From positions 5,022,001 through 5,086,000 of the forward strand of contig NZ_VFMJ01000001.1 of assembly GCF_006715005.1 (NCBI RefSeq): DNA of 64,000 nt, in the 5' to 3' direction. The DNA comes from Serratia marcescens (GTDB lineage Bacteria; Pseudomonadota; Gammaproteobacteria; Enterobacterales; Enterobacteriaceae). A program made the translations under genes and the position numbers. The notes beneath the pieces were generated by a model, which was not told where the DNA came from, did no database searches, and saw only the letters and a list, made by a program, of their open reading frames with translations. Of this stretch, positions 1 to 64,000 are shown one piece after another (within the stretch, counting starts at the first letter, position 1; each line of letters begins with the position of its first letter).

Positions 1-56
1 CCGTGGTGCTGCTCGTCACCTGGCTGGCGAACCTGCTGAATAAAAACAAGGGTTAA
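1..56 (+). CDS. ABC transporter permease, C-terminal end only (partial)
   Basis: An open frame enters the window and stops at TAA 54-56. The last residues read VVLLVTWLANLLNKNKG, a hydrophobic segment followed by a short basic tail, as at the end of an inner-membrane permease. The ATPase gene starts 4 bases later, so the two are surely one operon. The family cannot be told from so little sequence. Confidence 0.6.
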   Translation, partial: VVLLVTWLANLLNKNKG

Positions 57-60
57 CCCG

Positions 61-1053
61 ATGGCTTATCTCAACGTCACCCGTCTGAACAAACACTATG
101 GCCAGACCCAGGTGTTTCAGGATATCGATTTCACCGCCGAAGAAGGGGAGTTCGTCACTCTGCTGGGGCCGAGCGGCTGCGGCAAATCGACGCTGCTGCG
201 CTGCCTGGCCGGCCTGACCCCGGTCGACAGCGGGCACATTTTATTGCAGGGCCAGGATCTGGTGCCGCTGGCGCCGCAAAAGCGCGGCATCGGCATGGTG
301 TTCCAAAGTTATGCGCTGTTCCCCAATATGACGGTGGAAGGCAACGTGGCCTTCGGCCTGAAAATGCAGAAGCTGGCGACCGGGCAGATCGGCCAGCGAG
401 TGCAGGAGGTGCTGGCGCTGGTGGAGCTGAGCGATCTGGCGAAGCGCTATCCGCATCAGCTGTCGGGCGGCCAGTGTCAGCGCGTGGCGCTGGCGCGATC
501 GCTGGTCACTCGCCCGCGTCTGCTGCTGCTCGACGAACCGCTGTCGGCGCTGGACGCGCGTATCCGCAAACATCTGCGCGAGCAGATCCGGCGCATTCAA
601 CGCGAGCTGAACCTGACGGCGATTTTCGTCACCCACGATCAGGAAGAGGCGTTGACCCTGTCGGATCGCATCGTGCTGATGAACAAGGGGCAGATCGTGC
701 AGAGCGGCGACGCGGAAACCTTGTATACCCAGCCGGCGGACGCTTTCGCCGCCGGATTTATCGGCAACTATAACCTGTTGCCCGCCGAACAGGCCGCCCA
801 ATTGACCGGGCGCAGCTATGCCGGCAAGGTGGCGATCCGCCCAGAGTCCATCGGCCTGTTACCGGCCGGGCAGGGGATTGGCGGGGTGATCCTGGGCCAC
901 AGTTTGCTCGGGAATGTGGTACGCTATCGGATTCAGGTTTGCGGTGTAGAATTGCTGGTTGACGTGCTCAACCGTTCGGTGGCCGACCTGCGGCCCGACG
1001 GCGCTGAAATTGGACTACACTTGGAACCTGTTGTATTGCGGGAAGTTGCATGA
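61..1053 (+). CDS. ABC importer ATP-binding protein (PotA/FbpC/MalK-like)
   Basis: This is the ATPase of a binding-protein-dependent importer, energising uptake at the cytoplasmic face of the inner membrane. Visible motifs are Walker [10 protein letters not shown] at residues 36-44, the signature LSGGQ at 134-138, Walker B LLLLDEP at 154-160 and the switch His in FVTHDQEEA near 192. About 90 C-terminal residues follow and look like a TOBE-type regulatory domain (AIRPESIGLL). The signature is followed by Cys (LSGGQCQRV), where Gln or Arg is usual. It begins 4 bases after the permease stop. The substrate (polyamine, iron, phosphonate or other) cannot be read from this subunit. An overlapping gene call on the opposite strand is a shadow. 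Confidence 0.9.
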   Translation: MAYLNVTRLNKHYGQTQVFQDIDFTAEEGEFVTLLGPSGCGKSTLLRCLAGLTPVDSGHILLQGQDLVPLAPQKRGIGMVFQSYALFPNMTVEGNVAFGLKMQKLATGQIGQRVQEVLALVELSDLAKRYPHQLSGGQCQRVALARSLVTRPRLLLLDEPLSALDARIRKHLREQIRRIQRELNLTAIFVTHDQEEALTLSDRIVLMNKGQIVQSGDAETLYTQPADAFAAGFIGNYNLLPAEQAAQLTGRSYAGKVAIRPESIGLLPAGQGIGGVILGHSLLGNVVRYRIQVCGVELLVDVLNRSVADLRPDGAEIGLHLEPVVLREVA

Positions 1054-1260
1054 CTTCGCAGCGCGGCGCCGGGGCCTTTCCGCCGCCGCATTAACCCTTC
1101 TCTTCTGCGGTCTGCCGCCCGCCCGCTGTCCTGCCAGACCCACGCCCGGCAGGCGGGACCGCGCGCTGTACCCGTCATCCTTTGGCTCGCCTCTCTGCGT
1201 CGCGTGACAAGCATCGGGTATCAGCCTCCTTTGGCCGGGCGTTAATGGAGCGTATCTTCC

Positions 1261-2910
1261 GTGCTGACCCTTCTTCACCTGCTTTCCTCCGTGGCGCTGT
1301 TGGTGTGGGGCACCCACATCGTGCGCACCGGGATCATGCGGGTTTACGGCGCCAATCTGCGGCGCGTATTGAGCGACAGCGTTGAGAAAAAACCGCTGGC
1401 GTTCGTTTCCGGCATCGGCGTGACCGCGCTGGTGCAAAGCAGCAACGCCACGGCGCTGCTGGTGACCTCTTTCGTCGCGCAGGGGCTGGTGGGGCTGGCG
1501 CCTGCGCTGGTGATCATGCTCGGCGCCGACGTCGGCACCGCGCTGATGGCGCGCGTGCTGACCTTCGATCTTTCCTGGCTGTCGCCGTTGCTGATCCTGG
1601 TCGGCGTCTTCCTGTTCCTCAGCCGCAAGCAGATGCGGATCGGCCAGATCGGGCGCGTCCTGATCGGCCTTGGGCTGATCGTGCTGGCGTTGGAGCTGAT
1701 CGTGGCTGCCGCCACGCCGATCACCCAGGCGGCCGGGGTCAAAGTGCTGTTCTCGTCGCTGACCGGCGACGTGATGCTGGACGCCCTGACCGGCGCGCTG
1801 TTCGCCATCGTCAGCTATTCCAGCCTGGCGGCGGTGTTGCTGACCGCCACCCTGACCGCGTCCGGCGTGATTTCGCTGAAGGTGGCGCTCTGCCTGGTGA
1901 TCGGCGCCAACCTCGGCAGTGGCCTGCTGGCGATGATCAACGCCAGCGGGCAGAACGCCGCCGGGCGGCGCGTGGCGCTCGGCAGCCTGCTGTTCAAACT
2001 GGTGGGCTGCATCCTGGTATTGCCGTTCGTCGCCTATCTGGCGGATGTGATGGCTCAGTTGCCTGGCGGCAGCGAAGAACTGGTGATCTATTTCCACGTG
2101 TTCTACAACCTGATCCGTTGTCTGGTGATGATCCCGCTGGCCGGGCCGATGGCGACGCTGTGCGAACGGTTGATTGTCGACGTGGCAGCCGACGATCCGC
2201 GCATGCGGCCGCGCCATCTGGACGCCAGCGCGCTGGACACGCCGACGCTGGCGTTGGCCAACGCGGCGCGCGAAACGTTGCGCATGGGCGACGTGGTGGA
2301 ACACATGATGATCCTGCAGCGCGAAGTGCTGCACGGCAAGCAAGGGGTGGATAAAGAGGTGCGGCGTCTGGACGATGACGTCGACGTGTTGTACACCGCC
2401 ATCAAGCTCTATCTGGCGCAGATCCAGAAGGAAGATCTGGGCGAGGAGGACTCGCGCCGCTGGGCGGAAATCATCGAAATGGCGCTCAACCTGGAACAGG
2501 CGGGCGACATCATCGAACGCATGGCCGGCGACGTGGGCGCCAAGTCGCACGCCGCGCGCCGGGCCTTCTCGACGGAAGGGCTGGCGGAGCTGGACGGGCT
2601 GCACGAACGGCTGATCGGCAACCTGCGCCTGGGGCTGTCGGTGTTTCTGTCCGGCGACGTCACCAGCGCCAAGCGCCTGCGCCGTTCCAAGCACCGCTTC
2701 CGCATTCTGGATCGCCGCTACGCGCACGCGCACGTCGATCGTTTGCATCAGCAAAACGTGCAGAGCATCGAGACCAGTTCGTTGCATTTGGGATTGTTGG
2801 GGGATATGAAGCGCCTGAACTCGCTGTTCTGCGCCGTGGCCTACAACGTGTTGGATCAGGATGCCAAGGACGACGATCGCGACTGGGAAGACACCCCGAG
2901 TACGCTGTAA
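1261..2910 (+). CDS. yjbB: Na+/phosphate cotransporter family protein YjbB
   Basis: 549 residues, aligning from memory along its whole length with E. coli YjbB, which exports phosphate. The N-terminal half is a Na/Pi-cotransporter domain with the QSSNAT motif at residues 59-64 and a second inverted copy near SYSSLAAVLL (about 185). The C-terminal 200 residues are helical and PhoU-like (DALNxEQAGDIIERM-type repeats). The start is GTG at 1261, chosen because the product then begins MLTLLHLLS like the E. coli protein. The gene stands alone before a strong bidirectional terminator. In E. coli it lies near lysC too; here the shl operon separates them. Confidence 0.93.
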   Translation: MLTLLHLLSSVALLVWGTHIVRTGIMRVYGANLRRVLSDSVEKKPLAFVSGIGVTALVQSSNATALLVTSFVAQGLVGLAPALVIMLGADVGTALMARVLTFDLSWLSPLLILVGVFLFLSRKQMRIGQIGRVLIGLGLIVLALELIVAAATPITQAAGVKVLFSSLTGDVMLDALTGALFAIVSYSSLAAVLLTATLTASGVISLKVALCLVIGANLGSGLLAMINASGQNAAGRRVALGSLLFKLVGCILVLPFVAYLADVMAQLPGGSEELVIYFHVFYNLIRCLVMIPLAGPMATLCERLIVDVAADDPRMRPRHLDASALDTPTLALANAARETLRMGDVVEHMMILQREVLHGKQGVDKEVRRLDDDVDVLYTAIKLYLAQIQKEDLGEEDSRRWAEIIEMALNLEQAGDIIERMAGDVGAKSHAARRAFSTEGLAELDGLHERLIGNLRLGLSVFLSGDVTSAKRLRRSKHRFRILDRRYAHAHVDRLHQQNVQSIETSSLHLGLLGDMKRLNSLFCAVAYNVLDQDAKDDDRDWEDTPSTL

Positions 2911-2913
2911 AAA

Positions 2914-2943
2914 AAATGCCCCCGGTTTTAACCGGGGGCATTG
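2914..2943. terminator. Bidirectional terminator between yjbB and shlA
   Basis: The inverted repeat TGCCCCCGG-TTTTAA-CCGGGGGCA lies at about 2918-2940, just after the yjbB stop. A run of A on its left side gives a U tract when read from the shlA side. It can serve both converging genes. Confidence 0.85.
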
Positions 2944-2958
2944 CGTAAGGGAGGCGCG

Positions 2959-5900
2959 TTATTTGCCGCTGAACACGCCGGCTTTGGCATCCGCCTGTTT
3001 CGTTGAGGCATGGCCGCTGACGAACGGCACGTTGCCGTCAACGCCCTGTTTCGCCGCACCGGCGGCCAAGCCGCCTACCGTGGCCGCTGCATCGACGCGG
3101 CCGCCGCCCTGATAGCGTTGGCCACTGACGTCCTGCTGGCTGACCTGGCTGCCGCCCAGCTCCACCTTGCCTTGCTGGCTGCGGATCTCGCCGCCGGTCA
3201 GTTGGGTTTGGCCGCCGACCTGCAGCGCCACGTCGTGCTTACCGGCAATCGCCGATTGCTCGCCGACCGCGTTGTTGTTCACCACGTCGGCATTGACCTT
3301 GAGCTGCCCCTGGCGACCCGCCGGCCCGGTGATGCTGTCTTTCACCGCGCCGCCGACGGTGCGTGCACCGCGATCCCACAGTGGCCCTTGCGGTTTTTCG
3401 CCGGCCGGCGTTGCCGGCAGCGTGACTTTGCCGTCGGCTTTGCTGAAGCTGACCGCGCCGGTGGTGTCCTGCTGCGGATCGAGGCGACGCGCCACGCTGT
3501 TGTACTTGTCGGTGGTGGCGTCGGCCACTTTGTTCACTCCGGCGTCCAGTTTCTCTTTCACCTTACCGGCGTAGCGCGGTGTGCCGACCTTCGACAGCTT
3601 GGAGGTGATGCTGCTGCCCGGATCGTTGCTGTGACTCAGACCGGCATCCACATCGACCTTCACCGCGTTCTCAACGTCTTTGCGGCTTTCAACGTGCAGA
3701 TTGCCGCCCACCTTGCCTTGTACGCTGTCGGCATCGACACGCGCGCCGGCGAGACGGGTGTCCTTACCGCTGTTGAGCGCCACGTCGCCTGCAGTGATGC
3801 CGGTGTTGGCGTGGATGGTTTTATCCTGCTGTTCCACGCCGACCTTCAGACCGGCGCCCAGCGTATGGGTGTCTTTGCCGGTGTTCGGATCGACCTTGCC
3901 GCCGGCGTCCTTGTTGAACGTTTGGCCGCCTTTGGCGTTGGCTTTGATGCCCAGGCTCCAGTTGTCCTTGTGCTGCTCGTTCTTGGCGGACTCCAGCAGG
4001 ATGCCGCCGTTTTTCGCCTCGAGCGCGGCGCTGCCGCCGCTGACCTTGGCGCCCTGCAGATGCAGCGCGTCATCGCCTTTGCCGTTGGCGGACAGGGTGA
4101 CTTTGCCGTCTGAGGCGATAGTGGCGCCCTGGCGCTCGGTCGCGGACTCATTCACCTTGGCGATGTCGAAGGCGCCGCCGACGGAGAGGTTGCCGCCGGT
4201 TTTTTCCTTGCTGTCGCTGCTGCCGGCACCCAGATCGATATTGCCGGACAGTTGGCTCTCCTTACGCGTTTGGGTCGATTCCGCCGCCTGCAGCGCGACC
4301 TTATTGCCCGCGCTCAGAGTGACGTCGCCCTGGCTCTTGACGTCGGTGCCCTGCAGCGTCAGATCGCGGCCCGCCTTCAGCTCAACGCCCTGTTGGCCGT
4401 TGACGTTGCTGACCTGTGCGGTGCTGCTGCTGCTTTCGCCGTTGTTGGTGCCGCCGCCGAAGCCGGCGCCGAAGTTTTTACTGTCGGCGGTGAAGCCGCC
4501 CTTCGCCGAGGCTTTGACGTTAAAGCCGCTGTGGTTCTCACTCTGTTTGTCGCTGGCCTGATCAAAGCGGATATCGCCGCCGGCGTCGACGGTGGTTTTA
4601 CCGCTGCCGCCGTTTAGCGCGGTACCCTGATAGACCGCGTCTTTTTTCACGTTGACGTTGATGCCGTTGGCCGCGTCGATCGAGCCGGTCACCGCCTGGC
4701 TGGCGCTGCTGTTGCTGCGCTGGGTGCCGCCTTCGCCCTTGGCGTCCACGGTCAGATCGCTGCCGGTGGAGGTGTAGACGCGTACGCCGGCGCTGCCGCG
4801 GGTATCGCGGTTCTGCTCTTCCTGTCGGTTTGTCGCAGCTTCGCTGCGGTGGCTGTCCGCCGTCAGCGTGACCGCGCCTTTGCTCGCCTGATATTGCGTG
4901 CCCTGATCGCGCACTTCGCCTTTGGCGTTGATGTCGATGCTGCCGGCTTTCACCGAGCTGACGACCGCCTGCGAGCTGCTGCTGCGTTTTTCGCTGCTGC
5001 CGCCCTGTGCGCCGATATCCAGGCCGACGTTAGGCGCGCCGATGCCGCCGATGTCGTTGATGACGCCGGTGGCATCCAGCTTGGCCGCCTTACCGACCGC
5101 GCGCTCGACCGGACGGGTCACTGCGCTGTAATCGACGTTGGCGCCGATGTTCACGCCGACGTCGGTTTTGGTGGTGGTGCTGCTGGCGGTGTCGGCAGCG
5201 GCCAAATGATCGACGCCGGCGGCGTTCTCTTGGTAGGCGCCGCCGACGCTGTGCTGCGCGCCTTGCTGGGTCAGCTTGTCACGGGCGTTGACAGTCAGGT
5301 TGCCTTTGACGTCGCTGCCGGAGGTGACCGCCTTGCTGCTCTGCGCCTGCGTTTTGCTGTTCTCGTAGCCGGCCTCCACGCCGCTGCCGAGCTTGTCGAT
5401 GCCGCCGGTATAGTAGAAACCGCCGCCGATCTTGGTCTGCTCGGTGTTCGAGGTGGTTTTGTCGTCGGCCGCCAGGAACGAGACCTTGTTGCCGCTGACG
5501 CTGGCGTCGCCTTTGTCGGCGACCAGTTTGGAGCCGCTGAAGGTCACGTCCTTATCCGCCTCGAGCTTCACGCTGCCGCCGCTGAGGGTTGCGCCGCGGT
5601 TCTCGGTGCGGGTGGTTTGCTCGCTGTCGCGGGTGTGCTCAATGCGCAAACCGGCACGGTATTGCTTGTCGCCGGCCTCTTTGGCATAGCCGTTGACGGT
5701 GAGCGCGGTCTTCTGCTCATCGATGTGTTGCTGCTGTTCGGCGGCCTTGACGTTGATGTTGCCGGTCTGCGACGTCACGCTCAGCTCGCCGCCGCTGGCA
5801 ACCTGGCTGCCGATGACGTCGGTATCCTTACGGCTGACCAGCTTCAGGTTGGTGTCGGACTTCAGCTCGCTGGCGGTGCTGCTCTGATAGCTGTTGTCGG

Positions 5901-7785
5901 CCTTGTGTGAGCTGCTGGTGATGTTGAACACGGTGCCGGTGCGCGCGTCGATTTTGTCCACGGTGGTGCTCAGTGCGTTGTCGATGCGCAGGCCGCCCTG
6001 CGTGGCGGTGACCTGGCCGCCTTCCTTGCCGCGCGCCTTGCTGCCGGTGATGGTGACGCCCTGCTGGCCGTTCAGGCGCAGCGTGCCGTCGCTGGTCAGT
6101 TCGGAAGCGTGGCTGACCTCGCGGCGATTGCTGTTGTTTTTGTTGTCGCCGCCGCCGATGCCGCCCCAGGAGGTTTTGTCATCGCGCACCGCTTTGGCGT
6201 TGGCGGTTTTCTGCACCCCGACCTGGATTTGGTTATCTGCGTCGATCGTCAGATCGCGCTGGGCGTGGACCTTGGCGCCCTGGGTAGAGACATTGCGGCC
6301 GGCTTTCAACGTCAGTTCGCCCTGGCTACGCAGTTCGCTGGCCTTCAGGCTTTCGCTTTCGTCGCTGCTGCTCCAGCTACCGGTGCGCAGGCTGGAAGTG
6401 TGATTGCGCTGGTAGCCGCGTTCGGTGGACTTATCCTTCTCCACCAGCCCGGCGAGGTGCACATCGCGCGCCGCTTTGACGCTCAGCGCCCGATCGGCGC
6501 TGACGTTGGCACCCAGCAGTTTCACATCTTCCTGGGTGCTGATGAGTTTGGCGTTGCCGCTGGCGGCGACGGTGCTGCCCGCCTGTTGTTGTTGCTCATG
6601 CTCGCGGGTGACGTCGTATTGCCAGGAATAGAACCAGCGGTCGTCGGTGTGACCCTGAGTCTGCTTCAACTGCTGACCGTCGAGCGTCAGCTTGCCGCCC
6701 TGGAGGGTGATGTCTTCGCCGCGAATATCGGTGGCGGTGAGGTGCGCGTGGTTATCCGCCACCAGACTGATGTTTTTGCCTTTCAGCTCGGTGCGGGTCA
6801 GCTTCTGGCTGCTGCTGCGATCGTTGACATAGATGCCGCCACGGTAGTTCTGGTAGTTGTCGCCGCCGTTGCGGTTGCTGCTGGCATCCTCAACGCGGCT
6901 TTCGCTGCGAATATCGTAGGCCTTCACCTTGAGCTCGTCGCCGGCGGCCAGCGTGCCGGCCAGCTTAACGCCGCTGCCCTGCGCGGTGTTGATGATGTTG
7001 ATGCGCCCGGCCTGCATGCTGCCGAGGTAGTAGCTGTCCAGCGCGGTCGTCGGTTGTTCGCTGGCCAGCACCTTGCCGTCGCGCGCCACGCGGTTAAGGC
7101 CGCTGATGGCGTTGATCGCCGCCGGCGTCACGCTGCCGTTGCGGTGGGTAAAGTCTTGTACGATCACGTCACCACGGCTGTCGATCTTCGGTGCGATCAG
7201 ATCCAGCACGCCGCTGGCGTTCAGTGTGCCGCTGAGGCTCAGGGTATTGCGGTTGCCCAGGGTGCTGTAGCCCTGCAGCAGGCCGTTCTCCACCAGCGGG
7301 TTGCCGACCACCAGCGAGGAGCGGCTGGTGTTGATGAACCCGCAGCCCTGGCAGCTGATGCCGTTCGGGTTGGCGAGCACGTAGTCGGCCGCCATGCCGA
7401 AGATCTCTTGCTGGCCGTGCAGCAGAGAAGGGTTACGGCCGATCACTTCGTTGAGGATCACGTTGGCTTCACGTCCGCCCAGATTGGGGTTGGCGCCCAG
7501 CTGGCCCGCCAGCTGCGACAGTCCCGCCTCGCGGGAGTTGTTCAGCACCGCGCCGGGCTGGTTGACGTTGAAGTCCTGATATTGGTTGTGCGACAGCCCG
7601 TTACCGTTCGGCGCGACGATGTCGACCACCTGGGCACCGGTCGCGGCGGTGGAAACGCCGGGGCCGTTGGCGCCATTGGCTGCCACAATCTCTCCGGCGT
7701 AGGCGCCGGCGGAAGCGGCGAGAATTATCGCCAGCGCGGCGGCCAGTTTGCCCGCTGCTGAAAGCCTGAAGTTATTATTTTTCAT
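2959..7785 (-). CDS. shlA: Haemolysin ShlA (two-partner secretion exoprotein)
   Basis: 1608 residues, the known length of S. marcescens ShlA, the pore-forming haemolysin and cytotoxin secreted and activated by ShlB. I recognise the sequence directly. A signal peptide (about 1-30, ending SAGAYAG) precedes the TPS secretion domain, with the conserved ANPNL and NPNGI motifs and a CxxC pair (SCQGCGF). The rest is long beta-helical repeat sequence rich in Gly, Ser, Asp and Lys. The start is at 7785 (MKNNNF), not the further upstream ATG at 7821: 1608 residues fits ShlA and the signal peptide then starts correctly. The gene is the second of shlB-shlA, 45 bases after shlB. Very long open frames on the other strand are codon-bias shadows. 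Confidence 0.97.
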   Translation of the reverse strand: MKNNNFRLSAAGKLAAALAIILAASAGAYAGEIVAANGANGPGVSTAATGAQVVDIVAPNGNGLSHNQYQDFNVNQPGAVLNNSREAGLSQLAGQLGANPNLGGREANVILNEVIGRNPSLLHGQQEIFGMAADYVLANPNGISCQGCGFINTSRSSLVVGNPLVENGLLQGYSTLGNRNTLSLSGTLNASGVLDLIAPKIDSRGDVIVQDFTHRNGSVTPAAINAISGLNRVARDGKVLASEQPTTALDSYYLGSMQAGRINIINTAQGSGVKLAGTLAAGDELKVKAYDIRSESRVEDASSNRNGGDNYQNYRGGIYVNDRSSSQKLTRTELKGKNISLVADNHAHLTATDIRGEDITLQGGKLTLDGQQLKQTQGHTDDRWFYSWQYDVTREHEQQQQAGSTVAASGNAKLISTQEDVKLLGANVSADRALSVKAARDVHLAGLVEKDKSTERGYQRNHTSSLRTGSWSSSDESESLKASELRSQGELTLKAGRNVSTQGAKVHAQRDLTIDADNQIQVGVQKTANAKAVRDDKTSWGGIGGGDNKNNSNRREVSHASELTSDGTLRLNGQQGVTITGSKARGKEGGQVTATQGGLRIDNALSTTVDKIDARTGTVFNITSSSHKADNSYQSSTASELKSDTNLKLVSRKDTDVIGSQVASGGELSVTSQTGNINVKAAEQQQHIDEQKTALTVNGYAKEAGDKQYRAGLRIEHTRDSEQTTRTENRGATLSGGSVKLEADKDVTFSGSKLVADKGDASVSGNKVSFLAADDKTTSNTEQTKIGGGFYYTGGIDKLGSGVEAGYENSKTQAQSSKAVTSGSDVKGNLTVNARDKLTQQGAQHSVGGAYQENAAGVDHLAAADTASSTTTKTDVGVNIGANVDYSAVTRPVERAVGKAAKLDATGVINDIGGIGAPNVGLDIGAQGGSSEKRSSSSQAVVSSVKAGSIDINAKGEVRDQGTQYQASKGAVTLTADSHRSEAATNRQEEQNRDTRGSAGVRVYTSTGSDLTVDAKGEGGTQRSNSSASQAVTGSIDAANGINVNVKKDAVYQGTALNGGSGKTTVDAGGDIRFDQASDKQSENHSGFNVKASAKGGFTADSKNFGAGFGGGTNNGESSSSTAQVSNVNGQQGVELKAGRDLTLQGTDVKSQGDVTLSAGNKVALQAAESTQTRKESQLSGNIDLGAGSSDSKEKTGGNLSVGGAFDIAKVNESATERQGATIASDGKVTLSANGKGDDALHLQGAKVSGGSAALEAKNGGILLESAKNEQHKDNWSLGIKANAKGGQTFNKDAGGKVDPNTGKDTHTLGAGLKVGVEQQDKTIHANTGITAGDVALNSGKDTRLAGARVDADSVQGKVGGNLHVESRKDVENAVKVDVDAGLSHSNDPGSSITSKLSKVGTPRYAGKVKEKLDAGVNKVADATTDKYNSVARRLDPQQDTTGAVSFSKADGKVTLPATPAGEKPQGPLWDRGARTVGGAVKDSITGPAGRQGQLKVNADVVNNNAVGEQSAIAGKHDVALQVGGQTQLTGGEIRSQQGKVELGGSQVSQQDVSGQRYQGGGRVDAAATVGGLAAGAAKQGVDGNVPFVSGHASTKQADAKAGVFSGK

Positions 7786-7830
7786 CCATGTATCTCCGTA
7801 TATTGCCGTGGGGTCCTGCAAAACTGCTGA

Positions 7831-9510
7831 TTAAAAGGTGTAAGAAAAGCGCGCCAGTACCTGAACGGGATCCTCGGGTGTGGCGTGGTCCGACAAAATC
7901 CAGCCGCGGCTGACCTCCAGATCGACCAACGCCTGCCGGTAGCGTAACGTGGCGCCGCTGCTCAGCCCGGCGCTGCTGCGCCAGCCCGAGTTGTCCTGGC
8001 GCGGCAGAATGCGGCCGACGTCGGCGCCGAGGCGCGGCGTCAGCGTGGTGGCGCCCAGATTGAAGCTGCGCGACAGCGTGTTCTGCAGATACCAGCCGTT
8101 GTCGCCGGACTGGGTGCTGCGGCTAAAGCCGCGTACGGCGCTGCGATCGGTAAGGCTCAGCCATTCCACGCCGGGCAGCGGGTCGCGGCTGTACTGGCCA
8201 TAGAACAGGTTATTGAGCTGATAGGTCGCATCGCCCAGGTGAAGGCGCTGGCTGAGGTTGGCGAACAGCTTGCCCTTGGTGAACTGGCTGTCGAGGTGCA
8301 CCGAGCTCGGGTGGCGATCGGCGCCCAGCCACGGCAGACCCTGTTCGACGCTGAGGTTGGCGCTGAACACCCCGTTGGGCAGAATCTGCAGGTGGCTGGC
8401 GCTCAGCTCGGCCAGGGTCAGCGTGGGGCTGCTGACCTCGAGGCGCACGCTTTCGAAGTAGTTGTCGATGCGCTTGTAGGTCAACTGGCCGCTCAGGCTG
8501 TCTATCTGATCGTGATCGCGATAAAACACATAGTCGCTGCGCAGCCCGTACTGTTGGGTCTGGCCGTGCAGTTTGACCACGTTGTGCGGCAGCTGCTGGT
8601 GGTTCTCATAGGACGAGAAGCTGGCGAACCCGCTGAAGGTGAACGCGCCGTACGGCAGCGAATAGAGCAGGGTATAGGCGCGATTATAGCGGTGGGCCGG
8701 GTTTTCCAGCGTGCTGTTGGCGTTCAGGCTGACGAAGTCCGACAGGCCGAACGGGCTGTCCAGCGTGGCGGTGGCGCGCGCCAGCCACTGGCCGGTGCTT
8801 TTTTGGCCGTAATTATCCGTGCCGGTGGTAATTAGCCAGGGCTTGGCATGCTGATTGCGCAAACGAATGACCGAACCGCCAACCTGGCGACCGGGCAGTA
8901 TATCCAGCTTGGTGGTATTCGATTGCAAACGGTTGGCCTGATCCAATCCTTGGTCGAGTTCGGTTAATTTCAACGGCTTGCCTTCCAGACCCGGAAATAA
9001 TAAACGGCTGTTGACCCAGCGATCGCCGCCTTCTATTTTCTCGATAAATCCTTCGGTGACGCTTAACCCCAATTCTCCCTGTGAATTAGGGCGAACAATT
9101 TGCACGCGCGCGGTGATATAGCCTTTTTGTACATACAGGCGCGTTAATTCACGGGTCAGGCGATTGATATCGTTGCTGCTGATGCACTGTTCCGGCAGCG
9201 CGCTCAGGGCGGATAAATCGCCCGGCGAGAGCAGGGTAACGCCCTGCAGATAAACGCCGGCGATCGGCAGGCACTGCGCGGACTGCGGCAGGGCGGGCGC
9301 GGCCGGTTCCGGCTCCGCCAGCAAGCGTTGCTGCTTCAGCTGCTGGTAGCGGCGTTGCTCAATCAACTGGTTGACTTCACGCGTGCTGTCTTGCAGCGCG
9401 CGGCGCGACTCCCCCATCGACATATCCCGCATCATGTGGGAATCCGGCAGGGTTTCGGCGGAAAGGGCCGTGCTGACCAACAGCGTCAAGGCGGTGATTT
9501 TTTTTATCAT
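7831..9510 (-). CDS. shlB: Haemolysin secretion/activation protein ShlB (TpsB)
   Basis: 559 residues. It is the outer-membrane TpsB transporter that exports ShlA from the periplasm and makes it haemolytic. It shows a short signal peptide (about 1-18), an N-terminal helix and linker rich in Gln and Arg, two POTRA domains (about 70-230, including the paired Cys in QCLPIAG and QCISSND) and a 16-stranded barrel ending in aromatic Phe (ARFSYTF). The barrel loop motif VRGF is seen in AVRGFSRS. It is first in the operon, so it is made in step with its cargo. Published work ties shlBA expression to iron starvation and to RssAB, Rcs and FlhDC regulation; I cannot assign those operators here. Confidence 0.96.
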   Translation of the reverse strand: MIKKITALTLLVSTALSAETLPDSHMMRDMSMGESRRALQDSTREVNQLIEQRRYQQLKQQRLLAEPEPAAPALPQSAQCLPIAGVYLQGVTLLSPGDLSALSALPEQCISSNDINRLTRELTRLYVQKGYITARVQIVRPNSQGELGLSVTEGFIEKIEGGDRWVNSRLLFPGLEGKPLKLTELDQGLDQANRLQSNTTKLDILPGRQVGGSVIRLRNQHAKPWLITTGTDNYGQKSTGQWLARATATLDSPFGLSDFVSLNANSTLENPAHRYNRAYTLLYSLPYGAFTFSGFASFSSYENHQQLPHNVVKLHGQTQQYGLRSDYVFYRDHDQIDSLSGQLTYKRIDNYFESVRLEVSSPTLTLAELSASHLQILPNGVFSANLSVEQGLPWLGADRHPSSVHLDSQFTKGKLFANLSQRLHLGDATYQLNNLFYGQYSRDPLPGVEWLSLTDRSAVRGFSRSTQSGDNGWYLQNTLSRSFNLGATTLTPRLGADVGRILPRQDNSGWRSSAGLSSGATLRYRQALVDLEVSRGWILSDHATPEDPVQVLARFSYTF

Positions 9511-9862
9511 TGTAATCCATTATGAGAGGCCGCCGGGGCAGCCAGCCCAATCCATGAGGTTAACCACGGGCGGCCGACGGCCGGCCCGAAATAATGAGCG
9601 ACATGCACATTGCGAGGTATCTTGATTTGCCGCAGCAAATAAGACGGTGGGTATATATCTAAATAATAATTAGGCTGCTTCTTTTATGGCGGGCAACCCT
9701 GGCGACTTAATTAATTAAAAAAAGTAGAACGTCTCTTTCTCTTGCCAACATTATCGGCATGGATAGGAAGAATCTGAATTTTTATTTTTCACGGATGATA
9801 GGGGATGAGAGGAATTATGACAATCCGACCAGTGGGAAATACGAAATTTCGCAGAGAAGAAC
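9511..9862. promoter_or_regulatory. AT-rich promoter region of shlBA
   Basis: About 350 bases without a gene lie between shlB and the symporter terminator. The part from 9640 to 9800 is clearly more AT-rich than its surroundings and is where the shlB promoter should lie. I looked for a Fur box and found no convincing 19-base match. No operator is assigned. Confidence 0.5.
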
Positions 9863-9884
9863 GGGACGCAATTGTTTGCGTCCC
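9863..9884 (-). terminator. Terminator after the symporter gene
   Basis: The inverted repeat GGGACGCA-ATTGTT-TGCGTCCC lies directly downstream of the minus-strand symporter stop at 9895. Read on that strand it is followed by a moderately U-rich tail (GTTCTTCTCT). Confidence 0.7.
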
Positions 9885-9894
9885 GACAGGCGGT

Positions 9895-10812
9895 TTATTT
9901 TTTCTTGATGGGACGACCGGACCAATAACCCGCCAGCAGCGAACCGGAGAGGTTGTGCCAGACCGAGAACAGCGCACCCGGCAGGGCGGCCAGCGGCGAG
10001 AAGTAGATTTTACCCAGCGTGGCAGCCAGCCCGGAGTTCTGCATGCCGACTTCGATCGCCAGCGTGCGGCAGGTGGATTCGTCAAAGCTGAACAGCTTGC
10101 CGCCCCAGTAGCCGCTGAGCAAACCGATGCCGTTGTGCAGGATCACCGCGACGATCACCACCAAACCGACCGAGGCGATGTGGCTTTGGCTGCCCGCGAC
10201 CACTGCGCTGATGATCGCCAGGATACACACCATCGACAGCGCCGGCAGCAGCGGCTCAATGCGTTTCACCGCCTTGGTCAGGGTGTGGTGGACGATCAGG
10301 CCAAGGCCGATCGGGATCACCACGATCTGCAGAATGCTCAGCAGCATGCCCATGATATCGACGCTGATCTTGGCATCGACATACAGGCGGGTCAGCAGCG
10401 GCGTAGCGAACACCCCCACCAGCGTCGAGACCGCCGAGATGGTCACCGACAGCGCCACGTCACCCTTGGCCAGGTAGATCATCACGTTGGACGCGGTACC
10501 GCTGGCCACGCTGCCCACCAGCACCATGCCGGCGGACAGATCCGGCGGCATGCGGAACAGCATCGCCAGGATCCAGGCCGCCAGCGGCATGATCAGATAG
10601 TGCAGGAAGATGCCGGCCGCCACCGGGCCGGGGCGCGCCAGCACGCGTTTGAAGTCGTCCAGCCGCAGCGTGACGCCCATGGCGAACATGATCAGCATCA
10701 GCAGCGGGCTGACGTAGGGGCCGATGCCGGTAAAGGTGGTCGGCGTGTAATAGGCGGTGACGGACAGCAGTATCGCCCACAGGGGGAATAAGCGCGTGAA
10801 GAGTGCCAACAT
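9895..10812 (-). CDS. Bile acid:sodium symporter family protein (PanS-like)
   Basis: 305 residues and about nine membrane segments, with the BASS-family signature [12 protein letters not shown] near residue 50 and [10 protein letters not shown] in the middle. E. coli relatives (PanS/YocS) move pantothenate or ketopantoate, but the substrate is not fixed by sequence. The start is taken as ATG at 10812, with AAGGA 8 bases upstream, rather than the in-frame ATG at 10875: the upstream 21 residues are not hydrophobic and lie outside the family's usual start. It is downstream of lysC, 138 bases after its stop, on the same strand. Confidence 0.85.
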
Positions 10813-10950
10813 GCAGGTTTTCCTTAGCCAGAGTGAGAACGGTGGGTGGGGTTGTGTTTTTTGCGGGTTCAACATGCTGAACCCCTGCCGGTTTTAAACG
10901 GATTTTTTAGATGCAGGGGCGCAACGTGCTGCGCCCGCAATCAGGATGAC

Positions 10951-12318
10951 TTATTCGAACAGGTTGTGGTGCAGGGTACGCACTACCTGTTCGGCTTCTT
11001 CGCCCGGCACCAGGAAGCACAGGTTATAGCTGCTGGCACCGTAGCAGATCAGGCGGATATTGAACGGATCGAGCACGCCGAACACCTCTTTGCCCACGCC
11101 GCAGGCGCGCGACAGCTGGTTGCCGATGATCGCCACCAGCGCCAGGTCTTCTTCCACTTCCACCCGGCACAGCGACGACAGCTCGGTCAGCAGCGAGGTG
11201 GTCAGCAGGCTGCCACCGACGGAGGTGGCACCGGTGGTGTCCATGGTCAGCGCAATGCTGACCTCCGAGGTGGTGATCAGATCGACGGAGATGTTGTGGC
11301 GCGCCAGAATATTGAACACCTCGGCCAGGAAACCGCGCGCGTGCAGCATGTTCAGGCTGTGCAGCGTCAGCAGCGTTTGCTTGCGGCGCAGCGCCAGCGC
11401 GCGGAACAGCGGCGGATTCTCGGTGGTGTTGCACACCAGCGTGCCGCCGGCCGCCGGATCCTTGCTGGAACCGACGAACACCGGAATGTCGCTGCGCACC
11501 GCCGGCAGCAGGGTGGCGGGGTGCAGGACTTTGGCGCCGAAGGTGGCCATTTCCGCTGCCTCTTCGAAACCGATTTTGTCGATGCGCTTGGCCGCGGGCA
11601 CCACGCGCGGATCGGTGGTGTAAATGCCTGGCACGTCGGTCCAGATATCCACCCGGCCAACGCCGAGCGCCTCGCCGAGCAGCGCGGCGGTATAGTCGCT
11701 CCCACCGCGGCCGAGCGTGGTAGTGCGGCCTTTCGGCTCGCTGCCGATAAAGCCTTGGGTGACCACCAGCGCTTCCTGCAGGCGCGGCTGCAACTGCGCC
11801 CGGGCCAGTTCGCTGAGCGCGGCGCTGTCCGGCACGGCGCGGCCAAAGTGATCGTCGGTGCGCATCACTTTACGCACGTCGAACCATTCGGCCTGCACGT
11901 TGCGGGCGCGCAGGATCTCCACGAACAGCAGGGTGGACATCAGCTCCCCATGGCTGACCAGCTCGTCGGTCAACGCCGTCGAGGTGGCCAGCGACGCGGC
12001 CTCTGACAGCATGGCGATGTTTTCCAGCAGCCGGTCTATCTCGTCGCGGATCACCGCAGGCGCCGTGAGGCGATCGAGGATGGCGTACTGGATGCGACGA
12101 ATTTCATCAAGCTGGTAGCTGCGCTTGTCGGCCTCGCAACCTTCGGCCAGGGCGACCAGCAGGTTGGTGACGCCCGCCGAGGCGGACAACACCACCAGGC
12201 GGACCTGCGGGTTGGCCAGCACGACGTCGGCGCTGCGGTTCATGGCTTCAAAGTCGGCGACGCTGGTGCCGCCGAACTTGGCTACCACGGTGGAATTCTG
12301 GGGTACTGCTTGGTTCAT
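10951..12318 (-). CDS. lysC: Lysine-sensitive aspartate kinase III
   Basis: 455 residues (E. coli LysC has 449). It catalyses ATP-dependent phosphorylation of aspartate, the first step to lysine, threonine, methionine and diaminopimelate. The kinase motif KFGGTSVADF is at residues 14-23, the catalytic-loop GRGGSDYTAA lies near 200, and two ACT domains for lysine feedback lie after about residue 300. The start is MNQAVPQ at 12318, with GAGG 8-11 bases upstream. The long leader carries a lysine riboswitch, so both enzyme activity and expression answer to lysine. The next gene outward is an antiporter on the same strand, then divergent pgi, close to the E. coli order. Confidence 0.96.
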   Translation of the reverse strand: MNQAVPQNSTVVAKFGGTSVADFEAMNRSADVVLANPQVRLVVLSASAGVTNLLVALAEGCEADKRSYQLDEIRRIQYAILDRLTAPAVIRDEIDRLLENIAMLSEAASLATSTALTDELVSHGELMSTLLFVEILRARNVQAEWFDVRKVMRTDDHFGRAVPDSAALSELARAQLQPRLQEALVVTQGFIGSEPKGRTTTLGRGGSDYTAALLGEALGVGRVDIWTDVPGIYTTDPRVVPAAKRIDKIGFEEAAEMATFGAKVLHPATLLPAVRSDIPVFVGSSKDPAAGGTLVCNTTENPPLFRALALRRKQTLLTLHSLNMLHARGFLAEVFNILARHNISVDLITTSEVSIALTMDTTGATSVGGSLLTTSLLTELSSLCRVEVEEDLALVAIIGNQLSRACGVGKEVFGVLDPFNIRLICYGASSYNLCFLVPGEEAEQVVRTLHHNLFE

Positions 12319-12399
12319 GTAGAAACCTCGTGTCAGGGATGCCCGTTTGGGGGCACTGTAATTCCATAGCCTTGGCACAAGGGGAGAGCGGTAAACAGG

Positions 12400-12642
12400 G
12401 GGCAGGCGTAGAGGTCAGGCTACGATACACCCAGAAGCGCCCCACCTTGTCGATCGCCCTGTGGGCGATCCCCTGGTGACAACCCAGGGGATTCAGCCCC
12501 TGTAGTCGATACGATAATGGCCGGCCATTATCGTACCTCGGCGTCGCTCCCCCTCGGGTGCCGTCAACGGAGAAACGGCTCCTCTGACACTCTACCTGGG
12601 CGACGCGCCTCTTCTGGCTTGCGCACCGGGTGCGCAAGTAGG
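12400..12642 (-). promoter_or_regulatory. Lysine riboswitch (L box) and expression platform in the lysC leader
   Basis: Read on the minus strand, the leader contains the L-box core: AGAAGAGGCGCG (about 12604-12616), GAGGAGCC, a GAGGGGG...GCCGAGG stretch and CAGGGGCTGAATCCCCTGGG (around 12482-12504), closing with GTCACCAG. It follows the E. coli lysC leader almost base for base in the conserved core, including CTTCTGGGTG downstream and CTTGTGCCAAGGCT near 12370. The aptamer proper is about 12470-12620. The downstream hairpin GATCGCCC/GGGCGATC (12452-12470) probably belongs to the switching platform. Lysine binding is expected to reduce LysC production. Confidence 0.93.
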
Positions 12643-12673
12643 CTGTTAGGAATAGCCGGTTATCGCCATTCTG

Positions 12674-14482
12674 TCAACGTACAGACGGTGAGGGATTTTC
12701 ATCTTGTACCAGCGCGATAAGCGTACAGGGCATCGCGGGCGTGGAACCGGCGCCAATCGGTTGCAGAGAACCGTCTTCCTTTTGGCTGAATAGCGGGATA
12801 ACGCCCTGATGTTTCTCCAAATACTCCAGCCAACCGAAATTTTCGTTCAATTTGGTCGCTTTGATGGTGGCCCCCCTGGCAAGCAGGCTGCTCAGGCGGC
12901 CGTAGGTGGCTTCCTGATTAAATAAAATTTCATGCCGGCGGAAACGCGAACTTTCCGCGCTGGCGCCGCGCCCTTTCAACGGCGCTCCCGAGCGGATGGC
13001 AAACACGTGATCCTCGCCGAAGAGATGGCCGAAGTGGTAGACCGCCAGCGCGTTCTGGTGGCGGTTGGGCGACAGCGCCAACACCTGAGCGATATTGCTC
13101 AGGTCGAGGTAGTTCTCGGCGTGTTCGGAATAGGCATGGCCATAGTAGGCCGGAATGCCGTCCATGCGCGCCTGACGGTAGTATTCCCAGCTGCTGTCAG
13201 TGACGATCACCGGCACGTTCAGCTTGATCAGCGCCTGCGCCAGCATGCGCGCCACGCTGTTGGCGCCGACGATCAGCACGCCGCGCGGTTTCTGCTGCTG
13301 CACCCGCAGCCAGCGGGCCATCATACCGCTGGTCAGGCTTTGCAGCACCACGGTGCCGATGATGATGGCGAACACCACGGTGACCAGCCGGTCGGCGCCC
13401 TGATAGCCGCTGCGCTGCAGCGTCAGCGCGAACAGCGAGCTGACCGCCGCGGCGACGATGCCGCGCGGGGCGATCCAGCACAGTAGCAGCCGATCGCGCC
13501 AGTGCAGGGAAGAGCGCCAGGTCGACACCGCGATGCACAGCGGCCGGGCGATGAACTGCACCGCCAGCAGCAGCAGGAGCAGCGGCCAGCCCATGTTCCA
13601 CAGTGCCTGGATGTCGAGCCGCGCCGCCAGAATGATGAACAGCGCCGAGATCAGGATCGCCGACAGCTCCTCTTTGAACGCCAGAATATCGCTGGTATCG
13701 ACGTCGCGCATGTTGGCCAGCCAGATGCCCATCACCGTGACGGTTAGCAGGCCGGATTCGTCGGCGATGGCGTTGGAAACGCCGAAGGCGGCCAGCATGA
13801 TCGCCAGCACCGCCAGGTTCTGCAGGTAGCGCGGCAGCCAGACGCGGCGCAGCGCCAGGCCGAGCAGGTAGCCGAACAGCGCGCCGGCGATCAGGCCGAC
13901 GGCGGCGGTCACGCCCAGCGTCCAAAACAGATGGGTATAGGACTCCGCATTCTGTTTCAGCACGATGAATTCGAACACCAGCAGGGTGAAGATGGCGCCG
14001 ACCGGATCGATGACGATCCCTTCCCAACGCAGCACCTGGTTAATGTTGGCGTTCGGCCGCACCACGCGCATCAGCGGGGCGATCACCGTCGGTCCGGTCA
14101 CCACCGTCACCGCGCCGATCAGCGCCGCCAGCTCCGGCGGGAAATCCAGCAGCCACCAGCTGGCGAGGCTGATGACCAAAAAGGTGACCAGCATGCCGAC
14201 GGTGACCAGATTGCGCACCACGCCGCCGAGGCCGCGTATCTCCTCGAAACGCAGCGTCAGCGCCCCCTCGAACAGGATGATCGCCACCGACAGCGACACC
14301 AGCGGAAACAGCAGATCGCCGAACAGCAGATCCGGCTGCACCAGATGCACCGTTGGGCCGAGCACGATGCCGAACAGCAACAGCGGCAAAATGGCCGGCA
14401 GGCGCAGCAGCCAGGCCAGCCACTGCGCCAGCAGCGACGCCAGGCCGATAAGCACCAACATGAGCGGGGCGGATAATTCCAT
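12674..14482 (-). CDS. CPA1/CPA2-type cation:proton antiporter with nucleotide-binding domain
   Basis: 602 residues. The N-terminal 390 residues form about 12 membrane segments of a Na+/H+ or K+/H+ exchanger, with conserved WEGIVIDPVGAIF and IVIDPVG-type segments. A cytosolic TrkA-N (RCK) domain follows, starting GVLIVGANSVARMLA near residue 400. The start ATG at 14482 has AAAGGGA 9 bases upstream; a TTG 18 bases further out would place the ribosome site inside the coding region. It would exchange cytoplasmic cations for protons at the inner membrane. The ion is not fixed by sequence. Confidence 0.85.
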   Translation of the reverse strand: MELSAPLMLVLIGLASLLAQWLAWLLRLPAILPLLLFGIVLGPTVHLVQPDLLFGDLLFPLVSLSVAIILFEGALTLRFEEIRGLGGVVRNLVTVGMLVTFLVISLASWWLLDFPPELAALIGAVTVVTGPTVIAPLMRVVRPNANINQVLRWEGIVIDPVGAIFTLLVFEFIVLKQNAESYTHLFWTLGVTAAVGLIAGALFGYLLGLALRRVWLPRYLQNLAVLAIMLAAFGVSNAIADESGLLTVTVMGIWLANMRDVDTSDILAFKEELSAILISALFIILAARLDIQALWNMGWPLLLLLLAVQFIARPLCIAVSTWRSSLHWRDRLLLCWIAPRGIVAAAVSSLFALTLQRSGYQGADRLVTVVFAIIIGTVVLQSLTSGMMARWLRVQQQKPRGVLIVGANSVARMLAQALIKLNVPVIVTDSSWEYYRQARMDGIPAYYGHAYSEHAENYLDLSNIAQVLALSPNRHQNALAVYHFGHLFGEDHVFAIRSGAPLKGRGASAESSRFRRHEILFNQEATYGRLSSLLARGATIKATKLNENFGWLEYLEKHQGVIPLFSQKEDGSLQPIGAGSTPAMPCTLIALVQDENPSPSVR

Positions 14483-14711
14483 AAGCGAGATCCCTTTCAA
14501 ATGACGAAATGAGCGACGATGACACAGCCTGATGACAATTCGGCAACCCCGATAACAGGCCGTTAGCCAAAAGTATAGAGTGAAAGCTGAAACGAGGCGG
14601 CAATGCGTTGACAGTTAGCGCCTATCGCAAGAAAAGAGATCATAATCACAGTCGAACAGGCTACAATCGGACAAACGCGTCATTTTTATTCTCAAGCCTA
14701 AGAGTGTTGCT

Positions 14712-16358
<1,647 letters not shown>

Positions 16359-16383
16359 TCGCCTGAGCTGAAGCCAATAAAAA

Positions 16384-16407
16384 AACCCGCCGCGGCGGGT
16401 TTTTTTA
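16384..16407. terminator. Terminator between pgi and the Wzi-like gene
   Basis: AACCCGCC-GC-GGCGGGTT is followed by seven T. A-rich sequence on the left allows use from the minus strand as well. Confidence 0.9.
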
Positions 16408-16420
16408 CGTCGGCAAAAAA

Positions 16421-17857
16421 TTACAGGTTGATCGGCACTTCGAAGCTGACGCCCGCGCCGACGTCATCGGCGGTGCTGTGATCGTTGTCAGTGTACCACA
16501 GGCTGGTGTCGAATTTAACCTGAGACGGGAAGGTGTAACCCCAGCCGACCTGAATGCCCTTCAGCGTATCGGATTTCGGGAACGCCTGGTTGATGCTTTG
16601 GCTCAGCGGGTTCACCTTGGCGTAAACCAAGCGGGTGCTCCAACGCTGGCTGTCGTCCAGCACCAGCTCTACGCGGCCGGACAGCATCTGGCCGTCGCCG
16701 CCCATCGCATGGCCCAGCGGGTAACCCTGCTGGTAGTAGCCGCCTTTGTAGGTATAGTGTGTGTACACATAGTTTTTGCGGCTCATATCCGAACGGGTGT
16801 CTGACCCTTCGATATACCAGTTAATGGTCGTCGGGCCCCATTCCGGGTGGCCTTCCAGTCCGAGCAGATAGGTGTTTTGCGATGGCAGATAGCCCGCTTC
16901 ATCTTCACCCACCAATTGACCATACAGGCTAACTGGCAGGCCGATCAGCGGCTGCATTTTCAGTTTGAAATCGAAACCGGCGAGCTGGTTGCCCGGATCG
17001 TTGCCTTTACCTGAATCATCGTTATCTTTACCGGTGAAACCGTCCCAGAACGAGCTCCACGACTGCGGTCGGCCCTCGCCACCCCACATCATGATGCGTG
17101 AAGCGCCCAGCTCCAGGAAGTCGGTCGGCATCATGGTGAAACGGCCACCGATCAGTTTGGTGTGCGGTACTGAACTGTACTGCGACAGTTGGCCGGCGCT
17201 CAGCTGGTATTGCCAGCGGCCGATCCACGACAGCCACGGGGTTTCAAACGGCGATTGGTCGGCGCGCTGCAGCATAAAGCCCGCCACCGGGCGTGCGGCG
17301 TCGGAGCGGATCAGGCTGCCGTCGTAGCCAGGGCCCCACCACTGGGAAACTTCGCCGAAGGAGAGCCACTGGTTCCAGATTTTCACCGCACCGTAGGAGC
17401 CGTTCATATTGAATTTGGAGCCGTCGCTGACGCGCTGATCGCCTTCCACCGAGCCCTGCAGACGCACGTCCCAGAACTCGCCGTTGGCGCCAGCGCCGAT
17501 GGTCAGGCGATCGTCGGCGTACTCATTTTGGCCGAAGCCCTGCGGGGTGCCGGGTTTATCCGTCGAGGCGTAACCGCTGACGCGGATGTTGGCTTTCAAG
17601 GCATCGACACGGCGCTGCACGCGGTCGATGACGTTTTTCTCGGTATTGGTGACCGGCTTGGCCTGCGCGATAACGGAGCTGATCTCTTCCTGGCTCAGCG
17701 GCCAAGTGGACAGGCTGACGTTGATGACGCCGCGGTCAGACAACCAGGCGAGATCGTTACGCAGATCGTTGTCAGGAGTTACCAGGCCGGCGGCGTGGCC
17801 GGACAATGCACAGGTAAACAGGCCCGCAGCGACCAGTCCGTTAAGTTTAGCGCGCAT
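16421..17857 (-). CDS. Wzi-like capsule assembly / outer-membrane protein
   Basis: 478 residues with a clear signal peptide (about 1-22, ending SGHAAG) and a beta-barrel composition: alternating hydrophobic strands, many Trp, Tyr and Gly, and a terminal amphipathic strand (VSFEVPINL). The overall pattern (LAWLSDRGVINV near the N-terminus, WWGPGYDGSLI mid-way) matches the Wzi family, which anchors capsular or exopolysaccharide at the cell surface. The start is MRAKLNG at 17857, with AAGGG upstream; 35 extra upstream codons in frame carry no signal. No capsule genes are in the window. In E. coli the exopolysaccharide operon yjbEFGH follows pgi, so a surface-polysaccharide role at this spot is plausible. 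Confidence 0.82.
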   Translation of the reverse strand: MRAKLNGLVAAGLFTCALSGHAAGLVTPDNDLRNDLAWLSDRGVINVSLSTWPLSQEEISSVIAQAKPVTNTEKNVIDRVQRRVDALKANIRVSGYASTDKPGTPQGFGQNEYADDRLTIGAGANGEFWDVRLQGSVEGDQRVSDGSKFNMNGSYGAVKIWNQWLSFGEVSQWWGPGYDGSLIRSDAARPVAGFMLQRADQSPFETPWLSWIGRWQYQLSAGQLSQYSSVPHTKLIGGRFTMMPTDFLELGASRIMMWGGEGRPQSWSSFWDGFTGKDNDDSGKGNDPGNQLAGFDFKLKMQPLIGLPVSLYGQLVGEDEAGYLPSQNTYLLGLEGHPEWGPTTINWYIEGSDTRSDMSRKNYVYTHYTYKGGYYQQGYPLGHAMGGDGQMLSGRVELVLDDSQRWSTRLVYAKVNPLSQSINQAFPKSDTLKGIQVGWGYTFPSQVKFDTSLWYTDNDHSTADDVGAGVSFEVPINL

Positions 17858-18082
17858 AAAGAATTCCCTTGTTAATTCGAGGTTATTAGTTTTATGTAAA
17901 GATCTCTGTGACCCATGATAGTTGACATTTCGATTTGCTACAAATCTATAAGCCAGAAACATCTTATTATAACTTTATGAATTAAATGGGGTTTAAAGTG
18001 CTTTCGCGCGGGGCATAATTTTTAAGACAATGCCTATATTGGCACGGTTGAATCATATTAGCGGTATTCTGAGAGAGGTTTT

Positions 18083-18490
18083 ATGGCAAAAACGTCGCGT
18101 TCGATCATGATAGCGAAAGGGCTGCAGCGGGTACTGAACGTGGGCTTGCTGCTGCTGGCGGCAATTCTGGCGGTGTTTCTGGTCAAGGAAACCCTCCACC
18201 TGGCGAAGGTGCTCTTTATCAACAGCGAAGAGTCTTCTTCTTACTTGTTGATTGAAGGCATCGTGATTTATTTCTTGTACTTTGAATTTATCGCCTTGAT
18301 CGTCAAGTATTTTGAGTCGGGTTATCATTTCCCGCTGCGCTATTTTATTTATATCGGCATTACCGCGATTATTCGTTTGATTATCGTGGACCACAAGAAT
18401 CCCATCGATACCCTGATCTACGCCGCGGCGATATTGGTGCTGGTGGTGACGCTCTATCTGGCCAACACCGATCGGCTGAAACGGGAGTAG
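18083..18490 (+). CDS. psiE: Phosphate-starvation-inducible membrane protein PsiE
   Basis: 135 residues with four predicted membrane helices (about 20-40, 55-75, 85-105 and 112-130), matching E. coli PsiE in length and sequence ([18 protein letters not shown]). The function is unknown. In E. coli it is induced by phosphate starvation and controlled by cAMP-CRP. It lies convergent with malG, as in E. coli. Confidence 0.92.
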
Positions 18491-18501
18491 CGGAGATAAA
18501 A

Positions 18502-18519
18502 ATGGCGGCCAATGGCCGC
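18502..18519. terminator. Hairpin after psiE
   Basis: TGGCGGCCA-ATGGCCGCCA is a strong GC stem 11 bases after the stop, but no T run follows, so intrinsic termination would be weak. Confidence 0.5.
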
Positions 18520-18549
18520 CAAAGACACAGGATATCATTACCCGTCGTC

Positions 18550-18600
18550 TTTCAAGCTACAGCGTTGTTTGCACTCGCTGTAACTTGAAATCCATAGGGT
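18550..18600. repeat. Palindromic intergenic repeat
   Basis: Two 15-base arms, 18550-18564 (TTTCAAGCTACAGCG) and 18576-18590 (CGCTGTAACTTGAAA), pair with one mismatch across an 11-base loop. The right-hand end continues as ATCCATAGGGT, an extension I associate with a dispersed palindromic repeat family in Serratia and Yersinia. It sits between convergent psiE and malG. Confidence 0.6.
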
Positions 18601-18642
18601 AAAAGATAAGGAAAGACATCAAACGCACTGCAGTGGCACAAA

Positions 18643-19533
18643 TTACCCCTTCACGCCGCCGGCCGTCAGGCCGCCCACCAGCCAGCGCTGCGCCAGCAGG
18701 AACACGGCGGTAATCGGTATCGCCGACAGCACCGCTGCGGCGGCGAAGTCGCCCCACAGGTAGTTCTGCGGGTTGAGATATTGCTGCATCCCCACCGCCA
18801 GCGTGTAGCTGTTCACATCGCGCAGCAGCAGCGACGCTACCGGTACTTCGGTGATGGCGGCGATAAACGACAGAATGAACACCACCGCCAGAATCGGCAC
18901 CGACAGCGGCAGCAGCACCAGACGGAACGCCTGCCACGGCGTGGCGCCGTCCAGCGCCGCCGCCTCTTCCAGCGAATTGTCGATGGTTTCGAAATAGCCC
19001 TTGATGGTCCAGACGTGCAGCGCGATGCCGCCCATGTAGGCGAAGATCACGCCGCCGTGGGTGTTCAGGCCGATAAACGGAATGTACTGGCCCAGGCGAT
19101 CGAACAGAGCGTACAGCGCCACCAGCGACAGCACCGCCGGGAACATCTGGAAGATCAGCATGCTTTTCAGCAGCGTGCTCTTGCCACGAAAACGCATGCG
19201 GGCGAAGGCGTAGGCGCAGGTGGTGGACAGCGTCACGATACCGATGGCGGTGATCGCCGCGATCTTGATGGAGTTCCACAGCCACAGCAGCACCGGGAAC
19301 GGCGGCGGCGTCACGCTGCCGTCGGCGTGGGTGACGCTGAAGCCGAGCGCCAGCCGCCAGTGATCCCAGGAGAGGGTTTCCGGTATCAGGCTGCCGGTGG
19401 CAAAGTTACCGGAGCGCAGCGAGATGGCGACCACCATCAGCAGCGGGAACATGATCAGGGCGATAAAGCACAGCATCAAAATATGAGTGATCCACAGGCG
19501 CAGGCGCTGGGACTTGGGTTGAACCATGGCCAT
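18643..19533 (-). CDS. malG: Maltose/maltodextrin ABC transporter permease MalG
   Basis: 296 residues, same length as E. coli MalG. It is one of the two membrane subunits of the MalFGK2 importer. Six membrane segments are visible, with the EAA loop that docks on MalK at [15 protein letters not shown] (about 190-204). The C-terminal [10 protein letters not shown] reaches into the MalK groove in the known structure. It is the last gene of malEFG, 11 bases after malF. Confidence 0.97.
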
Positions 19534-19544
19534 CGTTATTCTCC

Positions 19545-21122
19545 CTAATCGAAGTTCATCTTGCTGGCTTTCAAATTCAGGATCGCCAGCGCGCCCACCA
19601 ACAGGAAGATCAGCGTGGCGATGGCGGCCGCCAGCCCGAAGTCTTGCCCGCCGCCGCCTTCGAAGGCGATGCGGTAGGTGTAGCTGACCAGCAGATCGGT
19701 ATAGCCGGCCGGCGTGGTGGTGCCGATCATGTCCGGGCCGCCGTTGGTCAGCAGCTGGATCAGCACGAAGTTGTTAAAGTTGAAAGCGAAGCTGGCGATC
19801 ATCAGCGGCGTCAGCGGCTTGATCAGCAGCGGTAAGGTGATGCGGAAGAAGTTTTGCCACGGGTTGGCGCCGTCCATCGCCGAGGCTTCGTACAGATCGT
19901 CCGGGATCGCCTTCAGCAGCCCCATGCACAGGATCATCATGTAGGGGTAGCCGAGCCAGGTGTTGACGATCAGGATCATGCTCTTGGCGGTGAGCGGATC
20001 GCTGAACCAGGCCGGTTTGATGCCGAACAGATGGCTGAGCATCATGTTGATCTCGCCGAAGCTCTGGTTGAACAAGCCTTTGAAGATCAGGATCGAGATG
20101 AATGACGGCACCGCATAGGGCAGGATCAGCAGCACGCGGTAGATCGCCTTGCCTTTCAGCGCCTCCCACTGCACCACGCAGGCCAGCACCATGCCAACCG
20201 CCACGGTGAGGATCACCGTCATCACCGAGAACACGATGGTCCAGATGAAGATCGACACGAACGGTTTCTTGATGCCCTCGTCCTGCAGCACCCGCAGGAA
20301 GTTTTTCCAGCCGGTGGTGACGGTATAACCCGGGCTCAGGGTTTCCTGCGCCCAGCCGCCGTCGGCGTTGATCGCCTGATAGAAGCCGATGTCGCCGTTT
20401 GGCCGGTAGCGCACCTGGGTCTGGTTGTTGGTCAGCGTGCTGCCGTCTTTGTCCAGCGCATACAGCGGGCGGGTGCCGGAGAACTGGCGCAGGGAGCTCA
20501 TGCGCAATTCCCCGCCGTCGGGCAGTTGCGCCACCAGCTGGCTCAGCGCCTGCCGGTTCTGGGTAATCACCCGCAGCGTGGCGCGTTCGCCCTGCGGCGC
20601 GGCGCTCTGCGCCGTCAGTTTCAGGGTTTGCGGCGCGGCGGCGTCGAGGCGGAAAGGCTCGGAGATCAGCAGCTGTTCACTGTCCGGTGGCGTCAGCTGC
20701 AGGCGCCACTGCTGGTTTTCCGCCGGGTAGAGGCCAAAGGTAAAGGTTTGGCCGCTCTGGAACTGGCGCTGCATCAGCACCGATTGCGCGCGTTCAAAAG
20801 TCAGCTGGTTGGTGCTGCTGTAGTTGGTGAAAGCGATGGCGATGGTGCAAATCAGCGGGAACAGAACGAACAGCCCCATGCCGGCGACGCCGGGATACAC
20901 ATAGCGCCAGGCGTAGGCGCGGCGGTTGGCGAAGACGTAAAGCCCGGCGCTGACCAGGATCAGCGTCAGGATGGCGAACAGGTATTCACCCTGTGCATAC
21001 ATCAACACAATCAGGTAGCAGGTCACCAGGCTGAACAGGCCGACCACCAGCCATTTCAGCGCGTCGCTTTGCCACCACTTCGATTTTTTACGCGCGGGCG
21101 TCCCGGCGTGAGCGAATTGCAT
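19545..21122 (-). CDS. malF: Maltose/maltodextrin ABC transporter permease MalF
   Basis: 525 residues. Eight membrane segments are expected, with the large periplasmic P2 loop (about 100-280) that contacts MalE and the EAA loop [15 protein letters not shown] near 400. Start taken at 21122 (MQFAHAG), with GGAAGG 5 bases upstream, instead of the ATG eight codons earlier. The N-terminus is about 10 residues longer than in E. coli before the shared WWQSDALKW. It lies 57 bases after malE. Confidence 0.96.
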
Positions 21123-21179
21123 AGGGCCTTCCTTTCTGTGAAGCAACGGCGGGGCACCGTGGTACCCCGCACGACGTCG

Positions 21180-22373
21180 TTACTTGGTGATACGGGTCTG
21201 CACGTCGTCCAGCGCGGCTTTCACCGTCTGACGGCCGCTGACGGCGTTGATCACCGCGCTGCGTTCGGCGTACCAGAAGGCGCTCATCTGCGGGATGTTC
21301 GGCATGATTTCCCCGTTTTGCGAGTTCTGCATGGTGGCCGCTATCTTCGGATCTTTGGCCAGCGCTTCCTGATAGGACTTCAGCGCCACCGCGCCCAGCG
21401 GCTTGTCTTTGTTGACGTCCGCCAGCCCTTCGTTGGTCAGCAGGTAGTTCTCGAGGAACTCGGTCGCCAGCTCTTTATTCGGGCTGGCGGCGTTGATGCC
21501 GGCGGTCAGCACGCCGACGAACGGCTTGGACGGCTTGCCTTTGAAGGTCGGCAGCAGCGTCACGCCGTAGTTGATTTTGCTCTGCTCGATGTTGTTCCAG
21601 GCCCACGGCCCGTTGATGGTCATCGCGGTCTGGCCTTTGTTGAACGCGGCTTCGGCGATCGAGTAGTCGGTATCGGCGTTGATGTGCTTGTTTTTCACCA
21701 GATCGACGATGAACTGCAGGCCGGCCTGCGAACCGGCGTTGGCGACGCCGACATCCTTGATGTTGTATTTGCCGTTCTCATACTTGAAGGCATAACCGCC
21801 GTCGGCGGCGATGATAGGCCAGGTGAAGTAGGGTTCCTGCAGGTTCCACATGATGGCGCTCTTGCCGTTGGCGCGCAGCTGTTTGTCCAGCGCCGGGATC
21901 TCTTCCCAGGTCTTCGGCGGCTGTTTGACCAGGTCTTTGTTGTAAATCAGCGACAGCGCCTCGACGGCGATCGGGTAGCCGATCAGCTTGCCGTCATAGC
22001 GCACGGCGTCCCAGGTGAACGGGAACAGCTTGTCCTGGAAGGCTTTGGACGGGTGGATTTCGGCCAGCAGGCCGGACTGCGCATAGCCGCCGAAGCGGTC
22101 GTGGGCCCAGAAGATGATGTCAGGGCCGTCGCCGGTGGCGGCCACCTGCGGGTATTTTTCTTCCAGCTTGTCCGGGTGCTCGACGGTGACCTTGATGCCG
22201 GTGTCTTTTTCGAATTTCTTGCCGACTTCGGCCAGGCCGTTATAGCCCTTGTCACCGTTGATCCAGATAACCAGTTTGCCTTCCTCGATCTTGGCGAAGG
22301 CGGAAGAAGAGAGCACCAGGGTGGCCAGTGCCGAGAGCGCCAGCGTGCGGGCGAGGGTAATGCTGCGAGTCAT
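21180..22373 (-). CDS. malE: Periplasmic maltose/maltodextrin-binding protein MalE
   Basis: 397 residues. A signal peptide of about 27 residues ends at SSAFA, giving a mature start [19 protein letters not shown] as in E. coli MBP. It captures maltodextrins in the periplasm and delivers them to MalFGK2. The start ATG at 22373 has GAAGGA 8 bases upstream; an in-frame extension to 22457 lies in the MalT-controlled promoter region and is rejected. It is first gene of malEFG, divergent from malK. Confidence 0.97.
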
Positions 22374-22731
22374 AATCCAGTCCTTCTTTTTGTGGGCACA
22401 TAAATCAAGGAGAGACGTTTCGCGGTAATAGTGGGTCACAACGCGACATATTCTCATCCTCCCCCCCTCTACGCCCCTGAGATGAGGAGTGTGATCCAGT
22501 TAACGTTGCGCTCTATTCTGTGGCGTCAGGCACAAAATAGGGGGGCAATTTTTGCCAGCCGGATCACAGATTTGCCTTAAGCGCGGAACTTCTCATCGCT
22601 GCGGTCGTTCTCTCATCCTCCCGTCTCCTCCCCCATGAAAAATCTTGTTACGGATGATTACCCTTTCCGGCGACTCCCGCACTATCGGCCCATTGATTTT
22701 CAACGCCACGCGCAGCAGGGATACCGGATTT
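22374..22731. promoter_or_regulatory. Divergent malE/malK control region with MalT-box-like sites
   Basis: This 358-base space is bracketed by sites like the MalT box GGGGA(T/G)GAGG. Complementary-strand copies are at 22453-22466 (CTCATCCTCCCCCC) and at about 22612-22634 (TCATCCTCCCG then CTCCTCCCCC); a plus-strand GATGAGGA is at 22481-22488. CRP half-sites TGTGA (22490-22494) and TCACA (22564-22568) lie between. The arrangement, MalT sites near both promoters with CRP sites in the middle, matches the E. coli malEp-malKp region. Exact transcription starts cannot be read. Confidence 0.75.
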
Positions 22732-23695
22732 ATGTCGTCAATGCCTATCGCCACTCAGCCCACCCTGTACCGGATCCATCCGGCCAGTTTCCGTGACGGA
22801 AACGGGGACGGCGTGGGCGACGCGCACGGCATGCTGGCGGCGCTGCCGTACCTGAAAGCGCTGTCGATCGACGGCCTGTTGCTGCCGCAGACGCTGGCGC
22901 CGGAGACCGAGGCAACGGTGACGGGCGAAGGGCTGACGCTGTGGTACGCCGATGAAGCCAACCGCGTTCGCAATGCGGCCGCGCTGCAGCGGTTCGTCCA
23001 GGGGGCATTGGCGCTGGACGTGATGCCGTTCAGCGCGGAGAAGCTGGTGGCGGTGCTGCAGGCCCGCCGCGCCACGTTGGCGGACAGCCTGTGGAGCACC
23101 GGCGACGCCGATCAGCCCCGGGTGGTCAGCCGCTGGGGGCAGGGCGATCTGCGCTCCGCTGCCGCCTTTCTGACGCTGCTGGCGATGTTGCCGGCGCCGA
23201 TCTGCCTGTATCAGGGCGAAGAGCTGGGGCTGCCGCATGCCGCCGGCCTGCAGGATCCGCGCGGCGCGCAAACGCCGATGCCGTGGCATGAGGCCCCCGA
23301 ACAGGTCACCGCCGGGGAAATCAGCTGGTATCAGCAGGTGGCGATCGAACACCGCGCATTGGCCATCAGCCGCCAACAGCACGACAGCCACTCCACCTTA
23401 CGTTACTGCCAGGCGCTGTTGGCCCTGCGCCGTTCGCCGCTCATCCAGCGCGGCGAGCTGAGCGCGGTCAGCCAGCGGGACGGCGTGGTGCGCTTACTTA
23501 TTACCCATCAGGATCAATGCCTTGAAGCGCTGATAAACCTGCAGCCTTATACTCAGGCGGCCGCGCCGTCTGAGGCGACCTTGCCGTTGGCATGGCAGCA
23601 CGGCGCGCAGCAAGAGGGTCATCAATGGGTTTTGGCGGGCTTTGCCTCCGCCATTTTCACACGACATGTTAACTGCGAAAGCAGGGGAGTAACGC

Positions 23696-23703
<8 letters not shown>
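22732..23703 (+). CDS. Degenerate GH13 (alpha-amylase family) protein in the malK operon
   Basis: 323 residues from ATG 22732. The N-terminus resembles the first strand and loop of GH13 enzymes ([18 protein letters not shown], then [12 protein letters not shown]). The middle jumps directly to the region after catalytic domain IV ([12 protein letters not shown], then [14 protein letters not shown]). About 200 residues, including the regions holding the nucleophile Asp and acid/base Glu, are absent, and the usual NHD reads DAD. It therefore looks non-catalytic. It is open throughout and its stop overlaps the malK start by 8 bases, so it may be kept for coupling or for a binding role. The upstream ATG at 22645 is less likely. 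Confidence 0.75.
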
Positions 23704-26127
<2,424 letters not shown>

Positions 26128-26227
26128 CGACGACAGGACGGGGAGGGCCGTAGGTTCTCCCCCAACCGCATTCGCCGCGGCCGGATCTCTTGCCTGATCC
26201 GCCGCGGCGCTGAAAGAGGATATAACG

Positions 26228-27133
26228 ATGAAAAAGAATCTGCTGTCACTCTGCCTGTCGCTGGCGCTGACCGTCGGCGCGCCTTTGGCGGCCAACGCCG
26301 AGACGCCGGCCAACGTTTCCGTCGCGCCGGCCATCAGCGCCGCCACGCTGCAAAGCCTGCCGTGGCAGCCGCTGCAGCCGCCGGTGTCGCAAGAGGTGAA
26401 GCTCGACGCCGTCAGCCCGCAGCTCAATCAGGGCGAGATTCAGGGGGCGATCGCCGCCTATACGCTGCCGGCCGATCGCGGTTCGCTGGAAGTGACGCTG
26501 AGCAGCCTTGCCAAAAACAATTCGCTGTATGCGCCGAGCGTGCTGGTGCTGGACGAGCATCTGCGCCCGGCGGCGTATTATCCGAGCAGCTACTTCCCTT
26601 ACCAGCCGCCGGGGACGATGTCCTCCGATCGCCTCGAAGGCACGCTGAAACTGACCCCGGCGCTCGGTCAAAAACAGATTTACCTGCTGGTGTACACCAC
26701 CCGTCAGGATTTGACGAAAACCACGCAGCTGACCAACCCGGCCAAGGCCTATGCGCAGGGCGTGGGCAACGCGGTGCCGGATATCCCGGATCCGATCGCC
26801 GGCCACGCGACGACCGGCACGCTGAAGCTTAAGGTCACCGCTGAACAGGGCACCGGCAACGTGATGATCGGCATGCTGCAGCCTGCGCCGACCGTGGCGC
26901 CGGTGGTGGTGGGCTCGACCGCACCGGCCGCCGTGGCTGCACCGGCACCGGCGCCGGAGAAACCGGCGGAGCCGATGCTCAACGATACCGAAAGCTACTT
27001 TAATAACGGCATCAAACAGGCGGTGAAGGCGGGCGATATCGATAAGGCGCTGAAACTGATGAATGAGGCCGAGAAACTGGGCTCGACCACCGCGCGTAAA
27101 ACGTTTATCAGCAGCGTTAAAGGCAAGGGGTAA
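26228..27133 (+). CDS. malM: Maltose operon periplasmic protein MalM
   Basis: 301 residues. The signal peptide ends at about residue 24-26 (PLAANAE). The N-terminal region (PWQPLQPP, ADRGSLEVTLSS) and C-terminal region (MLNDTESYFNNGIKQAVKAGD) match MalM. An Ala/Pro-rich linker (about 218-246) joins them. MalM is a periplasmic protein of unsettled function, always last in malK-lamB-malM. A strong terminator follows. Confidence 0.93.
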   Translation: MKKNLLSLCLSLALTVGAPLAANAETPANVSVAPAISAATLQSLPWQPLQPPVSQEVKLDAVSPQLNQGEIQGAIAAYTLPADRGSLEVTLSSLAKNNSLYAPSVLVLDEHLRPAAYYPSSYFPYQPPGTMSSDRLEGTLKLTPALGQKQIYLLVYTTRQDLTKTTQLTNPAKAYAQGVGNAVPDIPDPIAGHATTGTLKLKVTAEQGTGNVMIGMLQPAPTVAPVVVGSTAPAAVAAPAPAPEKPAEPMLNDTESYFNNGIKQAVKAGDIDKALKLMNEAEKLGSTTARKTFISSVKGKG

Positions 27134-27165
27134 CACCCGGCGCTGCCGATGCTGGCTCGATGATT

Positions 27166-27190
27166 GGTGCGCCTTGGCGCACCTTTTTTC
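27166..27190 (+). terminator. Terminator of the malK-lamB-malM operon
   Basis: GGTGCGC-CTTG-GCGCACC is followed by six T, a standard intrinsic terminator that abuts the end of the convergent nucleoside hydrolase gene. Confidence 0.9.
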
Positions 27191-28172
27191 ATCCGCGGGC
27201 CAGCGTTGCGCCGATCAATGCCAGTAGACGGGCGTTGTCCACCTGCTGCATGACGCGCACCGGCCTGCCCTGCGGCGCCGGCATGCCGACCGTCAGGCGC
27301 AGGCTGTCCGGCCGCCAGCGGCGTGAGCTGCCGCGCGTCAACGCCCCTTCCAGCGCCACATCCACATGGAACAGCTCGGTCGTGACCAGCTGCGGCGCCA
27401 GCAGCCAGGCGATCACCAACGCATCATGGATCCAGCAGCCCGGCAGGTGCCGCGTATGGCGCGAATAGTCGATCCACGGCCGCGTGGTGGCGCGTAAATA
27501 GCGGCACAGCGGGGTATCCGGCTGGGTCAACGCGGCCAGATCCGCCTGGGTCAGCATGGTCTGGGTGGTGACGTCCAGCGGTGCCAGCGTGATGGTGGCG
27601 CCGCTGTTCAACACCAGCCGCGCCGCTTCCGGATCCAAACCGAAATTGGTGTCCTTGATGTACCCGTCGACGTTGAACACGCCACCCATGATCACGATCT
27701 CTTTCACCGCCTGCGCCATCTGCGGGTAAAGCTGCATGGCGTGCGCAACGTTGGTCAGCGGGCCGATCGCCGCCAGCGTGATCTCGCCGGGATGCCGGCA
27801 GATCAGCTCGCCGATGGCGATGGCGGCGTCCGGTACGGGCGCGTTGGCCAGCGAGGGCGCGGGCAGGTCACGCCACAGCGCCGCCAGCTTCGGATCGGCG
27901 ATTGGGCGGTCCAGATGTGCGCGCCACGGCTCCGGCGGCTCGCTCAGGGCGCGCGCCGCGCCGAGGGCGACCGGCACCTGATAGCCGCTCTGCGCCAGCA
28001 GCTCGGTGGCGACGGCGAAGCCCACTTCTCGCGGGGTGTTGCCGGCCACGATGCTGATCAGCTCCAGGTGCAGCTGCGGTTTGGCCGCCAGCGCCAGGGC
28101 CAGCGCCAGGCCGTCGTCGACGTTGGCGCCGGGAACGCCGTTGCCGGGATCGCAATCAATGATTAAACGCAT
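27189..28172 (-). CDS. Inosine-uridine nucleoside hydrolase family protein
   Basis: 327 residues. It hydrolyses the N-glycosidic bond of nucleosides to base plus ribose. The family's Ca-binding Asp cluster is at the N-terminus (IIDCDPGNG...VDDGLAL, residues 4-24), with a 7-residue insertion compared with the usual DTDPGIDDAL. A second block reads GPLTNVAHAM and the third is NFGLDPEAA, with FNVDG before it. It is the last gene of an operon after a LacI-type regulator (21-base gap) and an MHS permease, so nucleoside or a related glycoside is the probable substrate. Confidence 0.88.
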   Translation of the reverse strand: MRLIIDCDPGNGVPGANVDDGLALALALAAKPQLHLELISIVAGNTPREVGFAVATELLAQSGYQVPVALGAARALSEPPEPWRAHLDRPIADPKLAALWRDLPAPSLANAPVPDAAIAIGELICRHPGEITLAAIGPLTNVAHAMQLYPQMAQAVKEIVIMGGVFNVDGYIKDTNFGLDPEAARLVLNSGATITLAPLDVTTQTMLTQADLAALTQPDTPLCRYLRATTRPWIDYSRHTRHLPGCWIHDALVIAWLLAPQLVTTELFHVDVALEGALTRGSSRRWRPDSLRLTVGMPAPQGRPVRVMQQVDNARLLALIGATLARG

Positions 28173-28193
28173 ATAAGGTGTCCTGAAAAACCG

Positions 28194-29195
28194 CTAACAG
28201 CCGCAGGAACGGCGGATGCGCAGTTGAAAAGCGAATTCATGCAGCTCGGCGGGCGCGGCACCGGCGGCCAGCATGGCGATGGCCCGCTTGGCCATGGCGT
28301 CGATCGGCTGCTCGACCGCGCTGAGCGGCGGCACGCTGAATTCGGCTTGCTGCGTGCCGTTAAAACAGATCAGCGCCAGATCGTCCGGCGCGCGCAGCCC
28401 GTGCTCCGCCAGCGCCGACAGGCAGCCGAGCGCCTGCTGTTCGTTGGAGGTGAAAACGGCGCGTGGGCGTGGGCCTTGCACCAGGCGCTGGGTGGCCTGG
28501 TAACCGCCCTGGCGGGTGTAGGGCACCTCGAAAATCCACTCGTCGCGTGGCGCGATGCCCGCCTCCAGCAGCGCATCGCGCCAGCCGTTCAGGCGATCCT
28601 GTGCGTTGAGCATGGTCAGCGGGCCGATAAAAATGCCGATATCGCGGTAGCCGTGTTGCAGCAGATGGCGGGTTGCCTGGCAGGCGGCGTCGCGCTCGTC
28701 GACGCGAATGGCGCAGACGCCGGCCTGGCTGTCGATGGTGTCTATCATTACGCAGGGCGTGCCGGAGGCGCGGATCAGATCGAACCACGGGTGGCGATCG
28801 ACGCTGGTGTACAGCAGGCCGTCGACCTGGCGGCGCAGCAGGTTGTTGATCAGCTCATATTCGCGCTGCCGGTCGTCGCCGGCGTCGCCCAGCAGCAGCA
28901 CGCGGCCGCGGCTGAAGGCCTCTTGCTGCAGCGCCCGCGCCAGCGTGGCGAAGAACGGGTTGGAAATATCCGGCACCACCAGCCCGTAGGTTTGCGTGCT
29001 GCCGGAAGCCAGCGCCCGCGCGATGTCGTTCGGCCGGTAGCCGGTCTGCTCGATTGCCGCCAGCACGCGCAGCCGGGTGGCTTCCGCCACCGGGCGCGGA
29101 CCATTGTTGATCACATAGCTGACCACGGCGACGGAGGTGCCCGCTACGCGGGCCACGTCGGCGCGGGTAACGCGTCGCGCGGAGTGATTATCCAA
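28194..29195 (-). CDS. LacI/GalR-family transcriptional regulator
   Basis: 333 residues. The N-terminal helix-turn-helix reads VTRADVARVAGTSVAVVSYV (about 9-28), followed by the hinge helix (PNDIARALASG). The rest is a periplasmic-binding-protein-like effector domain (TYGLVVPDISNPFF, then DGLLYTSVD). It ends with an unusual RRSCGC. It lies between the permease and the nucleoside hydrolase, probably in one transcript, and likely controls that operon. A perfect 18-base palindrome upstream of the permease is its likely operator. Confidence 0.92.
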   Translation of the reverse strand: MDNHSARRVTRADVARVAGTSVAVVSYVINNGPRPVAEATRLRVLAAIEQTGYRPNDIARALASGSTQTYGLVVPDISNPFFATLARALQQEAFSRGRVLLLGDAGDDRQREYELINNLLRRQVDGLLYTSVDRHPWFDLIRASGTPCVMIDTIDSQAGVCAIRVDERDAACQATRHLLQHGYRDIGIFIGPLTMLNAQDRLNGWRDALLEAGIAPRDEWIFEVPYTRQGGYQATQRLVQGPRPRAVFTSNEQQALGCLSALAEHGLRAPDDLALICFNGTQQAEFSVPPLSAVEQPIDAMAKRAIAMLAAGAAPAELHEFAFQLRIRRSCGC

Positions 29196-29219
29196 ATTGG
29201 GATCCTGTTCGCCTTCTCG

Positions 29220-30602
29220 TTACGCGGCATCCTGCGGCAGGTTGAGATCGCGGCCGCGGGTTTCGGGAGCAAAGAAGGTGGTGATTAAGCCGATGGCCGC
29301 CATTACAACAAAATAGCAGGCGACAGGCCACCAGTGACCGAAACCGGACAGCAGTGCGGTGGCGATCAGCGGCGCGGTGCCGCCGGAGAGGATCGAGCCG
29401 AGCTCCTTGGCGAACGCCATTTTGGAGTAGCGGTTCTTCACGCCGAACAATTCGACGCCGTAGGCCGCCTGCACGCCGAAGATCCCCAGTGATGCGATGC
29501 ACATGCCGACCACGATCACCGAGATGACGATCGCCGGTTCACGGCTGTCGAGCAACCAGAACGCCGGGAAGGCGTACAGCACCAACAGTAGGCAGAACCA
29601 CCGGTAGGTGATGCGGCGGCCGAAGCGATCGGACAGCCAGCCAGCCAGCGGGATCACCAGAAAACCGCACAGCGAGGCGATCAGCACCGCCAGCGCCGGT
29701 ACCGATTTATCAACCATCAGCACCTTGGCCACATAACCGACGATAAAGCCTTGGCACAGGTAGGAAGGGCCGTTTTCGCCGATGCGCAGGCCGAGCATCA
29801 CCCAGAACGCCTTGGTGCGCTGCAGGTAGCTGCGCGTATCCGGCGCGGCCTGGGCGGCGTCCAGCATGCGCTGGTGGTTTTGCTGCAGCTCGCGTTCGAA
29901 GACCGGCGTTTCCCGCACGTGGCGACGCAGGTACAGCGCCGCGCCGGCGATCAGAATGCTGGCGAGGAACGGAATGCGCCAGCCCCAGCTCATCAGGTCT
30001 TCCTTGTCCAACTGCAGCACCAGCAGCCATACCAGCGACGCCAGCAGAGTGCCGCTGTTGGAGCCGATGGCGATGATCGACGCCACCAGCCCGCGCCGTT
30101 TGGCCGGCGCGTATTCCGCCAGCATCACCGCGCCGCCGGACAGTTCCGCACCGGCGCCGAACCCCTGTGCGAAGCGCAGGATCACCAGGCAGGTGGGTGC
30201 CCAGACGCCGATTTGCGCATAGGACGGGATCAGGCCGATCAGCGTGGTGGAGAGGCCCATCAGCGCCACGGTGGTGATCAGCACCACGCGGCGGCCTTTG
30301 CGGTCACCGATCCAGCCGAACACCAGCGCACCGATCGGCCGTGCGACGAAGCCGACAGAGTAGGTGGCGAAGCTGGCCAGCAGGGCGACCAGCGGCGTGG
30401 CCTCGGGGAAGAACACGTCGCCGAACACCATGCCGGCCGCCAGGCCGTACAGCGCAAAATCGACGTATTCCATCGCGGTGCCGAGCCAGCAGGAGAAGGT
30501 GGCGCGCCAAAATTGGCTGCGCCCCTCTTTGGTTGCCAGGCGTTCATCGGCCGCCAGCGCGGCGTCGGCGGTCTGTGAAGGGGCAAGCGTTGTTTCGCTC
30601 AT
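29220..30602 (-). CDS. MFS transporter, metabolite:H+ symporter (MHS) type
   Basis: 460 residues, twelve membrane segments. The MFS loop-2 motif GWIGDRKGRR is near residues 98-107, a counterpart LSDRFGRR lies in the second half, and GFGAGAELSGGAVM is typical of the ProP/ShiA/KgtP branch. It should import its substrate with protons. It is first in an operon with a LacI regulator and nucleoside hydrolase, which suggests a nucleoside or a related compound. Start at 30602 has GAGGATA upstream. Confidence 0.9.
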   Translation of the reverse strand: MSETTLAPSQTADAALAADERLATKEGRSQFWRATFSCWLGTAMEYVDFALYGLAAGMVFGDVFFPEATPLVALLASFATYSVGFVARPIGALVFGWIGDRKGRRVVLITTVALMGLSTTLIGLIPSYAQIGVWAPTCLVILRFAQGFGAGAELSGGAVMLAEYAPAKRRGLVASIIAIGSNSGTLLASLVWLLVLQLDKEDLMSWGWRIPFLASILIAGAALYLRRHVRETPVFERELQQNHQRMLDAAQAAPDTRSYLQRTKAFWVMLGLRIGENGPSYLCQGFIVGYVAKVLMVDKSVPALAVLIASLCGFLVIPLAGWLSDRFGRRITYRWFCLLLVLYAFPAFWLLDSREPAIVISVIVVGMCIASLGIFGVQAAYGVELFGVKNRYSKMAFAKELGSILSGGTAPLIATALLSGFGHWWPVACYFVVMAAIGLITTFFAPETRGRDLNLPQDAA

Positions 30603-30731
30603 GGCAGTGCTATCCTCTTTTGTTCTGCGCCTGGAGGGGCGCGGTTAAAGATGGTTTCCCTGGTGCCGGCAACAAAGGTGTGCCGACAAATCATGTCGGA
30701 CGCATGGCGATTCAACGCTGCGGTGTCAGAG

Positions 30732-30749
30732 TATCTACGCGCGTAGATA
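30732..30749. promoter_or_regulatory. Perfect palindrome, candidate LacI-family operator
   Basis: TATCTACGC-GCGTAGATA is an uninterrupted 18-base perfect palindrome with a central CG, the hallmark of LacI/GalR operators. It lies 130 bases upstream of the permease start, in the promoter region of the operon that encodes a LacI-type regulator. Confidence 0.7.
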
Positions 30750-30994
30750 ACACAACGCGAGGAAGCTGAAACTTTGCGGGCGATCACAGAATCGTCAGCG
30801 TGCCGGGAGATGAAGATAGAGAATGCGGATGGCAAAAAGATGACAGCCCCTCGGTTTTTCCGGCTGATGCGCCTGCCGTTTTCGCCACGAATCAGCCTGC
30901 CGCTTTCGTATTTCTGCGCTACAATGGGGGCCTGTTAACAGTTTGTATCGTCTGGCGCGCCGTACCGGCTGTGGTTCAGGCGAGGAGTAAAGCA

Positions 30995-31510
30995 ATGTCT
31001 GGCATCAGGGATTCCATCCTGCCGCCGCTGGAGTGGTTGTCCGAACAGGATCCTCCGGCGCCCGCCGCCGTCAGCGATTGGCTGATGGAGTTAGGCTCCA
31101 TGACCCGCCGATTTGAACGCCATTGCGCCCAGGTGCGCGTCGAACCGCAGCGCGAATGCTTCGTCACGCGCGAGGCGCTGGGCGACGAGGCGAAGCACCT
31201 GCCAAACAGCCCGCGCTACTGGCTGCGCGAAGTGGTGCTGCTGGGTGACGACCAGCCCTGGCTGCTGGGGCGCACGGTGATCCCGGAAAATACGCTGACC
31301 GGCCCTGACCAGGCGCTGGTGGATCTGGGCACGCTGCCGCTGGGGCGCTACCTGTTCAGCAGCGGCGATCTGACCCGCGACTATATCCATATCGGCCGAC
31401 AGGACGCGCTGTGGGCACGCCGTTCACGGCTGCGGCTGGCGGGCAAACCGCTGTTGCTGACCGAACTGTTTTTACCGGCTTCACCGCTGTATTCAGCGGT
31501 TCCTGCATAA
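30995..31510 (+). CDS. ubiC: Chorismate lyase
   Basis: 171 residues. It removes pyruvate from chorismate to give 4-hydroxybenzoate, the first committed step of ubiquinone. Family blocks [20 protein letters not shown] and [10 protein letters not shown] are present. The start ATG at 30995 has GAGGAG 8 bases upstream; a long in-frame extension to 30800 is not conserved. ubiA follows within 18 bases, as in E. coli. Confidence 0.94.
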
Positions 31511-31527
31511 GAGAGGAGAGTAAGACC

Positions 31528-32400
31528 TTGGAGGGAAGCGTGACTCAAAGTAAATGGCGGGCTTACAGCCATTTGATGCGCATTGATAAACCGATCGGCA
31601 CGCTGTTGCTGCTGTGGCCGACGCTGTGGGCGCTGTGGCTGGCCGGGAAAGGCGTGCCGCCGCTGTCGATTTTACTGGTGTTCGTGCTCGGCGTGTTCCT
31701 GATGCGCGCCGCCGGCTGCGTGGTGAATGATTACGCCGATCGCGCGGTGGACGGCTATGTGAAACGCACCGCCGGGCGGCCGATGCCGAGCGGCCGGGTG
31801 AGCGCCAAAGAGGCCAAAGTGCTGTTCGTGGTGCTGGTGTTGATTTCGTTCTGCCTGGTATTGACGCTGAACGCGATGACCATCTGGCTGTCGCTGGCGG
31901 CGCTGGCGCTGGCCTGGGTGTATCCGTTCATGAAGCGGGTGACCAACCTGCCGCAGTTCGTGCTGGGCGCCGCGTTCGGCTGGGGCATTCCGATGGGCTA
32001 TGCGGCGGTCAGCGAATCGCTGCCGCTCAGCTGCTGGCTGCTGCTGCTGGCCAACATCTGCTGGACGGTGGCCTACGACACGCTGTATGCGATGGTCGAC
32101 CGCGACGATGACCTGAAGATTGGCATCAAATCCACCGCTATCCTGTTCGGGCGTTATGACAAGCTGATCGTCGGGCTGCTGCAATTCGCGACGCTGCTGC
32201 TGCTGGTGTGGGTCGGTTATCTGGCGCAGCTCGGCGGGGCGTTTTACTGGTCGCTGCTGCTGGCGGGCGCGCTGTTCATTCACCAGCAGAAACAGATCGC
32301 CGGGCGTGAGCGCGAAGCCTGCTTCAAGGCCTTCCTGCAGAACAACTATGTCGGACTGGTGGTGTTTATCGGCATCGCGCTGAGCTATCTGCCTGCGTAA
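31528..32400 (+). CDS. ubiA: 4-hydroxybenzoate octaprenyltransferase
   Basis: 290 residues, exactly the E. coli length when started at TTG 31528. That codon has AGGAGAG 7 bases upstream and gives MEGSVTQSK against E. coli MEWSLTQNK; the GTG at 31540 has no comparable site. It prenylates 4-hydroxybenzoate in the inner membrane. Both Asp-rich motifs are visible: [15 protein letters not shown] (about 71-85) and [16 protein letters not shown] (about 187-202). A weak start codon may keep it low relative to ubiC. Confidence 0.95.
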
Positions 32401-32421
32401 CGGTTTCCTGCAGCAAGAAAA

Positions 32422-32446
32422 AAGGCACCCCTCGGGGTGCCTTTTG
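32422..32446. terminator. Bidirectional terminator between ubiA and plsB
   Basis: GGCACCCC-TC-GGGGTGCC is flanked by A6 on the left and TTTT on the right, in a convergent gap. Confidence 0.9.
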
Positions 32447-32466
32447 TGTTTCCGCGCCGGACGAAA

Positions 32467-34932
32467 TCACTCGTCTTGCTCTTCTTCCGCATCGGCTTGC
32501 GGCAGAACGTTGGTTTCTTCCGGCATGTTGACGCTTTCGATGGTCAGCTTGATTTCCGGCGTGATCAGATCGCTCAGCATGTTGTACACCTCGAGGGTGT
32601 GTTCGCGGATCGCATCGCCGCTGTCGTTGATATAGCCTTCTTCGCGCAGCGTCGCCACCAGGGTGGAGAACACCGCCTTGTCGAAGAACTCCGGCGCGTT
32701 GATGCCGTGCAGCACCGACAGACGTTGCGCCATGATGCGGCTCTCTTTCTCCAGCGCGCCGCGGTTGATGCTCGGGTTGGCGCTGAGGATCGACATAGTG
32801 ATGGCGTAGCGTTGCAGGGTTTCGCGCACGCCGGCGGCCAGCAGCTGCAGCGGGCGAATGCGCGCCGGGTTCAGCACCAGCTCGTCGCCTTTGTCGCAGA
32901 TCAGCTGTTGACGGATCAGCTCGTCGATCATCGGCCGCAGCACTTCCGACAGCTGTTCCTTATCGTTATGCAGAAACAGCTCGGCTTTCAGCATCGGGTA
33001 GATCATGCCGATCTGGCGCAGCAGCTCGGCGCGCGACACCCGGCGATGATGCATCACAATGCTGGCGATCAGCGACGGCAACACCAGCAGGTGGTGGATG
33101 TTGTTGCGGTAATAGGTCATCAGCACCGCCTGCTCGCGCGGCAGAATGATGATGTCGCCGATGTTGTCCTTTTCCACCTCGAACTTGTTCATGTTCAGCG
33201 CGTGATCCAGCAGCTCGTCCGGCGTTTGCGTCGGTACGGTGACGTCATGCGCGTAAGGCGCGTTGCGCATCAGCTGCAGGTAGCACTCGAGCTGCTCGAG
33301 CAATTGTTCGCGGGTCAGCGAACGCTGGCGCGAGGCCAGCAGCGCGGTGGAACACAGGTTCATGGCGTTGGCCGCGGCGGCGTTGTTGATGCGCACCATG
33401 ATCTGGCCGGCCAGATCGTTGACCGTCGGCGTCAGCCAGCTTGGGCGCTGAGCCTCGATCGGATCGATAGACTCGCGCCACTGCGGCACGTGCTGGTTGA
33501 GGTAAGCGGTCAACGGCAGCGGCTCGCCAAAGTTGACATAACCCTGGCCCAGATTGCGCAGCTTGCGCAGGCCGCGCAGCATCTGCAGCAGGCTCTCTTT
33601 TTCCTTGGTGGCGCCACGCAGCTCTTTGGCATAGGTGCCCACTTCCATCACGTGCTCGTAGCCGATGTAGATCGGCACCAGCGTGATTGGACGGGCACCG
33701 CCGCGCAGCATCGCCTGAATGGTCATCGACAGGGTGCCGGTCTTCGGCTCCAGCAGACGCCCGGTGCGGGAACGGCCGCCTTCCACGAAGTATTCCACCG
33801 AGTAACCGCGGGTGAACAGCTCGCCGAGGTATTCGCGGAACACCGTCGAGTACAGCTTGTTGCCCTTGAAGGTGCGGCGGATGAAGAACGCGCCCAGGCG
33901 GCGGAAGATCGGACCCGCCGGCCAAAAGTTGAGGTTGATGCCGGCGGCGATGTGCGGCGGCACCAGGCCCTGGTGATACAGCACGTAGGACAGCAGCAGA
34001 TAATCCATGTGGCTGCGGTGGCAGGGCACGTAGACGATCTCGTGGCCGTCCTGCGCCAGCTGGCGCACGCGTTCGGCGTTGGTGACGTTGATGCCCTGAT
34101 ACAGCCGGTTCCAGGTCCAGCTCAGCACGCGGTCGGACAGGCGCACGGTTTCGTAGGAGAAATCGGCGGCGATCTCTTCCATCAGCGCGATGGCGTTCTG
34201 TTGGGCCTTCTCGTGCGAGATCTTCTTGCTGCGCGCTTCGTCCTCGACCGCTTTTTCGATCGCTTTGGACGCCAACAGCTTGTTGAACAGATCCTGACGG
34301 GCCGGCAGGCTCGGGCCTACCGCGGCCAGGCGCTGACGCGAGAAGTGCATGCGTGCCACGCGCGCCAGTTTCTGCGCGATGGTTTTATCCGTGCCGTGTT
34401 CGGTCGCCATGCGGCGCAGCGAAACGGTGTTGGAGAAACGCACGAAGCTGTCGCGGCCGAGCCACAGCACGGCGAAGAATTTCTGCACGCCGTTCAACAG
34501 ACGCAGGTGTGGCGTGCCGTGGCCTTCGCGGCCCGGCGAACGGCCGAACATGACCGAAACCGGCAGCATCTGAATGTCGAGATCCGGATTGCTGCGATGC
34601 AGATCCAGATAGTCGTGGAACAGCTTTACCGACTCTTCTTTCGGGGTGTAGTAGCGGAACACGCGCGGGCCGTCGTGAATGAACACGTAGCTCGGCAGCA
34701 CGGTGCCGTCGATCTCCAGCGAGTTGAGCGGATCGGGCAGATCCTGCGCCAGGCACTGGGTGCGCAGCGTCAGCAAATCCGCCTTGGAATTGTAAGGTAA
34801 AACATACAAAATCGGCCGTGAGGGATCCAACCCTAGCTCGGTAACCGGATCTGAAGGGATGACCTTACTTCTTACCAACAATTTAAGTGGTAAATTCAAT
34901 ATTTTATAATAAATTTTACGCCAACCTGACAT
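32467..34932 (-). CDS. plsB: Glycerol-3-phosphate acyltransferase PlsB
   Basis: 821 residues. An inner-membrane-bound enzyme that acylates sn-glycerol-3-phosphate to lysophosphatidate, first step of phospholipid synthesis. The catalytic HX4D block [19 protein letters not shown] lies near 305, with [27 protein letters not shown] and [15 protein letters not shown] downstream, all matching E. coli. The start is [10 protein letters not shown] at 34932, equal to the E. coli N-terminus; an ATG 9 codons upstream is not used. The C-terminus is a little extended and acidic (ADAEEEQDE). It is divergent from dgkA. Confidence 0.97.
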
Positions 34933-35081
34933 AAACAACGTGAAGCCTCTTGTTAGCAATGCGCCGCAAGCATACCAGAAACCGGGTAGCAGATCTGTGG
35001 TGTTCGAAAACCGAGAGCCGTCAGCGCGGACTGTTCTAGACTCTTGTTATTATGACCGACCTCTGAGAAAGGCACGAAAAC

Positions 35082-35450
35082 ATGGCAAACCAAGCAACCG
35101 GACTGACCCGCATCATCAAGGCCGCCGGCTATTCCTATAAAGGGCTTTCCGCCGCCTGGCAACACGAGGCGGCGTTCCGACAGGAACTGGTGGTCACCCT
35201 CTTGGCTATCATACTGGCAGTCTGGCTGGATGTGGGTGCGATAGCGCGCATTTTATTGATCGGATCGGTAGCGCTGGTGGTGATCGTCGAGATCCTGAAC
35301 AGCGCGATCGAGGCGGTGGTGGATCGCATCGGCAGCGAACACCATGAGCTGTCCGGGCGGGCCAAGGACATGGGGTCGGCGGCGGTGTCGCTGGCGATCG
35401 TACTGGCGCTGTTCGTTTGGGGCACGGTCTTGTGGCAGCATTTTGGCTGA
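35082..35450 (+). CDS. dgkA: Diacylglycerol kinase DgkA
   Basis: 122 residues, same as E. coli. A small trimeric inner-membrane enzyme with three helices, phosphorylating diacylglycerol to phosphatidate to recycle lipid used in periplasmic glucan synthesis. Conserved surface-helix residues EAAFRQE, and EILNSAIEAVVDRIG with the catalytic Glu, are present. Divergent from plsB, the other early phospholipid gene. Confidence 0.96.
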   Translation: MANQATGLTRIIKAAGYSYKGLSAAWQHEAAFRQELVVTLLAIILAVWLDVGAIARILLIGSVALVVIVEILNSAIEAVVDRIGSEHHELSGRAKDMGSAAVSLAIVLALFVWGTVLWQHFG

Positions 35451-35507
35451 CGAAAGGCGCCTACTGACTGATTTTTATTTATTCTTCGGTTCCCAATCCG
35501 CGCTTAC

Positions 35508-35544
35508 CTGTATATACTCACAGCAAGACTGTATAAACAAACAG
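35508..35544 (+). promoter_or_regulatory. Two LexA (SOS) boxes upstream of lexA
   Basis: Box 1 at 35508-35523 is CTGTATATACTCACAG and box 2 at 35529-35544 is CTGTATAAACAAACAG. Both match CTGT-N8-ACAG, 5 bases apart, as in E. coli lexA. They end 8 bases before the start codon, allowing autorepression. Confidence 0.95.
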
Positions 35545-35552
35545 GGGGCGGA

Positions 35553-36161
35553 ATGAAAGCACTAACTACCAGACAGCAAGAGGTCTACGATCTGATTCGC
35601 GATCATATTTCGCAAACGGGCATGCCGCCAACGCGTGCCGAGATCGCGATGCGTCTGGGGTTCCGTTCGCCTAACGCCGCCGAAGAGCACCTGAAGGCGC
35701 TGGCACGCAAAGGCGTGATCGAAATCGTCTCCGGTGCATCGCGCGGTATCCGCCTGCTGATGGAAGAAGAAGAAGGGCTGCCGCTGATTGGCCGCGTCGC
35801 CGCCGGCGAGCCGCTGCTGGCGCAGCAGCACATCGAAGGGCACTATCAGGTGGATCCTTCCCTGTTTAAGCCGAGCGCCGATTTCCTGCTGCGGGTGAAC
35901 GGCATGTCGATGCGCGACATCGGCATTCTGGACGGCGATCTGCTGGCGGTGCACAAAACGCAAGACGTGCGCAACGGCCAGGTCGTGGTGGCGCGCATCG
36001 AAGACGAAGTGACGGTCAAACGCCTGAAAAAACACGGCAACGTGGTCGAGTTGCTGCCGGAGAACAACGAATTCCAACCGATCGTGGTCGATCTGCGCCA
36101 GCAGAATTTCACGATCGAAGGGCTGGCGGTCGGCGTGATCCGCAACGGCGACTGGATTTAA
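35553..36161 (+). CDS. lexA: LexA repressor
   Basis: 202 residues, same as E. coli. It represses SOS genes and is inactivated by RecA-stimulated self-cleavage. The winged helix is in residues 1-70 ([20 protein letters not shown]). The cleavage site Ala84-Gly85 is in RVAAGEPLL, the catalytic Ser119 in NGMSMRD and Lys156 in VTVKRLK. dinF follows after a terminator-like hairpin. Confidence 0.97.
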
Positions 36162-36195
36162 TCGCCGCACCCTCAGTGCCACCCCTTGTATCAAT

Positions 36196-36218
36196 CGCCC
36201 CTGTTCTGGGGCGTTTTT
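36196..36218 (+). terminator. Terminator between lexA and dinF
   Basis: CGCCCC-TGTTCT-GGGGCG is followed by TTTTTGT. It should cap most lexA transcripts, leaving dinF to read-through. Confidence 0.8.
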
Positions 36219-36262
36219 GTTTCTGACCTTGCCCTTCGCCACTGCTACGGGAACATTTCATC

Positions 36263-37600
36263 ATGCGCTTGATTTCCGCCTTCACCAGCGACACCGATAA
36301 AGCCCTGTGGCGCCTGGCTATGCCGATGATTTTCTCCAATATTACCGTGCCGCTGCTCGGGCTGGTGGACACCGCGGTGATCGGCCACCTCGACAGCCCG
36401 ATCTATCTGGGGGGCGTCGCGATCGGCGCGGTGGCGACCAGCTTCCTGTTCATGCTGCTGTTGTTCCTGCGCATGAGCACCACCGGCCTGGCGGCGCAGG
36501 CGCTGGGGGCACAGAACCCGCAGGCGCTGGCGCGCGCCTTTATGCAGCCGCTGCTGCTGGCACTGCTGGCCGGGGCGGCGATCGTCCTGCTGCGCTACCC
36601 GCTGATCGAACTGGCGCTGCGGATCGTCGGTGGTAATGGCGAGGTGCTGGAACAGGCGCGGCGTTTTCTTGAAATCCGCTGGCTGAGTGCGCCGGCGGCG
36701 CTGGCTAATCTGGTGCTGCTGGGCTGGCTGCTGGGCGTGCAGTACGTGCGTGCGCCGGTGATCCTGCTGATCGTCGGCAACCTGCTGAACATCGTGCTGG
36801 ATATCTGGCTGGTGATGGGCCTGGGCTGGAACGTGCGAGGGGCGGCGGCGGCAACCGCCATCGCCGAATATGCCACGTTCTTGCTTGGCCTGTGGCTGGC
36901 GTGGCGGGTAATGCGCCTGCGCGGTATCACCCTGCCGATGCTGCGTCAGGCCTGGCGTGGCGATCTGCGTCGGCTGCTGGCGCTTAACCGCGACATCATG
37001 TTGCGTTCACTGTTGCTGCAACTGTGCTTCGCATCGCTGACCATTTTCGGCGCTCGCCTGGGGAGCGACGTGGTGGCGGTTAACGCGGTGTTGATGAACC
37101 TGCTGACGTTTACCGCCTATGCGCTCGACGGCTTCGCTTATGCGGTGGAGGCCCATTCGGGCCACGCCTACGGTGCCCGGGACGACAGCCAACTGCGTAA
37201 GGTATGGCACGCGGCCTGCAGGCAGGCGGGGTTGGTCGCGTTGGCCTTCGGCCTGGTGTATGCCATCACCGGCCAGCAGATCGTGGCGGCGTTGACCTCC
37301 TTACCGGAGCTGCGTGCGTTGGCCGCCCACTATTTACCGTGGCAGGTTATTCTGCCGCTGGTCGGGGTGTGGTGCTATTTGCTGGACGGCATGTTTATCG
37401 GCGCCACGCGCGGCGCCGAGATGCGTAACAGCATGGCGGTGGCCGCGGCAGGATATGGCGTGGCGCTGTTCAGCGTGCCGCTGCTTGGCAACCACGGGCT
37501 TTGGCTGGCGCTGGCGGTGTTTCTGACGTTGCGCGGCGTGGCGCTGGGTTGGATTTGGCACCGCCATCAGGTGCGCGGCAGCTGGTTTGCCGCACGCTAA
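36263..37600 (+). CDS. dinF: MATE-family efflux transporter DinF
   Basis: 445 residues with twelve membrane helices in two related halves. The MATE N-terminal pattern LWRLAMPMIFSNITVPLLGLVD (shown in part: MPMIFSNITVPLLG) is clear. DinF is a damage-inducible multidrug/organic cation extruder adjacent to lexA in enterobacteria. No separate SOS box was seen in the 101-base gap, so induction should come from lexA read-through. Confidence 0.93.
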   Translation: MRLISAFTSDTDKALWRLAMPMIFSNITVPLLGLVDTAVIGHLDSPIYLGGVAIGAVATSFLFMLLLFLRMSTTGLAAQALGAQNPQALARAFMQPLLLALLAGAAIVLLRYPLIELALRIVGGNGEVLEQARRFLEIRWLSAPAALANLVLLGWLLGVQYVRAPVILLIVGNLLNIVLDIWLVMGLGWNVRGAAAATAIAEYATFLLGLWLAWRVMRLRGITLPMLRQAWRGDLRRLLALNRDIMLRSLLLQLCFASLTIFGARLGSDVVAVNAVLMNLLTFTAYALDGFAYAVEAHSGHAYGARDDSQLRKVWHAACRQAGLVALAFGLVYAITGQQIVAALTSLPELRALAAHYLPWQVILPLVGVWCYLLDGMFIGATRGAEMRNSMAVAAAGYGVALFSVPLLGNHGLWLALAVFLTLRGVALGWIWHRHQVRGSWFAAR

Positions 37601-37914
37601 ACCGGACGCTTTGCTGGGTTAATTATTAATTTTAATAATGCTTTGGTTCATGTTTGCTTACATGTTTTCAGCCTGGTTTTTCCCGGCTTAGTTCGTTGTT
37701 TGTTGGCGTTTTTTATTTTTATTTTATTTTTTAATGGTTTTTTATTCTGATGTTTGGCTTTTTTATTTCCATGTTTAACTAGAATGAATCATGTGGCTGG
37801 AGAATAAAGGGGAACGGTATTCCTTAAGGTGAAGGGGTATCGGTCAGAAAAATTTCTGGTTAACCCCGGCCGGCGACAGGGATCACTGATTCACCACAGG
37901 TTAACGGAGAGACT
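37601..37914. other. AT-rich intergenic region before yjbJ
   Basis: 314 bases without a gene, strikingly AT-rich for this genome. It contains an AT-only inverted repeat ATTATTAA-TT-TTAATAAT (37622-37639), possibly the dinF end signal, and long T tracts from 37700 to 37760. It should hold the yjbJ promoter; no operator is assigned. Confidence 0.5.
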
Positions 37915-38124
37915 ATGAATAAAGATCAAGCCGACGGTAACTGGAAGCAGCTTAAAGGCAAAGTGAAGGAAAAATGGGGCAAGCTGACCGATGACGATCT
38001 GACGGTCATCGAAGGGAAACGCGAACAGCTTGTCGGCAAAATCCAGGAGCGCTACGGTTACCAGAAAGAGGCGGCCGAGAAAGAGGTGAAAGCCTGGGAA
38101 GATCACACCAAACACCGCTGGTAA
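37915..38124 (+). CDS. yjbJ: CsbD-family stress protein YjbJ
   Basis: 69 residues, highly charged and hydrophilic, starting MNKDQADGNWKQLKGKVKEK and ending KHRW, nearly identical to E. coli YjbJ. Members are abundant in stationary phase or under general stress; the molecular role is unknown. A GC hairpin (GCCGCC/GGCGGC, 38133-38150) follows. Confidence 0.93.
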   Translation: MNKDQADGNWKQLKGKVKEKWGKLTDDDLTVIEGKREQLVGKIQERYGYQKEAAEKEVKAWEDHTKHRW

Positions 38125-38132
38125 TCTGCAGG

Positions 38133-38150
38133 GCCGCCATTGAAGGCGGC
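38133..38150 (+). terminator. Hairpin after yjbJ
   Basis: GCCGCC-ATTGAA-GGCGGC lies 9 bases after the stop; the T tail is short. Confidence 0.5.
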
Positions 38151-38226
38151 TTACCCAGCGCAGGCCGGCGTCGCTCTCATCCTCTGGCGCTCCGGCCGCA
38201 GGTACAGGGAGGTACCTGACTTCGTA

Positions 38227-38739
38227 TTACTTCTTCTTGATGGCGATGCTGTGATCGTGTTCGGCGCAGTCATGCTTGCTATCGCACGCCTCAACCTCCA
38301 CGCAGCCGGCGCACAGACCGTGTGCTTCCACCACGCTGTGCCGCAGCGCAAATCCGGCTTCCTGCGCCAGTTTCTGCAGCGTTTCCTCTACGCCTTCTGT
38401 CGTGCGTTCGGTCACCTGGCCGCAGCGGTCGCAGATAAACAGTGCGGACGTGTGCATCGGCTGTTCGAAATGGTGGCACAGCACGTAGCTGTTGGCCGAT
38501 TCCACTCGATGGATAAACCCTTGCTCCAGCAGAAAATCCAGCGCGCGGTATACCGTCGGCGGCTTGGCCTGCGGTTCGGCGACGCGCAGCAGATCGAGCA
38601 GGTCATAAGCGCTGATTGCACCGGGTTGCTGAGTCATCAGACGCAGCACTTCCAGCCGTTGCGGCGTCAATCGCACATTGCGTTGTTGGCAGAGGCGTTC
38701 CGCCTGTGCCAACAGCTTTTCCTGGGTGGTTGAGTTCAT
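38227..38739 (-). CDS. zur: Zinc uptake regulator Zur
   Basis: 170 residues, Fur family. With zinc bound it represses zinc importers. The DNA-binding core NVRLTPQRLEVLRLM and PPTVYRALDFLLEQGF matches E. coli Zur. Zinc ligands are visible in ESANSYVLCHHFEQPMH, CDRCGQ and the C-terminal HGLCAGCVEVEAC, followed by a His-rich tail. Start taken at 38739 (MNSTTQEK) instead of 38778, by homology. Confidence 0.95.
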   Translation of the reverse strand: MNSTTQEKLLAQAERLCQQRNVRLTPQRLEVLRLMTQQPGAISAYDLLDLLRVAEPQAKPPTVYRALDFLLEQGFIHRVESANSYVLCHHFEQPMHTSALFICDRCGQVTERTTEGVEETLQKLAQEAGFALRHSVVEAHGLCAGCVEVEACDSKHDCAEHDHSIAIKKK

Positions 38740-38983
38740 CGCAAATATCCCGGTACGTAAAAAAGCCGATTTTACCATGATTACGGCGAATCGCCGAGAG
38801 TTGCCCCCTTTTCCCCTGAGGATAGCGCAGGGAAAAGCGCGTCGAGATCGCTAAAAGAGAGATGCATCACAACTTTTCCCCTCCGCCGGGCGGCAAATCA
38901 ACATTGCCGGTTTTAGCGCTGGAGAGCGGCGGGCGAGGGCGGTATAACGCGTTTCACCCCGCTATGAGCAGGAGCCTTGTGTG

Positions 38984-39556
38984 ATGACGGAAAGAGAGAA
39001 GCTGTTAAGCGGCCTGGAGTACAACAGCCGCGATGAAGAACTGATTGCTATGTACCATCGGGCCAGAGCGTTAACCAAAAGCCTGGGCGAGCTGGATTCG
39101 CATCAGGCGGACGAAAAAAAACGCCTGCTCGGTGAGCTGTTCGGCGCCTGGGGCGAGGCGAGCTGGATTGAAACGCCATTCTGGTGCGACTATGGGCAGC
39201 ATGTTCGTATCGGCAAGAACTGTTTTATCAACGTCAATGCGGTGTTCCTCGATTGCAATACCATCACCATCGGCGACAACACGCTGATCGGCCCCAACGT
39301 GCAAATCTACACGCCGAGCCACCCGCTGAAGGCTGGCGAACGCTTTACCGGCGACCCGGCCTTTCCTTTCCGCACTTCGGCACAGCCGGTGTCCATCGGC
39401 AACAACGTGTGGATCGGTGGTAACGTGGTGATCCTGCCGGGAGTGACCATCGGCGACGGCACGACTATCGGCGCGGGCAGCATCGTGACCGGCGACATCC
39501 CGGCCAATGTGCTGGCGCTGGGGCAGCCGTGCCGGGTTATCCGCGCGTTGGAATAG
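38984..39556 (+). CDS. Sugar O-acetyltransferase, LacA/Maa-like (paralogue 1)
   Basis: 190 residues of left-handed beta-helix hexapeptide repeats (IGDNTLIGPNVQIYTPSHPL, IGNNVWIGGNVVILPGVTIG), preceded by the N-terminal helical domain of the Maa family. It transfers acetyl from acetyl-CoA to a sugar hydroxyl; catalytic His is in TPSHPL. The start is ATG 38984 with AGGAG 9 bases upstream; an adjacent GTG at 38981 is possible. It resembles yeast- and bacterial-type maltose acetyltransferases but is clearly different from the maa gene at 48857. The substrate is unknown. Confidence 0.85.
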   Translation: MTEREKLLSGLEYNSRDEELIAMYHRARALTKSLGELDSHQADEKKRLLGELFGAWGEASWIETPFWCDYGQHVRIGKNCFINVNAVFLDCNTITIGDNTLIGPNVQIYTPSHPLKAGERFTGDPAFPFRTSAQPVSIGNNVWIGGNVVILPGVTIGDGTTIGAGSIVTGDIPANVLALGQPCRVIRALE

Positions 39557-39668
39557 GGGGGAAGCGAAGGCGGGTTTTCCCAACGGCGCCGATTGTCGTT
39601 ATAATAGCCGTTTGCGGCCGCGCGCCGTTCGTTGAACCCAGACAGACTCAGGTAGCCAGTAACTCAGC

Positions 39669-40679
39669 ATGACGAAAGACAACCACGCCCCAACCTACGC
39701 CGCCCATCGTTTCTCCATCGCGCCGATGCTCGACTGGACCGATCGTCATTGCCGTTACTTCCACCGCCTCCTGACCAAGGAAACGCTGCTGTACACCGAA
39801 ATGGTGACCACCGGCGCGATCATCCACGGCAAGGGCGATTACCTGGCCTACAGCGAAGAAGAGCATCCGGTGGCGCTGCAGCTGGGCGGCAGCGATCCGG
39901 CCGCGCTGGCGCACTGCGCCAAGCTGGCGGAGCAGCGCGGTTACGACGAAATTAACCTCAACGTCGGCTGCCCGTCCGATCGCGTGCAAAACGGCATGTT
40001 CGGCGCCTGTTTGATGGGGCAGGCGACGCTGGTCGCCGACTGCATCAAGGCGATGCGCGACGTCGTATCGATCCCGGTGACGGTGAAGACCCGCATCGGC
40101 ATCGACGATCAGGACAGCTACGCCTTCCTGTGCGATTTTATTCAAACCGTCGCCGGGCGCGGCGAGTGCGACATGTTCACCATCCACGCGCGCAAGGCCT
40201 GGCTCTCCGGCCTCAGCCCGAAAGAGAACCGCGAAGTGCCGCCGCTGGATTACCCGCGAGTTTATCAGCTGAAGCGGGATTTCCCGGCGCTGACCATCGC
40301 CATCAACGGCGGGGTGAAAACGCTGGAAGAGGCGCAACAGCACCTGCAGCATCTGGACGGCGTGATGATGGGGCGCGAGGCGTACCAGAATCCGGGCATC
40401 CTGGCGCGGGTCGACGGCGAACTGTTCGGCGCGCAGACCGCGGTGCCGGACAGCGTGGCGATCGTCGAAGCGCTGTATCCGTATATTGAGCGCGAGTTGT
40501 CCAACGGCACCTATCTCGGCCACATCACCCGCCACATCCTCGGTTTGTTCCAGGGCGTGCCGGGCGCGCGCCAGTGGCGTCGCCACCTGAGCGAGAACGC
40601 CCACAAGCCGGGCGCCGATGCGCGGGTGGTGGAGCAGGCGCTGGCGCTGGTGCGTCAGCCGCGTGTCGAAATGGCGTAA
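39669..40679 (+). CDS. dusA: tRNA-dihydrouridine(20/20a) synthase DusA
   Basis: 336 residues. An FMN enzyme that reduces U20/U20a in the tRNA D-loop. The TIM barrel begins [18 protein letters not shown]-like (shown in part: [16 protein letters not shown]), with the active-site Cys in [19 protein letters not shown] and flavin-contacting residues in [13 protein letters not shown] and [17 protein letters not shown]. It lies between zur and pspG as in E. coli. Confidence 0.96.
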
Positions 40680-40782
40680 CCCACCAAAAATTTGACCAAC
40701 AGTTAGTCTTTTTCGCCAGGCATTCGGCGCATTGCCGGATGCCTGCCCCGTTTTTTCAATAGGTTAGCCCTTTCGCCGTTCT

Positions 40783-40797
40783 GGCACGCTTCTTGTA
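40783..40797 (+). promoter_or_regulatory. Sigma-54 promoter of pspG
   Basis: TGGCAC-GCTTC-TTGT matches the sigma-54 -24/-12 consensus TGGCAC-N5-TTGC at three of four -12 bases. It is 40 bases before the pspG start, agreeing with PspF/sigma-54 control in E. coli. Confidence 0.85.
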
Positions 40798-40836
40798 ATC
40801 CACTCTGCAGATACGTTGAGTTGCAAAGGAGCAATC

Positions 40837-41055
40837 ATGTTGGAAATCTTCTTTCTCATTGGCTTTGTGGTGATGCTGATGGTGACCGGCATCTCGCTGC
40901 TGGGGATCTTCGCTGCGCTGTTGGTGGCGGCGGCGTTCATGCTGTTGGGCGGGTTGTTCGCGGTGGTCATCAAGCTGCTGCCGTGGCTGATTTTGGCGGT
41001 CGTCGGGGTATGGATTTACCGGTCGATGCAGAAACCACAGATCAGGCGTTACTGA
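40837..41055 (+). CDS. pspG: Phage shock protein G
   Basis: 72 residues and two hydrophobic helices (about 3-22 and 24-60), starting MLEIFFLIGFVVMLMVTG like E. coli PspG. An inner-membrane effector of the phage-shock envelope stress response. ATG at 40837 has AAAGGAG 6 bases upstream; an ATG seven codons earlier would override that site. Confidence 0.93.
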   Translation: MLEIFFLIGFVVMLMVTGISLLGIFAALLVAAAFMLLGGLFAVVIKLLPWLILAVVGVWIYRSMQKPQIRRY

Positions 41056-41355
41056 TTTTTTGCTGAATAATCAGTCAGTCGCGATGAAAATTGCATAACT
41101 GCCCGCCCCGCTAATGCGGCAGCGATCACAGCTTGGCAGTTTTACCGCGCGATGTGGCACATAAAGCGTGTTTTTTGCCGGACGGGGCTGTTAGGATGTG
41201 GGTCGATGCAGTGATGCGACCGATTTCATCACCGTGAGAGACAATCAAAATTCGTGTTGCTGAAGCAACCCCCTGTCTCTGGCGGACTCTGCTCTACCCC
41301 TACAAAACGCAGTAACAGAAAGGGCTCCGTAAGGAGCCCTTTTCTTTTGCCGCTA
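41056..41355. other. Intergenic region pspG-qorA with possible small RNA
   Basis: 300 bases without a gene. A small hairpin GTTGC-TGAA-GCAAC (41256-41269) and a strong terminator GGGCTCC-GTAA-GGAGCCC (41321-41338) followed by TTTTCTTTT are the only structures. The terminator serves convergent qorA and may end a plus-strand small RNA; no convincing promoter was found. Confidence 0.35.
41319..41348. terminator. Bidirectional terminator downstream of qorA
   Basis: AAAGGGCTCC-GTAA-GGAGCCCTTT lies 18 bases beyond the qorA stop with T-rich sequence on the plus-strand side. Confidence 0.85.
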
Positions 41356-42339
41356 TCAGGGGATCAGCAGGCTGGAGCCACTGGTGCTGCGGCTTTCCAG
41401 CATCTGGTGTGCCCGCTGGGCGTCGGCCAGCGCGAATTTCTGCTCGTCTTTCACCTCCACCCGAATGGCGCCGCTGCCGATCAGCGAGAACAGCTCGTTG
41501 CTGGCGTACTGCAGCTCGGCGCGGTTGGTGATGTAGCCGTTGAGGGAAGGGCGGGTGACGTACAGCGAGCCCTTCTGATTCAGCAGCGCCAGATCGACGC
41601 CGGTCACCGGGCCGGAGGCGTTGCCGAAGCTGACCATCAGGCCGCGCCGTTTCAGGCTGTTGAGCGAGGCCTGCCAGGTGCTTTGCCCCACCGAATCGTA
41701 CACCACGCCGACCTTCTCGCCGTGCGTCAGTTCTGCCACCCGCTGGGCGATATCCTCTTTGTGGTAGTTGATGGTGGCCCATGCACCGGCCTGTTTCGCC
41801 AGCGCGGCCTTTTCGTCGGAGCCGACGCTGCCGATCAGGCGCGCGCCCAGCGCTTTGGCCCATTGGCAGGCGATAAGCCCAACCCCACCGGCGGCGGCAT
41901 GGAACAGGAACACTTCCCCCGGCTGCACGTCGTGGGTCTGGCGCAGCAGGTAGTGTACCGTCAGCCCTTTGAGGAAAGAGGCGGCACCCTGCTCAAAGCT
42001 GAGGTTATGCGGCAGCAGCGCCACTTTTTCTTCCGGCACGTTGTGGATCTCGCTGTAGGCGCCGAGCGACGACTGCGCATACACCACCCGGTCGCCCGGT
42101 TTGATCGCGCTGACGCCGGCGCCAACCTTGACCACCACGCCGGCCGCCTCGGTGCCGAGGCCGCTCGGCAGGCTCGCCGGCGCGTACAGCCCGCTGCGCA
42201 CATAGGTGTCGATGTAGTTGATGCCGATCGCTTTGTTCTCGATCTGCACTTCGCCGGCGGCGGGATCGAGCGGTGTAAAATCAACGTATTGCAAGACTTC
42301 CGGCCCGCCGGTGGCGGAGAATTGAATGCGCTTGGCCAT
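41356..42339 (-). CDS. qorA: NADPH:quinone reductase (zeta-crystallin type)
   Basis: 327 residues. A medium-chain dehydrogenase lacking the zinc ligands; reduces quinones by NADPH in the cytoplasm. Motifs include GTEAAGVVVKVG near residues 59-70 and the nucleotide-binding AAAGGVGLIACQWAKALGAR near 148-167. Located between pspG and dnaB as in E. coli. Confidence 0.95.
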   Translation of the reverse strand: MAKRIQFSATGGPEVLQYVDFTPLDPAAGEVQIENKAIGINYIDTYVRSGLYAPASLPSGLGTEAAGVVVKVGAGVSAIKPGDRVVYAQSSLGAYSEIHNVPEEKVALLPHNLSFEQGAASFLKGLTVHYLLRQTHDVQPGEVFLFHAAAGGVGLIACQWAKALGARLIGSVGSDEKAALAKQAGAWATINYHKEDIAQRVAELTHGEKVGVVYDSVGQSTWQASLNSLKRRGLMVSFGNASGPVTGVDLALLNQKGSLYVTRPSLNGYITNRAELQYASNELFSLIGSGAIRVEVKDEQKFALADAQRAHQMLESRSTSGSSLLIP

Positions 42340-42506
42340 ATCGTTACCTCGTTTGGGTGTCTGATTTCACCCTATTCTTTTTAGTATCGGAGATCCAGTT
42401 CACCCGTGCGGGATTCAATACCTTTTTTGCATCGGTTATGACGCAAAAATCACGTATACTCTCGCGTCAAGATCCTTCATTCGCAACCGGATAAAGACTA
42501 CGTTTC

Positions 42507-43931
42507 ATGGCAGGAAAAAAACCAACCAACAAAACAAACGCGGACGAAACCAGAGAGCGTTCCAGAGATCGTCAGATGGAAGGGCTGAAGATGCCGCCGC
42601 ACTCGCTGGAGGCCGAGCAGTCGGTGTTGGGCGGTTTGATGCTGGATAACGAGCGCTGGGACAACGTGGCGGAGCGCGTGGTCGCCAACGACTTCTTCAG
42701 CCGCCCGCATCGCCTGATCTTTACCGAGATGCAGCGTCTGCTGGAGATGAGCAAGCCTATCGACCTCATCACCCTGTCCGAATCGCTGGAGCAGAAGGGC
42801 GAGCTGGACTCGGTCGGCGGCTTCGCCTACCTGGCCGAGCTGTCGAAAAACACCCCGAGCGCCGCCAACATCGGCGCTTACGCCGACATCGTGCGCGAGC
42901 GCGCGGTGGTGCGCGAGATGATCTCGGTGGCTAACGAGATCGCCGACGCCGGCTACGATCCGCAGGGGCGCAGCAGCGAAGACCTGCTCGATCTGGCGGA
43001 ATCCCGCGTATTCCAAATCGCCGAGAACCGCGCCAGCAAAGACGAAGGCCCGAAGGGCATCGAGCGCATCCTGGAAGACACCGTATCGCGCATCGAGCAG
43101 CTGTATCAACAGCCGCACGACGGTGTGACCGGGGTCGATACCGGCTATCAGGACCTCAACAAGAAAACCGCGGGCATGCAAAAGTCCGATCTGATCATCG
43201 TCGCCGCCCGTCCTTCGATGGGGAAAACCACCTTCGCCATGAACCTGTGCGAAAACGCCGCGATGACCCAGGAAAAACCGGTGCTGATCTTCAGCCTGGA
43301 GATGCCCGGCGAGCAGATCATGATGCGTATGCTGGCGTCGCTGTCGCGCGTGGATCAGACGCGCATCCGTACCGGCCAGCTCGACGACGAGGACTGGGCG
43401 CGCATTTCCAGCACCATGGGCATTCTGCTGGAGAAGCGCAACATGTACATCGACGACTCCTCCGGCCTGACGCCGACCGAAGTGCGCTCGCGCGCGCGGC
43501 GCATTTTCCGCGAGCACGACGGGCTTAGCCTGATCATGATCGACTACCTGCAGCTGATGCGCGTGCCGGCCTTGTCCGACAACCGTACGCTGGAGATCGC
43601 CGAGATTTCGCGCTCGCTGAAGGCGCTGGCGAAAGAGCTGCAGGTGCCAGTGGTGGCGCTGTCGCAGCTGAACCGTAGCCTGGAGCAGCGCGCCGACAAA
43701 CGCCCGGTCAACTCCGACCTGCGTGAATCGGGCTCTATCGAGCAGGACGCCGACCTGATTATGTTCATCTATCGTGATGAGGTGTATCACGAGAACAGCG
43801 ATCTGAAAGGGATCGCGGAAATTATTATCGGTAAGCAGCGTAACGGCCCGATCGGTACCGTGCGCCTTACCTTTAACGGCCAGTGGTCGCGTTTCGACAA
43901 CTACGCGGGGCCACAATACGATGACGAATAA
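42507..43931 (+). CDS. dnaB: Replicative DNA helicase DnaB
   Basis: 474 residues (471 in E. coli). A hexameric 5'-3' helicase at the replication fork. The N-terminal DnaG/DnaC-interaction domain starts PPHSLEAEQSVLGGLMLDNE; Walker A ARPSMGKTTFAMN lies near 233-245; Walker B LIMIDYLQLM near 340; and the C-terminal block RESGSIEQDADLI is near 405. No intein. It is convergent with no gene and is followed by alr after 17 bases, likely co-transcribed. Confidence 0.97.
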   Translation: MAGKKPTNKTNADETRERSRDRQMEGLKMPPHSLEAEQSVLGGLMLDNERWDNVAERVVANDFFSRPHRLIFTEMQRLLEMSKPIDLITLSESLEQKGELDSVGGFAYLAELSKNTPSAANIGAYADIVRERAVVREMISVANEIADAGYDPQGRSSEDLLDLAESRVFQIAENRASKDEGPKGIERILEDTVSRIEQLYQQPHDGVTGVDTGYQDLNKKTAGMQKSDLIIVAARPSMGKTTFAMNLCENAAMTQEKPVLIFSLEMPGEQIMMRMLASLSRVDQTRIRTGQLDDEDWARISSTMGILLEKRNMYIDDSSGLTPTEVRSRARRIFREHDGLSLIMIDYLQLMRVPALSDNRTLEIAEISRSLKALAKELQVPVVALSQLNRSLEQRADKRPVNSDLRESGSIEQDADLIMFIYRDEVYHENSDLKGIAEIIIGKQRNGPIGTVRLTFNGQWSRFDNYAGPQYDDE

Positions 43932-43948
43932 TCAGCTAAGGAACTGAA

Positions 43949-45028
43949 ATGAAAGCGGCAACCGCTGTAATCGACCGCCGCGCTCTGCGACATAATCTGC
44001 AACAGGTGCGCCGCCAGGCGCCGCAAAGCCGCCTGATTGCCGTTGTGAAAGCAAACGCTTATGGACATGGCCTGCTGGAAACAGCACACACCCTGCAAGA
44101 CGCCGACTGCTACGGCGTGGCGCGCATCGACGAGGCGCTGATGCTGCGTTCCGGCGGCATCGTCAAACCGATCCTGCTGCTGGAAGGCTTCTTCAGTGCC
44201 GAAGATCTGCCGGTGCTGGTGGTGAACAACATCGAAACCGCGGTGCACAGCATCGAACAGCTCGAAGCGCTGGAGCAGGCCGAGCTGGCGCGCCCGGTGC
44301 CGGTGTGGATGAAGCTCGATACCGGCATGCATCGGCTGGGGGTGCGCCCCGAACACGCGGAGGCGTTTTATCAGCGCCTGTGCGCCTGCCGCAACGTGGC
44401 GCAGCCGGTCAATATCATGAGTCACTTCAGCCGTGCCGACGAGCCGGAATCCGACACCACGTTGAAACAGATCGCCTGCTTCGAGCAGTTCGCGCGCGGC
44501 AAACCGGGCCAGCGTTCGGTCGCCGCCTCCGGCGGCACGCTGCTGTGGCCGGACGCCCACAACGAGTGGGTTCGCCCCGGCATCATTCTGTACGGCGTGT
44601 CGCCGCTGGATAACGGCAGCGGCGCCGAGCATGGGCTGCAGCCGGCGATGACCCTGAAGTCCAGCCTGATCGCGGTGCGCGAGCACAAAGCCGGCGAAGC
44701 GGTCGGCTACGGCGGCACCTGGGTAAGCCCGCGCGATACCCGGCTGGGCGTGGTGGCGATGGGGTACGGCGACGGCTACCCGCGCAGCGCGCCGACCGGT
44801 ACGCCGATCCTGATCAACGGCCGCGAAGTGCCGATCGTCGGCCGGGTGTCGATGGACATGATTTCGGTCGATCTCGGGCCGGACGCCGCCGATAAGGTGG
44901 GGGATGAAGCGGTGCTGTGGGGGCCGGCGCTGCCGGTCGAGCGCATCGCCGTCTGCACCGGCATCAGCGCCTACGAGCTGATCACCAAGCTCACGCAGCG
45001 CGTGGCGATGGAATACATCGGCGACTGA
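43949..45028 (+). CDS. alr: Alanine racemase, biosynthetic
   Basis: 359 residues. A PLP enzyme making D-alanine for peptidoglycan. The PLP Lys34 is in [11 protein letters not shown] and the second catalytic Tyr is in GYGDGYPR near 254. The start ATG 43949 is 17 bases after dnaB. A GC-rich hairpin (45038-45059) follows the stop. Order dnaB-alr-(...)-tyrB is as in E. coli except for two inserted genes. Confidence 0.96.
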
Positions 45029-45037
45029 AACGCCGCA

Positions 45038-45063
45038 GGGGCCGACGCGCGTCGGCCCCGTTT
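45038..45063. terminator. Hairpin between alr and the PheC-like gene
   Basis: GGGGCCGAC-GCGC-GTCGGCCCC, a very stable stem in a convergent gap, followed by GTTTAT. Confidence 0.7.
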
Positions 45064-45072
45064 ATCAGCGGG

Positions 45073-45840
45073 TTACTTCTTTACCGCCAACCACTTATCG
45101 ATAATCTTCTGATACTCGCCGGTCGCCTTGGCCAGGTGCAGCCACTGATCCACATACAGTTTCCAGCTCAGATCGTCGCGCGGCAGCATGTAAGCCTTCT
45201 CGCCGTACTGCATCGGCTTGGTCGGATTCACCGCGCACAGCTTCGGATAGCGTTTCTGCTGGTACAGCGCCTCGGAGGCGTCAGTGATCATCACGTCCGC
45301 CTTGCGGTCCACCAGCTGCTGGAAAATGCTCATGTTGTCGTGCGTGAGCGTCAGTTTGGCCTTCGGCAGGTAGGCGTGCACGAAGGCTTCATTGGTGCCG
45401 CCCGCCGGTTCCAGCAGACGTACCGACGGTTTGTTGATCTGCTCGAGAGTGCGGTATTTCTTCACGTCGGTGCAGCGCACCAGCGGGATTTTGCCGTCGG
45501 TATCCAGCTTGTCGGCGAAGAACACCTGCTTTTGCCGCTCCAGCGTGACGGAGATGCCGCCCATCGCGATGTCGCACTTGCCGGAGGCGAAGTCCGGCGT
45601 CAGGGTTTTCCAGCTGGTCTTCACCCACTTCACTTTCGCGCCCAGACTCTTGGCCAGCGATTCCGCCATGTCGATATCGATGCCTTCATAGCTGCCGTCT
45701 TCCTTGAGGAAGGTATAGGGCTTGTAGTCGCCGGTGGTGCAGACCTCCAGGGTCTTTTGCTGCAGCACCTTGTCCAGGTGGAATTGCGCGCCGGCGCTGC
45801 CGGCGGCGAGCAGCAGCGCGAGAGGGAGTAACTTTTTCAT
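45073..45840 (-). CDS. Periplasmic cyclohexadienyl dehydratase-like protein (PheC type)
   Basis: 255 residues with a signal peptide (about 1-18, ending AGSAGA). The fold is that of an amino-acid ABC binding protein. From memory it matches Pseudomonas PheC closely: TTGDYKPYTF, SGISxxLERQ-like GGISVTLERQ, PAGGTNEAF, DNMSIFQQLVDRKAD, KLCAVNPT and KAYMLPRD. The Glu in TDASEA (residue 190) aligns with the Glu that I recall as catalytic in Pseudomonas CDT. That enzyme turns prephenate or arogenate into phenylpyruvate or phenylalanine. It sits near tyrB. A plain polar amino-acid binding protein is the alternative; no permease or ATPase is adjacent. Confidence 0.7.
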   Translation of the reverse strand: MKKLLPLALLLAAGSAGAQFHLDKVLQQKTLEVCTTGDYKPYTFLKEDGSYEGIDIDMAESLAKSLGAKVKWVKTSWKTLTPDFASGKCDIAMGGISVTLERQKQVFFADKLDTDGKIPLVRCTDVKKYRTLEQINKPSVRLLEPAGGTNEAFVHAYLPKAKLTLTHDNMSIFQQLVDRKADVMITDASEALYQQKRYPKLCAVNPTKPMQYGEKAYMLPRDDLSWKLYVDQWLHLAKATGEYQKIIDKWLAVKK

Positions 45841-46055
45841 CTGGCGTCCTTTTTATACATTCGTGGTTTTATGCGTTACTTCGCCGTTAATTGTCGTTTG
45901 CCTGCATGAGTTAGCCGTTTTTTATGCCGCTTACCGGCGAAAACGCCGGGCGTTGCTGCTGTACGCGATTTAAGCGCCAGGGTGTGACGTCGGCAACGGT
46001 AAAAAAACTGGTAGGCTGTAACGTCAACATTTATTAACACAGTTTACAGGTGGCT

Positions 46056-46529
46056 ATGTACAACATTGACGATTTTGATATGAAAATCCTGACGCTGTTA
46101 CAGGCCAACGGGCGTCTGACTAATCAGGAGTTGAGCGAGCTGGTCGGGCTCTCGGCCTCCCAGTGTTCGCGGCGGCGCATCAGCCTGGAGCAGGCGCAGC
46201 TGATCCGCGGCTACCACGCGCGGCTGGCGCCCGAGGCGGTCGGCCTGGGGCTGGTGGGGCTGATTGAGGTTAGCCTGATCACGCACGCGCAGGAGCAGAT
46301 CGACAGCTTTCATCAGATGCTGGAGGACGTGGACGCGATCCTTGACGCTTACAAGACTACCGGCGACGCCGATTACCTGTTGAAAGTGGCGGTGGCAGAC
46401 CTGCCGGCGCTGAGCGAATTCATCAGTCAGACGCTGTCGCCGCACAAAAGCGTGGCGCATATCAAAACGGCGGTGGTGCTCAATCGCATCAAGGAAAACG
46501 GTTTATTGCCGGTGGCGCGAGAAAGCTAA
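46056..46529 (+). CDS. Lrp/AsnC-family transcriptional regulator
   Basis: 157 residues. The N-terminal helix-turn-helix (DFDMKILTLLQANGRLTNQE, then LSELVGLSASQCSRRRISLE) precedes a RAM effector domain. The family senses amino acids and controls nearby metabolism. The start is ATG 46056; a GTG two codons earlier is possible. It is divergent from the PheC-like gene and 80 bases before tyrB, so one or both are plausible targets. Confidence 0.88.
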   Translation: MYNIDDFDMKILTLLQANGRLTNQELSELVGLSASQCSRRRISLEQAQLIRGYHARLAPEAVGLGLVGLIEVSLITHAQEQIDSFHQMLEDVDAILDAYKTTGDADYLLKVAVADLPALSEFISQTLSPHKSVAHIKTAVVLNRIKENGLLPVARES

Positions 46530-46609
46530 AACCGAATGCGGTTTTCCGTCTATATTAGGAACGTAACGCTGTGCCCAAACCACAATAAATAAACCAGGAG
46601 AAAAACCCC

Positions 46610-47803
46610 GTGTTCCAGAACGTTGACGCCTATGCCGGCGATCCCATTCTGTCGCTGATGGAAAAATTCAAACAAGACCCGCGCGCGCACAAGGTAAACC
46701 TGAGTATCGGCCTGTACTACGATGCGCAGGGCATCATCCCGCAGATGCGGGCGGTCGCTGCGGCGCAAGCGCAGTTGAACAGCGTCGAGCACGGCGCCTC
46801 GGTATACCTGCCGATGGAAGGGCTACAACCCTACCGTTCCGCCATCCAGCATCTGCTGTTCGGCGCGCAGCACCCGATGCTGCAGCAGGGGCGTATCGCC
46901 ACCATTCAGACCGTCGGCGGTTCCGGCGCGTTGAAAGTGGGCGCCGACTTCCTGAAAAGCTACTTCCCGGATTCGCAGGTGTGGGTCAGCGATCCGACTT
47001 GGGAAAACCACGTCGCCATCTTCAGCGGTGCCGGTTTCAAGGTGAATACCTATCCGTATTTCGACAGCGAAAGCCTGGGCGTGAAGTTCGACGCCATGCT
47101 CGCCGCGCTGAAACAGCTGCCGAAGCACAGCATCGCGCTGCTGCACCCGTGCTGCCACAACCCGACCGGTTCCGACCTGACCCCTGCCCAGTGGGATGAG
47201 GTGGTTAAGGTGATCGCCGAGCGTGAGATCATTCCGTTCCTCGACATCGCCTATCAGGGCTTCGGCGGCGGCATGGAGCAGGACGCCTACGCCATTCGCG
47301 CCATCGCGGCGGCCGGCCTGCCGTGCCTGGTGAGCAACTCGTTCTCGAAGATCTTCTCGCTGTACGGCGAGCGCGTCGGCGGCCTGTCGGTGGTGTGCGA
47401 AAGCGAAGAGGCGGCCGGGCGCGTACTGGGCCAGCTGAAGGCCACCGTTCGCCGCAACTACTCGAGCCCGCCGAATTTCGGCGCGCAGCTGGTGGCCAAG
47501 GTGCTGAACGACGCCCAGTTGAAAACCCAATGGCTGGACGAAGTGGAGAGCATGCGTACCCGCATTCTCGAGATGCGTCACGCGCTGGTGGACACCCTGA
47601 AGAGCGCGCTGCCGCAGCGCAACTTCGATTACCTGCTGGCGCAGCGCGGCATGTTCAGCTACACCGGCTTCAGCGCGGCGCAGGTCGATCGTTTGCGTGA
47701 AGAGTTCGGCGTCTACCTGATCCACAGCGGCCGCATGTGCGTGGCCGGCCTGAACCACAACAACGTGCGTCAGGTGGCCGAGGCGTTTGCCGCGGTGCAG
47801 TAA
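46610..47803 (+). CDS. tyrB: Aromatic amino acid aminotransferase TyrB
   Basis: 397 residues, same as E. coli. A PLP enzyme for the last step of tyrosine and phenylalanine synthesis, also acting on leucine and aspartate. The PLP Lys is in [17 protein letters not shown] (about 247), with [12 protein letters not shown] near 185. GTG start with CCAGGAG 9 bases upstream, again as in E. coli. A strong terminator follows. Confidence 0.96.
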
Positions 47804-47833
47804 CGCCTGTTAGTCTGAACGGACGTTCATCGG

Positions 47834-47861
47834 GGAGCGATAGCGATATCGCTCCTTTTTT
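47834..47861 (+). terminator. Terminator of tyrB
   Basis: GGAGCGATA-GCGA-TATCGCTCC followed by six T. Confidence 0.93.
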
Positions 47862-47929
47862 ATTGCCGGCGCGCTGCCGAAGTTGCCGCAAACCGGAGAG
47901 AGAATATACTGATTGAGGGGCGCTCACTC

Positions 47930-48346
47930 ATGTGGCATCAGCAAACGCTAATCCTCAGCGCAAAAGCGCGTGGCTTTCATCTGGTTACCGACGAGATCGT
48001 CAACCAGTTAACCCACTTACACCGCCTGCAAACCGGCCTGCTGCATCTGTTGCTGCAGCATACCTCGGCCTCGCTGACGCTCAACGAGAACTGCGATCCC
48101 ACGGTGCGAGCCGATATGGAGCAGCATTTCCTGCGCCAGGTGCCGGAAAACGCACCCTATCAGCATGACTACGAAGGGCCGGACGACATGCCGGCGCACA
48201 TCAAATCCTCGCTGTTGGGCGCTTCCTTGACGCTGCCCGTCAGGCACGGGCGGCTGATGTTGGGCACATGGCAGGGCATCTGGCTGGGGGAGCACCGCAT
48301 CCACGGCGGAGCACGCCGTATTGTGGCCACTTTACAGGGGGAATAA
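47930..48346 (+). CDS. yjbQ: YjbQ/UPF0047-family protein
   Basis: 138 residues, same as E. coli YjbQ. The signature [17 protein letters not shown] and the C-terminal [12 protein letters not shown] are intact. Members show weak thiamine-phosphate synthase activity; true role unsettled. yjbR starts 4 bases after the stop. Confidence 0.92.
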
Positions 48347-48350
48347 CCCA

Positions 48351-48704
48351 ATGAATAACAGCGCATTGCTGGAGTACTGCATGGCGAAGCCGGGCGCGGA
48401 ACAAAGCGACCAGAACCAGTGGCAGGCCAGCCAGATCAAGGTGGGCGACGTGATGTTCGCCATGGTGTGCGAGGTCGAAGGGCGGCCGGCGCTGGCGGTC
48501 AAGTCCAGCCCGGAGCTGGCGGAAAGCCTGCGCGAACACCACCCGGAGATCGTCGCCTGCGCCGGCCTGAACAAGGCGCACTGGAATACGGTGTTTCTCG
48601 ACGGCAACCTGCCGAACTCGCAGTTTTACACGCTGATCGACAGCTCCTATCAGCTGGTGGTGGAAGGCCTGCCCGAACACGTGCGCCAGGAACTGCGCGC
48701 CTGA
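48351..48704 (+). CDS. yjbR: MmcQ/YjbR-family protein
   Basis: 117 residues with the family pattern [14 protein letters not shown] and [16 protein letters not shown]. It has a CyaY-like double-wing fold and is thought to bind DNA; function unknown. ATG 48351 with GGGGAATAA before it. Followed by a GC hairpin with T5 (48709-48732). Confidence 0.92.
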
Positions 48705-48708
48705 CTGC

Positions 48709-48732
48709 CGGGCGGCGGCGCCGCCCGTTTTT
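48709..48732 (+). terminator. Terminator after yjbR
   Basis: CGGGCGGC-GGC-GCCGCCCG followed by TTTTT. Confidence 0.88.
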
Positions 48733-48774
48733 CTCCTGTTTTTTCGTGTCAAAGCGTGATCGTGATTTTAAATT

Positions 48775-48786
48775 GGGAACGTTCCC
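48775..48786. promoter_or_regulatory. Perfect palindrome before maa, possible operator
   Basis: GGGAAC-GTTCCC is flanked by AAATT on the left and TTTTT on the right, 71 bases before the maa start. The central CG resembles LacI-family operators. No regulator gene is adjacent. Confidence 0.4.
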
Positions 48787-48856
48787 TTTTTGTCGTCAGG
48801 CAAAAGCGGCTACGCTTGGGCATTCAAGAAACGCGGATAAAATTAAGGAGGCCGAC

Positions 48857-49414
48857 ATGGCCATCAGCGAAGAAAAGCGCAAGATGATCGCCGGGGCGCT
48901 GTACGACGCCGGCGACGACCTGCTGCGCAGCGAACGTCGGCGCGCGCGCCAGTTGACGCATCGCTATAACCACTCCTCGCCGGAAGAGGGCGAGCTGCGC
49001 AAACAGTGGCTGGACGAGCTGCTGGGCGGCTATCAGGGCGGCACCATCGAGCCGACCTTCCGCTGCGACTATGGCTATAACATTTATCTCGGCAAGAACT
49101 TCTACGCCAATTTCGACTGCGTGATCCTCGACGTGTGCGAGGTGCATATCGGCGACAACTGCCTGCTGGCGCCGGGCGTGCATATCTACACCGCGACCCA
49201 TCCGCTGGACGCCGAGACCCGCGTCGGCGGCGCGGAGTTCGGTAAGCCGGTCAGGATTGGCGATAACGTGTGGATCGGCGGGCGCGCGGTGATCAATCCG
49301 GGCGTGACCATCGGCGATAATGCGGTCGTGGCCTCCGGCGCGGTGGTCACCAAAGACGTGCCGGCCAACTGCGTGGTGGGTGGCAACCCCGCGCGGGTGC
49401 TGAAAACGCTGTAG
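48857..49414 (+). CDS. maa: Maltose O-acetyltransferase
   Basis: 185 residues against 183 in E. coli Maa, with strong identity ([60 protein letters not shown]). It acetylates glucose and maltose with acetyl-CoA, perhaps limiting excess sugar. The start ATG at 48857 has AAGGAG 8 bases upstream; the frame is open far upstream only because it overlaps yjbR. Convergent with the M48 peptidase gene. Confidence 0.93.
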
Positions 49415-49429
49415 GCCCGGTGGGGCGGA

Positions 49430-50293
49430 TTAAAACATGCTGCCGTGGCGCTCGAAGCCGTGCATCTCAATGTCTTTGAGCGCCTTGAAGCGTTTGACCA
49501 TCACCGCATGATCCGACAGCAGGTTGCTGATGCGGACAAACAGCTCCTTATTCTCTTCTTCGCACTGTTCCAGCCAGGCCTGCGGATTCACGCCGTGCTG
49601 CATCCAGGGGCCGACGGCCAGCAGCCGCACCGTGTCGGCGTAATTTGGGCATACGGCGAGCGCCACGCGGTCTGCGGAATACTCCTGCGCGCGGGTGGTC
49701 GCCAGGCCGGGCAGCACCAGCGACTGCGGTACGACGCCGATCGCCAGGCGCCACAGCGACACGTGGCGCAGCTTGTGGTGGGCCAGCTCGTGCGCCAGCA
49801 CGAACTCCACGATCTCCGGCGCGGTGGGCATCAGCATGGCGATTTCAGCGTGGATCACCACATAGCGCTGACGGCGGTTGCATTCCAGCGCGAAGGCGTT
49901 GACCACGCCGTTGCCGTTGGTCAGGTAGAGCTTCGGCAGCGCCTTGAGCTCCAGGCGGCGGCCAATATCCTGATACAGCGCGAACAGCTCGGGAAATTGC
50001 GCCGGCCCGACGCGCAAGGCGTTGGATTTCGCCTGGGCGGCGAGATAGAAACGATAAATATAGAAAGCGATGGGGATCAGCGGTAATAAGGCGAACAGGC
50101 TGAGCGTATCCAATGTTTCCTTGGCTTCCGTGCCTAAGCCCCGAATCGTCTCGTCCGAGGACGCGACAATAGCGGCGATGCCAAATAAAAAACCGAGAAG
50201 CGTTATTATCGCCGATAGCCAGATCATGGGCATTTCCCAGCGGTGGCGAAATGCCGTGAAGTTCCGACTTTCTGTCGAATGATGTTGGCACAT
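49430..50293 (-). CDS. M48-family membrane metallopeptidase
   Basis: 287 residues. Two membrane helices near the N-terminus (about 22-45 and 65-85) precede a zinc peptidase domain with the HExxH motif in FVLAHELAHHKLRH (about 165-178) and a downstream third-ligand Glu in AQEYSADRVAL. HtpX/Ste24-like proteases degrade or mature membrane proteins. Its target is unknown. The first ATG gives a 20-residue hydrophilic lead; MPMIWLS (residue 21) is an alternative start. Confidence 0.85.
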   Translation of the reverse strand: MCQHHSTESRNFTAFRHRWEMPMIWLSAIITLLGFLFGIAAIVASSDETIRGLGTEAKETLDTLSLFALLPLIPIAFYIYRFYLAAQAKSNALRVGPAQFPELFALYQDIGRRLELKALPKLYLTNGNGVVNAFALECNRRQRYVVIHAEIAMLMPTAPEIVEFVLAHELAHHKLRHVSLWRLAIGVVPQSLVLPGLATTRAQEYSADRVALAVCPNYADTVRLLAVGPWMQHGVNPQAWLEQCEEENKELFVRISNLLSDHAVMVKRFKALKDIEMHGFERHGSMF

Positions 50294-50463
50294 AAAATAT
50301 CCTTAATAAGGGCGAGTAACGCCAGATATTGTCAGGTAAATATGACATGGCTTAATTATCCGCCTGTTTACCTCACAATTCGTTAAACTATAGTTTATTT
50401 TTTCGCCGTCGCGTTATTGCGTTATCTGTCTGGCGTATGCGCTCGCTCTCATTGGATAAAGCA

Positions 50464-51279
50464 TCAGAAGCTGTAGCTGGCGCTGGTGAAGGCCATACCC
50501 GACGTGGTTTTTTCGACGATAGGGCTGTCGGCCGCGTCGCCCAGTAGGCGGGTCACGCCAACCCCGGCCTGGAAGGCTACGTTTGGTCGCCATTGGTAAT
50601 TGAGGGCGGCGGTGAGGGTCGCGTCCTTGAAACCGCTGCCCGGCCGATAAGTGCTGAAAGCGCTGCGCTGTGCCTGTTGTGACGTCACGCCGAAATAGCC
50701 GCGCTGATAGCCGCTGTTGGCCCAGGTGGTGGAAAGGTTGCCGATAAGCGTCAGCCGTTCGCTGAGCGGATATTGCCCGGTGAGCCCGGTTTCCACATAG
50801 GCCGTGTGGCCCAGTTCTTCCCCGCCGTAGCTGCGCTTGCGCGTCGCCTGCATGCCTTTTACGTAGGCGCGAAAAGGATCGAGTTGGTAGCTCAGTTCGG
50901 CGCCGGCCTCCAGTGCGCCACCCAGCTTGCCCATGCCTTTGAGTCGGGTGTTGCGCCCGCGCAAGGTTCTGATTTCCTCGTCACGGCCGGCGTCATAGTT
51001 GAGCAATAACGCGATGCCGACGGGGCCGGCGAGAGGGAATTGCCAGCGTGCACCTTCGCTGCCTGCGCTGAACTCTCCCCAGCTGGCGTTTTGATAGCCG
51101 GCGTTCACCTGATACAAGGGTTCAATGCTGTAAAAAGAAGAGCCTTCATAGGCGGGGGCGACGGCGAGGCCGCCGGCGAGCGTTAAAGAGGCCTCGCCGT
51201 CCTGAGCCTGAGCGGCGAGAGGAAACAGAAAGAACAGCGCGGTGGCAGAGGTAGCCAGTTTATTATCCACGTTAAACAC
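50464..51279 (-). CDS. MipA/OmpV-family outer-membrane protein
   Basis: 271 residues. Signal peptide about 1-25 (FPLAAQAQ), then a barrel-like sequence: GGLAVAPAYEGSSFYS, GLTGQYPLSERLTLIGN and a C-terminal strand FTSASYSF ending in Phe. The family includes OmpV and the murein-associated scaffold MipA. Function here unknown; it is a single gene. Confidence 0.87.
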   Translation of the reverse strand: MFNVDNKLATSATALFFLFPLAAQAQDGEASLTLAGGLAVAPAYEGSSFYSIEPLYQVNAGYQNASWGEFSAGSEGARWQFPLAGPVGIALLLNYDAGRDEEIRTLRGRNTRLKGMGKLGGALEAGAELSYQLDPFRAYVKGMQATRKRSYGGEELGHTAYVETGLTGQYPLSERLTLIGNLSTTWANSGYQRGYFGVTSQQAQRSAFSTYRPGSGFKDATLTAALNYQWRPNVAFQAGVGVTRLLGDAADSPIVEKTTSGMAFTSASYSF

Positions 51280-51597
51280 CTTTTATATCATCCCATTGAA
51301 TATACGGCCCGCAGGCCGGCGATTAATTGCAGCTTATTTATAAACTCCAGGTTTATATTGATTAATTGGCAGACGACGGCGCGTCATTGGCGTTATTTCA
51401 CCGCAACAGTGAAACGCATGAGGAATAAACAACAGCCAAACGAGCGGCATGATGAGAGAAGTTTATTATTGGCCGGGAAGAAACTGCCTGTTTTTAAAGG
51501 AATGATGCAGAGAAGAGGATTTGCCGTTACTCGGGTGGTGAGGGGTAGCGCTCAACGAGGCGGCCTATTCCGCCTCGTTGAGAGGGATAACCCGCCG
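51280..51597. other. Intergenic region between MipA-like gene and uvrA
   Basis: 318 bases without a gene. It holds an inverted repeat TATAAAC-TCCAG-GTTTATA (51339-51357), possibly an operator of the MipA-like gene, and a strong hairpin CAACGAGGCGG-CCTATT-CCGCCTCGTTG (51553-51580) about 18 bases beyond the uvrA stop. Confidence 0.5.
51553..51580 (-). terminator. Hairpin downstream of uvrA
   Basis: An 11-base stem CAACGAGGCGG/CCGCCTCGTTG immediately beyond uvrA; lacks a T run on the minus strand. Confidence 0.6.
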
Positions 51598-54426
51598 TTA
51601 TTTTTCCAGCAGCGGTTTCAGGAAGCGTGCGGTGTGCGATTTTTCACACTCGGCCACGGTTTCCGGCGTGCCGGCGACCAGGATCTCGCCGCCGCCGCTG
51701 CCGCCTTCCGGCCCCAGATCGACGATCCAGTCGGCGGTCTTGATCACGTCCAGGTTATGCTCGATGACCACGATGGTGTTGCCCTGATCGCGCAACTGGT
51801 GCAGCACCGCCAACAGCTGTTGGATATCGGCGAAGTGCAGACCGGTGGTCGGTTCGTCGAGGATATACAGCGTCTGGCCGGTGCCGCGTTTCGACAGCTC
51901 GCGCGCCAGCTTGACGCGCTGCGCCTCCCCGCCGGAGAGCGTGGTGGCCGACTGGCCGAGGCGGATGTACGACAGGCCGACATCCATCAGGGTCTGCAGC
52001 TTGCGCGCCAGCGCCGGCACCGCGTCGAAGAACTCACGCGCTTCTTCGATGGTCATCTCCAGCACTTCGTGGATGCTTTTGCCCTTGTACTTCACTTCCA
52101 GCGTTTCGCGGTTATAGCGCTTGCCCTTGCACTGGTCGCACGGTACGTAGATGTCCGGCAGGAAGTGCATCTCGACCTTGATCACCCCGTCACCCTGACA
52201 GGCTTCACAGCGCCCACCCTTGACGTTGAAACTGAAGCGGCCCGGCGTATAACCGCGGCTGCGCGATTCCGGCACGCCGGCGAACAGCTCGCGCACCGGG
52301 GTGAAGATGCCGGTGTAGGTGGCCGGGTTGGAGCGTGGCGTACGGCCGATCGGGCTCTGATCGATGTCGATCACCTTGTCGAAATGTTCCAGGCCCGTCA
52401 CTTCGCGGAACGGCGCCGGTTCGGCGATGGTGGCGCCGTTAAGCTGGCGCTGGGCGATCGGGAACAGCGTATCGTTGATCAGCGTCGATTTGCCGGAGCC
52501 GGAAACGCCGGTGATGCAGGTAAACAGACCGACCGGCAGCGTCAGCGTCACGTCCTTCAGGTTGTTGCCGCGCGCGCCGCTCAGCTTCAACACCTTGGTC
52601 GGATCGGCCGGCACGCGCTGCGCGGGGATGGCGATCTCGCGCTTGCCGCTGAGGAACTGGCCGGTCAGCGACTCCGGCTGCGCCATGATGTCGTCGACGG
52701 TGCCTTCCGCCACCACCTGGCCGCCGTGCACGCCGGCGCCGGGGCCAATGTCGATCACGTGGTCGGCGGCGCGGATGGCGTCTTCGTCATGCTCCACCAC
52801 GATTACCGTGTTGCCGAGGTTGCGCAGGTGGATCAGCGTTTCCAGCAGGCGCTCGTTATCGCGCTGGTGCAGGCCGATCGACGGCTCATCCAGCACGTAC
52901 ATCACGCCCACCAGGCCGGCGCCGATCTGGCTGGCCAAACGAATACGCTGCGCTTCGCCGCCGGAGAGCGTCTCCGCCGAACGGGACAGTGACAGGTAAT
53001 TCAGGCCGACGTTCACCAGGAATTTCAGGCGATCGCCGATCTCTTTCAGCACTTTTTCGGCGATCTTGGCGCGTTGGCCGCTGAGCTTCATGTTCTGGAA
53101 GAAGGTCATCGCATGGCCGATGCTCAGATCGGAGATCTCCGGCAGCGTAGTGTCTTCGACGAATACGTTGCGCGCTTCTTCGCGCAGGCGGGTGCCGTGG
53201 CACGAGGCGCAAGGGCGGTTGCTGATGAATTTCGCCAGCTCTTCGCGCACCGCGCTGGATTCGGTCTCTTTGTAGCGGCGCTCCATGTTGTGCAGCACGC
53301 CTTCGAACGGATGGCGGCGCACGGTGGTGTCACCGCGATCGTTGATGTATTTGAATTCGATCGACTCTTTGCCGGAGCCGCTCAGCACCGCCTTCTGTAC
53401 GTCGGCACTCAGGGTGTTGAACGGCGCCTCGACGTCGAACTCATAGTGATCCGCCAGCGAACGCAGCATCTGGAAGTAATAGAAGTTGCGGCGATCCCAG
53501 CCGCGGATCGCGCCGCCGGCCAGCGACAGCTCGGGGTTTTGCACCACGCGATCCGGATCGAAGAACTGCTGCACGCCCAGGCCGTCGCAGGTCGGGCAGG
53601 CGCCGGCCGGGTTGTTGAAGGAAAACAGGCGCGGTTCCAGCTCGCGCATGCTGTAGCCGCAGATCGGGCAGGCGAAGTTGGCGGAGAACAGCAGCTCGTC
53701 CGCTTTTTCGTCGTCCATGTCCGCCACCACCGCGGTGCCGCCGGACAGTTCCAGCGCAGTTTCGAACGATTCGGCCAGGCGTTGCGCCATGTCGTCGCGC
53801 ACCTTGAAGCGATCGACCACCACTTCGATGGTGTGTTTCTTCTGCAGCTCCAGCTTCGGCGGATCGGACAGATCGCACACTTCACCGTCGATGCGCGCGC
53901 GGATATAGCCCTGGGCGGCCAGGTTTTCCAGCGTTTTGGTGTGCTCGCCCTTGCGGTCTTTCACCACCGGCGCCAGCAGCATCAGGCGCTTGCCTTCCGG
54001 CTGGCTCAGCACGTTATCGACCATTTGGCTGACGGTTTGCGCCGCCAGCGGCACATGGTGATCCGGGCAGCGCGGCTCGCCGACGCGGGCGAACAGCAGG
54101 CGCAGGTAGTCGTGGATCTCGGTGATGGTGCCGACCGTGGATCGCGGGTTGTGCGAGGTGGACTTCTGCTCGATGGAGATCGCCGGCGACAGGCCTTCGA
54201 TATGATCGACGTCCGGTTTTTCCATCAGCGACAGGAACTGGCGCGCATAGGCGGAGAGCGATTCGACGTAGCGCCGCTGCCCTTCGGCATACAGCGTATC
54301 GAAAGCCAGCGATGACTTACCGGAACCGGACAGGCCGGTGACGACGATCAGTTTGTCACGCGGGATGATCAGGTTGATGTTTTTCAGATTATGGGTTCGA
54401 GCACCACGAACTTCGATATTGTCCAT
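51598..54426 (-). CDS. uvrA: Excinuclease ABC subunit A
   Basis: 942 residues. The damage-recognition ATPase of nucleotide excision repair. Two ABC modules: Walker [10 protein letters not shown] at about 31-39 and GVSGSGKST near 640; signatures [12 protein letters not shown] and [12 protein letters not shown]; zinc modules CPICGYSM...CPTCDG and CEACQGDGV...[10 protein letters not shown]. Divergent from ssb with a shared SOS box. Confidence 0.98.
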
Positions 54427-54547
54427 TTACACTTCCCGTCTTGATGATACACCGCGCCTGTCGCGATTTTTGCGGGGGATTTTGTGATGGATCTCGCAAA
54501 AAACCGGCACAGCCTGGTCGAAACGCATAATTATGACACAAAAAAAC

Positions 54548-54563
54548 CTGAATGAATATCCAG
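54548..54563. promoter_or_regulatory. LexA (SOS) box between uvrA and ssb
   Basis: CTGAATGAATATCCAG at 54548-54563 fits the CTG-N10-CAG framework and lies in the 277-base divergent gap, as in E. coli where one box serves uvrA and ssb. Confidence 0.85.
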
Positions 54564-54703
54564 TATGCGAATGCAACAAGGTCGATCGAAAAGACAATTC
54601 TGGAATGCAATTCGCACTTATCAACACGGGTGTGGTTTCGCACTCAGCGTGGTAAACTGACGCGTTTATACTGTGTAGAAATCAATCATCGGGAGAAGTG
54701 CTC

Positions 54704-55237
54704 ATGGCCAGCAGAGGCGTAAACAAAGTAATTCTGGTCGGGAATCTGGGTCAGGATCCAGAAGTCCGTTACATGCCGAACGGCGGCGCAGTGGCCAACA
54801 TTACCCTGGCGACCTCCGAAAGCTGGCGTGACAAGGCGACCGGCGAACAGAAAGAGAAGACCGAGTGGCACCGCGTCGTGCTGTTCGGCAAACTGGCCGA
54901 AGTGGCGGGCGAATACCTGCGTAAAGGCTCTCAGGTCTACATCGAAGGCTCCCTGCAGACGCGTAAATGGACCGATCAGTCCGGCGTGGAAAAATACACC
55001 ACCGAAGTGGTGGTTAACGTCGGCGGCACCATGCAGATGCTGGGCGGCCGTCAGGGCGGCGGCGCACCGGCCGGTCAATCTGCCGGCGGCCAGGGCGGTT
55101 GGGGCCAGCCTCAGCAGCCACAGGGCGGCAACCAGTTCAGCGGCGGCCAGCAGCAGTCTCGCCCGGCGCAGAACAGCGCTCCGGCGGCCAGCAGCAACGA
55201 ACCACCAATGGATTTCGACGACGATATTCCGTTCTGA
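54704..55237 (+). CDS. ssb: Single-stranded DNA-binding protein
   Basis: 177 residues. OB-fold domain 1-112 ([20 protein letters not shown]), a Gly/Gln-rich linker (about 113-165) and the acidic tip MDFDDDIPF that recruits replication and repair partners. Start ATG 54704 with GGGAGAAG upstream. Its terminator marks the border of the downstream island. Confidence 0.97.
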
Positions 55238-55277
55238 AGATGACCTTAGAGTTATCTGTAAAGAATGAAAACATAGA

Positions 55278-55301
55278 CCCCTGTTAATTCAGGGGTTTTT
55301 T
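55278..55301 (+). terminator. Terminator of ssb
   Basis: CCCCT-GTTAATTC-AGGGG followed by six T. The low-GC island starts just beyond. Confidence 0.9.
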
Positions 55302-55395
55302 GTTTCTATCGTCGGAAAAAGTGTCTTGTATAAATTGGTGATCTTTCACATAAAGTGTACCTTGTAATTGTGTAATGTTTATGGGGTGTGAGTGC

Positions 55396-55451
55396 ATGGA
55401 AAAGAACTACAGAGTTACAACATTTGTCATGGATAGTGGCGAACGCTATTG
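55396..55451 (+). pseudogene. 5' remnant of a tyrosine recombinase (integrase) gene
   Basis: The frame from ATG 55396 reads MEKNYRVTTFVMDSGERY and is cut at 55451 by the IS-end repeat, after which a stop soon follows. From memory this is the typical opening of the first integrase in three-gene tyrosine-recombinase modules (two integrases plus a coiled-coil protein) that move islands. Only 18 codons remain. Its position as first gene after the island border fits. The identification rests on few residues. Confidence 0.5.
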
Positions 55452-55491
55452 TGGACTGACCCCACCCCGGTAGACGATCTTGCCCTATAGT
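55452..55491 (+). repeat. Extra copy of the IS left end (direct orientation)
   Basis: Forty bases beginning TGGACTGACCCCACCCCGG repeat the first 40 bases of the IS (55492-55531) with a single T/C change at 55481. They sit directly against the IS. The opposite side carries an inverted copy at 56722-56761. Confidence 0.9.
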
Positions 55492-55550
55492 TGGACTGAC
55501 CCCACCCCGGTAGACGATCCTGCCCTATAGTGTGAGCATAGGAGGAGCGT

Positions 55551-55835
55551 ATGGGCACACCACGATTTACACCTGAATTTAAGGAAGAAGCTGTCCGTCA
55601 GATAACGGAACGCGGTTATTCCGTTGCCGAAGTATCTGACCGTTTGGGTGTTTCTGCACACAGCCTCTATAAGTGGCTACGGGCTATCAAACCTGGTAAC
55701 AGCGAACAGCATGCTAGGGATTTACTGGAAGCCAAAAGCGAGATCCTGAAACTACGGGCACAGCTAAAACGTACTGAAGAAGAACGGGATATCCTGAAAA
55801 AGGCCGCGCGGTACTTTGCAAGGGAGCCCGACTGA
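55551..55835 (+). CDS. IS3-family transposase OrfA
   Basis: 94 residues. Helix-turn-helix of the Tnp_1 type (FTPEFKEEAVRQITERGYS, then VSDRLGVSAHSLYKWLRA, about 7-45) and a leucine zipper (about 65-88). It binds the IS ends. GGAGGAGCG is directly upstream. In active relatives a -1 frameshift in the A-rich stretch near 55796-55801 (GAAAAAG) produces the OrfAB transposase. Confidence 0.9.
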   Translation: MGTPRFTPEFKEEAVRQITERGYSVAEVSDRLGVSAHSLYKWLRAIKPGNSEQHARDLLEAKSEILKLRAQLKRTEEERDILKKAARYFAREPD

Positions 55836-56686
55836 AGTACCGCTTTATCAATGAGCACCGCACTGTATGGGGTGTGATGACGATGTGTCGGGTACTGCAT
55901 GTCGCCCGGGCCGGGTTCTACGCGTGGCTGCATAACCCGGTCTCGGCGCGTGATAAAGATAACCAGCGTCTGCTGACGCTTATCCGTGATTCATATTCAC
56001 TGAGCGGAGGCGTATACGGTTACCGGCGGGTTCATGGCGATCTGAACGAAATCGGGGAAACCTGCGGCAAAAACCGGGTGGGCCGTCTTATGCAACTGAA
56101 CTGGATTAAAGCCGTGCGGGGCTATAAAACACCACGGCGTATCGCCGGCCGACCTTCGGTGGTTGCCCCTAATCGCGTACAGCGGCAGTTTACCGTTGTC
56201 CGGGCCAATCAGGTCTGGGTCACCGACATCACTTACATCCGCACCTGGCAGGGCTGGTTGTATCTGGCGGTGGTTATCGACCTCTTCGCCCGTAACGTGG
56301 TGGGCTGGTCGATGAAGCCAACCCTCTCACGCGAACTGGCACTGGATGCGCTGATGATGGCGGTCTGGCGACGTAAACCGGACAGCGAGGTCATCGTGCA
56401 CTCAGACTAGGGTTGCCAGTATGGCAGCGACGACTGGCAACGGTTTTGTCGGGCCAATAACCTGGCACCCAGTATGAGCCGGCGTGGTAACTGTTGGGAT
56501 AATGCAGTGGCCGAATCGTTCTTCAGTTCACTGAAAAAAGAACGCATCAGGAAGAGAATATACAAAACCCGGGATCTGGCCCGGGCGGATATCTTCGATT
56601 ACATTGAAGTGTTCTACAACCGGGCCCGGCGTCACAGTCACCTCGGCGGCGTCAGTCCGGAGGCCTTTGAACGGGCCTCGTCGTGA
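55832..56686 (+). pseudogene. IS3-family transposase OrfB with in-frame amber stop
   Basis: The reading frame, -1 relative to orfA, continues from about 55832 (LKYRFINEHR) through an HTH_21 region and the rve catalytic core. DDE residues: Asp in VTDITYIRT, Asp in VIVHSD and Glu in NCWDNAVAESFF. A TAG at 56408-56410 directly follows HSD, where relatives have Gln (HSDQG). The frame continues intact afterwards as GCQYGSDDWQRF to 56686. A single C to T change explains it. The truncated product lacks the catalytic Glu, so the element is inactive unless amber is suppressed. Confidence 0.9.
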
Positions 56687-56721
56687 GGACAGAATTTGTC
56701 TACGAGCGTCGGGTCAGTCCA

Positions 56722-56761
56722 ACTATAGGGCAGGATCGTCTACCGGGGTGGGGTCAGTCCA
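56722..56761 (-). repeat. Extra copy of the IS left end (inverted orientation)
   Basis: The complement of these forty bases is identical to the first 40 bases of the IS at 55492-55531. With the copy at 55452-55491 it forms an inverted pair around the IS. Confidence 0.9.
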
Positions 56762-57087
56762 AGGCGGCAGAACCATTGGTCGGAAAGTTGCCGTCAAGAC
56801 AGTCCCTCAATGCACATGAGGCAATAGTTACTGCCTATCAAACGAAGAAAGAGGCGCTGAAAGGGCGGGGGCCCAAAAATCCGCGTCCAGCTAGTTTGAA
56901 CATTGCTGCTGCCAGGATTGTGAACCTGGAAAGCGAAGTCGAAGAACTTAGGGAAGAGAACCGGAGGTTCAAACAGCAGTTTGTGATCTGGCAATACAAT
57001 GCATATAAACATGGAATGACAGAACATCAACTTAATGCGCAGTTGACAAAGATTGACCGGGAGCGTTCTGATGGTGAAAAACGATAA
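56762..57087 (+). pseudogene. Coiled-coil third gene of a recombinase module, start lost
   Basis: An open frame emerges from the repeat as AAEPLVGKLPSRQSLNAHEA and stops at 57087, about 108 codons. It contains a heptad-rich coiled coil (ARIVNLESEVEELREENRRF) then QFVIWQYNAYKHGMTEHQLN. From memory this resembles the small protein that accompanies paired tyrosine recombinases (Tn554 TnpC-like/DUF6262-like). No start codon of its own is present before the coiled coil, although a frame starting inside the IS end could be translated. The RT operon starts 51 bases later. Confidence 0.6.
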
Positions 57088-57099
57088 TAATCTCGGTAG

Positions 57100-57132
57100 T
57101 ATAATTTTTCGTAATATTATTTATAAAGGAGA
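57100..57132 (+). promoter_or_regulatory. Likely -10 element and ribosome site for the RT operon
   Basis: TATAAT at 57100-57105 is a consensus -10, though no good -35 sits 17 bases upstream. AAAGGAG at 57126-57132 is a strong ribosome site 6 bases before ATG 57139 and decides the start of the first RT gene. Confidence 0.5.
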
Positions 57133-57138
57133 TTGAAA

Positions 57139-58488
57139 ATGATTGACCAGTCTTTTTCAGCGAGGAATTTTAGAAGGATATACGACCTAGATAGGAAAAA
57201 TAAAGGTACTTTAGAAGTTGAACACTTTCCTGACGCTTATAAGATCGGGAAGAAAATAACAATGTTAAAAGGTTTTATTTATTGGCTCGCAAGAAGACTG
57301 AGAAGTGGTCAGATTAGCACGGCTAAATTTGAAGAAAAGAAAGATAAAGTTAATGAGCATATTAAGCTTAGAAAAGAACAATATAATAATGAAGTGAATA
57401 GCAAGTTGAAAATTATTGCACAGAATGTCGGTATAAAAGGGTACGCGTTACCTTTGACGTTATTGCCACATCAAGTGAAGAATAAAAATGTATATTCAAT
57501 TGGGAATTCAGTTGAAGCATTATTTGTGTCTAGGCAAATAAAATTTATTTTAAGTTCGTTATACACAATAAAATCAAATAATAGGGATCTGATTATCAGT
57601 CGCCTAAGCGCCTTGGCTAAGGAAATGAGTCCAAAGTATATAATCAGGGCCGATGTTGAAAGTTTTTATGAATCTATAAACCATAAGTCTTTATTAGATA
57701 TGTTGCATTCATCACCTAAGTTATCTGTTCCGCCACGTCGGGTGATTACTCAGTTAATTAGGAAATATCAGGCTTTAACTGGGCTAGATAAAGGGGTGCC
57801 TCGTGGTGTAGGCATAAGTTCTTATTTATCTGAGCTGTATATGAGTGTTGTAGATGATAAAATAAGGGCCTTACCAGATGTTACTTATTATGAACGGTTT
57901 GTAGATGATTTGATAGTGATCTTTTCACCAGATAAAGGAGGGAATACTTGTAGCTATCTCCCCAAAATTACTAGCATTATAAATGACCGTGCCTTGTGCC
58001 TTAATAATAAAACAAAAGAACTGGATTTATTTACACAATCTAATAAAAGTTTTGAATATCTAGGCTACAAATTTCAGCTAACAGCTAGAGACTGTAGTAT
58101 AAAGATGAGTTCAAATAAAGTTCAAAAAATTAGAAGTCGAATTGATAAAACATTTTATGAATATAATCAGAGTGTTAGTAAAACACCAAAGAGAGCGGCA
58201 AAAAATATTTTGCTTAGAATGAAATTTCTTACCGGAAACACTCGTCTTTATAATAGTAAATCAAAAGCCTTTGTTGGGATATATTTTAGTAATCGATTCA
58301 TAACTGATTTATCTGATTTAAATGGATTGGATTCTTATTTGGCGAATAAAATAGATGGTTTGCAAGATCAGAAACTTAAAAAGAGAATTAGTAAGTTTTC
58401 CTTTAGTAAAGGTTTTGAAGATAAAATTTTTAGGAAATTTAGTTTCATAGAATTTAGCGATATATCTAAGGGATGGTCACATGTCTAA
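57139..58488 (+). CDS. drt3a: Reverse transcriptase, Drt3a-like (defence-associated RT type 3)
   Basis: 449 residues from ATG 57139; an in-frame TTG two codons earlier is not favoured by the AAAGGAG site. RT motifs are intact: motif A IRADVESFYESI (about 169-180, Asp172-equivalent first catalytic Asp), motif B GVPRGVGISSYLSELYM (219-235), motif C RFVDDLIVIF (253-262) and motif D/E with LGYKF (308-312). The N-terminus (SFSARNFRRIYD) and the overall plan match my memory of Drt3a (UG3 group). No maturase, integrase or nuclease domain is seen. Its last 8 bases overlap the second RT. In DRT3 the two RTs and an RNA defend against phage. Confidence 0.85.
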   Translation: MIDQSFSARNFRRIYDLDRKNKGTLEVEHFPDAYKIGKKITMLKGFIYWLARRLRSGQISTAKFEEKKDKVNEHIKLRKEQYNNEVNSKLKIIAQNVGIKGYALPLTLLPHQVKNKNVYSIGNSVEALFVSRQIKFILSSLYTIKSNNRDLIISRLSALAKEMSPKYIIRADVESFYESINHKSLLDMLHSSPKLSVPPRRVITQLIRKYQALTGLDKGVPRGVGISSYLSELYMSVVDDKIRALPDVTYYERFVDDLIVIFSPDKGGNTCSYLPKITSIINDRALCLNNKTKELDLFTQSNKSFEYLGYKFQLTARDCSIKMSSNKVQKIRSRIDKTFYEYNQSVSKTPKRAAKNILLRMKFLTGNTRLYNSKSKAFVGIYFSNRFITDLSDLNGLDSYLANKIDGLQDQKLKKRISKFSFSKGFEDKIFRKFSFIEFSDISKGWSHV

Positions 58489-60523
58489 AAAAGCGTTATC
58501 GATAAATTTCCCAATAGAACGAGTAGTTCTTTCCGATTTTTTACCATATGAAGTTCCTATTATTTTTTCAAATAGACATTTTTACAAGTTTATTGTTAAG
58601 CATCAAATAAAACATGATGGGTTGAATTTCATATGGCTAAAGAGAGATGACTGTTTAAATAGTTTAATTCTACTTTTATTGGGTCTTGAACAGAACACGG
58701 AAACAGTTGAAATAGTTGATAAGGGTATTAGTTATACTAAAACAAATATCAAGTATGCTAAACTGCCTAGCATTGCTTTTACTTTTCCAATTTCGCATAA
58801 ACATAAAGAATACAGATACTTGTCTCTAATTCATCCTAAAGGACAGCTATTGGGCGTTGATTTCTATAGGAATTATAAAGATTTAATAACATACTATTCA
58901 AATGTTAGCCCATTTAGCCTCAGATCAGCAAAAAGGATCGCTGGTTGTACTTACATCGATTCAAAATCTCTAATTGAAAGTTTTGAGAAAGAAGATTTAA
59001 GTATTGAGGTTGAAGGTCAGGATTATGAAAATTTAAAATCTTTTTTTGTTTATAAGAAATATCGTAATATTTTTGAATTTTATGAATCTGAAGATCATCA
59101 TTGGTGTGAAAAGCGTTTTAATTTTCTCTCTAAATTAGATGTGTCGAACTGTTTTGATTCAATTTACACCCATTCAATTTCATGGGCTGTTTTGCAAAAA
59201 AATTATTCAAAACAACAGTTAAATAAGACACAGTCGACATTCCCATTTAAATTTGATCAATTGATGCAGAGGTCGAACTACAACGAAACAAATGGAATAA
59301 TAATTGGGCCGGAATTATCCAGGATTTTTGCAGAGATAATAATGCAGTCAGTGGATAACAATATCATCAATGATCTTAATAAAGACGGTTTAGTTCTTGG
59401 TGGGGATTACCAAGTATATCGCTATGTCGATGACTATTTCATTTTTTATAATGACGATGATGTATTCAATAAAATTAGAATAAGCACACAGAAAAATCTA
59501 AAAACCTTCAAGCTAAGTTTGAATAAATATAAAGAAGAGAGGTTTTCGCGTCCAATAATAACGCCAATAACTATAGCCAAGAAAAAAATAGCGAATTTGA
59601 TATCGGAAAGAATATCTTATAACATTACTGACAATGGCTCTCTAGAAGAAGATATTAAGAAAGGGAATGTCTACATACATCAAAATAGTTTATCTACCGA
59701 CTTTAAATCGATACTTTCTGTATCAGGGATAACATATTCGGATATCTTAAACTATTCATTGTCTATTATTGAAAGGAAAATCAAGACACTTTTTAAAGAT
59801 TATAAAGAGTTTTCAAAAGATGAAAGTGGCGAGCGTCAACTAATTAATGCTATTGTATCTGTGGTGAATTTCACATATTTTATATATGCAGTTGCTCCTA
59901 AAGTGAATAGCACTATAAAATTATGCAGGATAATTCAGCAAGTAATTATGTTTGTTAAAGATCAAAAAATAGGCGAAGAATATCAACATATTGTATTCAA
60001 ATGTGTATTCGATAATTCATGTTCTATTTTAGATAAATACTCCATTGATAAAACAACACCGATCGAAACTTTGTATTTGTTAGTGCTGGTTAGGCAGCTT
60101 GGTAAATATTATTGGTTAGGTGAAAAAAGCTTGATGAAGTATTTCAATATTAGCTTTGAAGGTGGTGTATACTCATTTGATGATAATTTGAATTACTTCT
60201 CCATTACTTCTCTAATGTTTTATATGAGTGACAAAAAAAGATATGATGGGGTCAGGAAGCATCTTTTGCTTCATATTGAAAATATTTATAGCATGAAAGT
60301 TGATACTCTTCTAAATGAGTCTGAATTGGTTCACTTAACGTTGGATCTAATTGCTTGCCCATACATACCTGTTTCTTTTAAAAAAGCTCTGCTTTCTCGT
60401 TATGGTATTGAAAAATCGTATGTGAAACGAATTATTTCATTAAATGAATATTGGTTTACAAAATGGAATGACTTTGATTTTGCGAAGGAGCTGGACGCGA
60501 AACTTAGCAACGCTGTATACTGA
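58481..60523 (+). CDS. drt3b: Reverse transcriptase, Drt3b-like (second RT of the pair)
   Basis: 680 residues, starting within the end of drt3a (8-base overlap), so translation is coupled. A 200-residue N-terminal region lacking known motifs (VVLSDFLPYEVPIIFSNRHF) precedes the RT core: motif A SKLDVSNCFDSIYTHS (217-232), motif B NGIIIGPELSRIFAEI (271-286) and motif C YRYVDDYFIFYND (313-325). The catalytic Asp pair is intact. The C-terminal 330 residues are helical without a recognisable domain. It corresponds to the UG8 RT found with UG3 in DRT type 3. As I recall, recent work on DRT3 reports that this RT makes the AC-repeat strand without a nucleic-acid template. Confidence 0.82.
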   Translation: MSKKALSINFPIERVVLSDFLPYEVPIIFSNRHFYKFIVKHQIKHDGLNFIWLKRDDCLNSLILLLLGLEQNTETVEIVDKGISYTKTNIKYAKLPSIAFTFPISHKHKEYRYLSLIHPKGQLLGVDFYRNYKDLITYYSNVSPFSLRSAKRIAGCTYIDSKSLIESFEKEDLSIEVEGQDYENLKSFFVYKKYRNIFEFYESEDHHWCEKRFNFLSKLDVSNCFDSIYTHSISWAVLQKNYSKQQLNKTQSTFPFKFDQLMQRSNYNETNGIIIGPELSRIFAEIIMQSVDNNIINDLNKDGLVLGGDYQVYRYVDDYFIFYNDDDVFNKIRISTQKNLKTFKLSLNKYKEERFSRPIITPITIAKKKIANLISERISYNITDNGSLEEDIKKGNVYIHQNSLSTDFKSILSVSGITYSDILNYSLSIIERKIKTLFKDYKEFSKDESGERQLINAIVSVVNFTYFIYAVAPKVNSTIKLCRIIQQVIMFVKDQKIGEEYQHIVFKCVFDNSCSILDKYSIDKTTPIETLYLLVLVRQLGKYYWLGEKSLMKYFNISFEGGVYSFDDNLNYFSITSLMFYMSDKKRYDGVRKHLLLHIENIYSMKVDTLLNESELVHLTLDLIACPYIPVSFKKALLSRYGIEKSYVKRIISLNEYWFTKWNDFDFAKELDAKLSNAVY

Positions 60524-60715
60524 GAGGAAGCGCATCAGGCACCCTTAATGGCTGTTGGCAGCCGCACACACCAGCGCTAACGGGTATGATTGCCCTATGC
60601 ATGGGAGTTATACTTGGCGAGATCCGCCTGAGTCTTTCCGTTGAGATAACCCCCTACTACACAGCTTTTGGCCTATGTGGTAGGGGGTTGTTGAGACTAA
60701 AGTAGTATAGATACA
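60524..60715 (+). ncRNA. Candidate DRT3 non-coding RNA with ACACAC template
   Basis: The sequence just after drt3b has no gene but is packed with hairpins and is richer in GC than the flanks. Hairpins: GGCTG-TTGG-CAGCC (60550-60563); GTAT...CCC-TATGCAT-GGG...ATAC (60584-60613); GGCG-AGATC-CGCC (60616-60628); and a 17-base stem AACCCCCTACTACACAG with CTATGTGGTAGGGGGTT (60648-60689, one GU, one mismatch). Single-stranded ACACAC (60566-60571) follows the first hairpin, within GCACACACCAGCGC. DRT3 systems are described with an RNA, and an AC repeat is what a template for poly(GT) synthesis would need. The ends are not defined; no T-rich terminator follows. Confidence 0.65.
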
Positions 60716-60763
60716 AGGGCGTCAAAGACTAGCCTGACAGTTATCCTAAATACTTAATATAAA

Positions 60764-60976
60764 TTAATCGGTGTGCAGTAACTTTGCACGGCGTTCTTGC
60801 ATTTTTTCGCCATGGTTCTTTCTTTTATTACCACAAAGATAACAAGAACATGCACAATGTGACTGATAGATTTTACCTATAGTAATTGATGTTTTAGTTA
60901 CTGCAATACGATAAAATCTTCTCTTCGATTTCAAACGAAAGGCATGCTGTCGTCGCCAAGACCTATCTCTAACCAT
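60764..60976 (-). CDS. Small basic protein with CxCxxC-GN motif
   Basis: 70 residues, very basic. It starts MVRDRSWRRQHAFRLKSKRR and carries HCACSCYLCGNKRKNHGEKM, a compact Cys cluster likely to bind zinc, then QERRAKLL. I recall short proteins of this pattern (RDRSWRR...CSCxxCGNxRK) scattered across proteobacterial chromosomes and islands; function unknown. A GGAG lies about 10 bases before the start. It runs toward the RNA segment from the opposite strand. Whether it belongs to the RT system or is a passenger cannot be told. Confidence 0.65.
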   Translation of the reverse strand: MVRDRSWRRQHAFRLKSKRRFYRIAVTKTSITIGKIYQSHCACSCYLCGNKRKNHGEKMQERRAKLLHTD

Positions 60977-61250
60977 ATAAATTTACTCCACTTTTCTAAC
61001 GCGGCATTATACCGCGTCCGTATCAGCACATGGAGTCCAACATCAATCTGTTTATTCACTTTTACACCATCATTTAACCTAGTTCTGCTTATAGTATCAA
61101 TTTCTATTAACTATCTGAACTATATATGGTCTTATACACTTATCTTAAAATTGTGTAGAGTTTTATTTCGTAATATCTCCTACTATTGTTAGCATAAAGC
61201 ATGAGGATTATGCTCGTGCTTTATACTAACTTTCAATACCGATTCTTTAT
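60977..61250. other. AT-rich island sequence without a gene
   Basis: 273 bases. Short open frames in it show no conserved pattern. A possible promoter of the small Cys protein lies at its left edge. Confidence 0.5.
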
Positions 61251-61644
61251 TTAGAAATCTTCTATCAACTCTGAGATTCTTTCTTGGAAATACATTGGAT
61301 ATTTTTCTATCACCTTCATTGCATTACCTCGATTATTTTTCAACTCTTTCACGAGATACTTCTTCTGAGTCGCCGCTAGCTTCAAGGATGTGGCGAGATC
61401 CTGAGCTATTACGCGATCTGAAAAACCAAGCTCATATAGGGAAATAGCGGTGTCTGTTGGAAGACCATATTTTAGTTTTTTGGAAAAGCTGCAGACGATT
61501 GCACAGATCCCTTGTGCCATCCCTATTAAGAGTTTCGATGAACTCAGATATTGCACCTACAACGAGCGTTGCATTATATGCAAGCGCCCCTTCGCAGATA
61601 TCCACATTCTTAGATTCTATAGGCTTTTTTGAATAGGTTAGCAT
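61251..61644 (-). pseudogene. Frameshifted C-terminal fragment, helicase-like tail
   Basis: Two overlapping minus-strand frames read as one protein if one base is removed in the run TTTTCCAAAAAA near 61475-61487. The first part is KAMLTYSKKPIESKNVDICE followed by GALAYNATLVVGAISEFIE; the second is LPTDTAISLYELGFSDRVIA, then ATQKKYLVKELKNN and YPMYFQERISELI. Upstream the frame is open only about 13 codons before a stop, so the start is lost. From memory the second part resembles the C-terminus of large DEAD/DEAH-type helicases of defence islands. That assignment is uncertain; the frameshift itself is clear. Confidence 0.6.
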
Positions 61645-61875
61645 AGCCTTTGACGCTAACTCATTACTCTTAGTGCTACTGAGTCAGAAAACCGCGGTTA
61701 AGAAGTAAGTTTCATCAATAGGCAAGGAATGTAAAATTTTTAGTCGTCATAAAGAGTATCTTTAACTAAAAGCATTACATAACTATTACTTTTTAATTTA
61801 ACTTATTGAAATTAATGTTTTTTATTTATAATCAGGTAAACAGAACCGTTCTAAGCCTGGCGACAGCGCTAAAAA

Positions 61876-61900
61876 AACCCCGCTCAGGCGGGGTTTTTTG
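61876..61900. terminator. Bidirectional terminator at the island's right border
   Basis: AACCCCGC-TCAG-GCGGGGTT is flanked by A7 and T6. It can end the cyclase gene on the minus strand and anything from the island. Confidence 0.92.
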
Positions 61901-61939
61901 TGGGCGCTCGCTGCCGATTTTCTGTGGTGGTGTCGCCAA

Positions 61940-62896
61940 TCAGTAAATTGCTACCGGGTTGATGTTGACCTGCGTTGAACCGACATACAGCGGTTGCCCC
62001 AGCACGAACAGGAATTCCCAGGTTTTCGTGTGCACCAGCGGGCGGCTGTCGATCAGCTCCAGGTTATAGACGCCGCGCTTGGCCAGCAGGTATTGGTTGA
62101 CCGGGAACTCTTCGTCATTTTTCGGGTTAGGGTACACTTCGGAAGCCCAGGTATCACCGCCAAAGGCTACGATGCCTTGGTCAGCCAACCACTTCGCCGC
62201 TTCCATGCCGATACCCGGTTCGATCTCCAGGAATTTTTTATTGTCCTTACCAATCAGCTCCAGCCAACCGGTATTAAATAAAACAACGTCGCCTTTTCTT
62301 AAGCTAATGCCCTGCTTCTTAAGCACCGCTTGAATATCCGCAACGGAAAATTCAGTGCCGCCCGGAACGATGTCTTTATGATAATAAGCCGTCATATCGA
62401 GCACCACGCCGCGGGTGACCATGGGCGGCACTTTTTCCACGCCCAGTTTCTTCACGCCATCAACGGTGACAAAGTCCGCCGCCTTATTGCCGTTATAATA
62501 AACGTTGTCGATGCCGATATGGCCTATACCGTTCAACTGGGTGCCGACGCCGGTCCAGGCATTCACCAATTCATCATTGAAGGTGAATTTATTGGGGCCA
62601 AGCGTTTTTCCGTCCTGCTGACCAGGCTGAATATTATATAAACGGAAGCTACGGTGGCGGAACGCCGGGAAATCTTTATCGACGGGAACGGCCAATGACA
62701 ATGTCTTGCCTTGCTTTACCAACTGCACGGACTGTAATACCCCTTCCGGCGTAAGCAGGTTGGCGGCGCCGATTTCGTCTTTTGCACCGTAAACAGAAGG
62801 ATACCAGTCTGACGGCTGAGCGGCGGACTCTGCGGCGTGTGCAGGCACTGTGGCAAGCAAAGGCAGCAGGAGGGAGAGGCGATACAATGATTTCAT
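61940..62896 (-). CDS. Cyclase-family (kynurenine formamidase-like) exported protein
   Basis: 318 residues with a signal peptide (about 1-21, ending TVPAHA), so periplasmic. The fold family is PF04199-type cyclase/formamidase: GTQLNGIGHIGIDN replaces the usual HxGTHxDxPxH metal motif, as in one branch of the family. Later blocks KGDVVLFNTGWLELIG and FGGDTWASEVYP are typical. The substrate is unknown and the missing first His may change metal binding. Start at 62896 with GGATGAG upstream; 36 extra codons upstream are not supported. Confidence 0.82.
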   Translation of the reverse strand: MKSLYRLSLLLPLLATVPAHAAESAAQPSDWYPSVYGAKDEIGAANLLTPEGVLQSVQLVKQGKTLSLAVPVDKDFPAFRHRSFRLYNIQPGQQDGKTLGPNKFTFNDELVNAWTGVGTQLNGIGHIGIDNVYYNGNKAADFVTVDGVKKLGVEKVPPMVTRGVVLDMTAYYHKDIVPGGTEFSVADIQAVLKKQGISLRKGDVVLFNTGWLELIGKDNKKFLEIEPGIGMEAAKWLADQGIVAFGGDTWASEVYPNPKNDEEFPVNQYLLAKRGVYNLELIDSRPLVHTKTWEFLFVLGQPLYVGSTQVNINPVAIY

Positions 62897-63117
62897 CAGT
62901 GACTCATCCTTATAACGACGTATTGCAAGGTGAATGAAAATGAGCCATCCGGACATAGGCGATGTCAGGCCGCCGAATAATAACCGGTGGAGAAAGAGGC
63001 TCATTTTTTAGTACGCGGGTGCATTAGCGTGATGCTTTATAAAGCGTGGTGAATAACCACCCGACGATGACTTCCTTATGCGGAAATAAATAACGCCGGT
63101 GAGCGGCGTTATTGGCA

Positions 63118-63330
63118 TTATTTTTTAAGCTCTGCACTCATGGTGACGAAATTGCCCATGTAGGCGCTGGTGATTTTATAGCCACTTGCGCCGGCCTCTT
63201 GCGCTTTTTTAGCGATGAGGGCTTCGGTGGAATCCAGCGTTCTGCCGGTTGCGGTAACGCTTTCTGCTGCGGCGTTAAACGACAACATGGAGAACAGAGC
63301 GAGTGAAATAACGGTGGTCATGGTTTTCAT
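63118..63330 (-). CDS. DUF1471 (YdgH/BhsA/McbA-like) periplasmic protein
   Basis: 70 residues. Signal peptide about 1-22 (SFNAAAE), then a DUF1471 domain: EALIAKKAQEAGASGYKITS and AYMGNFVTMSAELKK. The family is stress-responsive and affects biofilm or surface properties in enterobacteria. A single gene with its own promoter region (63331-63593, about 260 bases, AT-rich). Confidence 0.88.
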   Translation of the reverse strand: MKTMTTVISLALFSMLSFNAAAESVTATGRTLDSTEALIAKKAQEAGASGYKITSAYMGNFVTMSAELKK

Positions 63331-63570
63331 ATCTTTATCCTGTGTTCGACGATTCGAAAAATGAGGGTGTCCGGTACGACACGATGGAGCGAAGGATAAA
63401 GGGGGCGATGAGGTGAATAAATAACAGAATCGTCAATAAACTATTCCGTTTTTGTACATAAACTGATTCGATTGTTGTTTTTCAAGCGGTGTTGGTGGTG
63501 TATAGCGGGGGGTGGCGAACGGGTATGTATCGACCTTCAGGCTTACACATTGCGCAGCTGAATAAATAAA

Positions 63571-63590
63571 AAGCCCCTTGCGGGGCTTGG
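63571..63590 (-). terminator. Terminator of the SDR gene
   Basis: AGCCCC-TTG-CGGGGCT with A5 on the left, which gives a U tract on the minus strand, 6 bases beyond the SDR stop. Confidence 0.85.
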
Positions 63591-63593
63591 ACG

Positions 63594-64000
63594 TTACGCC
63601 GAGAAGCCGCCGTCGATGCTCAGGCTGGCGCCGGTGATATAACCCGCCTGCGGGCCGGCCAGGTAGGCGACGAAGCCGGCGATCTCTTCATCTTTGCCGT
63701 AGCGGCCGATCGCCATCAGCTGCTTGAGCTGATCGGCGAATTCGCCGGCGTCCGGGTTCATTTCGGTGTCCACCGGGCCGGGCTGCACGTTATTGACGGT
63801 GATGCCGCGCGGGCCGAGATCGCGCGCCATGCCTTTGGTCAGGCCGACCAGCGCCGATTTGCTCATTGCATACACCGCCGCGCCGCCGAACGGCACGCGC
63901 TCGGCGTTGGTGCTGCCGATGTGGATGATGCGGCCGCCGTCGTTCATGTGGCGCGCCGCTTCCTGGCTGGCGACGAACACGCTGCGCACGTTGACCGCCA
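63594..64000 (-). CDS. Short-chain dehydrogenase/reductase, 3' part (partial)
   Basis: The frame runs off the window; about 135 C-terminal residues are present. Catalytic SDR residues are visible: Ser in IHIGSTNAERV and YxxxK in AVYAMSKSAL. PGPVDTEMN and the C-terminal YITGASLSIDGGFSA follow. It reads VNVRSVFVAS before the first internal start, so the gene extends outside. Substrate unknown. Confidence 0.9.
   Translation of the reverse strand, partial: AVNVRSVFVASQEAARHMNDGGRIIHIGSTNAERVPFGGAAVYAMSKSALVGLTKGMARDLGPRGITVNNVQPGPVDTEMNPDAGEFADQLKQLMAIGRYGKDEEIAGFVAYLAGPQAGYITGASLSIDGGFSA

Follow-up and report, generated by a model that had tools for sequence, protein, structure and literature searches.

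Two overlapping reverse transcriptase genes in a Serratia marcescens genome raised the question of what such a pair does there. They lie in a 64,000-nucleotide stretch of contig NZ_VFMJ01000001.1 (hereafter the window), and a first-pass annotation had read them as the UG3+UG8 pair of a DRT type 3 (DRT3) system. The pair spans positions 57139-60523 of the forward strand: drt3a (57139-58488, 449 aa) is preceded by AAGGAG and overlaps drt3b (58481-60523, 680 aa) by 8 bases, and internal stops occur in neither gene. Both proteins carry the complete reverse transcriptase core that had been claimed for them, with a motif A aspartate (D172 in Drt3a, D220 in Drt3b), motif B, and the FVDD and YVDD motifs, the latter at residues 315-318 of Drt3b. 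Profile searches agreed with the proposed assignment: Drt3a scored 361.5 bits against NF041747 (cut-off 200) and Drt3b 704.1 bits against NF041748 (cut-off 350), both being curated NCBIfam equivalog models, and the two proteins were also recognized by PADLOC (4.7e-109 and 3.1e-194, respectively). Weak matches to group II intron and retron models might suggest that the enzymes belong to an intron, a retron or a DGR rather than to a defence pair. However, these scores were far below the cut-offs (group II intron: 68.1 bits for Drt3a and 40.5 for Drt3b, of 300; retron: 42 bits for Drt3a, of 235), RVT_1 was the sole domain that a Pfam search found in each protein, no Rfam family, intron and retron RNAs included, reached its gathering score within 54000-64000, and DGR-type direct repeats of at least 25 bases were not found within 56700-61900. 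We therefore rejected these identities, which the first-pass annotation had already discounted, and give them practically no chance of being right.

A structured RNA had likewise been proposed to follow the genes. The segment 60524-60693 folds with a z of -3.85 (1 of 200 shuffled sequences folded as well), and within it we delimited a DRT3 ncRNA (60524-60638, forward strand) that has a single match in the whole genome. It comprises four conserved helices, supported by covariation and lying on the forward strand: the closing helix 1 (60529-60533/60574-60578), helix 2 (60550-60554/60559-60563), helix 3 (60584-60595/60603-60613), and helix 4 (60617-60625/60630-60638). The putative template, CACACAC (60565-60571, forward strand), lies past helix 2 and ahead of the 3' strand of helix 1. 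In an alignment of 16 sequences, 94.9% of cells were paired and double changes were seen in 20 of the 28 base pairs; a structure-fitted alignment of 56 distinct sequences gave 93.1% and 26 of 28. By one covariation measure, the number of further pair types, 13 of 500 shuffles did as well. Covariation supports the predicted shared fold, although the window RNA, when folded by itself, has a lowest-energy structure whose 5' end is paired unlike the covarying helix 1. Two models of this RNA were built: R1, an automatic RNAalifold structure that lacks helix 1 and was used in no search, and R2, which is based on the covarying structure. The ncRNA is followed by a long GC-rich hairpin (60645-60692, forward strand) that may be its 3' end or a terminator, and which is absent from the list produced by a terminator scan.

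How widely these features are kept was assessed in relatives found by a genome scan, which took the best 80 of 432 relatives ranked by likeness to a query whose first row was the window; clade sizes are therefore uninformative on abundance. The scan gave 131 loci with a Drt3b match, the window included, of which 113 with a full-length protein were retained after removal of six truncated loci (L018, L049, L117, L125, L127, and L129), ten whose best match was below 100 bits, and two (L001 and L002) that are the window itself. In 110 of the 113 loci, ACACAC or CACACA was found no more than 250 nt from the drt3b stop, versus a mean of 11.6 and a maximum of 17 in 20 shuffled sets. In Drt3b, residues R112, D220, F225, R281, D317, and D318 were kept in all 113 proteins, position 24 was glutamate in 109 and aspartate in 4, and the C-terminal position occupied by Y680 in the window was tyrosine in 110. 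A search of viral contigs with the third lineage (A6) yielded seven loci and, judged from the matched query residues, no new full-length member.

To locate the counterparts of the functional residues, window Drt3b was aligned to PDB chains 26cz and 9z6y. The former is presumably the SUMO-tagged Drt3b of the E. coli system EcoDRT3, while 9z6y, together with 9z6z, we take to be an entry of the E. coli DRT3 of Deng et al. (Science 2026), whose Drt3a and Drt3b are reportedly 426 and 650 aa long. The alignment pointed to E24, R281, and R112 as the base-choosing residues of the window protein and to Y680, its last residue, as the equivalent of the priming tyrosine. According to Wang et al. 2026 (PMC13174585), EcoDRT3 consists of Drt3a (398 aa) and Drt3b (667 aa), and its residues E22, R71, and R241 (base choice) and Y666 (priming) set the Drt3b product, poly(dCdA); these correspond to E24, R112, R281, and Y680 in the window. 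Similarly, E26 and R253, named for the Deng et al. system in PMC13213688, align with E24 and R281. EcoDRT3 also resembles the window in gene order, in having two reverse transcriptase cores, and in the ACACAC template within a cis-encoded RNA after drt3b.

By analogy with these systems, which share about 30% protein identity with the window pair, we propose the following mechanism. Drt3a, the RNA-templated enzyme, would bind the ncRNA encoded just 3' of drt3b and copy its ACACAC loop repeatedly into poly(dTdG). Drt3b, protein-primed and, by the same analogy, protein-templated, would start from its own C-terminal tyrosine Y680 and add dC and dA alternately without a nucleic-acid template, E24 and R281 choosing the base, and so yield poly(dCdA). 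The two strands would then anneal into a duplex, which RecBCD would hold low in uninfected cells; a phage that blocks RecBCD, as lambda Gam does, would let the duplex accumulate, so that growth stops and the infection is aborted. In PMC13174585, EcoDRT3 is described as forming a 6:6:6 complex and as toxic in a recB or recC null laboratory strain, and DRT3 function is tied to RecC and GreA. Both of these proteins are encoded in the genome that contains the window. The two DNA products, their annealing, the control by RecBCD, and the phenotype are thus extrapolated from the E. coli systems. For the window locus itself, the analysis establishes the genes with their motifs, the template, the fold of the RNA, and both conservation and purifying selection. 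It is very likely that the two enzymes and the small RNA produce a repetitive DNA by which infected cells are shut down.

While the kind of system is already known, the RNA of the window copy appears to be built differently from the one studied. The comparison with EcoDRT3 was made through L026, a locus from E. coli whose Drt3a and Drt3b match it in length. Trees of Drt3a and of Drt3b alike separate the clade of the window from the E. coli system that Wang et al. studied. Identity to the window is 32% for Drt3b of both L017 and L026, and 29 and 31%, respectively, for Drt3a. The window clade is marked by (i) a template about 40 nt past the drt3b stop (41 nt in the window versus 128 nt in L026), (ii) an insertion in Drt3b, and (iii) a longer Drt3a N-terminus, with 169 residues before motif A in L018, a near-copy of the window, versus 112 in L026. 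The Drt3b stretch between window residues 44 and 97 is 42-71 residues long in 89 of the clade's 90 members and 29 in the remaining one, compared with 15-39 in the 20 others. Most of this insertion, which follows residue 44, is missing from L026 and from the Deng et al. system, and the latter, by the PDB alignments, also lacks about 50 residues of the Drt3a N-terminus. Furthermore, R2, the model built on the window clade, found none of the 18 E. coli-type loci searched (its input comprised 98 sources, with neither the remaining 15 loci of the training set nor a number of partial, weak or near-duplicate loci among them). An RNA of the EcoDRT3 shape does not, however, seem to be required of a DRT3 system, and in single-sequence folds of 18 E. 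coli-type loci a hairpin just before the template often lay inside a closing helix, as it does in the window. A circular permutation between the ncRNAs of the two clades, considered because L112 has a helix-3-like CCTATG upstream of its template, was dropped, as this sequence occurs in only 2 of the 18.

The separate clade, its own ncRNA, the Drt3b insertion, and the longer Drt3a N-terminus could also mean that the DRT3 chemistry is here coupled to a different trigger or RNP architecture, for which the RecBCD/Gam model would not be valid. We consider this unlikely, although by no means far-fetched, as the base-choosing residues, the priming residue, and the template are all kept. A related reading, to which we would give somewhat less than an even chance, is that the window represents a second DRT3 subtype with a minimal RNA core (closing helix, hairpin, and template) straight after the drt3b stop. 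In such a subtype, two conserved hairpins would lie outside the core, on its 3' side, and the extra segments carried by both proteins may take the place of RNA contacts found in the studied system.

Is the locus still functional in its present host? The AT-rich genes had been taken for acquired ones, and the GC contents of drt3a (0.319) and drt3b (0.303), compared with 0.557 in the RNA and 0.611 in those parts of the window that lie beyond the island, bear this out, as do island boundaries and empty sites. The acquired island (55229-61852, 6.6 kb) is bounded by a 7-bp direct repeat, CCGTTCT, on the forward strand (55229-55235 and 61846-61852), and its left copy lies inside the 3' end of the ssb ORF (54698-55237); in three congeners (G022, G003, and G004), window base 55235 joins 61846 directly. 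RefSeq E. coli loci with drt3a and drt3b beside yjcB (e.g., NZ_CP125731.1) carry the same element, 98.5% identical in DNA over 3661 bases, and at least 80% of the query was present in 9 of 5426 E. coli genomes. The E. coli yjcB-ssb defence island known as integration hotspot 39 (PMC11728103) occupies the same chromosomal site as L015 and L016; it carries Detocs and a dGTPase, and the term DRT does not occur in the main text of that paper.

The E. coli copies L014 and L015 contain three genes of recombinase type together with a complete Hachiman pair, and both modules are lost or broken in the window. The three genes may constitute a 'gamma-mobile-trio'. Their place is occupied by an IS3-like insertion sequence (55452-56761, forward strand; HTH_Tnp_1, 66 bits; IS3 transposase model, 58.9 bits, below the cut-off of 160), whose ends were placed where likeness to L014 and L015 breaks, and which has further full and partial copies elsewhere in the genome. 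Next to it is a remnant of the element's small fourth gene (56758-57087, forward strand; residues 33-141 of 141, 97% identical to the L015 gene). On the other side, a scar of the Hachiman helicase gene hamB (61249-61605, reverse strand) retains residues 934-1051 of 1051 in two frames. The earlier statement that no effector gene adjoins the pair thus holds for the window, but not for the E. coli copies, in which Hachiman is adjacent.

This history leaves room for DRT3 being genetically intact but silent or non-working in this host, for instance for want of a promoter, and persisting simply because the island arrived recently. The element has lost its upstream part, the insertion sequence now ends 377 bases before drt3a, a promoter scan gave no match above chance for the locus, and the 98.5% identity to the nearest E. 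coli copies points to a probably recent transfer. Nevertheless, neither reading frame is broken and the RNA is complete, the ncRNA and the following hairpin are identical between the window and L014 over the stretch compared, and dN/dS against L014 is still 0.19 for drt3a and 0.10 for drt3b, albeit from few differences. Against six relatives, dN/dS for the two genes was 0.08-0.19, and by these estimates the DRT3 pair remains under purifying selection after loss of the recombinase genes and Hachiman. We therefore regard a silent locus as improbable and are highly confident that the best explanation is an intact DRT3 anti-phage system acting by the published mechanism.

In this island, a defence pair has outlasted the mobile element to which it belonged. 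Drt3b itself is a striking case in which protein side chains, and not a nucleic-acid strand, set a DNA sequence. Of 113 loci, 110 combine an ACACAC or CACACA template in the RNA with the protein 'template', made of glutamate or aspartate plus arginine, and this pairing fits selection on the duplex rather than on either strand alone. If the subtype reading is true, the published 6:6:6 complex would be one of at least two builds making the same poly(TG/CA) DNA. Since the base-choosing residues, the tyrosine, and the RNA template are kept at about 30% identity, the window copy offers a natural test of which parts of this machine are essential.

The genes drt3a (57139-58488, plus strand) and drt3b (58481-60523, plus strand) are both intact and overlap by 8 bases. 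Their products scored 361.5 and 704.1 bits against the Drt3a and Drt3b profiles (curated cut-offs 200 and 350, respectively) and PADLOC agreed with the assignment (4.7e-109 and 3.1e-194), which confirmed the DRT type 3 identity proposed in the first-pass annotation. RVT_1 was the sole Pfam family found in either protein. The claim that these are not group II intron or retron reverse transcriptases also held, since the respective models scored far under their cut-offs and an Rfam scan of 54000-64000 returned nothing at gathering score. A search for direct repeats of at least 25 bases in 56700-61900 found none. The locus is an already known kind of system, DRT3.

Thirty genomes of the genus were searched, the window's own included, and three others (G022, G003 and G004) matched the downstream flank at full length; in these, window base 55235 is joined directly to 61846, with no island. 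The seven bases CCGTTCT stand at both island ends, at the end of ssb. In the E. coli loci L015 and L016 the same element occupies the interval from ssb to yjcB, a site described as integration hotspot 39 (PMC11728103), and in L014 another cluster intervenes between ssb and the element. Its order in E. coli is three recombinase-type genes (so called from RefSeq annotation, with Pfam Phage_integrase above cut-off only in the first of the three), a small gene, drt3a, drt3b and the RNA; Hachiman stands at the element's end in L014, L015 and L019, is in pieces in L018 and is missing from the L016 element. In the window, an IS3-like element (55452-56761) stands in place of the recombinase genes and the beginning of the small gene. 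The genome has other copies of this IS3-like element, some full and some partial, and the recombinase genes may have been lost in connection with its insertion. Hachiman is reduced to residues 934-1051 of HamB, while dN/dS of drt3a and drt3b was 0.08-0.19 against six relatives. The element is therefore eroded, with its DRT3 unit kept; it is probably immobile.

When a 3661-base query was compared with 5426 E. coli genomes, 22 matched, 9 of them over at least 80% of the query, and the six best matches listed were 98.4-98.5% identical. The same element is also carried by an E. coli IncY plasmid (L018, 6001-8044), where drt3b is annotated in two pieces; such a plasmid could carry the element from one genus to another. 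Close pairs, with Drt3b 93-96% identical, were found in Yersinia vastinensis (L028), an uncultured Enterobacteriaceae genome (L029) and Pluralibacter gergoviae (L030). In the search of relatives, Drt3b exceeded the cut-off in 2 of 99 genomes, the window's own and G069.

In quickly built trees without bootstrap, in which the tool flagged several long branches, Drt3b (113 rows) placed 90 rows including the window in one group (non-bootstrap value 99) and 20 in another (95), and Drt3a (100 rows) gave the same split, 82 versus 18, at 100. Directly 3' of the drt3b stop lies the DRT3 ncRNA (60524-60638, plus strand), and its CACACAC template (60565-60571, plus strand) is located between helix 2 and the 3' strand of helix 1. 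The structured RNA expected after the genes was substantiated, as four helices supported by covariation over 16 related sequences: standard pairs filled 94.9% of pair cells and both sides had changed at 20 of 28 pairs, values for pairing and double changes that none of 500 shuffles reached, while 13 of 500 reached the number of further pair types. With partners offset by 1, 2 or 3 columns, pairing fell to 36-43%. Evidence against this covarying structure is that the window RNA, folded by itself to minimum energy, has a different pairing at its 5' end. The RNA model R2, built on those 16 sequences, recovered 60 of the 77 window-clade loci searched (a count that includes 7 rows that are either the window or nearly identical to training sequences), always on the plus strand and just 3' of drt3b, and gave one match in the whole window genome; it recovered none of 18 E. 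coli-type and none of 3 third-lineage loci. Across 56 distinct rows, 93.1% of cells were paired and 26 of 28 pairs had double changes, in an alignment fitted to the structure and biased towards it. Two loci missed by R2, L065 (Gilliamella) and L066 (Candidatus Schmidhempelia), have CACACA but no ACACAC 3' of drt3b.

In 110 of 113 loci, one or other of these words occurs within 250 nt 3' of the drt3b stop, compared with a mean of 11.6 (maximum 17) in 20 shuffled sets and a mean of 13.6 of 113 when 400-base windows were drawn at random from these loci. The loci without it (L027, 2587-6040; L128, 3443-6806; L130, 3402-6983) form a separate, distant third DRT3-like lineage in the Drt3b tree, and neither word was found in them within 400 nt 3' of drt3b. 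They come from a Pediococcus plasmid and two viral-collection contigs, and both partners match PADLOC Drt3a/Drt3b and fall under the NCBIfam cut-offs. The drt3a and drt3b genes of L027 point away from each other, and an ACACAC lies in the interval separating them, on the strand that encodes drt3a. A Lactiplantibacillus plasmid (L168, 2551-6004) likewise carries two divergent genes annotated 'RNA-directed DNA polymerase', and an Erysipelothrix phage SE-1 gene annotated 'DNA binding protein' (L167, 3965-5863) aligns with Drt3b at 24.7%, covering 70% of the query; both are probable further DRT3-like members.

The window Drt3b was aligned to PDB chains 26cz and 9z6y, which presumably are the Drt3b proteins of the two studied systems. 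In EcoDRT3, base choice depends on E22 and R241, with R71, and priming on Y666 (Wang et al., PMC13174585). The window equivalents are E24, R281 and R112, read off this alignment, and Y680, the final residue, read off separate alignments of Drt3b loci. R112, D220, F225, R281, D317 and D318 are invariant in all 113 full-length Drt3b proteins, Y680 is tyrosine in 110, and E24 is glutamate in 109 and aspartate in four (L003, L022, L119 and L124), which fits because E22D retains partial activity (Wang et al., PMC13174585). The E. coli Drt3b of L017 (5317-7356) has a C-terminus unlike that of its near relative L026, with no tyrosine for priming at the corresponding position, and is possibly a natural loss of function. 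The neighboring genes are annotated as ogr/Delta-like and polarity suppression, and are presumably P4-like satellite genes.

By analogy, the mechanism of the window locus is most likely that described for EcoDRT3 by Wang et al. (PMC13174585): Drt3a would synthesize poly(dTdG) on the RNA template, Drt3b would grow poly(dCdA) from its own C-terminal tyrosine, with side chains setting the base, and the strands would anneal; RecBCD would clear the duplex until a phage inhibitor, e.g., Gam, blocked it, upon which growth would stop. Defence in that study requires GreA, and genes for both RecC and GreA are present in the window genome. The window parts fit the sequence-visible steps of this scheme, from which we infer the DNA products and phenotype of the locus.

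Locus L026, a member of the other clade, encodes a Drt3a of 398 and a Drt3b of 667 aa, the lengths given for EcoDRT3 (PMC13174585), and EcoDRT3 is therefore placed in that clade, not in the window's. The distance from the drt3b stop to the start of the template is 24-77 nt in the window clade (130 nt in L107, nested inside it) and 91-221 nt in the other. The Drt3b segment bounded by window residues 44 and 97 comprises 42-71 residues in 89 of 90 window-clade members (29 in L094) and 15-39 in the 20 rows of the other clade. The Drt3a segment ahead of motif A has a median length of 166 residues in the window clade and measures 111-114 in 14 of the 19 listed rows of the other, those in which the motif pattern was found; the median of 112.5 for this second list also counts 7 rows that are truncated or of another lineage, among them L018, which is window-type. 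The RNA model of Wang et al., constructed from EcoDRT3 and its closest subgroup, gave 32 unique RNA hits (PMC13174585). No description of a second DRT3 ncRNA class was found in main-text passages of PMC13174585, PMC13314766 and PMC13213688, and one may be in print. As far as sequence comparison indicates, the window DRT3 differs at the clade level in both RNA and protein build, a difference that merits a direct test.
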